NCBI GenBank assembly: GCA_026387935.1
Contig: JAPLKU010000002.1
Span: forward strand, 1-40,206
Reading direction: 5' to 3'
From: Gemmatimonadota bacterium
Lineage (GTDB): Bacteria > Gemmatimonadota > Gemmatimonadetes > Gemmatimonadales > Gemmatimonadaceae
Length of the DNA: 40,206 bases
This document shows, piece after piece, positions 1 through 40,206 of this stretch. Numbering within the stretch: the first letter of the stretch is position 1; each line of letters starts with the position of its first letter. A program made the position numbers and the translations under genes. The notes under the pieces are model-generated. The model was given only the letters and a program-made list of their open reading frames with translations. It was not told where the DNA came from and ran no database searches.

Positions 1-2
1 CT

Positions 3-440
3 ACCACTTACCTAGATGCCGACCAAAGACAATTTGTTGAGGTTTGCGAAAAGGTTATCAACGATGAACACATCCCAAATTTACCAACGGGAAAGACATT
101 TAACGAAAAGGACAGTTTGGCGTTTGTATGCTACAATAATCCAAATGACTTTGCTGCTGGTTTATTTGTTGATCTTGAAGTAACTCCTGATTTAGCATAT
201 GAAGATATTGAGGATATGTTTTCAGCTTTGCACTCCAAGTCTGGTAACTTTATTCCTTTGGCAACTTCCAGCCAGCATTTATACCCAAATATTACAAACG
301 CAAATCAAGTAAAAGCCAACAACGATTATTTTGCGGCAATGTTTAATATGCTTAATGATAACGGCATATTGGTGAGTCCGGATACTTCTTACCCTACTTG
401 CCGTAAAAATGAATCACGCAATGGCTTGGTTGTTGCGTAA
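3..440 (+). CDS. Unknown protein of the left mobile element, 5' end missing
   Basis: The reading frame is open from the window edge and ends in TAA, so the gene starts outside. About 145 residues are visible; an internal TTG at 117 is not needed as a start because the frame continues upstream. The protein is acidic and soluble-looking, without signal peptide, membrane segment or motif that I recognise. Base use is AT-rich, unlike the chromosomal genes from 4572 on, and matches the replication gene downstream. A strong terminator follows about 105 bases after the stop, so this is the last gene of a plus-strand transcript. I assign no function. Confidence 0.6.
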   Translation, partial: TTYLDADQRQFVEVCEKVINDEHIPNLPTGKTFNEKDSLAFVCYNNPNDFAAGLFVDLEVTPDLAYEDIEDMFSALHSKSGNFIPLATSSQHLYPNITNANQVKANNDYFAAMFNMLNDNGILVSPDTSYPTCRKNESRNGLVVA

Positions 441-546
441 AAACAAAATGATGCAAACACCACTTCCATAACAGGAAAGGATATAAGCGCAGGCGTGGTG
501 TGCACACTCAACAGCGACGGCAAAGAATGTTGTAGGGACAGCAAGA

Positions 547-581
547 AGCACCGCCCACGGAACATCGTGGCGGTGCTTTTT
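547..581 (+). terminator. Rho-independent terminator after the left-edge gene
   Basis: A GC-rich stem (547-558 with 567-577, one bulged C, 8-base loop) is followed directly by a run of five T on the plus strand. There is no T run on the other side, so it works on plus-strand transcription. It closes the transcript of the partial gene ending at 440. Confidence 0.85.
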
Positions 582-860
582 GTTGCGAGTTATTAGTGAA
601 TACGAAAAAAAATGTTTTTATAATGGCAGGGTAGGTTGCTCGTATTGCGACAAAGAAATAATCGTATATAGACAACGAAAGAAACGCAGAACACGCAGAT
701 ATGTATTAGAACAGCCAAGTAGTAGCACCTTTTGTATTGGGCGATGTCGTGAGACTACCAACCAGACCATACCAACAGGCAAAGCAACTACGAAACATCA
801 ACAGGACAGAAGCAGGCAACACTGCTTGTAATCGCTCATATCAATACCACAGGATAGAAA
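582..860 (+). other. AT-rich interval with only weak ORFs
   Basis: This stretch lies between the terminator and the replication gene. Two frames stay open for 70-80 codons: one starting near 580 with a CxxC pair followed by a basic patch, and one starting near 737 (short peptide VVRLPTRPY and following residues) that overlaps the start of the replication gene. Neither has a convincing ribosome binding site, and neither resembles a family I know. The interval may hold the element's promoter and origin, but I see no clear iterons. Confidence 0.3.
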
Positions 861-1397
861 ATGCTTCTCATAGAAAACTACGAACGACTAACACACGAAG
901 AAAAAGTAGGAAGACACCAGTGGATAAGCAGAGTAGTGACAGAAGCCAGTAAATATGAATGGAATTATTTCGTCACATTGACTTACGAACAAAAGCATCA
1001 ACAACAATCATATAATGATGTGTGGGATGACCTCAATCACTATATCAACGCTGTTGCTGGGATAGTTATACCAATGACACCATACAACTATTTACTCGGT
1101 GTAAGTCAGCACTATAGCAAAGCGCATATCGGCGAAGTCACGCCTTATCACATCACGGGAGTGATCTACGCTCCATCACTATTAGCAACTGATATAGAAA
1201 ACGCGTGGAGAACGAAGAAAAGAAAAAATAGCAATGCTGCCCGAGTGCCTTTAGGCAGGGTATATGTAAGTAAATACAACCCCAATCGTGCGGGCATCGC
1301 TTACGCCATCAGTCAAGCCGTGGGCGGCATTTATCGCACCAATATTCCCTTGCTCACACACACCGCACTATTACACGATCACAACAGGAGTATCTAA
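861..1397 (+). CDS. Putative HUH-type rolling-circle replication initiator
   Basis: A 178-residue protein with the order of motifs expected for small rolling-circle Rep proteins of plasmids and filamentous phages. Motif I-like FVTLTYE lies near residue 37. A degenerate histidine motif, YHITGVIYA, is near residue 95, with one His where HUH proteins have two. Near the C-terminus a segment with tyrosines (VYVSKYN, then GIAYAISQAVGG) resembles the region carrying the nicking Tyr. The family nicks and rejoins DNA at the element's origin. The start is supported by AGGA a few bases upstream of ATG. The gene abuts the excisionase-like gene with no gap (stop 1397, ATG 1398), so the two are probably cotranscribed. 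The imperfect motif II leaves the family assignment tentative. Confidence 0.5.
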   Translation: MLLIENYERLTHEEKVGRHQWISRVVTEASKYEWNYFVTLTYEQKHQQQSYNDVWDDLNHYINAVAGIVIPMTPYNYLLGVSQHYSKAHIGEVTPYHITGVIYAPSLLATDIENAWRTKKRKNSNAARVPLGRVYVSKYNPNRAGIAYAISQAVGGIYRTNIPLLTHTALLHDHNRSI

Positions 1398-1580
1398 ATG
1401 AACCTTATGACAACAGCACAAGCAGCAAAACTATTTAGTGTCAGCACACGCACAATCCAAATGTGGTGTGCGAACAAAACGCTACCCTCCATCAGGGTGA
1501 AGAAAACGACCCGTATTCTCGCCGAGAAACTTCCCCAACATGTCGCTGGGTTTGATATGAGTATGCTGCCATCTCAGTGA
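1398..1580 (+). CDS. Excisionase/MerR-like helix-turn-helix protein
   Basis: A 60-residue protein. Residues 5-40 have the pattern of a winged helix-turn-helix of the excisionase/AlpA type: MTTAQAAKLFSVSTRTIQMW, then a basic turn and a strand ending in RIL. Proteins of this size bind DNA as recombination directionality factors or as small repressors in phages, plasmids and integrative elements. It starts immediately after the Rep-like gene and probably shares its transcript. The context of a replication gene, HTH and AT-rich DNA supports a mobile element. Whether it controls excision, replication or lysogeny cannot be told from sequence. Confidence 0.7.
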   Translation: MNLMTTAQAAKLFSVSTRTIQMWCANKTLPSIRVKKTTRILAEKLPQHVAGFDMSMLPSQ

Positions 1581-1617
1581 GAAGGGATATTAGATACTCG
1601 CGACGATCATACAGGTA

Positions 1618-1642
1618 AGAAAAAAGCCGCATAATAGCGGCT
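1618..1642 (-). terminator. Perfect terminator hairpin acting on the minus strand
   Basis: AGCCGC (1625-1630) and GCGGCT (1637-1642) form a perfect stem with a 6-base loop. On the minus strand the stem is followed by a run of T (the A run at 1619-1625 on the plus strand). It therefore terminates leftward transcription, most plausibly that of the acyltransferase gene, which ends at 2016. Confidence 0.7.
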
Positions 1643-1657
1643 ATAACGGAGCATCCT

Positions 1658-2089
1658 ATGTTGTCACCCAGCGATCAAAACAAAAAACGAAATAAGCCGC
1701 CAGTCTCCACCACTCTTGTCGCACGCGCCGTGCGCCGTGCGGGATCAGCAATAGGTATGCTCTTTGCCACCTCATCTTTCTTATCTAATGATGATAAGCA
1801 AAACCTTATCAATCATATGAAGGGGATCAATACAATCTTAGCCGATATATCAAGGCGTTCCGTATCAATCAGCGAAGGGATAGAACCACTGGATGTAGAT
1901 AGTGGCGATGAAAGTGTGAAGCGGTTTATGGCAAATGAAAAAGATACGCTCACGGGAATCGTCACCAGCACACTCAGCTGCGATCGCCGGCAATGCGTCG
2001 TGATGAGTGGAAACCCTACTTCGGAACGAGTCCTAGGCCGAACGCGCGCCCGAGCACGCTTACTGTCGCGAGAGCCCCGACCATCGTGA
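1658..2089 (+). CDS. Unknown small element protein; C-terminus probably replaced at a junction
   Basis: ATG at 1658 follows GGAG at a good distance. The first 60 or so codons are basic, then include a short hydrophobic patch (IGMLFATSSFL). Codons 20-68 (1714-1862) are repeated almost exactly at 4086-4234. Up to about 1970 composition is AT-rich like the rest of the element. From about 1980 the frame runs on through GC-rich DNA that belongs to the 3' end of the acyltransferase gene on the other strand, giving an Arg-rich tail unlikely to be native. I read this as a real element gene whose original 3' end was cut by insertion or recombination. Function unknown. Confidence 0.45.
   Translation: MLSPSDQNKKRNKPPVSTTLVARAVRRAGSAIGMLFATSSFLSNDDKQNLINHMKGINTILADISRRSVSISEGIEPLDVDSGDESVKRFMANEKDTLTGIVTSTLSCDRRQCVVMSGNPTSERVLGRTRARARLLSREPRPS
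1714..1862 (+). repeat. 149-bp direct repeat, copy 1
   Basis: Matches 4086-4234 in the same orientation with three substitutions by eye (146 of 149). It is coding sequence of the small unknown gene starting at 1658. The two copies bracket the acyltransferase gene, 2372 bases apart start to start. Confidence 0.95.
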
Positions 2090-4013
2090 GATGATTGTCG
2101 TCCCAATAGTACGCTTCTTCACCTGTCCCAGCCCTACACGCGCCGTTTTTTATGCAAAACGCTTCGCCGAGGTCAGTGACGGTAGCGCTGGACGCGGAGC
2201 TGGCCGTCTGCAGTACTGAGCGAACAAACGATTCGTGCTCACGATTCATCACATCAGACACGGACAGTCGGCGAATCTCACTTTCCTTGTCAGTGCGAAA
2301 CGAAAGATGGTAGTAGACATTGCTGATATCGTACCTTTGCAGCGGCGTATGGCCGACAAAATGCAGTCGTACGCCAATACTGTCGTACGTCGCGACTGTG
2401 ATAGCGACTCCAGCCGCGAACGCTGCGCGACTCCCCTCGACGGTTCGCGGCCCGTCGTTAGTCTGTGAGAGGTATTCGGGGAGCCTGCCAGAGTATCCAT
2501 AATCCGTGTACACGGACCAGTTTCCAACGAGAAAGACGTCATGAATACGGAGCGACTTCACAATGCCTACGACCGTCCGATTATTCGCGGGACAGCTAGC
2601 GCTGTTGTTCCGCAGGTCGAACATGTTGGTCGAAATCCCAAGTAGCGGCACGCACGCTGGTTGTGTGTAGAATACTCCTTGGAGCCCTAGGCGTTGAGCA
2701 ACTGATTCGAACGCGGGAAGCATCATGTGGGCGTGACTATCGCCCCACACGAGAAATGACGGTGCGGCGGTTGAACTTCGGTTGACCAAGCAGCGTGCCG
2801 TCCGCTGCGCGCAGCGAGTCTCGTACTGAAGCGATCGGATTGTGCGCTCAAGGTACTTCGAACGCCCTTGAAACTCACCGTCGATAAGCGGCATGCAGGC
2901 CGCGGCAATCAAAACAGCGATGGCTGCCATTGCCGCGACGAGCGCCTTCTTACTGGGCACCTCGTCCGCAATACGCTTCGCAATCGTGACCTTCCGTCGG
3001 AACGGCTGCTCGACGTAACGCCAACTGACGTAAGACAGGAAAACGGTTGCAGCGCACAAGGCGGCGTAGTTCAGCCCCGAAAGTCCGTCCAAGCTCTGTG
3101 TAGTCCGAGCCAAGGCGAAGAGCGGCTGGTGCCACAGATATGCGGAGTACGAAATCAGTCCGAGGCCGACTAACGGCGACAGGGAAAGCAATCGTGCCAC
3201 AAGAGTCTTGGGACTCGCAAAACCGATCACGAGCGCGGCACCGAGCGTTGGGACCAGAGCGTACAAACTTGGAAATGGAGTCTTGGTGTCGTACACGAAA
3301 CAAGCGACAGCGATCAGGCACAGCCCGAGCAGCGAGGCGGTGTTGTTGGCAACCGATCTCCAGCGCCTTGGCACAACGGTCCGGAAGTCTGAAAAGGCGA
3401 GCAGGGCGCCTATGAGCGACTCCCAGAAACGTGCAGGCGAAATATAGAAGGCGGCATCAGGGCTTTCGGCTACCAACCAAACCGCAAAACCGAAGGAAAG
3501 AACAGCCGCGACGCTTACAACCGTGAATGTCGCCTGACGACCCAGCCGTAGGCCCGTGGCGATGAGTAGCGGGAACAACAGATAGAACTGTTCCTCGACC
3601 CCGAGACTCCATGTATGAATGAGCGGCATTGCATCCGCCGACGGGGCAAAGTATCCGCTCGCCTTCCAAAAATAGAAGTTAGAGGAGAATCCGAGAACGG
3701 AGAGGACGCTCTCGGCGAAGTCCCGCATCGACCACGGCGGCAGGATGAACCAGACGGCCGCCGTGGTCGCCATTAGCACAACAAGCAACGCCGGCAGTAT
3801 CCGACGCGCTCGGCGCTCATAGAAACCTCGGATGGTGAAGCGCCCCTTGGCTTGCTGATCCAAAATCACCGACGTAATCAAGAATCCGCTGATCACAAAG
3901 AACACATCGACGCCAACGAAGCCGCCCTTGAGCGCCGAGACGTGGGCATGGTAGAGGATCACCGCGGTAACTGCGATCGCCCTTAGTCCGTCGATTTCTT
4001 TTCTGTATTCCAC
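2016..4013 (-). CDS. OafA-type O-acyltransferase (AT3-SGNH), lipopolysaccharide or exopolysaccharide modification
   Basis: 665 residues. The N-terminal half is an acyltransferase-3 membrane domain: EIDGLRAIAV at the start with its Arg, VDVFFVISGFLIT near residue 36, RRARRILPAL, HTWSLGVEEQFY near 132, and about ten hydrophobic helices to residue 380. The C-terminal half is a periplasmic SGNH domain with GDSHAHM and a terminal DDNHLT (Asp-His pair). This architecture transfers acetyl groups across the inner membrane to polysaccharide. GTG start at 4013 without a clear Shine-Dalgarno. The gene stands alone on its strand between two copies of a direct repeat, with GC content between that of the AT-rich flanks and the chromosome. 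It is probably cargo of the element, able to change the host surface. The acceptor sugar is unknown. Confidence 0.9.
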   Translation of the reverse strand: MEYRKEIDGLRAIAVTAVILYHAHVSALKGGFVGVDVFFVISGFLITSVILDQQAKGRFTIRGFYERRARRILPALLVVLMATTAAVWFILPPWSMRDFAESVLSVLGFSSNFYFWKASGYFAPSADAMPLIHTWSLGVEEQFYLLFPLLIATGLRLGRQATFTVVSVAAVLSFGFAVWLVAESPDAAFYISPARFWESLIGALLAFSDFRTVVPRRWRSVANNTASLLGLCLIAVACFVYDTKTPFPSLYALVPTLGAALVIGFASPKTLVARLLSLSPLVGLGLISYSAYLWHQPLFALARTTQSLDGLSGLNYAALCAATVFLSYVSWRYVEQPFRRKVTIAKRIADEVPSKKALVAAMAAIAVLIAAACMPLIDGEFQGRSKYLERTIRSLQYETRCAQRTARCLVNRSSTAAPSFLVWGDSHAHMMLPAFESVAQRLGLQGVFYTQPACVPLLGISTNMFDLRNNSASCPANNRTVVGIVKSLRIHDVFLVGNWSVYTDYGYSGRLPEYLSQTNDGPRTVEGSRAAFAAGVAITVATYDSIGVRLHFVGHTPLQRYDISNVYYHLSFRTDKESEIRRLSVSDVMNREHESFVRSVLQTASSASSATVTDLGEAFCIKNGACRAGTGEEAYYWDDNHLTMVGALATVSVLGRAFGLGLVPK

Positions 4014-4085
4014 GGGTCACTCGGCTGGAGGTTTCACAACAAGCCATGAAAAACAGAAAGCGAAACAGAAACCCGTAGAGATTAT

Positions 4086-4234
4086 TCTTGTCGCACGCGC
4101 CGTGCGCCGTGCGGGATCAGCAATAGGTATGCTCGTTGCCACCTCATCTTTCTTATCTAATGATGATAAGCAAAACCTTATCAATCATATCAAGGGGATC
4201 AATACAATCTTAGCCGATATATCAAAGCGTTCCG
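4086..4234 (+). repeat. 149-bp direct repeat, copy 2 (fragment of the 1658 gene)
   Basis: Near-identical to 1714-1862. Its frame is open upstream for at least ten codons that look like a diverged version of the copy-1 N-terminus (basic, Lys/Gln-rich), but no start codon is found in frame before the acyltransferase start. Downstream the frame stops within 10 codons. It is therefore a gene fragment, not an intact second gene. Confidence 0.95.
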
Positions 4235-4360
4235 CTAGAAAAAGCGTCACGATTTGCTCGTGATGTGGAGAAGATATTTGGACTGAAGGTTGCGAGGAAC
4301 AAAGGCGGTTGTTGGAGCTGTTTTGCCGTCAAAAAATCATCTCGCGTCGACAACTTTTGA
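4214..4360 (+). pseudogene. Possible 3' remnant of another element gene
   Basis: One frame after repeat copy 2 runs without stop to TGA at 4358-4360 and encodes a peptide that looks like real protein (for example LEKASRFARDVEKIFGL, then a CWSC pair). It is in a different frame from the repeat's own ORF and has no start codon, so it looks like the tail of a gene joined at 4234. The family is not recognised. It could also be chance. Confidence 0.3.
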
Positions 4361-4411
4361 CGGCGGTAAATGAACGTTAAATGGAGCTTTTGCGGTCGGG
4401 AAATCGCTGTT

Positions 4412-4439
4412 ATTCCACATAACTTATCCCATAACCATT
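4412..4439 (-). other. Candidate dif-like XerC/XerD recombination site
   Basis: Read on the minus strand, 4422-4412 is TTATGTGGAAT, which agrees at 9 of 11 positions with the common XerD arm TTATGTTAAAT. A 6-base spacer (4428-4423) and a poorly matching 11-base XerC arm (4439-4429) follow. Elements that exploit XerCD often have one degenerate arm. The site lies where AT-rich element DNA gives way to chromosome, as expected for an attachment site. The match is suggestive only. Confidence 0.35.
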
Positions 4440-4560
4440 GTTTCCATAATCGTGTTTTAGCAGTAGAATATTTTCAGGTAGATACACTGCGGTGCCATAG
4501 AGGGAGAAAAGTAACGCACGGCGCGGCCGACCTCCGCTGCATCGGACGCGGTCGGCGGGC

Positions 4561-4566
4561 TATAAT
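4561..4566 (+). promoter_or_regulatory. Consensus -10 box giving a probable leaderless transcript
   Basis: A perfect TATAAT ends six bases before the A of the ATG at 4572. Transcription would start at or next to the start codon, and no Shine-Dalgarno is present. The -35 region (about 4538) is poor. Confidence 0.55.
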
Positions 4567-4571
4567 CCATC

Positions 4572-5285
4572 ATGGAGTTTTCGAGTCTCGTGGAGCGCCT
4601 GAGCGGGAGCCCGATCACGGCGCTTCCGCTGCTCTTTCTGGCCGGGGTGTTCACCAGCCTGAATCCGTGCATCTACCCGATGATCCCGATCACGGCCGCA
4701 ATCGTCGGAGGCACTTCGGTGGGCGGAACAGTTTCGCGCGCGCGGACGGTTCTGCTGACGCTCACCTACGCCGTCGGACTCGCGCTGGTCTATTCAATCC
4801 TCGGCCTCGTGGCCGGCATGAGCGGCAGCGTGTTCGGGGCGGTGAACAGCAATCCGTGGGTCTATTTCGTGATGGCGCAGGTGCTGATGCTCGCGGCGCT
4901 GGCCATGCTCGATGTGATTCCGATTACCGTACCCACCTTCATCATGCAGCGGGCCGCAAACGCAGGAGAAGGGGGCAAGTTTTCCGGCGCCTTCGTGATG
5001 GGCGCAATGTCCGGGCTGGTCGCCGCGCCCTGCGGAGCGCCGGTCATGGCCGCCGTGCTCACCTGGGTGACGACCACGCAGTCAGCCATGCTGGGCTTCG
5101 CCTACCTATTTTCCTTTTCGCTGGGGATGTGCACTTTCCTGATCGTGGCGGGGCTCTCCACCGGCCTCCTGGCACGGCTCCCGAAGGCGGGGGTATGGAT
5201 GGTGTGGGTGAAGCGCGCGTTTGCGATCCTGATGATTGGCGCTGCCGAGTACTACCTGATTGAGGCGGGCAAGCTGTGGCTCTGA
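4572..5285 (+). CDS. CcdA/DsbD-family transmembrane electron carrier
   Basis: 237 residues with six hydrophobic segments. It matches the central membrane domain of DsbD and the CcdA family, which passes electrons from cytoplasmic thioredoxin to extracytoplasmic thiol proteins. The two redox cysteines are in the expected settings: LNPCIYPM (Cys33) in the first helix and AAPCGAP (Cys154) in the fourth. It lacks the periplasmic alpha and gamma domains of full DsbD. The next gene, a periplasmic TlpA-like thioredoxin overlapping it by 10 bases, is the natural partner. Likely roles are cytochrome c maturation or disulfide reduction. Start at ATG 4572, just behind a perfect -10 box. Confidence 0.9.
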   Translation: MEFSSLVERLSGSPITALPLLFLAGVFTSLNPCIYPMIPITAAIVGGTSVGGTVSRARTVLLTLTYAVGLALVYSILGLVAGMSGSVFGAVNSNPWVYFVMAQVLMLAALAMLDVIPITVPTFIMQRAANAGEGGKFSGAFVMGAMSGLVAAPCGAPVMAAVLTWVTTTQSAMLGFAYLFSFSLGMCTFLIVAGLSTGLLARLPKAGVWMVWVKRAFAILMIGAAEYYLIEAGKLWL

Positions 5286-5806
5286 TAATCCAGAAGATTC
5301 CGCGTGGGTTGAACAGGCTTCGTGGCTTGGTGTATTCGCTCGCCACGATGGCCATTGTCGCGCTGCCACTGCGCGCTCAGGATTCCGGTATTCCGGTTGG
5401 CACCAAGGCCCCGGCCGCTATGCTCGAAACGCTCGACGGCAAGCCCGCGAATCTCGACGCGTGGATTGGGAAGGAACCGATCTTCATCGAGTTCTGGGCC
5501 ACTTGGTGCCCAGTCTGCAAGCAGCTCGAACCCCAGCTCGTCGCCATGCAGGCCAAGTACGCCGGCAAGGTGCGCTTCGTCGGCGTTTCCGTCAGCGTGA
5601 ACCAGTCGCCTGCACTTGTAAAGCGCTATATAGAAGCGCATGGTTTTCACGGCGAACAACTTTACGACAGAAAGGGACTCGCCACCGACGCCTATGACGT
5701 ACCCACGACAAGTTTTGTCGTGGTGATCAACGCCAAGGGGACGATCGTGTACACCGGTAGCGGCGCCAAACAGAACCTGGCAGCCGCAATCGCCAAGGCG
5801 TTCTAG
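5276..5806 (+). CDS. Exported TlpA/ResA-like thioredoxin
   Basis: 176 residues. A basic N-terminus and hydrophobic stretch (residues 15-32) ending in LRAQ look like a Sec signal peptide with cleavage near residue 34. The rest is a thioredoxin fold: WATWCPVCKQ with redox cysteines 78 and 81, and the cis-proline in DVPTTSF (Pro143). It should reduce or oxidise thiols outside the inner membrane, fed by the CcdA-like protein upstream. GTG start at 5276 overlaps the upstream stop by 10 bases, indicating translational coupling. Confidence 0.88.
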   Translation: MALIIQKIPRGLNRLRGLVYSLATMAIVALPLRAQDSGIPVGTKAPAAMLETLDGKPANLDAWIGKEPIFIEFWATWCPVCKQLEPQLVAMQAKYAGKVRFVGVSVSVNQSPALVKRYIEAHGFHGEQLYDRKGLATDAYDVPTTSFVVVINAKGTIVYTGSGAKQNLAAAIAKAF

Positions 5807-5817
5807 CGAAGCCTTCG

Positions 5818-6360
5818 CTACGCCTGCGGCGCGACCACTTCCCCGCCGAGCGGAGCGTCGAACAACAGCTTGGGCGGATGGTTGTCGCGCGAGTGGTACA
5901 CCCGCAACGTGTGCAGCATCCACGTCTCCGGTTCGCGCACGCGAAGCAACGCGCGCAGTGACTCCGGCGTCAACGTTGCATAGAAGTTGAGCGTGCAGTG
6001 CGGCGTGAACGGCCAGCGCGCCGCCTCGTATCGCACGCCAGACTCCTTCAGCCGCTCATGCAAGGCCCGCAACGCGCCATGCGGACTCAGTGGCAGCACC
6101 ACAATCTCGCGGCCGATGAAGCGGTACGGCATGCCGAACGCCAGCGGAAGCGGCGCAACGCTTCGGGCTACCGGTTCGATCGCGGCGCGCAGCTCCGCGA
6201 TGGGCGTGTCAGGAGCAATCGGCCCCGCGCCCGATGATCCGATGATCGAAATATGCGGCGGCAGTTCCTTCGCCAGCTTCGGATCCCACCGCTCCTGCAC
6301 CGCGCGTATTCGTCCAGCGAGCGCACTTTCGAGTTCAACCGTGATGAAAATACCGCTCAT
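5818..6360 (-). CDS. 2H phosphoesterase (2'-5' RNA ligase-like)
   Basis: 180 residues with two histidine motifs of the 2H superfamily: PPHISII (His36, Ser38) and TPHCTLNF (His121, Thr123), separated by the usual internal duplication. The superfamily opens cyclic phosphodiesters or hydrolyses 2'-5' bonds in RNA or nucleotides; the substrate here is unknown. It is the last gene of a minus-strand run and overlaps the PAP2 gene by 4 bases (ATGA), so the two are coupled. It converges on the thioredoxin gene with an 11-base gap. Confidence 0.82.
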   Translation of the reverse strand: MSGIFITVELESALAGRIRAVQERWDPKLAKELPPHISIIGSSGAGPIAPDTPIAELRAAIEPVARSVAPLPLAFGMPYRFIGREIVVLPLSPHGALRALHERLKESGVRYEAARWPFTPHCTLNFYATLTPESLRALLRVREPETWMLHTLRVYHSRDNHPPKLLFDAPLGGEVVAPQA

Positions 6361-7043
6361 CCGTTGCGCCTCATCGGCTGCTCATCGGCCCTCAACGCAC
6401 CTTCGCCCAGCATGATCCGGTCGTACGCCGCTCGCGGCGCCACTCGGTGCACACGGGCGATCAGCACACTTACGATGGTGCTGAGCAGCACGGCGACGGC
6501 AACGTCGCTGACCCAGTGTTGGTTTGAATACACGCGGCCGAACGCCACGAGCACCGCACTCGCAATCAGCGGAATCGTCAGACTGAGCCGCGCGGAGCCC
6601 GTCCATCCGCGAGTGGCCAACAACACGCCGACCACCATTGCTGTCGTCGCCGTGGTATGGCCGGATGGCATCGAGAACCACTGTGCGTCAGACCATCCGT
6701 GATTGAAGTCCCAGTGCCAGGGTTCACCTGGAAACACAAAGGGCCGTGCGCGGCCTGCAAGACCCTTGATGATTCCGCTCACGGCACTGGCCACGGCCAA
6801 CCCTTCGGCGCCACGCAGCCCCACCCGCGCAATGCTGCGGCGGTTCAGCGCCCGCCCGCCGAGCCAGAGCGCCGCGGCAAACCAGATAACGCCCGGTCCA
6901 CCCCACCAGTTGGCGGCGTCGGCAATGCCGTGCAGCGCGGCGCTCGCCTGCACCACCGAATCGCGCGCGGCTGCCTGGACACTAATGTCGAGCCTCCACA
7001 CGACATTCGTCGCTTGGTCGATCACGGACGACCGCCCGTCCAC
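6357..7043 (-). CDS. PAP2-family membrane phosphatase
   Basis: 228 residues with several hydrophobic helices. It holds the three-part PAP2 signature: KGLAGRARP (Lys93-Arg100), PSGHT (126-130, catalytic His) and RVYSNQHWVSDV (Arg170, His176, Asp180). Such enzymes dephosphorylate lipid phosphates (phosphatidic acid, undecaprenyl or phosphatidylglycerol phosphate) at the outer face of the membrane. GTG start at 7043 lies 22 bases inside the upstream amidohydrolase gene; a GTG at residue 7 is an alternative. Confidence 0.88.
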   Translation of the reverse strand: MDGRSSVIDQATNVVWRLDISVQAAARDSVVQASAALHGIADAANWWGGPGVIWFAAALWLGGRALNRRSIARVGLRGAEGLAVASAVSGIIKGLAGRARPFVFPGEPWHWDFNHGWSDAQWFSMPSGHTTATTAMVVGVLLATRGWTGSARLSLTIPLIASAVLVAFGRVYSNQHWVSDVAVAVLLSTIVSVLIARVHRVAPRAAYDRIMLGEGALRADEQPMRRNG

Positions 7044-8767
7044 CCAGGTCCGCGCACAATTTGGCCCGGCCTTGCACCGGTGTGCACGCCGTCGCTGATC
7101 ACCGGCACGCCGTTGACCAGCACGTACTTCATGCCAACGGAGAGCTGGTGCGGACTCTCGAACGTGGCGAGATCGCGCACCGTCTTCTCATCGAACACGA
7201 TAATGTCGGCCTTCATCCCTTCCCTGATCACGCCGCGGTCGTGCAGCGAAAGTCGAGTGGCCACGGCTGACGACGCTTTGCGAATGGCATCCTCGAGCGT
7301 GATGACGCGTTCGTCGCGAACGTACTTCGCCAACAGTCGCGTGAAGTTTCCATAGGTGCGCGGATGCGTCATCCCGCGTGCATTCACGGGATCCATCGCG
7401 CCGGCGTCGGTGCCGAACTTCATCCACGGCTGCTTCAGTTGCAGCTTGACGTTGTCCTCGCTCATGAGAAAGAGGATTTCGCCCAACTGCGCGCTCTCGG
7501 CGATGTTGAGATCAATCAGCGCGTCGCCCCAGTCCGTGCCGAGCCCGCGCGCGATTTCGTCGAGGCGCTTCCCTTCGTATTTCGTGTACTCGGGACGCCG
7601 GAATCCGGTGACCATCACGTTGTTCGGACCCGCAATGAGACAGAGATTCTCGTAGCCGGCGTCATCCGCGTAGAGGTCGCGCTTGATCTGTGGACGAAGC
7701 TGCGCGTTCTTCAGGTTGTCGAGCAACTTCCCGTCCGCCGCATATTTCGGCGCGATGCAGCTTGAGAAATTGTTTCCGCCGGCGATGTACAGGTACATGT
7801 CGGCCTGCACATCCTGCCCTGCTGCGCGCGCCGAGTCGATCTTTGCGATCGCCTTTGCCATCTTCGGCCAATTGCGCGGCCCCGAAGCCTTGAGGTGGTA
7901 GACCTCAACGGGAACGTTGCCGTTCTTGCCAATTGCAATCGCTTCGTCGAGCGCCTCGAGAAACTGGTCACCCTCCGACCGCATGTGCGTGATGTACACG
8001 CCGCCGTACGGTGACATCGCCCTGGCGATCTCCGTAAGCTCGGCCGTGTTCGCATAGGTGTTGGGCGGGTAGATCAGCGCGCTGGCGGCGCCGAACGCAC
8101 CGTCTTCCATGGCCCGTCGGGTCACCGCGCGCATGGTATCGAGTTCCGCAGGCGTGGCCGCACCCATCGCTTCGCCCTTCGCGTACACGCGCACGGTGCC
8201 GGCACCGATGAACGAACCGACGTTTTCGGAGACGCCGCGGGTGGCCATCATCTCGAGCCAGTTCCCAAACCCGTGCGGCGCCGAGAACAGTTCGAGCATT
8301 CGCGCCTCGGCGGTGTCGCCGGCCGTAACAGTCGCCCGGCGTGCCTCAGCGCCTCGGCCGGCGCGCACCGGCGCCGGAGTGTTGCCTTCGCCCATGATCG
8401 CGGTGGTGATGCCCTGCGTGATCATGCTCAACGCGCGTCCATCGCCGGTCATGAAGTTCGCGTACGACTGCGCCTGTATGTCGATGAATCCGGGGGCGAC
8501 GATCTGCCCGGCTGCATCAATCCGGCGTGTGGCAGCGGCGCGCGCCAGCATGCCGCGCGGAGCGATCTTTACGATGCGATCGCCTCGCACCCCGATATCT
8601 CCCCAGAACCAGGCGGCGCCGGTGCCGTCCACCACTCGGCCGTTGGCAATCACGACATCGTATGGCGCGCCACTGGGCGCCACGATCGATCCACCCGCTC
8701 CGGACGTCGTGGCCCGGCTGCAGGCCGACGCCAAAAGCAACATCGACACCGCCAATAGCTTGCGCAT
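7022..8767 (-). CDS. Amidohydrolase lipoprotein of the D-aminoacylase family, with altered metal motif
   Basis: 581 residues from ATG 8767, preceded by AGGAGG at 8 bases; the longer open frame to 8905 is rejected. The N-terminus is a lipoprotein signal peptide with lipobox LASAC (Cys16). The body has an amidohydrolase beta-sandwich start (DVVIANGRVVDGTG), the PGFID segment near residue 92, ITHMRSEGD and EVYHLKASG with histidines, and the C-terminal GARPGQIVRGP typical of N-acyl-D-amino-acid deacylases. The HxH that normally follows PGFID is replaced by Gln-Ala-Gln (Gln98, Gln100). It is divergent from the GNAT-racemase-deacylase set, which also concerns N-acyl amino acids. Likely a periplasmic hydrolase of N-acyl-D-amino acids or related amides. 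Actual activity is uncertain because of the lost histidines. Confidence 0.85.
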   Translation of the reverse strand: MRKLLAVSMLLLASACSRATTSGAGGSIVAPSGAPYDVVIANGRVVDGTGAAWFWGDIGVRGDRIVKIAPRGMLARAAATRRIDAAGQIVAPGFIDIQAQSYANFMTGDGRALSMITQGITTAIMGEGNTPAPVRAGRGAEARRATVTAGDTAEARMLELFSAPHGFGNWLEMMATRGVSENVGSFIGAGTVRVYAKGEAMGAATPAELDTMRAVTRRAMEDGAFGAASALIYPPNTYANTAELTEIARAMSPYGGVYITHMRSEGDQFLEALDEAIAIGKNGNVPVEVYHLKASGPRNWPKMAKAIAKIDSARAAGQDVQADMYLYIAGGNNFSSCIAPKYAADGKLLDNLKNAQLRPQIKRDLYADDAGYENLCLIAGPNNVMVTGFRRPEYTKYEGKRLDEIARGLGTDWGDALIDLNIAESAQLGEILFLMSEDNVKLQLKQPWMKFGTDAGAMDPVNARGMTHPRTYGNFTRLLAKYVRDERVITLEDAIRKASSAVATRLSLHDRGVIREGMKADIIVFDEKTVRDLATFESPHQLSVGMKYVLVNGVPVISDGVHTGARPGQIVRGPGWTGGRP

Positions 8768-8821
8768 CACCTGTTCCTCCTGCGGAATTTCAGTGGTCAA
8801 CGAACTCTCCCGCACCCGCCA

Positions 8822-9634
8822 ATGCAGAACGTAACGCTTGCTGACGGAACCGTCATCCGCGCTCTGGTCACGCACGAGGAACGCGCTGACGCCGTGCGCC
8901 TGCAAGAGGAGACCTGGGGAGCGGGCTTCAGTGAAAAAGTGCCCGCCGCCATTCTCCTCGTGGCAGAGAAAACTGGGGGAGTGGCCGCCGGCGCATTCTC
9001 ACCGGAAGGACAGATGCTGGGCTTCGTGTTCGGACTCACCGGCGTGCGCGACGGTGCACTCGTCCACTGGTCAGACATTCTCGCCGTCCGCGCCGAAGCG
9101 CAGGGTCGCCGGCTCGGCGAGGCGATGAAGCGGTACCAGCGTGACCGCTGCCGAACGATTGGGGTTGATCGCATGTACTGGACCTTCGACCCGTTCGTCG
9201 CGCGCAACGCACACCTCAATCTCAATCTTCTTGGTGCATCGATCGACGAGTTCGTGCCGAACATGTACGGCACGAACACGGGAAGCGCGCTCCATGGTGC
9301 ATTCGGCACGGACCGGTTCGTCGCGCGCTGGCCAGTAGCCACCGATCCGCATCCAATGCCCGATGCTCCGGCGCTGCTCGCCGGCAAGCCGGTCGCCGGC
9401 GGCCCGTTGCCCGATGGACCGAATCCCGACGCTCCCCTGCCGGACGCGCCGGACGTGGTCGTACGGATTCCCGACGACTACTCCGCGCTTCTCGCCGGTG
9501 ATGCGGCGCTCGCCACCGCCTGGCGCGCGTCGGCCCGCCGCGCATTTCTGCATTATCTCCATGGCGGCTACCGCGTGACCGCGTTCGTTCCGGGTCGTGG
9601 GACGCATGCCACCTATCTCCTCTCTGCTACCTGA
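8822..9634 (+). CDS. GNAT-like N-acyltransferase of the COG3375 type
   Basis: 270 residues. The N-terminal 150 residues have a GNAT layout: acidic start, substrate strand ILLVAEKTGGVAAGAF, and an acetyl-CoA-loop equivalent ILAVRAEAQGRRLGEAMKRYQR. These are followed by a WTFDPF segment seen in this predicted acyltransferase group. A Pro/Asp-rich linker (about 175-205) joins a short C-terminal domain. Two bases separate it from the racemase gene. In Geobacillus a GNAT succinyltransferase, an N-succinylamino-acid racemase and an M20 desuccinylase form a D- to L-amino-acid route; the same trio in the same order here suggests this enzyme acylates the D-amino acid. The acyl donor is not visible from sequence. 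Confidence 0.75.
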   Translation: MQNVTLADGTVIRALVTHEERADAVRLQEETWGAGFSEKVPAAILLVAEKTGGVAAGAFSPEGQMLGFVFGLTGVRDGALVHWSDILAVRAEAQGRRLGEAMKRYQRDRCRTIGVDRMYWTFDPFVARNAHLNLNLLGASIDEFVPNMYGTNTGSALHGAFGTDRFVARWPVATDPHPMPDAPALLAGKPVAGGPLPDGPNPDAPLPDAPDVVVRIPDDYSALLAGDAALATAWRASARRAFLHYLHGGYRVTAFVPGRGTHATYLLSAT

Positions 9635-9636
9635 CC

Positions 9637-10755
9637 ATGCGCATCGACCAGATCACCCTTCGCGAAATCCACCTTGAGCTCAAGGAGCCATTCCGGATCT
9701 CGTCAGGTGAAATTCGTGAACGACGCATTCTTCTCCTCGAACTCCGCGACGCATCCGGTGCGAAGGCCTGGAGCGAGTGTGTCGCCGGCGAAGCGCCGAA
9801 CTACTCACCCGAGACGATCGACACGGCATGGCCCGCGATTGTGCAGTACCTCTCGCCGCGCGTCCTCGGGCGAGAGGTTGAACATCCGGGGGAGTTCCAC
9901 GAAATCTTCGAGAAGGATTTTCGCGGACACCAGATGGCCAAAGCCGGCGTCGAGATGGGCGCATGGGGCCTCGCGGCCACGATGGCGCAGGAGCCGCTGT
10001 CGCTCTTCATCGGAGGAACACGCGCCGAAATCGCCGTCGGCATTTCACTCGGCATCCAGCCGTCGCCCGAGCGCCTCGTGGAGAAGGCGCGCGAGGCAAT
10101 CGCCGAGGGCTACCGAAAAATCAAAATCAAAATTGAACCGGGACACGATGTCGAATGGGTGCGCGCGGTGCGCGAGGCGCTGGGTCCATCCGCCCACCTT
10201 ATGGCCGATGCGAATAACGCCTACACGATTGATGACGCCGAGCGGCTGGCGGGATTCGACGCGCTCGACCTGGTAATGATCGAACAGCCGCTTGCGTGGG
10301 ACGATCTGGTTCGGCATGCGGAGCTGCAGCGCCGGCTCAAGACGCCCATCTGCCTCGACGAATCAATCACCTCGCTCGACCGCGCGCAGGACATGGTCAC
10401 GCTCGGCAGCGGTCGGATCATCAACATCAAACCGGGGCGGGTCGGCGGGTTCAGCAGCGCGATTGCCATTCACGACTACTGCCAGTCTAATTCCATTCCG
10501 GTTTGGTGCGGCGGCATGTTCGAGAGTGGAATCGGTCGCGCCTATAACGTCGCGCTTGCGTCGCTTCCAAACTTTTCGATTCCGGGCGATGTCAGCCCGA
10601 GCGCACGCTACTGGGCCAAGGATATCGTCACGCCGGAATGGACCATGCGCGATGGCATGATGCGCGTGCCACTCGAGAGTCCGGGCATCGGCGTCGCCGT
10701 TGACGAAGATCGGATCGCGGCACTGACGGTACGGACTGAGACGCTGCGCGCATGA
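9637..10755 (+). CDS. menC: N-acylamino acid racemase / o-succinylbenzoate synthase (enolase superfamily)
   Basis: 372 residues, the usual length. Enolase-superfamily catalytic residues are in place: KIKIK with the second and third lysines (163, 165) as the KxK acid/base, metal ligands Asp191 (DANNAY), Glu216 (IEQPL), Asp241 (LDES), and Lys265 (NIKPGRVGG). This MenC/NSAR subgroup can catalyse both OSB synthesis for menaquinone and racemisation of N-acyl amino acids. No other men genes are nearby, while a GNAT gene (2 bases upstream) and an M20 deacylase (4-base overlap downstream) flank it. The racemase role is therefore favoured here, without excluding OSBS activity. Confidence 0.9.
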   Translation: MRIDQITLREIHLELKEPFRISSGEIRERRILLLELRDASGAKAWSECVAGEAPNYSPETIDTAWPAIVQYLSPRVLGREVEHPGEFHEIFEKDFRGHQMAKAGVEMGAWGLAATMAQEPLSLFIGGTRAEIAVGISLGIQPSPERLVEKAREAIAEGYRKIKIKIEPGHDVEWVRAVREALGPSAHLMADANNAYTIDDAERLAGFDALDLVMIEQPLAWDDLVRHAELQRRLKTPICLDESITSLDRAQDMVTLGSGRIINIKPGRVGGFSSAIAIHDYCQSNSIPVWCGGMFESGIGRAYNVALASLPNFSIPGDVSPSARYWAKDIVTPEWTMRDGMMRVPLESPGIGVAVDEDRIAALTVRTETLRA

Positions 10756-11927
10756 GCGCGCCACTCCCCTTCACCGATTCCGACCGCGCGCTGCTCACCG
10801 CGCTGCGGCGTGATCTGCATGCCAATCCTGAACTTTCATGGAAGGAGACGGCCACGCAGGCGCGCCTCGAGCGAGCCCTGCGCGATGTCGGAGTCACCAA
10901 CGTGCAACGCGTGGTCGGCACCGGTCTTGTCGCTCGCATCCCTGGACGGAGCATCGGCGCGCCCGCCGTCGCGGTTCGCGGCGACATCGACGCGCTCCCC
11001 ATCACAGAAGCGACCGGCCTCCCGTACGCGTCGAAAAGCGATGGCGTGATGCACGCCTGCGGACACGACGTGCATGCGTCATGGGCGGTCGGCGCAGCTC
11101 TCTTGCTGGCGCGTTCCCCAGCCGACGGCGAGGTGCGCATCGTACTGCAGCCGGCCGAAGAGCTTGGCGAGGGCGCGAAGGCCATCCTCGAGTCAGGCGC
11201 GTTGGATGGCGTCCGCGCGATTTTTGGCGGCCATGTAGACCGCCGCTTCGCCGTGGGCGAGGTCGTCGCGCAAGCGGGGCCTCTCGCGGCATCAACCGAC
11301 AGCTTTACCATCACGCTCAAAGGCCGCGGCGCACACGGCGCCCGCCCGCATCATTCGATCGATCCGATCGTCGGAGCGGCCGCGTTAATCATGGAGGTGC
11401 AGACCATCGTCTCGCGCCGTCTGGATCCCGCGCTACCTGGCGTGATTACGGTGGCCTCCGTGCACGGCGGACGCGCCGCGAATGTGATTCCGGAGCTGGT
11501 TGAGCTCAGTGGAACGATTCGGGCCACAACATTGGCGACGCGCAACCTGCTCGTGAGCGAACTGGAGCGCATTGCGCAGGCCGTCGCGGCCACCCATCAA
11601 CTGACCGCCGTCGTTGAAATCCTTGGCGGCACACCACCACTGGAAAACACCGCCGATGCGGCCGGTTGGGCAGCGAGCGCGGTGCGTGAAGTTTTTGGTG
11701 ACAGCGGCCTTGTCCCGCTCGGCACGACCAACATGGGGGGAGAAGATTTCGCCTACTACCTCACACGCATGAGCGGCTGCTTCCTGCGCATCGGAGCCAG
11801 GGAACCCGGTGGAGAGCAGCGCGACGTTCACACGCCAACGTTCGCGCCATCGGAGGAAGCACTCTTTGCCGGCGCTGCGGTCCTCGCCACCTGCGCGCGC
11901 GTCGCGTCACGACAGCTCGCTGGCTAA
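10752..11927 (+). CDS. M20-family amidohydrolase (N-acyl-L-amino acid deacylase)
   Basis: 391 residues. Metal and catalytic motifs of the M20D amidohydrolases: RGDIDALP (residues 76-83), HACGHDVHAS (Cys103, His105, His108), LQPAEELGEGA with Glu136-Glu137, a His in FGGHVD, and a C-terminal MGGEDFAYY. A lid domain lies between. The family removes acyl groups from N-acyl-L-amino acids, hippurate, indole-acetyl amino acids or N-acetyldiaminopimelate. Coupled to the racemase by ATGA overlap, it would perform the last, L-specific deacylation step. Cytoplasmic; no signal peptide. Confidence 0.9.
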   Translation: MSAPLPFTDSDRALLTALRRDLHANPELSWKETATQARLERALRDVGVTNVQRVVGTGLVARIPGRSIGAPAVAVRGDIDALPITEATGLPYASKSDGVMHACGHDVHASWAVGAALLLARSPADGEVRIVLQPAEELGEGAKAILESGALDGVRAIFGGHVDRRFAVGEVVAQAGPLAASTDSFTITLKGRGAHGARPHHSIDPIVGAAALIMEVQTIVSRRLDPALPGVITVASVHGGRAANVIPELVELSGTIRATTLATRNLLVSELERIAQAVAATHQLTAVVEILGGTPPLENTADAAGWAASAVREVFGDSGLVPLGTTNMGGEDFAYYLTRMSGCFLRIGAREPGGEQRDVHTPTFAPSEEALFAGAAVLATCARVASRQLAG

Positions 11928-11939
11928 CCCCGCGCGCAA

Positions 11940-13145
11940 TCAGCCGCGCGGCGCAGTTTTGATCTCGCGCGACATGTCGAGATCGCCGAGGAACAATGTC
12001 TCCGCCTCTTCAGCGACATCGGCGTCTTCGATGAACACGTCGAGTTCGTAGTTGATGGCCACGCCGAGTGGGTTGAAGTCGGTGGAACCCACGCGAGTCC
12101 AGGCGCCGTCAACGACCGTGGTTTTGGCGTGCATCATTTCGCCGCGCCACTCCCAGATTCGCACCCCGTTGGCCAACAGCCGGCGATAGTACCGACGCGT
12201 AAGCCGGTGCACCCATGGATGATCGTTCTTGCTCGGCAAAAGCAGGCGCACGTCCACGCCATCGCGCGCGGCTCCGGCCAGCGCGTCAACTTCGGCGAAC
12301 GACGGAAGGAAGTACGCGCTCGCCAGCCAGATGGAGCGTTCCGCTGCCGCAGACTGCAAGTGCAGTGCGCGTCCAACGCGAAATCGGCCCGGCTCGCCTT
12401 CCACAACTGCAACAAGTGCTGGCTCCGCCGTCGCGGGATCAATGTCCGCGTTTCGTGGTGCGCGGCGTAGTTGCTGCTCTGCTTTCGTCATACGTTGGCC
12501 AGCCGCACGCCGCCACATGGAGTTGAAGGCCCGCTCCATGTCGATCGCAGCGGGGCCGGCAATCCGTACACACCGGTCCCGCCATGCCGTGCGCTTCTTC
12601 CTGATGAGACCGTGGTACCATTCCGCGCCGATTCCAATTCCACCCGTCACGCCGGCCAAACCATCAACGACAAGCAGCTTGCGATGGTCGCGCGGAATGA
12701 GGCCGAACCACCGCTTGAACCCCGGTTTTCCGAAGACGCGTACGTCAACCCCACCTGCGCGCATCTGCGAGAGAAAGAGCTTGGAAGTCCCGCGCATCCC
12801 GATCCAGTCCGTCAGCAGGCGCACCGCCACACCGCGCTTGGCGGCGGCGCAGAGCGCGGTCGCAAACCGTTCGCCAACCACGTCGTCATGCAGGATATAC
12901 GATTCGAGTTCGACGCTTGACTGCGCATCGTCGATGAGTCTGATCATCGCGTCGAACGTTCGATCTCCATCGGAATAGAGTGTAACGGCGTTCCCCGGCG
13001 ACACATCGGCCGATGCGATTCGCCAAAGCGCACGCGCATACGATTGGCTCACGCCCTTGGCGGCCGGCGGAAGGGCCGCGAGGTGCGGATGACCCCTCGT
13101 TGCGCCTTTGGATCCCGCCTTGGGGTGGGGTGCTCGGCCACTCAT
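11940..13145 (-). CDS. Phospholipase D-type phosphatidyltransferase (cardiolipin synthase-like)
   Basis: 401 residues from ATG 13145; a GTG at 13217 would add 24 Gly/Ser/Arg-rich residues. Two HKD motifs are present, HRKLLVVDG in the first half and [10 protein letters not shown] in the second, each followed by the Gly/Ser region ([16 protein letters not shown]). Spacing fits cardiolipin synthases and related phosphatidyltransferases. It lacks the N-terminal membrane helices of ClsA, so it resembles ClsB-like short forms. The gene converges on the M20 gene (12-base gap) and is divergent from fabI. Confidence 0.85.
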
Positions 13146-13253
13146 GAACTTCAGCTTCGCTACTGTCGCCGCCCGGCGATAGGGCGTGCCCGCGGACTCG
13201 GATCCGCTGCTGCCCACTTGCCGGGACCATTGCCCGGGCGCTCATTTCAGCAC

Positions 13254-14165
13254 ATGCTCAAGATTGATCTCACAGGGAAACGCGCGCTCGTTGCCGGTGT
13301 CGCCGACGACGGTGGCTTCGGATTTTCCATCGCCAAATCGCTGGCCGAAGCCGGCGCCACGGTGTGCGTGGCGACCTGGCCGCCAGCACTCACGATCTTC
13401 AACAACCTGCTCGAGCGTGGCAAACTCGATGAGTCTCGTCGGATGTCAGACGGGTCGCTGCTCGCGTTCGAGAAGATCTATCCCCTCGACGCGGCATTTG
13501 ACATGCTCGGTGATGCCTCCGAGGAGCTGCGAACCAGCAAGCGCTACAAGGATGTCGGTGACTTTTCGATCGAGGGACTCGCCGCGCGCATGGCGGCGGA
13601 TTTTGGGGCACAGCCGTTGGACATTCTGATCCATTCGTTGGCAAACGGTCCTGACGTCAAGAAACCGCTGCTCGAGACGAGTCGGAGCGGCTACCTCACC
13701 GCCGTCGGTGTGAGCGCCTTTTCCCTGGTGTCGATGCTGCAGCGGTTCGGCCCGTTAATGCGCCCCGGTGCGTCGGCGCTGTCGCTGACCTACATGGCGA
13801 GCGAGCGCGTGATTCCCGGCTACGGGGGCGGAATGTCGTCGGCAAAAGCCGCGCTTGAATCAGACACGCGAACGTTGTCGTTCGAAGCAGGCCGCAAGTG
13901 GGGCGTGCGCGTCAACACCATCAGCGCTGGGCCATTCGCCTCACGTGCGGCAAGCGCGATCGGGATTATCGAACGCATGGTGCAGTACTGCGCGGCCAAC
14001 ACGCCGATTCCTGAAGCGCTCACCGCTGCGGAAGTTGGAACGACGGCCGCGTTCCTTTCCTCGTCCCTCGCGAGCGGCATTACCGGCTCAACCGTGTATG
14101 TCGACAAGGGCTACAACGTCATGGGAATGGCGGTATCCGACGCCGGCCTTTCGCCGGCTCCCTGA
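13254..14165 (+). CDS. fabI: Enoyl-ACP reductase, plant-type FabI
   Basis: 303 residues from ATG 13254; the longer open frame to 13044 is antisense to the PLD gene and rejected. Short-chain dehydrogenase fold: nucleotide-binding start [22 protein letters not shown], and active-site region [20 protein letters not shown], then AK. An insertion after the second strand (about residues 62-85) and the [13 protein letters not shown] pattern are those of plant, apicomplexan and chlamydial ENRs rather than of E. coli FabI (about 260 residues). It catalyses the last reduction of fatty acid elongation. The gene ends 2 bases before the convergent GNAT gene. Confidence 0.93.
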
Positions 14166-14167
14166 TT

Positions 14168-14683
14168 CTAGAGAGCGGCGAGATGCCGCTCAAACATTGC
14201 GACTTCTCCGTCGGCGTAGCGGCGCGTCCCCACGCGGGCGAACTGCATGCGCTCGTGAAACGCGATTGATCCTGGATTGGGCGGATCAGTATTCACTTCG
14301 AGCGTAATCCGCGACCAGCGACCAGTCGCAAATTTCACGAGATCGTCGTACAGCGCCCGCCCAACGCCGATTTTTCTCGCGGCCGGCGCGACGACCACGC
14401 GATCGAGGTAGATGAACGTCGGATATCGCTCAGCAAACCAGGCATAGTTCGCGCTCCAGTACGGCGTTCCATTGCGAATCGCGAACACAAATCCAACGAT
14501 CTCACCCTCGCGTTCGGCAACGCGATAGGAGTCTGCCTCGCCTGCGATCCAGGCGAACTGCTCTTCGCTGAGGGCGTTCACGTGCGGCGGCGCGGCATTG
14601 TTCAGTGCAAGCACAGCGGGCTGGTCGCGCGGCATTCCTGCCCGCACGACCAACCCGCTTTCAGCTGCAGTGCCGTTGCCCAT
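14168..14683 (-). CDS. GNAT-family acetyltransferase
   Basis: 171 residues with a GNAT core: N-terminal VRAGMPRDQPAVLALNN, strand EIVGFVFAIRNG, the acetyl-CoA signature VVVAPAARKIGVGRALYDDL (residues 95-114), and the family's late NPGSIAFHERMQFARVG. Substrate unknown; this subgroup includes many predicted N-acetyltransferases with Asn-rich substrate sites. Only 11 bases separate its ATG at 14683 from the stop of the large BNR gene upstream on the same strand, so cotranscription is likely. Confidence 0.88.
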   Translation of the reverse strand: MGNGTAAESGLVVRAGMPRDQPAVLALNNAAPPHVNALSEEQFAWIAGEADSYRVAEREGEIVGFVFAIRNGTPYWSANYAWFAERYPTFIYLDRVVVAPAARKIGVGRALYDDLVKFATGRWSRITLEVNTDPPNPGSIAFHERMQFARVGTRRYADGEVAMFERHLAAL

Positions 14684-14694
14684 GCGCGAACAGT

Positions 14695-17600
14695 CTACAT
14701 CGCGACCTTCGGCTTTGGCTTCGGATCGATTTCCGGCAAGCCGTATTTCTTGAGCAACTCATTGTATCGCTTGAGGTCTTCGACGTAGAGCTTGTCCATC
14801 TTCTTCGTCTGCACCTGCAACTTTCCGACGAGTTCGTCAAACACTTGCACCGACTGCGCCGTCGGCTTTCCTGGCGCAGAACCCACCACGCCGGTAAGCG
14901 CCGCGAGCTTGTTGTTCAGCTTGATCGGATAGTTAAGCGGATCTTGCCCGCTTTGATTCTTGATCTGATACACCTCGGCTTCCACACCAGTGAGGTTGGT
15001 GCCCAGCGACTTACCGGCGCTCGTCAGTTCCTGAACCGCTTGCGGAGGAGCCTGTTTGAGGCGCGCATCGATTTCCGTTTTCACGTGGCGCATTGAAATC
15101 ACGCCTTCGTTGGCTTCCGTAACCTTGTCCCTGATCTTCATCAGGAAGTTGAACTGCGCCATCTGTTCAAGCGCGGTTGCGGGTGAACGCGGATCGTTGA
15201 GCAACCGCACCGTTTGGATGATCGGTTTTCCGCCGCCTGGCGTGAGCCGCACCCGGTAGGTGCCGGCAGGCGCCACCGGACCGCGCGTATCACCAGCCCA
15301 GAGAATCATGCCGGGAAAGACGACGGCATCCGGGTACCGCATGTTCCATGCGAACTGATTGAGACCAACTTTATTCTGAACGCGCAGGGCACGCGGCGGT
15401 GCAAAGACCGCGGCTTCAGGGTCCACCGCGCCACGACCACCAGCCCCAGGCGTCGAATCCGGTTTGGAGTTGAACGACTTGATCACTTTCCCTGCAGCGT
15501 CCAGGAAGTCGAGTGTGACATCTTCCCCGCCCTTCGGCAGGAAATAGTTCACCATGACGCCGGTCGGGGGATTCTGGCCCACTGTGCTGCCGCCTCTGCC
15601 ACCGAAGAATCCGCCGCCCCAGTCGATGCGGTGTGTGTCGCGCGGCTGGTAGAGATGCACGCCGGCAAGCACGGTTGAATTCAGTTGGCGAAGCGGCGAA
15701 ATGTCGTCGAGCACATAGAATGAGCGACCATGCGTGGCGACAATGAGGTCGCCTTCCTTGATCGTCAGATCGTGCACGGGCACCGGCGGCATATTCAGCT
15801 GCAGCCGCTGCCACACACCACCGTCATTGAACGACACCCACACGCCACGTTCGGTTCCGGCAAAGAGCAGTCCTTTCCGAACCGGGTCTTCGCGAATCGC
15901 CCGCGTGAATTCCGTCGACGTGATGCCCGTGACAATCTTTGTCCAGGTCGTACCAAAGTCTGTGGTCTTGAACAGGATTGGGGAGAAATCGTCCTGCTGG
16001 AACCGGTTCGCGGCGACGTACGCGGTGCCGGCCGCGAAGTGGCTCGCTTCGATGAGCGACACGCGCGAAAAGTCGCCCATCCCCTTTGGCGTGACATTCT
16101 TCCACGTCTTTCCGCCGTCGCGACTCAGCTGCACCAATCCGTCGTCGGTCCCCGCCCACAGCACGCCCTTCAGGACGGGCGATTCGGTGAAGGCGAACAC
16201 CACACCGTACGTCTCGACCCCGGTCTGGTCCTTCGTGATAGGACCGCCAGATGCGCCGAGCGTCTTCGGATCATTGCGAGCAAGCGGCGGACTGATGATC
16301 TCGTAGCTGTCGCCACCCGTCGTCGTCTTGAACAGGTGACTGCCGCCCACGTACATGGTGGTCGCGTCGTGCGGCGAGAACACGATGGGGAAGGTCCACT
16401 GGAACTTGTACTTGAGGTCTTCCGATGAAATGCCCATCGGGTTGTCAGGCCATGGATTCACATTCCATTCGAGGCCGGTCCGCATATCCTTTCGTGTCAG
16501 CAGGCCGCCGTATGAGCCGGCGAAAACGAGATCAGGATTCCTCGGACTCGCGGCGATATAGCCCGACTCGCCACCACCGGCGTCAACCCAGTCGCTGAGC
16601 ACGATCCCGCCCGCCTTTCGGCTCGGACCGCACAGCGTGCTGTTGTCCTGCTGGGCGCCGCAGATTTTGTATGGGAAGTGCGTCGTGGTCGTGACGTGGT
16701 ACATCTGCGCAGTCGCAAACTCCTCCGCCGTCCACGTGCGCCCACCGTTGGTGGACACGTTCGCGCCACCGTCGTTCGCCTCGATCATGCGATCCGGATT
16801 GTCACGGGCAATCCACATGTCGTGATTGTCGCCGTGCGGCACCTGGATGTTCTGGGGAAAGGTCTTGCCTCCGTCGCGCGACCGATACCACGACACGTTC
16901 AGCGCGTAGACGATGTTCGTGTCTTTCGGATCGGCGTAGATCTTGGTGTAGTACCAGGCGCGTTGACGGAGCTTTCGCTCTTCATTGAGCTTCGTCCACG
17001 TCGCACCACCGTCGTCCGAGCGATACATCCCGCCTTCATCGGCCTCGATCAACGCCCACACACGGCTCGATTTCGCACCTGATACGGCGAGCCCCACCTT
17101 GCCCCATGGGGGTTTCGGAAGGCCGGTGTTCGAGGTCAGTTCGTTCCAGGTTTCACCGCCGTCGGTGCTCTTGAACACGCCACCGCCAGCGCCGCCGGAG
17201 CTCAACGACCATGGTGTGCGGAAGGCCCGCCAGAACGCGGCGTACAACACGTTCGGATCGTTTGGATCGACGATCAGATCCGAGATGCCGGTCCCTTCGT
17301 CACGGTAGAGCACTTTCCGCCACGATTGCCCACCGTCAGTGGTTTTGAACACGCCACGCTGCGCGTTGTCGCCAAATGCGTGACCCAGTACACCGATCCA
17401 GACGATGTTGGGATTCGTCGGATGAATGCGAACGCGCGTGACGTGGTTCTTCACATCGAAGAACGCGATCTGCTTCCACGTCGCGCCGGAGTCGGCCGAC
17501 ATCCAGACGCCATCGCCCGGTGCAGCGTTGCCGCGAATGTCCGTCTCACCACCACCGACCCAGACAATGTTCGGATTCGACTCGCTCACCTGCACGGCGC

Positions 17601-17892
17601 CGATCGTTCCGCCGAAGTACTTGTCCGTCATCGGACGCCAGCTGAACCCGCCATCAGTGGTCTTGAACACGCCGCCACCGGTCGTGCCCATCCAGTACTC
17701 GTTCGGTCGCGCTACGCTACCGGCCACCGCCACAGACCGCCCACCGCGGTACGGTCCCAGTTCGCGCCAGCGCAGTCCGGCAAACGCCAGGGTGTCGACG
17801 GCCTGCGCTCCGGCATTCGTGGCCGCGGCGGCGACCAACACGATGGCCGCGGCGCGGCGCATCCACGGTTTCAGCAACAAATCATCCGTCAC
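14695..17892 (-). CDS. Large exported BNR-repeat/VPS10 (sortilin-like) beta-propeller protein
   Basis: 1065 residues from GTG 17892, which has GGAGG (17902-17898) five bases before it; the open frame runs to 18198 but the extra part is not protein-like. A Sec signal peptide (MRRAAAIVLVAAAATNAGAQ) follows a short lead. Many Asp-box/BNR repeats are visible (GGGVFKTTDGGFSW, GVFKTTDGGQSW, GGVFKSTDGGETW, GLVQLSRDGGKTW, ERGVWVSFNDGG), forming one or two propellers over residues 30-700. The last 300 residues hold a beta domain (APAGTYRVRL) and a charged helical tail. Such proteins are common and abundant in Gemmatimonadota and Acidobacteriota and called glycosyl hydrolase, but no catalytic activity is established. 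Probably periplasmic or surface protein. Confidence 0.88.
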   Translation of the reverse strand: MTDDLLLKPWMRRAAAIVLVAAAATNAGAQAVDTLAFAGLRWRELGPYRGGRSVAVAGSVARPNEYWMGTTGGGVFKTTDGGFSWRPMTDKYFGGTIGAVQVSESNPNIVWVGGGETDIRGNAAPGDGVWMSADSGATWKQIAFFDVKNHVTRVRIHPTNPNIVWIGVLGHAFGDNAQRGVFKTTDGGQSWRKVLYRDEGTGISDLIVDPNDPNVLYAAFWRAFRTPWSLSSGGAGGGVFKSTDGGETWNELTSNTGLPKPPWGKVGLAVSGAKSSRVWALIEADEGGMYRSDDGGATWTKLNEERKLRQRAWYYTKIYADPKDTNIVYALNVSWYRSRDGGKTFPQNIQVPHGDNHDMWIARDNPDRMIEANDGGANVSTNGGRTWTAEEFATAQMYHVTTTTHFPYKICGAQQDNSTLCGPSRKAGGIVLSDWVDAGGGESGYIAASPRNPDLVFAGSYGGLLTRKDMRTGLEWNVNPWPDNPMGISSEDLKYKFQWTFPIVFSPHDATTMYVGGSHLFKTTTGGDSYEIISPPLARNDPKTLGASGGPITKDQTGVETYGVVFAFTESPVLKGVLWAGTDDGLVQLSRDGGKTWKNVTPKGMGDFSRVSLIEASHFAAGTAYVAANRFQQDDFSPILFKTTDFGTTWTKIVTGITSTEFTRAIREDPVRKGLLFAGTERGVWVSFNDGGVWQRLQLNMPPVPVHDLTIKEGDLIVATHGRSFYVLDDISPLRQLNSTVLAGVHLYQPRDTHRIDWGGGFFGGRGGSTVGQNPPTGVMVNYFLPKGGEDVTLDFLDAAGKVIKSFNSKPDSTPGAGGRGAVDPEAAVFAPPRALRVQNKVGLNQFAWNMRYPDAVVFPGMILWAGDTRGPVAPAGTYRVRLTPGGGKPIIQTVRLLNDPRSPATALEQMAQFNFLMKIRDKVTEANEGVISMRHVKTEIDARLKQAPPQAVQELTSAGKSLGTNLTGVEAEVYQIKNQSGQDPLNYPIKLNNKLAALTGVVGSAPGKPTAQSVQVFDELVGKLQVQTKKMDKLYVEDLKRYNELLKKYGLPEIDPKPKPKVAM

Positions 17893-18074
17893 GACATCCT
17901 CCATCAAAGCCCAAGGGAACCGTCTCGACGACACCGAAACGTTCGCCGGAGCCACGTGCGATACAAGGGGCCTGAATTCATTCACGCTTTGTTCACACTC
18001 GTACATTTCAGAATCATGACCGCAACTCCCGCCAGCTTCGCGCGCCAAATCGCATTCTTGCGGGCGGCTCTTTC

Positions 18075-19094
18075 GTGAGTCTCCGGCGCTGGCTACTCGT
18101 ACTCCTCTCGTTTGGTGCAACGACTGGGATAACCGCCTACATCCTCTGGCAGGGATTTTCCAAGCCCGGCCCACACCCAACGCTGCCGCTTTGGGCACAT
18201 GGCGCCGCGTTCGCCGTCGTACTCCTCGAGATCGGGACGCGATCGATCAAACTCCATTGGAGCGCGGCGGCGCTGCACATCCCGCTGCGTTTCATGACGT
18301 CGCTCCGCGTCTGCCTCGGTGGTGATTTCGCTGCTTCAATCACACCGGCGCGCTCGGGCGCCGAACCGGCACGCTTCCTCGTCCTTGCCGAAGACGGCAT
18401 CGCGCCGGCGCCGTCCCTGCTCATCCTCTTCGCCGAACTGCTCCTCGAGACATGGTCCCTCGTGGTGCTCTGCGCGGTCTTCCTGTTCCTCTTCCGCGAC
18501 GCCGGCAACGTGCTCGGACTGATGACGGGCATGATTGGCGGTTACGCGCTGCTGGTGCTCACCGCAGGTACCGTCGCCTACGCCCTCTCGCGCTCACACG
18601 CCAACGGACCACCGCCGGGCTGGGCGAGGAGCCTTGGGTTGCACGCCGGACGCTGGCGAGCGGTACAGCGCGCGCTGCGATCGCTGCGCACGAACCTTGC
18701 CGGTCTTCGGCATGCATCCCTTCCGCCCATGCTCGGCGCGTTTCTCGCCTCGTTGGTTCACGTCGGCCTCCGGCTCGCGGTGCTGCCAATCATTGCGCTC
18801 GCGCTCGACCCGAGCTTCTCCCTCTCGTCGCTCGTGCTCTGGCCGCTCGTCTTCCTCTACGGCGGCGCCATTGCGCCGGCCCCGGGTGGTGGCGGCGCCG
18901 TTGAATTCGGCTTTCAGTACGCCTACGCCGACACCATGTCACCCGCTGTCCTCGGCGGCGCGCTCCTCTGGTGGCGGTTCTACACGTTTTATCTCTACGT
19001 CCTGCTCGGCGGACTCTCCGTCGGTGGCACAGTGCTCAAGGCACTCCGTACACAGCGGCACGGCCGGCTGCACGCGCGGGCAAGCAAGCCCTGA
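18075..19094 (+). CDS. YbhN/AglD-like membrane protein (LPG synthase TM domain family)
   Basis: 339 residues, about eight hydrophobic helices. Family-typical motifs are SLRVCLGGDFAASITPARSGAEPAR in the first half and IAPAPGGGGAVEFGF near residue 275, as in the integral membrane domain of lysylphosphatidylglycerol synthase/MprF and UPF0104 proteins. These are thought to move lipids or polyprenyl-linked sugars; the substrate here is unknown. No soluble lysyltransferase domain is present. ATG/GTG start at 18075. The 182-base divergent spacer with the BNR gene holds both promoters, which I could not place with confidence. Confidence 0.82.
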   Translation: MSLRRWLLVLLSFGATTGITAYILWQGFSKPGPHPTLPLWAHGAAFAVVLLEIGTRSIKLHWSAAALHIPLRFMTSLRVCLGGDFAASITPARSGAEPARFLVLAEDGIAPAPSLLILFAELLLETWSLVVLCAVFLFLFRDAGNVLGLMTGMIGGYALLVLTAGTVAYALSRSHANGPPPGWARSLGLHAGRWRAVQRALRSLRTNLAGLRHASLPPMLGAFLASLVHVGLRLAVLPIIALALDPSFSLSSLVLWPLVFLYGGAIAPAPGGGGAVEFGFQYAYADTMSPAVLGGALLWWRFYTFYLYVLLGGLSVGGTVLKALRTQRHGRLHARASKP

Positions 19095-19118
19095 CCGGCG
19101 TACCGGTCACGCAACGCA

Positions 19119-19394
19119 CTACTTCGGTGCTGCCCCAGTGTCTGTCGGCCCAGCTCCAGATGCTGGCGGAGCGGCGAGATCGCGAAGCACCGGGTTGCTG
19201 TCGTCCGTCGCGACACCCTCGATGATCAGCTGCTGCCGGGCCACGCCGATCGACAACTCGATCAGAAAGTCCGCAAGTTCTCGCGATAGCGCGGTGGAGG
19301 TTTCCCCGGCGCCCGTCGGCTGCGTCAGCTTGCAATTATGGTTGAGCGTCACACGTTGGGCAAAGCGGAGGCCGCCCCGGACCCCCCCACACAC
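19119..19394 (-). CDS. Hypothetical small protein
   Basis: Up to 91 residues. The middle ([30 protein letters not shown]) is amphipathic and looks like real protein; the C-terminus is Pro/Ala/Gly-rich. No family recognised. It lies alone between the YbhN-like gene and the transketolase on the opposite strand. Start is unclear: GTG at 19394, or an internal GTG about 15 codons later. Upstream sequence toward the transketolase could hold both promoters. Confidence 0.45.
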
Positions 19395-19459
19395 GCCGCG
19401 GCCCGGCGTTCGCCGCTAGTTTTCGCGCGTCCGCCGCGCCTGTCCGCTCTCTATTTCCA

Positions 19460-21472
19460 GTGGTGTTTTTCGTGGCAAATGCCGAACTCGAACTCCTCGC
19501 GATCAACACGATCCGCACCCTCGCGATGGACGCCGTGCAGGCCGCCGAGTCGGGGCACCCGGGCACGCCGATGGCGCTCGCGCCGCTGGCCTATCTGCTC
19601 TACACACGGCACATGAAGCACAATCCGGCCGACCCGGCATGGCCCGACCGTGACCGCTTTGTGCTTTCGGCAGGCCACGCGTCAATGTTACTGTACGCCT
19701 CGCTCTATCTCGCCGGCTACGACCTCTCTCTCGACGACATTCGTCGCTTCCGTCAGTGGGGGAGCAAGACGCCCGGCCACCCCGAAGTCGGTCACACGCC
19801 GGGAGTCGAAACGACCACCGGGCCGCTCGGTCAGGGCATTGCAAATGCGGTCGGCATGGCGGTGGCTGAACGGTCGCTCGCCGCAACGTTCAACCGCGAA
19901 GGTCACGCCATCGTCGATCACACCACCTGGTTCATCGCCGGCGACGGCGACCTGATGGAGGGCGTCTCGCACGAAGCCGCCTCCTTCGCCGGACACCAGA
20001 AGCTCGGCAAGCTGATTGGATTTTTTGACGATAACCGCATCACGATCGACGGCAGTACCGACCTCTCGTGCAGCGACGACGTTGCTGCGCGGTTCACCGC
20101 CTATGGCTGGCACGTCGGGCACATCGCGGACGTCAACGACCTCGCCTCGGTCGACGCCGCCATTGCTGCCGCGCGCGCCGAAACCACCAGGCCATCACTC
20201 ATCGTCACGCGAACACACATCGGCTTCGGCAGCCCGAATCGGGTTGACACTGCCAAGGCGCACGGCGAGCCGCTCGGCAAGGATGAGCTGGCGCTCTCGA
20301 AGAAGCACCTCGGTTGGCAATGGACCGAGCCATTCCATGTGCCGTCTGAAGCGCTCGAACATTGGCGCACAGCCTGCAAACGGGGCGCCGCAACTCAGGA
20401 CGCGTGGCGCAAACAGCTCATCGCGTTCGCACATGCGCATGGCGCTGATGGCAAAGAATTCGGCCGCCGGATGCACGGCGACCTCCCCGCTGGCTGGGAA
20501 GCCGCACTCCCAGTGTTCGACGCATCGAACGGAAACGTCGCGAGCCGCGCAGCATCGGGCGTCACGCTCAACGCAATTGCCGCGAAGATTCCCGAGCTGA
20601 TTGGCGGATCGGCCGATCTCGCCGGGTCGAATCTCACCATGGTGAAGGGTGCGCCGACGTTCTCGGCCACAACGCCGGGCGGACGCAATTTCAACTTCGG
20701 TATTCGTGAGCACGCCATGGGTTCCGTGATGAACGGCATGGCGTTGCACGGCGGGATCATCCCGTACGGCGGCACTTTTCTCGTCTTCGCGGACTACATG
20801 CGGCCGGCAATTCGACTCGCGGCCCTCATGAAGCGCCAGGCGATCTACGTCTTCACGCACGATTCCATCGGCCTCGGCGAGGACGGGCCTACGCACCAGC
20901 CGGTGGAACATCTCGGTTCGCTCCGCTGCATTCCGAACTTGCTCGTACTTCGCCCGGCCGATGCCGCCGAAACAGCGGAAGCCTGGCGCACCGCGATCAA
21001 TAATCGCACAGGCCCAACCGCCCTCATCCTCACGCGCCAGAAGCTCGCACTGCTCGACCGGACGAGATACGCGGCGGTATCAGGCGCCGCCCGAGGCGCA
21101 TACACGCTCTCGGACGGAACCGGAACGCCGCGCGTTGTCCTGATGTCCAGCGGCTCGGAAGTCCAACTCGCGCTCGACGCGCAAGCCACACTTGCCGCCG
21201 ATGGCATTTCGGCTCGCGTCGTCAGCGTCCCGAGTCACGAACTCTTCGCCGCACAGGATGCGACGTACCGCAACGCGGTGCTGCCAGCCGGAGTCCCGCG
21301 CATCGCAATCGAGGCCGCACATCCCATGTCCTGGTACCGCCTTGTTGGCGACAGCGGCACGGTGATTGGCATCGAAACGTTTGGTGCGTCCGCGCCCTTC
21401 CAAAAACTGTATGAGGAATACGGGATCACCGCGGGTGCCGTCGTCGCGGCGGCACGCAAACTGCTCGCCTAG
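19460..21472 (+). CDS. tkt: Transketolase
   Basis: 670 residues, full length for the family. Thiamine diphosphate and substrate motifs are in order: [48 protein letters not shown], the ThDP-binding [19 protein letters not shown] (ending in [11 protein letters not shown]), and in the pyrimidine domain [19 protein letters not shown] and [20 protein letters not shown]. The enzyme transfers two-carbon units in the pentose phosphate pathway and supplies erythrose 4-phosphate for aromatic synthesis. Alternative GTG starts lie at 19460, 19463 and 19472, none with a strong ribosome binding site. Confidence 0.96.
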
Positions 21473-21478
21473 CGCGCG

Positions 21479-22729
21479 CTACGTTGGCGGCGGCTCAATT
21501 CGCCCGAGCGTCCGAAGCGTCGGGTTCCGCCAAGCGGTCACGACTACAACGACGAGCGTCATCACACCGCCCATCACCACGCTTGGCACCGTTCCGAACC
21601 ATCGCGCCGTGACGCCGGACTCGAACGCACCGATTTCGTTCGAGCTTCCGACAAAGATTCCATTCACCGACATCACACGGCCAAGCATCTCCGGTGGCGT
21701 GCGTGTCGTGAGCAGCGTCGACCGGATGAATACGCTGATCATATCCGCTGCCCCGCCAATCGCCAGGGCGGCCACCGCCACAAAAATGTTCGTCGAAAGC
21801 CCGAAGACAATGATGGTCACGCCAAAGAATGCGACGGACTGCAGTAACAGTCGTCCGGTTCGCTGAAACGGTTTCGCATGTGCCAGGCTCGCGGACATGA
21901 TCACAGCGCCGATGGCCGGCGCTGAGCGCAACAGGCCGAGGCCCTGCGGGCCGACATGCAAGATCTCGGCGGCATAAACCGGTAGCAGCGCCGTCGCCCC
22001 ACCAAAGAGCACAGAAAACAGGTCGAGCGAAAGGGCGCCAAGCACGATTCGCTCGCCAAATACAAAACGCACTCCCGCGGCCAGACTCGTGCCAATTGAT
22101 TCGCTTGACGGGCTCGGCGGCGACGGCGTTCGATGCACCATCAACAGCGCGACGATCGCCACCAGGACCAGCACGGCGGATGTCGAGTACGCCAGACGGA
22201 TCCCGCCGACGGCGTATAAACCGCCACCGAGCGCTGGCCCGATCACGGCCGCGAGTTGCCATGCACCACTTCGCCAGGTAACAGAGTTCGAGAACAACTC
22301 CCTCGGCACAAGCTCCGCGCCGAGTGCCTGCCGAGCAGGTTGCAGGAAGCTGCGGGCAAGACCGCTCGCGACGATCACGGAAAAGATTGCGCGAACCAAC
22401 GCTCGCGGAGAGTCGTGCAGCATCGTCGGCAGCACCAGCAACGCCACGGCACTCGCAAATACAACCACGAGCGCCGCAATTGCCACCCTGCGGCGATCAT
22501 AGCGGTCCGCCACATGTCCAGCGAACAACGAGGCACCGATGTACGGCAACGCCTCAGCGAGCCCAATCAGCCCCAGCGCGAGCGGATCATGCGTGAGTTC
22601 GTAGACCTGCCAGCCGACGATCGTGCCCTGAATCATCGTCGCCAGCGTCATCACAACAACGGCGAGCACATACCGGCGGAAGTGCGGCAGGCGTAGCGAA
22701 GCGTACGGACTGATGGCGGGACTGGTCAC
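21479..22729 (-). CDS. MFS transporter, EntS-like (MFS_3)
   Basis: About 416 residues from GTG 22729; a GTG at 22804 would add a 25-residue polar lead. Twelve hydrophobic segments are visible. The conserved loop after helix 2 is present (LFAGHVADRYDRRRVAI), and the overall sequence (SFLQPARQALGAELVPRELFSNSVTW) is that of the MFS_3/enterobactin-exporter group. It probably exports a small molecule by proton antiport; the substrate is unknown. It converges on transketolase with a 6-base gap and is divergent from the metallopeptidase gene. Confidence 0.87.
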   Translation of the reverse strand: MTSPAISPYASLRLPHFRRYVLAVVVMTLATMIQGTIVGWQVYELTHDPLALGLIGLAEALPYIGASLFAGHVADRYDRRRVAIAALVVVFASAVALLVLPTMLHDSPRALVRAIFSVIVASGLARSFLQPARQALGAELVPRELFSNSVTWRSGAWQLAAVIGPALGGGLYAVGGIRLAYSTSAVLVLVAIVALLMVHRTPSPPSPSSESIGTSLAAGVRFVFGERIVLGALSLDLFSVLFGGATALLPVYAAEILHVGPQGLGLLRSAPAIGAVIMSASLAHAKPFQRTGRLLLQSVAFFGVTIIVFGLSTNIFVAVAALAIGGAADMISVFIRSTLLTTRTPPEMLGRVMSVNGIFVGSSNEIGAFESGVTARWFGTVPSVVMGGVMTLVVVVVTAWRNPTLRTLGRIEPPPT

Positions 22730-22806
22730 GCCGGAATGGTAGGCGGGCGTCGCCTCCCCTTGCCACTGTCCGGGCTTCGCGACATCCTCTCCGCTCCACG
22801 ACACCT

Positions 22807-23856
22807 ATGCCAACTCTCGCCAAAAGCCGAACCCGCACGGCACGCCCGTGGACCCGTTGGCCCACGAAGCGATTGCTGCAGCTTCGCCTCAAGGATCTCG
22901 ATCTCAAGATCGAGGGTACTTGGCTCACGGATTGTATGGACGAGTTGTACTCGGAACTCGAGGCGCGGAAGCTGGTCATCCGGCCACACGCCTGGCTTTC
23001 TGATGAGTGGTTCTCGCCCGGCGGCGTTCCCGGCATTGCAATTCCGTTCTACCTCGCCCATCCGCGACTCATGCGACTGGAGCGCGCGCAACTGCTCGAG
23101 GTCGAGGGCGGTACGCACCTCGAATGCATGCAGATTCTGCGGCACGAGTGCGGCCACGCCATCCAGCACGCCTTCGATCTGCACCGGCGCCGGGAGTGGC
23201 AGCGCCTCTTCGGCCGCTCGTCAACGCCGTATCCGGAATCGTATCGCCCCAATCCCGCCAGCAAACGCTTCGTGCAGCATTTGCGTCGGTGGTACGCGCA
23301 GAGCCACCCCGATGAGGACTTCGCCGAAACGTTTGCCGTTTGGCTGCAACCGCACTCCGATTGGCGTCGCCGGTACGCCGGCTGGCCCGCCTTAAAGAAG
23401 TTGCTGTACGTCGATCGACTCATGCGCGAACTCGCCGGCCAATCGCCGCTCGTTCGCTCGCGTCGGCGCGTGGATCCACTGCGGGCAATTTCGCGAACAC
23501 TGTTTGATCATTATCTCTATCGGCGGGCGCTCTACTCCGTCGAATACCCCAAAACGTGGGATGACGACCTCCGCCGGCTCTTCTCGAACGATCCTCGCAT
23601 CCGTACACGTGAATCGGCAGCTGCTTTTCTCCGTCGTCATCGCACGGCAATCCGTCGGGTCGTTGCCAAGTGGACTGGCGAATACCAGTTCACCCTCGAT
23701 ACCGTGCTCGGTGACATGATCGGCCGCTGCCGGGAACTCAACCTTCGTGTCCTCGGACGCGACCGCCAGGTGTTGACCGATTTTATGGTGCTGCTCACCG
23801 CGCGAACGATGGCCGTGCTGTCCAAGCAGGGCCGCCGCGACTGGATCGTGGTATGA
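22807..23856 (+). CDS. Putative zinc metallopeptidase (Peptidase_Mx-like)
   Basis: 349 residues, no signal peptide. A zincin motif RHECGHAIQHAF gives His113, Glu114 and His117; a further Glu174 in DEDFAETFAVWL is the likely third metal ligand. This HExxH plus DFAET layout is that of the putative zinc-binding metallopeptidase family (PF15887 type). The C-terminal 130 residues are basic and helical with no known motif. The stop overlaps the ATG of an ATP-grasp gene (ATGA), so the two are made together; a ligase/hydrolase pair acting on the same peptide or amide is an attractive but unproven idea. Confidence 0.8.
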   Translation: MPTLAKSRTRTARPWTRWPTKRLLQLRLKDLDLKIEGTWLTDCMDELYSELEARKLVIRPHAWLSDEWFSPGGVPGIAIPFYLAHPRLMRLERAQLLEVEGGTHLECMQILRHECGHAIQHAFDLHRRREWQRLFGRSSTPYPESYRPNPASKRFVQHLRRWYAQSHPDEDFAETFAVWLQPHSDWRRRYAGWPALKKLLYVDRLMRELAGQSPLVRSRRRVDPLRAISRTLFDHYLYRRALYSVEYPKTWDDDLRRLFSNDPRIRTRESAAAFLRRHRTAIRRVVAKWTGEYQFTLDTVLGDMIGRCRELNLRVLGRDRQVLTDFMVLLTARTMAVLSKQGRRDWIVV

Positions 23857-24875
23857 AGCCACTCCGAATCCTCGCGCTGATGCACCCGGAACTCGTGCCA
23901 CCGGACTCGCTCAAGGGCATGACGCCGCAGGCGGCGTACGAAGCAAAAACCGAATACGATGTGGTCCGTACACTTCGCTCCATCGGACACGACGTGCATC
24001 CACTCGGCGTCCAGTATGAACTCTTTCCGATTCGCGATGCCATCGACCAGCTGAAGCCGCACATCGTCTTCAACCTGCTCGAAGAGTTTCACGGCGAAGT
24101 GTTGTTCGACCAGAACGTCGTGAGTTTTCTCGAACTGCTCCATACGCCGTACACCGGCTGCAATCCGCGCGGCATGATCATCTCGCGCGGCAAGGCGCTG
24201 TCGAAGAAGCTCGTGGCGTATCACCGCATTGGCGTTCCCGACTTCGCGGTCTTTCCAATGGGGCGCAAGGTGCGCCGCCCACCACGCCTCAAGTTTCCAC
24301 TCATCGTGAAGTCGCTCATCGAACACGCGTCGGTCGGTATAGCGCGCGCGTCCGTTGTTGACTCCGATGAAAAACTCGCTGACCGTGTGCAGTTCATCCA
24401 TGAGCGCGTAGGCACGGATGCAATCGCCGAGCAGTTTATCGAAGGTCGCGAGCTGTATGTCAGCGTCCTTGGCAATGATCGGCTCGCTGTTTTTCCAACG
24501 TGGGAACTCGTCGCCGAAAAGCGCGCTGAAGGCGAACCGCTCATCGCGACGGCGAAAGTGAAGCATGATGTCGAATACCAGCTACGCCACGGCATCGACA
24601 CGCGCGCGGCCGACTTGCCCGACGATCTCGCGGCGAAACTGGTGCATTCCGCAAAGCGCATTTACAAGATTCTCGAGCTTACGGGATATGCGCGCCTCGA
24701 CTTCCGCCTCGATTCGGCGGGACAGTTCTTCTTCCTCGAGGCCAATCCGAATCCCGAGATCGCCGAACGCGAAGAGTTCGCCGCGTCAGCCAGGGCAGCG
24801 GGCGTTTCCTATGCGGACCTGCTCCAGCGGATTGTGAGCCTCGGTCTTCGACAACAGCGGTTGACAGAGTCGTAA
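23853..24875 (+). CDS. ATP-grasp ligase related to D-Ala-D-Ala ligase
   Basis: 340 residues. The N-terminal domain (1-115) and ATP-grasp fold are recognisable: HIVFNLLEEFHGE, KFPLIVKSLIEHASVGIA with the ATP-binding Lys, EQFIEGRELYVSVLG, and the magnesium site GYARLDFRLD then FFFLEANPNPEIA (Asp283, Glu296, Asn298). It shares Ddl's core, but the bona fide ddl of this genome is at 30055-31110. The SVGIA loop replaces Ddl's GSTVGL. Coupled to the metallopeptidase upstream by 4-base overlap. It likely forms an amide or peptide bond; the substrate is unknown. Confidence 0.85.
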   Translation: MKPLRILALMHPELVPPDSLKGMTPQAAYEAKTEYDVVRTLRSIGHDVHPLGVQYELFPIRDAIDQLKPHIVFNLLEEFHGEVLFDQNVVSFLELLHTPYTGCNPRGMIISRGKALSKKLVAYHRIGVPDFAVFPMGRKVRRPPRLKFPLIVKSLIEHASVGIARASVVDSDEKLADRVQFIHERVGTDAIAEQFIEGRELYVSVLGNDRLAVFPTWELVAEKRAEGEPLIATAKVKHDVEYQLRHGIDTRAADLPDDLAAKLVHSAKRIYKILELTGYARLDFRLDSAGQFFFLEANPNPEIAEREEFAASARAAGVSYADLLQRIVSLGLRQQRLTES

Positions 24876-24915
24876 GGTCTTGTGCCAAAATGGATTAGCT
24901 GAACTATCCTGTATG

Positions 24916-24925
24916 GTAATATTAC
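24916..24925. promoter_or_regulatory. 10-bp palindrome, possible operator for the MarR gene
   Basis: GTAATATTAC is a perfect palindrome ending six bases before the -35 box of the MarR gene. Its position suits an autoregulatory site, although MarR operators are usually longer. Confidence 0.35.
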
Positions 24926-24931
24926 ATTGAG

Positions 24932-24959
24932 TTGACAAAGCAAACTAAATTAATATTTT
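24932..24959 (+). promoter_or_regulatory. Sigma-70-type promoter of the MarR gene, leaderless
   Basis: A perfect TTGACA (24932-24937), 16-base spacer and TATTTT (24954-24959) in an AT-rich island of about 90 bases within GC-rich surroundings. The predicted start point falls on or beside the ATG at 24966, and no Shine-Dalgarno is present. Confidence 0.6.
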
Positions 24960-24965
24960 TCTGCT

Positions 24966-25436
24966 ATGCTCCACATCGAGTCCGTTGAGTCGGTGCTGCG
25001 TGACTATCCGCGTATTTTTTTCGCCTGCCACCGTCGGCACACTCGCGGCGCACAGAACGGAAGCTTGGTGAGCGAAAAACAGGTGCAGGTGCTCGACCAT
25101 CTCGACGAGATCAACGCGATCTCACTGACCGCATTGGCGGGCCACGTGGGCGTCACGCTTGGCACGATGTCCATCACGGTCGATCGCCTCGTGCGTCGCG
25201 GCTACGTCGCTCGCACGCCCAACCAAACAGACCGGCGGAAAGTCCTGCTTCGGCTCACCGCCGCCGGAGCCCGCGTATCGGAGGCACATTCGGTGCTCGA
25301 TCCCGAACTCGTCGACGCGATGGTTGGGGCGCTCAGCGACGACGACCGTGTCCGTGCGCTCGCAGGGCTTTCGCTCCTGGCCAATGCGGCGATCTCGGCG
25401 ACCAAGGCCCGCCGCGATCAGTCGCGATCAGGATGA
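24966..25436 (+). CDS. MarR-family transcriptional regulator
   Basis: 156 residues. Winged helix-turn-helix typical of MarR: SEKQVQVLDHLDEI, ISLTALAGHVGVTLGTMSITVDRLVRRGYVARTPN, and the wing QTDRRKVLLRLTAAG (residues 35-102). Dimerisation helices flank it. Such proteins repress nearby genes and respond to small ligands. No target gene adjoins on the same strand except a 21-codon ORF at 25474, so it may act on its own promoter or elsewhere. The N-terminal CHRRH is unusual and might bind a metal or sense redox, which is speculation. Confidence 0.88.
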   Translation: MLHIESVESVLRDYPRIFFACHRRHTRGAQNGSLVSEKQVQVLDHLDEINAISLTALAGHVGVTLGTMSITVDRLVRRGYVARTPNQTDRRKVLLRLTAAGARVSEAHSVLDPELVDAMVGALSDDDRVRALAGLSLLANAAISATKARRDQSRSG

Positions 25437-25473
25437 TCCCCACCAATCGCCCAGGGCGGAGGAAGGCGAGGTC

Positions 25474-25539
25474 ATGAAGTCGCTAGGCACGAAACTCGGC
25501 GAAACAACGGCCGCTGAGGTGGTCGCGCCCGGACGCTGA
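25474..25539 (+). CDS. Possible 21-residue small ORF
   Basis: ATG at 25474 is preceded by GAGG five bases upstream (with GGAGGAAGG before that) and encodes MKSLGTKLGETTAAEVVAPGR before TGA. It follows the MarR gene by 37 bases. Either a small peptide gene or the 5' stump of a lost gene that MarR once controlled. The ribosome binding site is the only support. Confidence 0.3.
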   Translation: MKSLGTKLGETTAAEVVAPGR

Positions 25540-25559
25540 GCCTCCCCGGGCCCCTGCTG

Positions 25560-26960
25560 CTACTTACGAAACGCGGACTTCGTCCACACCAGCACAACGC
25601 CGCACGCATTGTCCATCGGGCGGTACTTGGCCGGCGCGTTCGGCTGCCTGACGTAGATCTCGGTCGTCGCGATCTGTTCCTTCGGCAGGGAGATCAGTTC
25701 GTCGGTGTCCGTCTTTCGTCCATCAACGTAGACGTTCGCCGGGCATGGCCCTGACACATGCAGCAGCGGCGTGAATAGGTAGAACTGCGAGTTGTCACGG
25801 CCGGTGACTTCCAGCGACGGAATCCCTTCGAAGATGTTTCGCGTGTGCGCCTTACGCGAAATGTCGGCCGTGTCGAGGAAAGTGCCGAAGCTTGTGCGCT
25901 TCCGCTCATCGAACTCCGCGCGCAACGCGTTCACCGCAAGTCGCTCCGTCACCTTCACTCCGGGCAACAGCACCGATCGCTGCAGCTCGACGTTCACCTC
26001 ATCGGTTCCGCGCTCGAGGACGTCAATCGGCTGAAGCGTTGGCATGAATCCAACGCTTCGGGAAAGAAGCATTCGCGTGCCGGTCGGCACCGAAGGAAAG
26101 CGGAATCGTCCTCCCGCATCCGTTTTCACCGACAGCTCGAGTCCGTCAATTTCCACGGTCGCATCGGTCACCGGCCGCCGCGTCACATCGCGAACAACAC
26201 CGGACACCATGCTTTTTGCTGCCGGCGTTACCGATTTCGAATCCGCCAGCTTTCCGGCAAACAGATCGAGTTTGCGTAACGGAAGCGAGTCGCCGGCAAT
26301 CGCAATCGAGCCGGAGATGTACTGCGCCGAGTAGGTCACGATATACGCGTTCTCTGCAGCGGGAACACCACACGCGTAGTACGAGCCCAGGGAATCGGTG
26401 CGCACTTCGAACTGCCGAATCCCGGTCGCGGCATCCGGTGCGCCTCGGTCCCACGAAACACGCACCCGCGCCCCGGCAATCCGCGTGCTGCCATCCGATC
26501 CGCGAACGGTGCCAAAGACGACGCCCTCGCGCTGCGCGGGCCGGGCAATGCCAGGGCAGAGGCGCTGCCACGCAGTCAATGCCGACGGCGTGGCGAGAAA
26601 CACGCGCCCGCCGCTGCCTGGCGCCGCGCTCAGGCTGCCGATTCCCGTGCGATCCAGAGTCAAATGAAACGCAGTAACCCGCGTGATCAGCTCAGGCGCG
26701 ACAATCGTAAACCGCCCGGCATCGTCGGTCAGCGTGCTCTGTCCACTTGGCTCAGCCAAAACATTCGCGCCGGAAATGGGCCGCTGCGAAAGGCTGTCGT
26801 ACACAACGCCGCGGACGGTATCCGGCCTGGCGCGGAGCTGTGCTTCAGCTACGACCGGCAAGCCGGCGCCCATGGCAATGGCCATGGCGCCAGCGAGGAC
26901 CCGAATCAGCTGTCGTGGTGGGGGGGCGCGGAATAATCGCGGCATCGCAGCCCGGCTCAA
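25560..26960 (-). CDS. Exported carboxypeptidase-regulatory-domain protein with plug-like C-terminus
   Basis: 466 residues (461 if ATG 26945 is used). A signal peptide is present (hydrophobic AGAMAIAMGAGLPVVAEAQ). Three beta-sandwich carboxypeptidase regulatory-like repeats: VRGVVYDSLSQRPISGANV (about 48-66), VFGTVRGSDGSTRIAGARV (about 148-166) and VSGVVRDVTRRPVTDATVEI (about 252-271). The final 130 residues resemble a TonB plug-type end (IFEGIPSLEVTG, NVYVDGRKTD, IEIY-like TTEIYVRQPNAPAKY, then GVVLVWTK). No outer-membrane barrel follows. Proteins like this are frequent in Gemmatimonadota; role unknown. Confidence 0.8.
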   Translation of the reverse strand: MSRAAMPRLFRAPPPRQLIRVLAGAMAIAMGAGLPVVAEAQLRARPDTVRGVVYDSLSQRPISGANVLAEPSGQSTLTDDAGRFTIVAPELITRVTAFHLTLDRTGIGSLSAAPGSGGRVFLATPSALTAWQRLCPGIARPAQREGVVFGTVRGSDGSTRIAGARVRVSWDRGAPDAATGIRQFEVRTDSLGSYYACGVPAAENAYIVTYSAQYISGSIAIAGDSLPLRKLDLFAGKLADSKSVTPAAKSMVSGVVRDVTRRPVTDATVEIDGLELSVKTDAGGRFRFPSVPTGTRMLLSRSVGFMPTLQPIDVLERGTDEVNVELQRSVLLPGVKVTERLAVNALRAEFDERKRTSFGTFLDTADISRKAHTRNIFEGIPSLEVTGRDNSQFYLFTPLLHVSGPCPANVYVDGRKTDTDELISLPKEQIATTEIYVRQPNAPAKYRPMDNACGVVLVWTKSAFRK

Positions 26961-26975
26961 GGGATCTTCTCGAAG

Positions 26976-27048
<73 letters not shown>

Positions 27049-27140
27049 ATGGAACCCCCAATTTACCATCAGGTTTCACTTCAGGCCAACCCCGGACCCC
27101 CTCTCTGCGGCATGAACATGTCAGTATTCTACGCCTATCG

Positions 27141-28025
27141 GTGAATAGGCTCCGGGTAGCATACCAGCAGGAACTGAGCGCCTTCGGTGAGGAGGCGGCC
27201 AACCAGCTTTGGGGCGGCGATGTCGACCTGATCCCGTTCCGGGATTTCGCTGACATCGCCGCGTCGGTCGCCACGGGCGCAGCCGACCGAGGCGTCCTGC
27301 CCATCGAGCACACGATTGTGGGATCGGTTCAGCCCAGTCACGACGCGATCGACGGCACGGCGGAGATCTTCGCGGTCGCCGAAACTGTCGTCCCATCACA
27401 ACTCTGCCTGCTCGGGCCTGCCAACGCACCGCTCAGCGCGGTAGGCGATGTCTTCTGCCACCCCGTGGCGCAGGGTCAGTGCACGAAGTTTTTCCGCACG
27501 CATCCGCGCATCACCGTGCATTCGATTCTCGATACCGGCGCGTCAGTCCTCGACGTCGAAAATCTCGCCGACCCGCAGTTCGCGGTGGTCGCCAGTCGTG
27601 TCGCACTCCTCACACATCAACTGACGGTCGTTGCCCCGGACATCCAGGATCGCCCTGATGCGCAAACGCGGTTTGTTGGCATCTCCGGCGAGCGCCAGTC
27701 GCTACCCGACGGCACGCCGGTCCGAACAATCCTCCTCATCACGGTCGGCGATGTCACCGGGGCACTCCTGTACGCGCTGAACCCGCTCGCGCGGCACGGC
27801 GTCAACATACGCCGGCTCGAAGCGCGGCCGACGGGCGAGCCGTGGAGCTACCGGTTCTTTGTTGAGTTCGATCATGACAGCGGCGATTCCGAAATCGCGA
27901 CCGTCCTCGAAGAAGTGCGGGCCTCCGCGAGAGACCTTCGCTGGTTTGGCACCTTCCCGCGGTGGAATGCCGGGCGCCGCGGCTCAATCGGCTGGCGCTC
28001 CGGATCCATCGACACCGTCCGCTAA
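27141..28025 (+). CDS. pheA: Prephenate dehydratase
   Basis: 294 residues. Catalytic domain residues 4-185, with the signature Thr-Arg-Phe in DAQTRFVGI (176-178), and a regulatory ACT domain from about 190 (TVGDVTGALLYALNPLARHGVNI, then RRLEARPTGEPWSYRFFVEFD). The enzyme converts prephenate to phenylpyruvate for phenylalanine synthesis, with feedback by Phe through the ACT domain (ESRP motif appears here as EARP). The usual PIENS is PIEHT (56-58). No chorismate mutase domain. The gene starts 92 bases from tRNA-Phe on the other strand. GTG start at 27141. Confidence 0.92.
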   Translation: MNRLRVAYQQELSAFGEEAANQLWGGDVDLIPFRDFADIAASVATGAADRGVLPIEHTIVGSVQPSHDAIDGTAEIFAVAETVVPSQLCLLGPANAPLSAVGDVFCHPVAQGQCTKFFRTHPRITVHSILDTGASVLDVENLADPQFAVVASRVALLTHQLTVVAPDIQDRPDAQTRFVGISGERQSLPDGTPVRTILLITVGDVTGALLYALNPLARHGVNIRRLEARPTGEPWSYRFFVEFDHDSGDSEIATVLEEVRASARDLRWFGTFPRWNAGRRGSIGWRSGSIDTVR

Positions 28026-28054
28026 CGAAGCGCCAACGACGCGCAAACGACGCG

Positions 28055-28453
28055 CTAGCGCTTCGCCTTCCCCGCGCGCGCGGTGATCACCGACTTGATC
28101 CCGCCCCGGATGTTGAAGTCCCCCACCACCGTCATGCTCCGCGGTTTCACGATCTTCGCCAGGTCGTCCAGAATCGTGTTGACCGCACGCTCATAAAAAA
28201 TTCCGTCGTTCCGAAAACTCCAGAGATAGAGCTTGAGACTCTTGAGCTCGACACAGTGGACGTTCGGCACATAAGTCACCGTAATCGTACCAAAGTCCGG
28301 CGCACCGCCCTCGAGCGCCTCCAACTCCTTCGCATCGGATTCAATCCCACCCACCGGACACAGCGCGGTGAACTCCGGGCAGGTCATCACGATCTCGTAG
28401 TCCCGCTTGGGATACGGATTGGGAAACGTCTCCAACAGCTTGGGCTTGGGCAT
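28055..28453 (-). CDS. queF: NADPH-dependent 7-cyano-7-deazaguanine reductase, with insertion
   Basis: 132 residues, the short unimodular (type I) QueF. CPEFTALCP carries the catalytic Cys32; ELKSLKLYLWSFRNDGIFYE (69-88) is the QueF motif that binds NADPH. It reduces preQ0 to preQ1 for queuosine. Compared with B. subtilis QueF, where the catalytic Cys is followed within seven residues by Asp in GQPDF, about 14 extra residues lie between Cys32 and Asp53 here. It is the last gene of the long minus-strand run; one base separates it from the rhomboid gene. Confidence 0.92.
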   Translation of the reverse strand: MPKPKLLETFPNPYPKRDYEIVMTCPEFTALCPVGGIESDAKELEALEGGAPDFGTITVTYVPNVHCVELKSLKLYLWSFRNDGIFYERAVNTILDDLAKIVKPRSMTVVGDFNIRGGIKSVITARAGKAKR

Positions 28454-28454
28454 A

Positions 28455-29396
28455 TCAATCCCGGTGTCTAGTGGTCGCGAGGGCGTCGCGAAGGCGTCGC
28501 GACGCGTCGTCCAGCAGGCGTCGTTCGTCCGCCGTCAGGCTTTCAATTCCGTACGCCGAAATCTTGTCGAGCAACTGGTTGAGCGGATTCGGCTCGCGAG
28601 CGTCGCTCTGGTGTAGCGCCAGCATGTGACGTGAAGCCGCCTCTCGTGCCACCGCGGCCTTGCTGCGGGTGACAATGTCGTCCTCGGCGCGCTGCGACTT
28701 GGGCTGTCCCCGGGGAATCGCGCGCGGCGGCATGTCTTCCTGTTCATCAGGCACGGGCGACACCCCTTCGCGAAGGCGTCCAAGGCTGATCGACGACGCG
28801 GTGCGGAGGTAGATCCATCCGGCCACGAGCCCACCGGCATGCGCCAGATATGCGGCCGAGTTGGCCGCAGGAGCCGCGATAATTCCTGCCGCCAGAATCC
28901 CCATCGTCACCAGGGCGGCGAGCCACCCCGCAGACATCGAGATCGAACCCACCTGAAAGTGTTGGGCCTCCCGCGCCTGCGCTGCATATGCCAGCGTCAC
29001 GCCAAGTGCCGAAGCCGCGGAACCCGCCAGCACGACATCACCGGAGACGAACGTCACATGCGTCATCCAGGCGCCGAGCGTACACGCCGCATAGAAGCGC
29101 ACGAACTCGCTCGTCCCCCATTTCCGTTCCAGCGTACCGCCAAACACCCCGATTGCCACAAGGTTTGCCGCCATGGGCCAGAACGCCGTGTTGACAAGCG
29201 TGAACGTCGCGATCGTCCACCAGCGGTGGCCAAGGTCGCGGGACGCGAATCCCAGCGCACGTTCAACATCGGCGGGCGCGAGAACCGTGATCTGGACGAA
29301 GAACAGCGCGGCTGAGAGCGCGAGAAGGATGCGGACCGCCCGCGCCCGGTTCGACATGCTCACCGCCAAGTCTTCACTGAATCCTGCCCTCGTCAT
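28455..29396 (-). CDS. Rhomboid-family intramembrane protease with cytoplasmic C-terminal domain
   Basis: 313 residues from ATG 29396, which overlaps the upstream stop (ATGA); a longer frame to 29438 is rejected. Six hydrophobic helices occupy residues 15-200. The serine region reads LAGSAASALG (Ser126 in place of GxSG), and the histidine region AYLAHAGGLVAGW (His186) is normal. The upstream H..N motif is reduced to PMAAN. A Gln/Arg-rich linker leads to a C-terminal domain LLDKISAYGIESLTADERRLLDDAS, as found in the DUF6576 domain of many bacterial rhomboids. Substrates unknown. Part of the operon with ddl, the QueE-like gene and queF. Confidence 0.87.
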   Translation of the reverse strand: MTRAGFSEDLAVSMSNRARAVRILLALSAALFFVQITVLAPADVERALGFASRDLGHRWWTIATFTLVNTAFWPMAANLVAIGVFGGTLERKWGTSEFVRFYAACTLGAWMTHVTFVSGDVVLAGSAASALGVTLAYAAQAREAQHFQVGSISMSAGWLAALVTMGILAAGIIAAPAANSAAYLAHAGGLVAGWIYLRTASSISLGRLREGVSPVPDEQEDMPPRAIPRGQPKSQRAEDDIVTRSKAAVAREAASRHMLALHQSDAREPNPLNQLLDKISAYGIESLTADERRLLDDASRRLRDALATTRHRD

Positions 29397-30058
29397 CGGA
29401 GTCCCGCTGGAGGCGGAATGCGAACCGTTAGCCGGCAATCCTCATGCATGGCAGCCGCCTGTTCGAGCAATGTCGCCCAGCGTCGGTCCAGTGTTGGTGC
29501 CGCGCCGCCCGTCATGGTTGGATGGATGACAACCTGTGTCGCGGCGCTGCTGGCATGCGCCTGCTCAATGGCGCGCAGTATTTGAGAATCGGTGGTGTCG
29601 TCCTTCGGGCAGAGCACCAAGGAGTGCGCGCAACTCGCATCGGCGGCAACGCGAAGCGTGCTCACCGCATGCGAGAGGGCCGCGTCCGATCCGCCAAACC
29701 CGATCACGGCCTGCACGAGCGCCAACTCCCTGACGAGTTCTCCCAGCGCCGAAGGCCGCTGGCCATCCGTGTCCAGCATGACGGGAATGCTTGGCTTGAC
29801 CGCCGCGAGCGCCGCCAGGAGGAACGGTACATTTGCCAGCGGGTCGCGTCCACCGATGGAGATCGAGTGAAATTTCGAACGGCCCATCTGACGTTCGATT
29901 TCCCGAACGAGCGCGGTCGATGTGTACATCGTCGCCGTTTCGGCTTCGCCGGCAAATCGAACGAAGAGCTGGCGCCTTCCAGCCCACACCCCCTGCGCCT
30001 GCACGCCGGCAGGAACTCCGGCGAGTGCGGCCGCGGCAACTGGACTGGTCCCCGTCAT
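29393..30058 (-). CDS. QueE-like protein without the radical-SAM cysteines (predicted pseudoenzyme)
   Basis: 221 residues, the size of 7-carboxy-7-deazaguanine synthase. The segment VQAQGVWAGRRQLFVRFAG (19-37) matches the QueE pattern of QGEG, G-x-P/R, FVRFAG, but where CNLxCxxCDT should follow the protein reads EAETATMYTS (38-47), so no [4Fe-4S] ligand remains. ISIGGRDPL (66-74) corresponds to the SAM-binding ISLTGGEPL, PVMLDTDGQRP to the P-x-LETNG strand, VVIHPTM to VLQPVTP, and RIPPPAGLR at the end to the family's PQ-H-LLGIR. It cannot do radical SAM chemistry as written. It overlaps ddl by 4 bases and the rhomboid gene by 4 bases. queF is two genes downstream. Role unknown: a scaffold, a regulator, or a binder of a deazapurine. 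Confidence 0.7.
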   Translation of the reverse strand: MTGTSPVAAAALAGVPAGVQAQGVWAGRRQLFVRFAGEAETATMYTSTALVREIERQMGRSKFHSISIGGRDPLANVPFLLAALAAVKPSIPVMLDTDGQRPSALGELVRELALVQAVIGFGGSDAALSHAVSTLRVAADASCAHSLVLCPKDDTTDSQILRAIEQAHASSAATQVVIHPTMTGGAAPTLDRRWATLLEQAAAMHEDCRLTVRIPPPAGLR

Positions 30059-31110
30059 CCAGACACTCCGGTGGCATGCTGTGGCATGGAGAGCGCCACA
30101 ATGCGCTCACACAACTCCGGAAACGAAATCCCGGCGGCGGCAGCCGCCTGTGGAATGAGGCTCAATTCAGTCATCCCCGGCAAGGTGTTCGCTTCGAGAC
30201 AATGGAATTCTCCGCCGGCGGTCATTCGGAAGTCAATGCGCGCGTACCCGGTGAGCTTCAGGGCCCGGAACGCCCGGAGCGCCGCGTCCTGAACCTTGAG
30301 CCGCTCGGCATCGGAAATGGCGGCCGGAAACACCTCGACCGCCATGCCCGGCGTGTACTTGCACTCATAGTCATACAGCTCGTGCTTCGGAATGATCTCT
30401 CCAACCGGGAGCGGCTGGTCGCCGAGAACCCCCACGGTTAGCTCACGACCCGGAATGAACCGCTCGAGCATGACTTCGGTGTCGTGCCTGAATGCTTCCT
30501 GAATTGCCGCCGGCAGGTCGACCTCGTTCTTTACCAATGACAGCCCAACCGTAGAGCCTTCCTTTGACGGCTTTACAATCAGCGGAATCCCAAGGGACTG
30601 CGCTGCGGCACTCAAGAACGGGGCGGCCGACCAGTCAACCCCGTCGCCTGCGCGTAACATCTGCCAGTCGGGCGTGAGCACGCCGGCATCGCGAAAAAGC
30701 CGCTTGGACAAATCCTTGTCCATCGCCAGCGCGCTCGCCAGATGCCCGCTGCCGGTGTACGGCACGCGGGTAAGGTCGAGCAGTGCCTGCACCGTTCCGT
30801 CTTCGCCCTGGCCGCCGTGAAGCGCCAGGAACACGACTTCAGCGCCACCGGTGTTCTGTAATTCCCGCACGGCCGACGGCAAGGTCGTCGCGCTGAGGAG
30901 CGCGAGTTGCGTGCGGTCCGGTGGAAGGGTTCGCATCACACCACCGGCGAGCAGGGCCTGCTCTTCGGCCGGTGCGAGTGTCCCGCGAACCGTGTCGACG
31001 GCAACGACGTCATGGCCCTTCGTTCGCAGCGCCGCCGCAATTCGCAGTCCCGAGGCAAGCGACACGTCTCGCTCTGAAGAAGTCCCGCCCATCAACACCA
31101 CGATCCGCAT
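30055..31110 (-). CDS. ddl: D-alanine--D-alanine ligase
   Basis: 351 residues. Ddl motifs in order: MGGTSSERDVSLASG (8-22), LALHGGQGEDG, PYTGSGHLASALAMDKDLSK, PLIVKPSKEGSTVGLS with ATP-binding Lys and the GSTVGL loop, RELTVGVLG, YECKYTPG, and GYARIDFRM then CLEANTLPGMTELSLIPQ for magnesium. It makes the D-Ala-D-Ala dipeptide of peptidoglycan precursors. One base separates it from the cystathionine synthase gene upstream, and ATGA overlap joins it to the QueE-like gene. Confidence 0.96.
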   Translation of the reverse strand: MRIVVLMGGTSSERDVSLASGLRIAAALRTKGHDVVAVDTVRGTLAPAEEQALLAGGVMRTLPPDRTQLALLSATTLPSAVRELQNTGGAEVVFLALHGGQGEDGTVQALLDLTRVPYTGSGHLASALAMDKDLSKRLFRDAGVLTPDWQMLRAGDGVDWSAAPFLSAAAQSLGIPLIVKPSKEGSTVGLSLVKNEVDLPAAIQEAFRHDTEVMLERFIPGRELTVGVLGDQPLPVGEIIPKHELYDYECKYTPGMAVEVFPAAISDAERLKVQDAALRAFRALKLTGYARIDFRMTAGGEFHCLEANTLPGMTELSLIPQAAAAAGISFPELCERIVALSMPQHATGVSG

Positions 31111-31111
31111 C

Positions 31112-32512
31112 TTATCGCGCCATCAGATAGGCGAGCATATCCGATCGGGTCACAATGCCGCAAATCACTCCGCTGTCCCGCACAAGAACGGCCGGATTGG
31201 CTTTCGACAGCACTTTCACGATCGCGTCGACTGGCTGGCCAGCCTCAACGGTTGGAAACGGCGATTCCATGACGTCGGCAACCGTGAGGTCGAGTGTCTT
31301 CACGTTGTCCAGCGCTCCCGCGCTGAGTCCACTCTCGCTCACTGAGCCAACACAGTTGCCGTTTTCCATTACGGGAAGCTGCGACACGTCGTGCAGCGAC
31401 ATCAGGCCGAGCGCCTGCCGCACCGGCGTTTGTGGCGCCACGCTGATCACAGCAGCGGGCGAGGCACCGTGCTTCCCGTCGAGGATCTGGGCGAGCGTCG
31501 TACGCGTCTGATCCAACATCTGGTTTTCGCGCATCCACTCATCACTGTAGACCTTCGAGAGGTAGCGCTCTCCCGCATCGCAAAGGAAGGTCACCACACA
31601 GGCGTTCGGATCATTCACCCGGCGTGCCACGGACAGTGCAACATGCACGAGGAGTCCCGATGACCCGCCGGAAAAGAGCCCTTCCTCGCGGGTCAGTCGC
31701 CGGGCCATCGCAAACGCATCACGGTCGGCAACGGTCTGGAACTCGTCAATCACCTTCATGTCGAGGGTGCCGGGAATCTTGTCCTGACCGATTCCCTCAA
31801 CCTTGTACGGCAATCCCTCCGTCTTATTCGTCCCACCGCTGCGCCAATATTCGGCCAGAATGGATCCAACCGGGTCACCGCACACCATCTGGATCGCCGT
31901 ATTCATTTTCTTCAGGTACCGACCGACGCCGGTGATCGTGCCGCCGGTACCGACGCCGCAAACCACGTGGGTCACGCGACCCTCCGTTTGCTCCCAGATC
32001 TCCGGCCCCGTTGTCGCAGCGTGCGCATCCGGATTGGTCTGGTTGTAGAACTGGTCGGCAAGCATCGCGTTCGGGGTTTCATGCGCAATGCGCTTCGCTG
32101 TCATCACGTAGCTGTCTGGGTGGTCCGGAGCCACCGCGGTTGGCGTGATGATCACTTGTGCGCCAAACGCCTTCAACAACCGAACCTTTTCCTGTGACAT
32201 CTTGTCCGGCATTGTGAAGATGCAGTGGTAGCCCTTCAGTGCCGCCGCCATCGCAAGTGCGACACCCGTATTGCCGCTCGTGCCTTCCACGATGGTGCCG
32301 CCCGGCTTTAGCCGTCCTTCTCGTTCGGCGCGATTGATGATCTCCAACCCGATGCGGTCTTTCACCGAACCGCCGGGATTTCGATTTTCAGTCTTGACCC
32401 AGACCGGCGTCGAAATTCCACGTGTCACGCGCGTCAGCCGAATGAGCGGCGTCCAGCCGATGGTTTCGAGGACCGACTGATAGACGTGCAGGTCGCGCTT
32501 GGGAGAGGTCAT
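31112..32512 (-). CDS. Cystathionine beta-synthase with C-terminal CBS pair
   Basis: 466 residues from ATG 32512 (an ATG at 32536 would add 8). PLP-dependent fold type II: NPGGSVKDRIG with the PLP lysine, EGTSGNTG phosphate cradle, GTGGTITGVGRYLK and SGGSSG near 300. Two CBS motifs occupy about 340-466 (TPVRQALGLMSLHDVSQLPV, and DAIVKVLSKANPAVLV). The layout is that of cystathionine beta-synthase; some relatives are O-phosphoserine or cysteine synthases. It makes cystathionine from homocysteine and serine in reverse transsulfuration. The gene lies 39 bases after mutS on the same strand. Confidence 0.9.
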   Translation of the reverse strand: MTSPKRDLHVYQSVLETIGWTPLIRLTRVTRGISTPVWVKTENRNPGGSVKDRIGLEIINRAEREGRLKPGGTIVEGTSGNTGVALAMAAALKGYHCIFTMPDKMSQEKVRLLKAFGAQVIITPTAVAPDHPDSYVMTAKRIAHETPNAMLADQFYNQTNPDAHAATTGPEIWEQTEGRVTHVVCGVGTGGTITGVGRYLKKMNTAIQMVCGDPVGSILAEYWRSGGTNKTEGLPYKVEGIGQDKIPGTLDMKVIDEFQTVADRDAFAMARRLTREEGLFSGGSSGLLVHVALSVARRVNDPNACVVTFLCDAGERYLSKVYSDEWMRENQMLDQTRTTLAQILDGKHGASPAAVISVAPQTPVRQALGLMSLHDVSQLPVMENGNCVGSVSESGLSAGALDNVKTLDLTVADVMESPFPTVEAGQPVDAIVKVLSKANPAVLVRDSGVICGIVTRSDMLAYLMAR

Positions 32513-32551
32513 GGATTCGCGCCAGGGTCGAGGCAATCGTGCACGCGCAAT

Positions 32552-35188
32552 CTATCCGTCTCGCCCGGGACGGGCGATTGGCACCTCGTCAACGCGTGAT
32601 TCCACTGACAGCTCGGCGATGAGCGCGAGCGCTTCAAGCGGGGTCAGTTGATTGGCATCAATCAGGCGGAGACGTTCCACGACGGGATGCTCCCGGGTGG
32701 TCGCAAACAATCCAAGTTGCGGCGTCTCGGTCATCGGCGTTCGGGCCGATCCACCGGCGAGCGCAGCGGCCAGTTGCTCTCCTTCGAGAATCGCGAGGAG
32801 CGCCCTCGCTCGCTTCAGTACCGCGGCGGGAAGTCCGGCCAGGCGGCCAACCTCGATCCCGTACGAACGGTCGGAGCCGCCAGGCCTCAGCGCATGCAGA
32901 AAGCGAATGTCGCCGGCTCGTTCTTCGACCGCAACATTGAAGTTCCGCACGGAAGACAGCTCGTCCGCAAGCTGCGTGAGCTCGTGGTAGTGCGTCGCAA
33001 AGACGGTCTTGCTTCCTATACGATTGTGCAGGTGCTCACTCACCGCCCAGGCGATGCTCACGCCATCCCAGGTGCTGGTACCACGACCAATTTCGTCAAG
33101 CAACACCAGGCTTCGCGCGGTGGCCGTGTGCAGGATGGAGCTCGTTTCCGACATCTCCACCATGAACGTGGATTGCCCGCGCACGAGGTTGTCGCTTGCC
33201 CCAACCCGCGTGAACACCCGGTCGCACACGCCGATTCGTGCACGCGTCGCCGGAACGAAACTGCCGGATTGCGCCATTAGCACCACCAACCCGATCTGGC
33301 GAAGAATGGTGCTCTTGCCGGCCATGTTCGGTCCGGTCAGAATGATCATCCGCGCGTCCGCCGTAAGCGCGACATCATTGGGAATGAACTGCTCGCGCGG
33401 CATCATCCGTTCAACAACGGGATGGCGGCCACCCGTGACTACCAGCTCAAACCCTTCGTGCAGCTCGGGTCGCACGTAGCCCTCACGCACCGCGACGTCA
33501 GCGAGCGACGCCAGTACGTCGAGTCTGGCGACGCGACCGGAAATGGCCTGCAGCCGCGTGATGGCCTTCCCTGTTTCCCGTCGAACCGCATCAAACAGCT
33601 GTCGTTCGAGCTCGTCTATTCGCTCGGTTGCGTGGAGCACCTTTTCTTCGAATTCCTTGAGCGCTGGCGTCACATAGCGCTCGGCACCCGTCAGTGTCTG
33701 ACGCCGTTGGTAGTCGGAAGGCACGAGATGCGAATTGGCGTTCGTAACTTCGATGAAATAGCCAAACACTCGGTTGTGCCCGACCTTCAGCGATGAAATG
33801 CCCGTGCGCTCCCGCTCGGCCTGCTGGAGGCCGGCGATCGCATCCTTTCCGCCCGTGGCAATCGCCCGAAGCTCGTCGAGCTCTTCACTCACGCCGCCGG
33901 CTATCGTTTCCCCTTCACCGATTGCCAGCGGCGGACGCTCGACCAGTGTGCGCATGATTTCCGCTCTGATGTCATCGGCACCATCCCAGTCCAGACTCAC
34001 CTCGGCCAACTCGCCAACAACCGTGAGTTTCGTCAGAGCTGTCGCGACAACTGGGAGACGAGCGAGCGAGTCGCCGAGCGCGCGTACTTCGCGGGGATTG
34101 GCGCGCCCAGCAGCCGTCTTCGCACCGAGTCGCTCCACATCGCGCACGCCCTGCACGGCATCGCGCAGCGCGCCGAGTGCCGTCGCATGTGTGACGAGCG
34201 CGTCAACCGCTGCCAATCGCGAATTGATGCTGTCGAGCGACGTCAGTGGCGCAAGCAACCGGGCGCGCAGCAGACGAGCCCCCATCGGCGTCTGTGTCCG
34301 GTCGAGTACACTGAGCAGCGTACCGCTTCCCGTGGCGTCGCCCCGCATCGATTCCACGAGTTCGAGATTTCGCCGTGTCATATCGTCGATCGGCATCACA
34401 CTGCCGGGACGTTCGATGCTGGGATGCGCGAGGTGTGAAATGCCCGCCGGCTGCAATTCGCGGAGATACCGAACGAGCGCGCCTGCCGCACCGATCGCGA
34501 GGCCATCCTCCGGACCGAACCCAAGTCCCTCGAGCGATCTTACACCGAAAAGTTCAGTCAACTCGCGTGCGCCGCCGGCTTCATCGAACTCCCATGCCTG
34601 GCGCTCCGTTACGAGGACATCGAGGCCGCGCACCGCAGCCAACCCCGAGACATCGCCTTGGCCCACGACCACTTCCCGTGGGCCCAGTCTCGCCATCGTC
34701 GCAGCCGCATCGCCGGCGTCAACGCACGACACACGAAACTCACCGGTCGAAAGATCCGCGACGGCAATTCCACACAACGCGCCGCGTTGGTGTACCGCGC
34801 CAAGAAACGTGTTTCTCCCACCGTCGAGCAAATCATCGGAAAACGCGGCGCCCGGTGTCACCGTTTCGACCACGGCGCGCCGCACAATTCCTTTGGCGAA
34901 CTTCGGATCCTCCACCTGCTCGCAGACGGCGACACGATATCCCTGCTGCACCAGTCGGCGCAGGTATTCGTTGGCGGCCCGCACGGGTACCCCAGCAAGT
35001 GGAACCGCTGCCGCCCCTCCGTTATTGCGTGAGGTCAGCGTGAGGCCCAACACGCGCGCAGCCGTCTCCGCATCGTCGTAGAACATCTCGAAAAAATCGC
35101 CCATGCGAAAAAAGAGAATCGCGTCGCGGTGTCGCGACTTGATCTCCTGGTACTGCTGCATCAGCGGGGTGATCGTGGCCGCGCTCAT
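32552..35188 (-). CDS. mutS: DNA mismatch repair protein MutS
   Basis: 878 residues from ATG 35188, which overlaps the stop of the SPOR gene (ATGA); the open frame to 35401 is rejected. Mismatch-reading Phe-x-Glu in GDFFEMF (32-34), connector, lever and clamp domains, then the ATPase with Walker A GPNMAGKSTI, STFMVEMSETS, Walker B DEIGRGTSTWDG, and the FATHYHEL histidine. The C-terminal helix-turn-helix is present. It recognises base mispairs and recruits MutL. Complete and normal length. Confidence 0.97.
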   Translation of the reverse strand: MSAATITPLMQQYQEIKSRHRDAILFFRMGDFFEMFYDDAETAARVLGLTLTSRNNGGAAAVPLAGVPVRAANEYLRRLVQQGYRVAVCEQVEDPKFAKGIVRRAVVETVTPGAAFSDDLLDGGRNTFLGAVHQRGALCGIAVADLSTGEFRVSCVDAGDAAATMARLGPREVVVGQGDVSGLAAVRGLDVLVTERQAWEFDEAGGARELTELFGVRSLEGLGFGPEDGLAIGAAGALVRYLRELQPAGISHLAHPSIERPGSVMPIDDMTRRNLELVESMRGDATGSGTLLSVLDRTQTPMGARLLRARLLAPLTSLDSINSRLAAVDALVTHATALGALRDAVQGVRDVERLGAKTAAGRANPREVRALGDSLARLPVVATALTKLTVVGELAEVSLDWDGADDIRAEIMRTLVERPPLAIGEGETIAGGVSEELDELRAIATGGKDAIAGLQQAERERTGISSLKVGHNRVFGYFIEVTNANSHLVPSDYQRRQTLTGAERYVTPALKEFEEKVLHATERIDELERQLFDAVRRETGKAITRLQAISGRVARLDVLASLADVAVREGYVRPELHEGFELVVTGGRHPVVERMMPREQFIPNDVALTADARMIILTGPNMAGKSTILRQIGLVVLMAQSGSFVPATRARIGVCDRVFTRVGASDNLVRGQSTFMVEMSETSSILHTATARSLVLLDEIGRGTSTWDGVSIAWAVSEHLHNRIGSKTVFATHYHELTQLADELSSVRNFNVAVEERAGDIRFLHALRPGGSDRSYGIEVGRLAGLPAAVLKRARALLAILEGEQLAAALAGGSARTPMTETPQLGLFATTREHPVVERLRLIDANQLTPLEALALIAELSVESRVDEVPIARPGRDG

Positions 35189-36171
35189 GGGCGCTCTGCC
35201 TCGACGATCATCGCCGACGTGTTTTCGGCTTTCAGTTTGGCGGCGATCTCCGTCGCCTCGGCGCGCGACGAAAAGCGTCCGATTCGGACCCGGTACGGCT
35301 TGTCCCCAAATATCCTCGCCGCGTATCCCCGCGCCTTGAGTCGTGCCTCGAGGCGCAAGGCGTCTCCTCGCACGACATACGCGGCCACTTGAACCGTCCA
35401 TGCCCGGTCCGCCAAAACGGTCGGCTTTGCGGATGCGGTGGGTTTGGGGGATGGGCGCGCGGGCATTCGGGAAGGTGTTCGCGACGGCGGCGGTGGTGAA
35501 TCAGCCCTGGGCGCGTGTGCTGTCTCGCTTGGGACCGGCGCGGCCTCATGGGCCTGAGCGCAGCGTCTGCCCGAATAAACCAGCTGGTTGGTCAGTTCAA
35601 TATTGGACGGCGATACGTGAGCCAGTGCTGAGTCGAGCGCAGCACAGCCGGGCAGAACAGCGCCGTCGTCAAACAGCATCTGCGCTAACTGCTGCGCGCC
35701 TTTTACGCCCCGATCCGTCGTCAGGTGGTCTCGAACCAGCCGTTCCAAATGGCGGCGTGCTGACGCGCGGTCTCCAGCCCGCACCTCTCCATCGGCAAGT
35801 CGAACCAATGCATCTTCCATGCGCGCCGACATCGGGAACTCGACGACGAGTCGCAGGAGATCTGTTCGCGCGCTGTCGGCTGCCGGCCGGGTAGTTGCGC
35901 GCCAATAGAGCGCTTCACCGAAGCGCCGGTCGAGCGTTGGTGTGGAGGCGAGCACCGAATCGGCAAGGCGTCGAAGCGCGAGGCCTTCTCCCGACGCGCT
36001 CAGCCGCGCCATCCGCTCGACCACAGAGTCCGCCGTGACCTGCTGAGACCCGAGCGGCGCCGCCACCGCGGCTCCACACACGAGGCTGAGTAGGAGGCGA
36101 CACGCGCTGATCGTCCTGGCCGGTGGCACGCTCAACCGCCTCACGCGGCTCGCGTACGGTGTTGGTGGCAC
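35185..36171 (-). CDS. Exported SPOR-domain protein with TPR-like N-terminus
   Basis: 328 residues. Signal peptide (ACRLLLSLVCGAAVAAPLGSQQ), then about 170 residues of helical repeats like tetratricopeptide/outer-membrane assembly lipoproteins (LRRLADSVLAS, ARRHLERLV). A Pro/Ser-rich linker (about 225-252) precedes a SPOR domain (WTVQVAAYVVRGDALRLEARL to the end), which binds denuded peptidoglycan at division sites. It probably works in the periplasm at the septum or cell wall. Overlaps holA upstream by 31 bases and mutS downstream by 4. Confidence 0.85.
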   Translation of the reverse strand: MPPTPYASRVRRLSVPPARTISACRLLLSLVCGAAVAAPLGSQQVTADSVVERMARLSASGEGLALRRLADSVLASTPTLDRRFGEALYWRATTRPAADSARTDLLRLVVEFPMSARMEDALVRLADGEVRAGDRASARRHLERLVRDHLTTDRGVKGAQQLAQMLFDDGAVLPGCAALDSALAHVSPSNIELTNQLVYSGRRCAQAHEAAPVPSETAHAPRADSPPPPSRTPSRMPARPSPKPTASAKPTVLADRAWTVQVAAYVVRGDALRLEARLKARGYAARIFGDKPYRVRIGRFSSRAEATEIAAKLKAENTSAMIVEAERP

Positions 36172-37193
36172 ATCGTCAGCATGAGCGTGGCCAGAGATTG
36201 TTCGTCACTCGAAAGCGTCGATTCCTTCATGGAACCATCGGCTTCATGCAGCAACGCGAGCGCACGCGCAACTGCCAGTTCATCCCAACGGTCGGCGTGC
36301 TTGGTCCACGCGGAAATCGCCTCACCCCATGGTCGACCAACAACAGAGGACCGGCCTTCACCCAGCATGGCAAAAAGTTCCTGTCCAATCTGGCGCGGCC
36401 CCGTTCTGTTCCGTCGCGCGACCAACACCTGGCCAATCCCCAGCATGTGCGTCGTCAACGCCATCACGAGCGAAACCCCGGTGGTCTTCGGCTGCGACAA
36501 CACCAACTCAACCAGACTCGCCGCGCGTACACCATCGCGCGCGCAAACCGCGTCCAAGAGATCTTCCATCGTCTCGCCAGCGCGCACGCCAACAATCGCG
36601 TTGACGGCCTCAACGCCGATGCAGCGGCCTTCCGTGTAATCGCGAAGTTTTCTCAGCTCTCCGTCAATCAGGGCAAGATCAGACCCGGTCGCGCGCACCA
36701 ACAATCGCGCGGCCTCGTCCTCGATCTCGGCCTGGACAGACGACGCGCGCATCAGCGTCCACTTGATCGTTTCGTCTTCGGTGAGCTGCTTCATCTCGAC
36801 CGCACTCACACGGTCCATCAAATCACTGTCCACCTTCCAGCCCGCTGCGGCAACGAGGACCAGCACCGTGTCGGTGGCCGGGTTCTTGAGGTAGCGGTCC
36901 AGTGCCACGCGCGGATCCTTTTTCAGCGCGCCAATGTCACGAAGTACAACGACGCGGCGAGCCGCCATGAGGGGCAGGCCGTCGAGCGCGACAGAAAGTC
37001 GCCCCGCCTCGACTTCTGCGGCGCGAAGTTGCTCGAAATTGAAGTCGCGCGTTGCCGGTTCTGCCAGTCGATCAACGAGTTCCTTGACCTTCTCTTCCTT
37101 CAGGAAATCGTTGTCGCCATGGAGCAGGTAAACGGCATCTGGCGTGCCTTGTTCGAGAGCGGCTTTAAAGGCGCGCATGGCCACCTGCGGCAT
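36141..37193 (-). CDS. holA: DNA polymerase III subunit delta
   Basis: 350 residues. N-terminal AAA-like domain starts AVYLLHGDNDFLKEEKVKELVDR and has LPLMAARRVVVLRDIGAL; the middle LLVRATGSDLALIDGELRKLRDY and the C-terminal collar helices match HolA. It is the wrench that opens the sliding clamp in the clamp loader. ATG 37193, or ATG five codons later with AGGTGG just upstream. The upstream anti-sigma frame runs 94 bases into this gene. Confidence 0.9.
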   Translation of the reverse strand: MPQVAMRAFKAALEQGTPDAVYLLHGDNDFLKEEKVKELVDRLAEPATRDFNFEQLRAAEVEAGRLSVALDGLPLMAARRVVVLRDIGALKKDPRVALDRYLKNPATDTVLVLVAAAGWKVDSDLMDRVSAVEMKQLTEDETIKWTLMRASSVQAEIEDEAARLLVRATGSDLALIDGELRKLRDYTEGRCIGVEAVNAIVGVRAGETMEDLLDAVCARDGVRAASLVELVLSQPKTTGVSLVMALTTHMLGIGQVLVARRNRTGPRQIGQELFAMLGEGRSSVVGRPWGEAISAWTKHADRWDELAVARALALLHEADGSMKESTLSSDEQSLATLMLTMCHQHRTRAA

Positions 37194-37441
37194 GGCTCAA
37201 ATATAGCGCCACGCGGCCGCCCGGCCGCCTCCAGTCGTTTCGCAAGCGCCGCATAGAATCCGCGTGAAGGCGCAATCGGGCGTATCGCCGCACAAGCCAT
37301 CAAACCGCGGCGAAGCGTCACATGCAACCGGCCGCACGATTCGCATTGCGCAGCATGCGCTTCCGCCTCATCGCGCATCGCCGCCGGCAACGTGCCGTCG
37401 GTGAATTCGAGGTGATGGTGTCGGAAGTCGTAGCAGGTCAT
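37100..37441 (-). CDS. Zinc-binding anti-sigma factor, probably truncated
   Basis: 113 residues. HAAQCESCGRL gives the His-x3-Cys-x2-Cys of ZAS/zf-HC2 anti-sigma domains (His29, Cys33, Cys36), preceded by LEFTDGTLPAAMRDEAEAH. It should bind the ECF sigma factor encoded 93 bases upstream. There is no transmembrane helix. The last 31 codons lie inside holA in another frame and look like frame noise (Cys, Pro and Ser-rich), so the true end may have been lost by frameshift or deletion. Confidence 0.75.
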   Translation of the reverse strand: MTCYDFRHHHLEFTDGTLPAAMRDEAEAHAAQCESCGRLHVTLRRGLMACAAIRPIAPSRGFYAALAKRLEAAGRPRGAIFEPCRRWPCAPLKPLSNKARQMPFTCSMATTIS

Positions 37442-37534
37442 GCGGCAGCCGTGCGCGGGCGAGGATAGGCGTGAACTGCCTACCCCAGCCGCAATCGCGA
37501 GGTTCCCACTCCCCAGCCACCGGGACCCCGCCGA

Positions 37535-38176
37535 CTATCGCAACGACGGCTCGATGATCTCCGCAAACGCGTTGCGCGCCCGGTTCAGTCGCGACTTCAC
37601 CGTTCCCAGGTTGCAGTGCGTGATCTCGGCAATCTCCTCATAGGAGCGGCCTTCCAGCTCGCGCAGCACGAACACGTCCCGATGATGCGCCGGCAGCTTG
37701 GCAACAGACTCCTGCACGGCCTCGCGCAGGTGCTTCTGTCGAAACTCTTCATCGGGCTGCGCATCCGTGTCTTCGAACTCGAGCGGGCGTTCCTCGTCGT
37801 CCCACTGCGGGGCGAGCGTGGTAAACAACACCAGCGGACTGCGTGCGCGATTGCGCAGCTCATTCTTCGCCAGATTCGACGCGATCGTATAGATCCAGGT
37901 TGAGAACTTCTTCGACCGGTCAAATCGTGCAAGGTGGCGATGCACGCGGATGAAAGCCTCCTGAACGAGGTCCTCAGACCGCTCGCGATCACCGACAATT
38001 CGGTAGACGAAATTCAGCAACCTCACCTGATAGCGCTCGACAATGATGTCGAACGCGCGTGTCTCACCATTGAGGTGCGCCTTCACGAGGCTCGAATCGT
38101 CGAGCGCCTGGAGTTCAGCGCGCGGAACGAGGATGACCTTCGTGGCCTGCTGGGTGCGTGCGGTCGCCTGTACCAT
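37535..38176 (-). CDS. ECF sigma factor, RpoE-like
   Basis: 213 residues with region 2 (AFDIIVERYQVRLLNFVYRIVGDRERSEDLVQEAFIRVHRHLARFD) and region 4 (LPAHHRDVFVLRELEGRSYEEIAEITHCNLGTVKSRLNRARNAF). An acidic linker of about 30 residues joins them. ATG 38176 has AGGAGG eight bases upstream. It heads the minus-strand gene run and is followed by its zinc anti-sigma factor. The group resembles RpoE/SigW-type envelope stress sigma factors. The regulon is unknown. Confidence 0.93.
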   Translation of the reverse strand: MVQATARTQQATKVILVPRAELQALDDSSLVKAHLNGETRAFDIIVERYQVRLLNFVYRIVGDRERSEDLVQEAFIRVHRHLARFDRSKKFSTWIYTIASNLAKNELRNRARSPLVLFTTLAPQWDDEERPLEFEDTDAQPDEEFRQKHLREAVQESVAKLPAHHRDVFVLRELEGRSYEEIAEITHCNLGTVKSRLNRARNAFAEIIEPSLR

Positions 38177-38372
38177 GAGCTATGCCCTCCTGTCGATCGG
38201 TCTCGTGACTTGCCGATTGACTGAAGAGCATGGAGCGTGCCACGAACAATTCCGTGGCTCTGTTCGTATAACCTGTTTTGCTATAACGCTTTACGTTTTT
38301 CCGTTAGTCTTTCCACTATCCGATGATGAGGACACAGTCCCCTAATTGGGACACAAATATTTGTCTAACGGA
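38177..38372 (-). promoter_or_regulatory. AT-rich leader of the sigma-factor operon with hairpins
   Basis: A 196-base intergenic stretch, AT-rich compared with neighbours. GCCACG (38239-38244) pairs with CGTGGC (38253-38258) around an 8-base loop and would lie in the sigma mRNA leader. GTCCC (38337-38341) pairs with GGGAC (38348-38352) and may end the NUDIX transcript. TATACG-like and TATAGC-like boxes near 38265-38285 could be -10 elements, but no clear pair with a -35 was found. Confidence 0.4.
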
Positions 38373-38927
38373 CTATCCTTTGGTCCGGAAACCGGCCGCA
38401 AAAAGCAGGGCCAGGACCGTCTTTGCGTCAGAGATCTCGCCCTTTTCGATTTTTGACAGCGCTTCCGAGAGCAACATCGGCAGCGGTTCGATGAACTCGT
38501 CTGCTTCTTTTTTCGCCTCGCCCTGCCGGAGCTCGGTCGCCATGAAGAGGTGAATCCGTTCATCGCTGAACCCCGGCGTGGTGACAACCGTTGTCAGGTG
38601 CTCGAACTGGCCTGCGGTGCAGCCAGTTTCTTCGAGCAGTTCGCGGCGTGCACAGTCTTCTGGTTTTTCCCCGGCATCCAGCCGGCCAGCCGGAACTTCG
38701 AACAGGTAACCACCGGTTGCGTGGCGGTATTGCCGGATGAGCAAGACGGTGGGGTTCTCGCCGCGCGGATCGCTAAGGAAGGGCACAATCGCGCTCGCAC
38801 CAGGATGCCGAACCACGGCCAGTGTCCCGGTTGATCCATCCGGAAACCGTACAGTGTCCTCGTCCAGCGAGATCACGCGCCCGGAATAGATCCGGTCAGA
38901 TTTGATAGTGCCGGGCAGCTCAGTCAT
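38373..38927 (-). CDS. nudF: NUDIX hydrolase, ADP-ribose pyrophosphatase type
   Basis: 184 residues. Complete Nudix box GRLDAGEKPEDCARRELLEETGC (81-103) with a Pro/Ala approach EVPAG. Preceding RQYRHATGGYLFE and later TTPGFSDERIHLFMA place it in the ADP-ribose pyrophosphatase family (NudF/YqkG). It hydrolyses ADP-ribose or related sugar nucleotides. ATG at 38927. It sits 85 bases after the stop of the truncated MBL gene on the same strand. Confidence 0.92.
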   Translation of the reverse strand: MTELPGTIKSDRIYSGRVISLDEDTVRFPDGSTGTLAVVRHPGASAIVPFLSDPRGENPTVLLIRQYRHATGGYLFEVPAGRLDAGEKPEDCARRELLEETGCTAGQFEHLTTVVTTPGFSDERIHLFMATELRQGEAKKEADEFIEPLPMLLSEALSKIEKGEISDAKTVLALLFAAGFRTKG

Positions 38928-38939
38928 CCGGTGTGGTTC

Positions 38940-39040
38940 CTAAACAACGGCCCGATCGCCCGGACTCGGACACGAGACGGAAAATCCCTTTGCCGAAAAC
39001 GCTGCCGCCATTTCATTCTGCGCAGATCGGTCCGAGTAGG
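38940..39040 (-). pseudogene. C-terminal remnant of an unidentified gene
   Basis: In a frame different from the MBL gene, the stretch ending at TAG 38940 encodes NEMAAAFSAKGFSVSCPSP followed by GDRAVV, which looks like a real protein end. It has no start of its own and joins the MBL sequence near 39030. It may be the tail of a gene whose front was deleted together with the rest of the MBL gene. Confidence 0.3.
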
Positions 39041-39534
39041 ACAGACGCGGATCCGAGAATGTGGCCGGCATCAAGAAGTTCGAGGGTGAGACCGGGCAGA
39101 ATCTCTGTTGCTGTTGCATAGGCAACTCCCCGCATGCATCGCACCGATGCCTCGACGTCGGTGTGATCGTACAACGGCTCCTGATGGCTCCGGTTTCGGC
39201 GCGCGAGAAACTCGGCGTCCTTTTCCTGGATGTGCGCGGAATCCGCCAGCATCACCTGGCACAAATCACGTGTCGCGTGCGTCGTGAAGATTGGACCGCG
39301 GTACCCGTGCCGTGCCAGCAATGGCAGCCGACCGGCGTGGTCGATATGGGCATGGGAGAGGATCACCGCGTCTATCGTGTCGACCGCAACCGGCAACACG
39401 GTGTTCTTGTCGCGAACCTCCGCGCGCCGACCCTGAAAGAGACCCATATCCAACAGGATTGTCTTTCCCTTCCAGCGCACGACATGACACGACCCGGTGA
39501 CTTCGCGGGCGGCGCCGTGAAACATCAACTCCAT
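39013..39534 (-). pseudogene. Truncated MBL-fold beta-CASP nuclease
   Basis: 173 residues, about a third of the usual 450-470. ATG 39534 has GAGGG six bases before it. N-terminal metallo-beta-lactamase motifs are intact: GAAREVTGSCHVV, LLDMGLFQG, SHAHIDHAGRLP (HxHxDH), and DAGHILGSASVLL. The frame then ends in GPICAE and stops; the rest of the MBL fold and the whole beta-CASP domain are missing. The family cuts RNA. As it stands it cannot form the complete active site, so a deletion is likely. Confidence 0.75.
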
Positions 39535-39583
39535 GCTCGACCCTCTTGGGTTTACCGCTCCGCCCCGCGTGCTGGCGGTGCGG

Positions 39584-39760
39584 TTATCGACCGGCTTCTG
39601 CCCGACGCGAGAACACGACGGTCACTCGCTCAGCATCTTGTGTGATGAGTTCCGGTTCCCATCCGCCGCGACTCCGCTCGTTGAGCAGATCCGTAATGGC
39701 GTCTTCGTCCTCGCGGACGCGCCTCGTGAGGCGCACGATGACGGCTTGGTATTCTTTCAT
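39584..39760 (-). CDS. Small conserved-looking hypothetical protein
   Basis: 58 residues from ATG 39760 with GAGG nine bases upstream; a GTG three codons earlier is less likely. Sequence is charged (MKEYQAVIVRLTRRVREDED, then LLNERSRGGWEPELI and RVTVVFSR), and resembles small DUF4177-like proteins that have a Gly-Trp-Glu turn. Function unknown. It lies 49 bases before the truncated MBL gene on the same strand and has a good promoter. Confidence 0.6.
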   Translation of the reverse strand: MKEYQAVIVRLTRRVREDEDAITDLLNERSRGGWEPELITQDAERVTVVFSRRAEAGR

Positions 39761-39784
39761 AAAACACACCCTCGGAAGTTGTTG

Positions 39785-39813
39785 ACATTACAATCGTTAC
39801 AGCTATTGTTCAA
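39785..39813 (-). promoter_or_regulatory. Sigma-70-type promoter of the 39760 gene
   Basis: On the minus strand TTGAAC (39813-39808), a 17-base spacer and TAATGT (39790-39785). The start point would be near 39778, leaving a short leader with GAGG before ATG 39760. Confidence 0.6.
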
Positions 39814-39871
39814 AGAGACCTTCGTCAATTACATAGTAATTTAGCGAACCGAATTCGTAACCAAGACCCAA

Positions 39872-40206
39872 ATGACGACCAAGTCAAACAAAAATCTCAA
39901 GGGATTCTACAGGGTAGCGAATCAGGGAAGCTATGTGGTACAGATTCAAACACGATTCGCTTCAGTGAAACGACTTCAAATTTCATCAAGCGTGTACCCC
40001 GAAACACCAAATGCAGAAGACACGCTCAGAAAAATGAAGTTGATGTTGAAGGAAATGAACAGGAACGGAGATGTTGAAACACTGATGAAACTCAAAGAAC
40101 GAAAGATTCGTTTGCGCGACTTATTCAACGCTTACTTAAGTGGACGCGAAAAAACACTTCATGGTAACGAACACACAACAATCTATAGTGCGCTTCTTGG
40201 TCTTTC
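39872..40206 (+). CDS. N-terminal part of a probable tyrosine recombinase, cut by window end
   Basis: ATG 39872 opens a frame of 111 codons without stop to the window edge. The sequence is AT-rich and Lys-rich, unlike the chromosome. It begins with an Arm-type beta region (LKGFYRVANQGSYVVQI) and continues with a helical SAM-like region (KIRLRDLFNAYLSGRE), as phage and island integrases do before their catalytic domain. Catalytic Arg/His/Tyr lie outside, so the family is inferred from layout only. Confidence 0.5.
   Translation, partial: MTTKSNKNLKGFYRVANQGSYVVQIQTRFASVKRLQISSSVYPETPNAEDTLRKMKLMLKEMNRNGDVETLMKLKERKIRLRDLFNAYLSGREKTLHGNEHTTIYSALLGL

Follow-up and report, generated by a model that had tools for sequence, protein, structure and literature searches.

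We find that an intact O-acyltransferase gene of the OafA type is carried as cargo, and not as part of the core, by a small, chromosomally integrated mobile element belonging to a little-described family of cargo-swapping elements, and that the gene lies between two partial, nearly identical copies of a small element gene. This bracketed arrangement is probably a scar that recombination between related elements left behind. The window, by which we mean the whole stretch of 40,206 nucleotides that was analysed, is the entire contig C19 of a MAG of 28 contigs from a freshwater Gemmatimonadota bacterium. Gemmatimonadota are common in freshwater and soil, and to our knowledge few mobile elements have been described in them. 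The element family was not described in the literature that we searched, a partial coverage that does not in itself prove novelty.

The mobility of the surrounding DNA, which an earlier note on this stretch had proposed from its letters alone, is borne out by both ends of the insertion. Synteny comparison shows that in relatives of the same genus an ABC-F ATPase gene precedes the dsbD/ccdA gene. A dsbD/ccdA-like gene is present in the window at 4572, and the ABC-F gene of the same genome is found not upstream of it but on contig C8. On that contig, foreign DNA starts immediately past the ABC-F start codon, its first gene encoding a tyrosine recombinase of 399 aa. The 12-mer TGCGGTGCCATA, which matches the start of the ABC-F coding sequence, is located at the left end of the element (C8 2206-2217) and recurs identically as the attR core at its right end, in the window at 4488-4499 (forward strand), where it occurs once. 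Tandem repeats of the CATAAC type close to that end (4412-4452, forward strand), which we propose as integrase arm sites, resemble repeats beside the integrase on C8 and at an element in another genus (G102), whose 70%-identical integrase sits at exactly the same ABC-F site. The integrase (P0007) matches no Pfam family; its catalytic residues R246, K270, R310/R313, H336 and Y345 form the set R-K-(H/R)xxR-H-Y and are invariant across eight aligned relatives. Taken together, the ABC-F gene on C8, the shared core and the same-site integrase of G102 argue that the insertion is real: the right half of an integrated element makes up the AT-rich left part of the window, and its left half would lie on C8. 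The middle of the element is absent from the assembly, so that the ends on C8 and C19 might come from two tandem elements; we infer that they are the halves of one. Contigs C3, C7, C26 and C28 of G000 (L029, L033, L058 and L060) had a GC of 0 throughout in our composition check, which fits masking as N, and part of the missing middle could thus lie there.

The visible part of the element encodes few recognisable functions. P0001 is represented by its C-terminal 145 aa, cut by the contig end (1-440, forward strand; open frame 3-440, GC3 0.35); it has no match in Pfam and no significant one in PHROG. P0002 (861-1397, forward strand, 178 aa) resembles replication initiators, as suggested by a match to PHROG 942 (replication initiation, E 2.8e-6) over 35 aa and by a weak tblastn match to microvirus VP4/initiators (best E 0.06). 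It lacks the canonical HUH motif, the position reading HIT, and hhalign detected no homology to the Rep proteins of related elements. A low-confidence model of P0002 orders its elements as strand-helix-strand-strand-helix-strand-helix; the structure models of P0001 (AF2) and P0002 are too poor for use (pLDDT 40). The next gene, P0003 (1398-1580, forward strand, 60 aa), encodes a helix-turn-helix protein of the excisionase/MerR kind (Pfam HTH_17, 1.1e-7; PHROG excisionase, 5.6e-6). At the opposite end of the window, positions 39775-40206 (forward strand) hold the left end of a third related element, element C, together with an integrase N-terminus that is 39% identical over 87 aa to P0007. Element C lies at the 5' end of a gene, its core is near TATTCTTTCATA, and its DNA is 91% identical to that of the element in G008, a different species.

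The acyltransferase gene (2016-4013, reverse strand) spans 665 codons and encodes fused AT3 and SGNH domains, both scoring above the curated Pfam cut-offs (SGNH, 1.5e-37; Acyl_transf_3, 5.1e-31), with PHROG 6705, O-antigen acetylase, as its best family (3.9e-143). In Salmonella OafA, the motifs R-X10-H, RXXR and GG-F-XGV-D, the SGNH serine and DxxH are essential (PMC7448272), and all are matched here by R11-X10-H22, GGFVGVD at 30-36, R67xxR70, GDSH at 424-427 and DDNH at 638-641. The two domains and the essential residues are thus common to this protein and the known OafA-type enzymes (Salmonella OafA/OafB, PHROG 6705 and the acetylase of Pseudomonas phage D3), whereas its identity to phage proteins is 33-48% over partial length and no virion genes are recognised in the visible part of its carrier. 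According to two reports (PMC7448272; PMC9558356), OafA-type enzymes O-acylate surface carbohydrates; the enzyme encoded in the window may acylate a surface glycan and alter surface recognition or phage adsorption. Its composition sets the gene apart, as had been claimed: GC is about 57-58% and GC3 0.66, against 40-45% and 0.35-0.49 in element genes, the GC3 of host genes being 0.69-0.83. Identity to most Gemmatimonadota relatives is 32-39%, and we found no recent donor within the phylum, the best full-length match being 39%. An 11-bp repeat, CTGCGATCGCC, close to both ends of the gene is attributable to chance.

Is the carrier a phage? The earlier note had entertained a phage-borne O-acetyltransferase, and this part of it finds no support: capsid, terminase and tail genes were recognised neither in the visible part of the element, whose middle is missing, nor in its complete relatives G015 and G003, and it is the lack of recognised capsid genes in these complete members of about 4 kb that leaves the idea unsupported. 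A phage origin was considered and set aside, the microvirus similarity of P0002 in tblastn and PHROG searches being marginal. The phage collection yielded no DNA match, and the viral contigs contained no relatives of P0001, P0002, P0004 or the integrase family. Serotype-converting prophages likewise mobilise an acyltransferase gene that could change the surface, but the complete relatives of the window element differ from them in having no recognised virion genes.

The direct repeat itself is as had been noted. Copy 1 (1714-1862) and copy 2 (4086-4234), both on the forward strand, agree at 146 of 149 positions (blastn E about 2e-69) and bracket the oppositely oriented acyltransferase gene. Their longest exact run is 55 nt, and the three mismatches (at 1763, 1819 and 1854) all alter amino acids conservatively (F/V, M/I and R/K). 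Copy 1 keeps the start of its gene, which is delimited by its open reading frame and a GC step (1658-2089, forward strand) and whose 3' end enters the cargo, element composition persisting to about 1960. Copy 2 is a fragment with an abrupt 3' end: it has no in-frame start, and its frame is broken at the 4234/4235 join, where the tail of another element ORF, a 42-aa open frame out of frame with copy 2 (4232-4357, forward strand), takes over; this tail has no relative among the loci compared. Upstream of copy 2, positions 4037-4085 (forward strand) are identical to 1665-1713 in register at 26 of 49 positions, which exceeds the null 99th percentile of 19, and with the repeat included the copies are 75% identical at the protein level over 67 aa. 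Downstream of the tract the copies are unrelated (23/100 identical). Identity thus steps from 53% on one flank to 98% inside the tract and to none on the other flank. We reject a target-site duplication of 149 bp, because the homology persists upstream at a lower level; the diverged upstream homology and the abrupt downstream stop together also argue against a simple tandem duplication. We read the pattern, as it appears in the sequence, as two related and diverged gene versions that share a recombined or conserved tract. Within 179 family genomes the repeat-bearing gene has matches at chance level alone, and the collections searched contained neither a one-copy form of the repeat nor another element with the P0001, P0002 or P0004 genes.

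The integrase, on the other hand, has relatives in 16 of the same 179 genomes, and these reveal what other members of the family carry. The element of G015, about 4 kb long and inserted at the 5' end of a gene, consists of an integrase gene, a 61-aa gene, an HTH gene, a Rep-like gene and a serine resolvase gene between 22-bp terminal repeats (95%). That of G003 (about 3.8 kb) comprises an integrase gene and two cargo genes, for a TonB_C/zinc-ribbon protein and a DUF805 protein, and nothing else; this cargo is flanked on both sides by a 51-bp hairpin segment, 92% identical. Other cargo includes an FG-GAP/Big_2 surface protein in G008, a guanylate-kinase-like protein in G029, and an HNH endonuclease with a C5 DNA methyltransferase in G006 (L113 7284-9608), probably a restriction-modification pair. 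In G008, an HTH gene fragment precedes the cargo and a diverged, intact HTH gene follows it; we had considered a DNA-level repeat there and discarded it, these flanks representing a duplication at the gene level alone. Relatives thus carry other cargo, sometimes between partial duplicates of element sequence; exchange of cassettes at one and the same site was not seen. The elements are also mosaic. Parts of them reach 91-98% identity between species that agree at about 67-77% in their host DNA. The integrase region of the G008 element recurs in G006 (97.8%) and in element C of the window (91%), and the Rep/resolvase region of the same G008 element recurs in element B of the window's genome (93%).

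How might the acyltransferase gene have come to lie between the two copies? The flank pattern of the copies, together with the cargo of G003 and G008 that lies between partial duplicates, points to recombination between related elements as the most likely source of the module, and we favour, with some reserve, the view that such an event stranded the gene, as exchangeable cargo, between homologous copies of one element gene. In the scenario that we envision, the element is inserted at the 5' end of the ABC-F gene by means of its own tyrosine recombinase, and recombination between related elements would have united two related forms of a single small gene. For example, a second element carrying the acyltransferase gene might have inserted by a single crossover at a short shared tract and have subsequently been deleted for the most part, so that the gene would remain between a start-keeping copy and a fragment. 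The order of events and the source element are conjectural. Counting against this account are the lack of a one-copy relative in our searches, the G008 bracket, which is made of homologous genes and not of a DNA repeat, the missing middle of the element, which leaves room for two elements in tandem, and the lack of a close donor for the acyltransferase gene.

Alternatively, the copies may be ordinary tandem paralogues of the small element gene, between which the acyltransferase gene was inserted later by an unrelated illegitimate event, with no recombination between elements. The common orientation of the copies and the conservative nature of their three differences would suit such a history, which we nevertheless regard as unlikely, since a simple duplication would not produce such sharp steps in identity at the two tract borders, and the frame is broken at the 4234 join. 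Even less probable, in our view, is that the repeats are functional recombination sites, either resembling the res sites of resolvases or serving as secondary sites of the integrase, and that the acyltransferase gene moves actively in and out between them as a cassette. Members of the family do possess genes for a tyrosine recombinase and a serine resolvase, the tract has sharp borders, and a repeated hairpin brackets the G003 cargo; yet the tract is coding, its copies differ at three positions and fold only weakly better than shuffled sequences (z -1.9 and -1.5), the G003 hairpin, with T-runs after it, looks like a terminator, and the relatives gave no sign of same-site exchange. A wrong assembly, in which two related metagenome elements were joined at the repeat, is very improbable despite the many contigs in this and related MAGs that end inside such elements and indicate assemblies under stress, because reads of ordinary length separate copies whose longest shared run is so short, synteny backs the chromosomal joins at either side, which have the att core in common, the acyltransferase gene is intact, and the two copies have different flanks.

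Compared with known systems, the element family is reminiscent of small cargo-carrying integrative elements and genomic islands (tycheposons, PICMI and other satellites, IMEs) in its end-placed tyrosine recombinase, short att core, small size and variable cargo. It differs from them by inserting at the 5' ends of protein genes and not at a tRNA gene, by an integrase, P0007, that has no Pfam match, by the presence in several members of a Rep-like gene and a serine resolvase, and by having no known helper. Tycheposons are defined by a tRNA gene at their border (PMC10872708), whereas the border of the window element is the 5' end of the ABC-F gene. Integron cassettes each carry a palindromic attC site; the 149-bp tract in the window folds only weakly better than shuffled sequences, and the hairpin of G003 resembles a terminator.

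A compact integrase family that targets the starts of protein genes and occurs nearly unchanged between species together with defence or surface genes would let surface chemistry and susceptibility to phages change quickly, and the acyltransferase locus offers a concrete scar of cargo gain. One might go further and imagine a standing exchange, in which hairpins and short conserved tracts within small element genes are preferred recombination sites and one-gene modules (acyltransferase, restriction-modification, surface proteins) are swapped at a high rate between Gemmatimonadota species, a bold proposition to which we give little credence at present.

Several further observations concern the family as a whole. 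The minimal element of G003 (L109 1-3970, on G003:C5) sits immediately past the stop codon of the ABC-F gene, and both ends of the ABC-F gene hence serve as insertion sites in the genus. Contigs repeatedly end inside such elements in this and related MAGs (the window, L034, L077, L027, L113, L117 and L118), which suggests several similar copies or population variants beyond the resolution of assembly. The same genome also contains what appear to be the two ends of another element, at the end of C21 (L077 2490-4001) with a tyrosine recombinase and at the start of C1 (L027 1-2000) with a serine resolvase, TAGTAACTTCTTTAGTAA repeats being present near both. Finally, a near-identical hairpin of the AAAGCCCCGATGATGAGTCGGGGCTTT type is found 3' of the integrase gene in many members (L109 244-294 and 2274-2323; L077 3751-3798; L034 828-854; L111 about 11170-11200); it is probably a terminator and possibly a recombination site.
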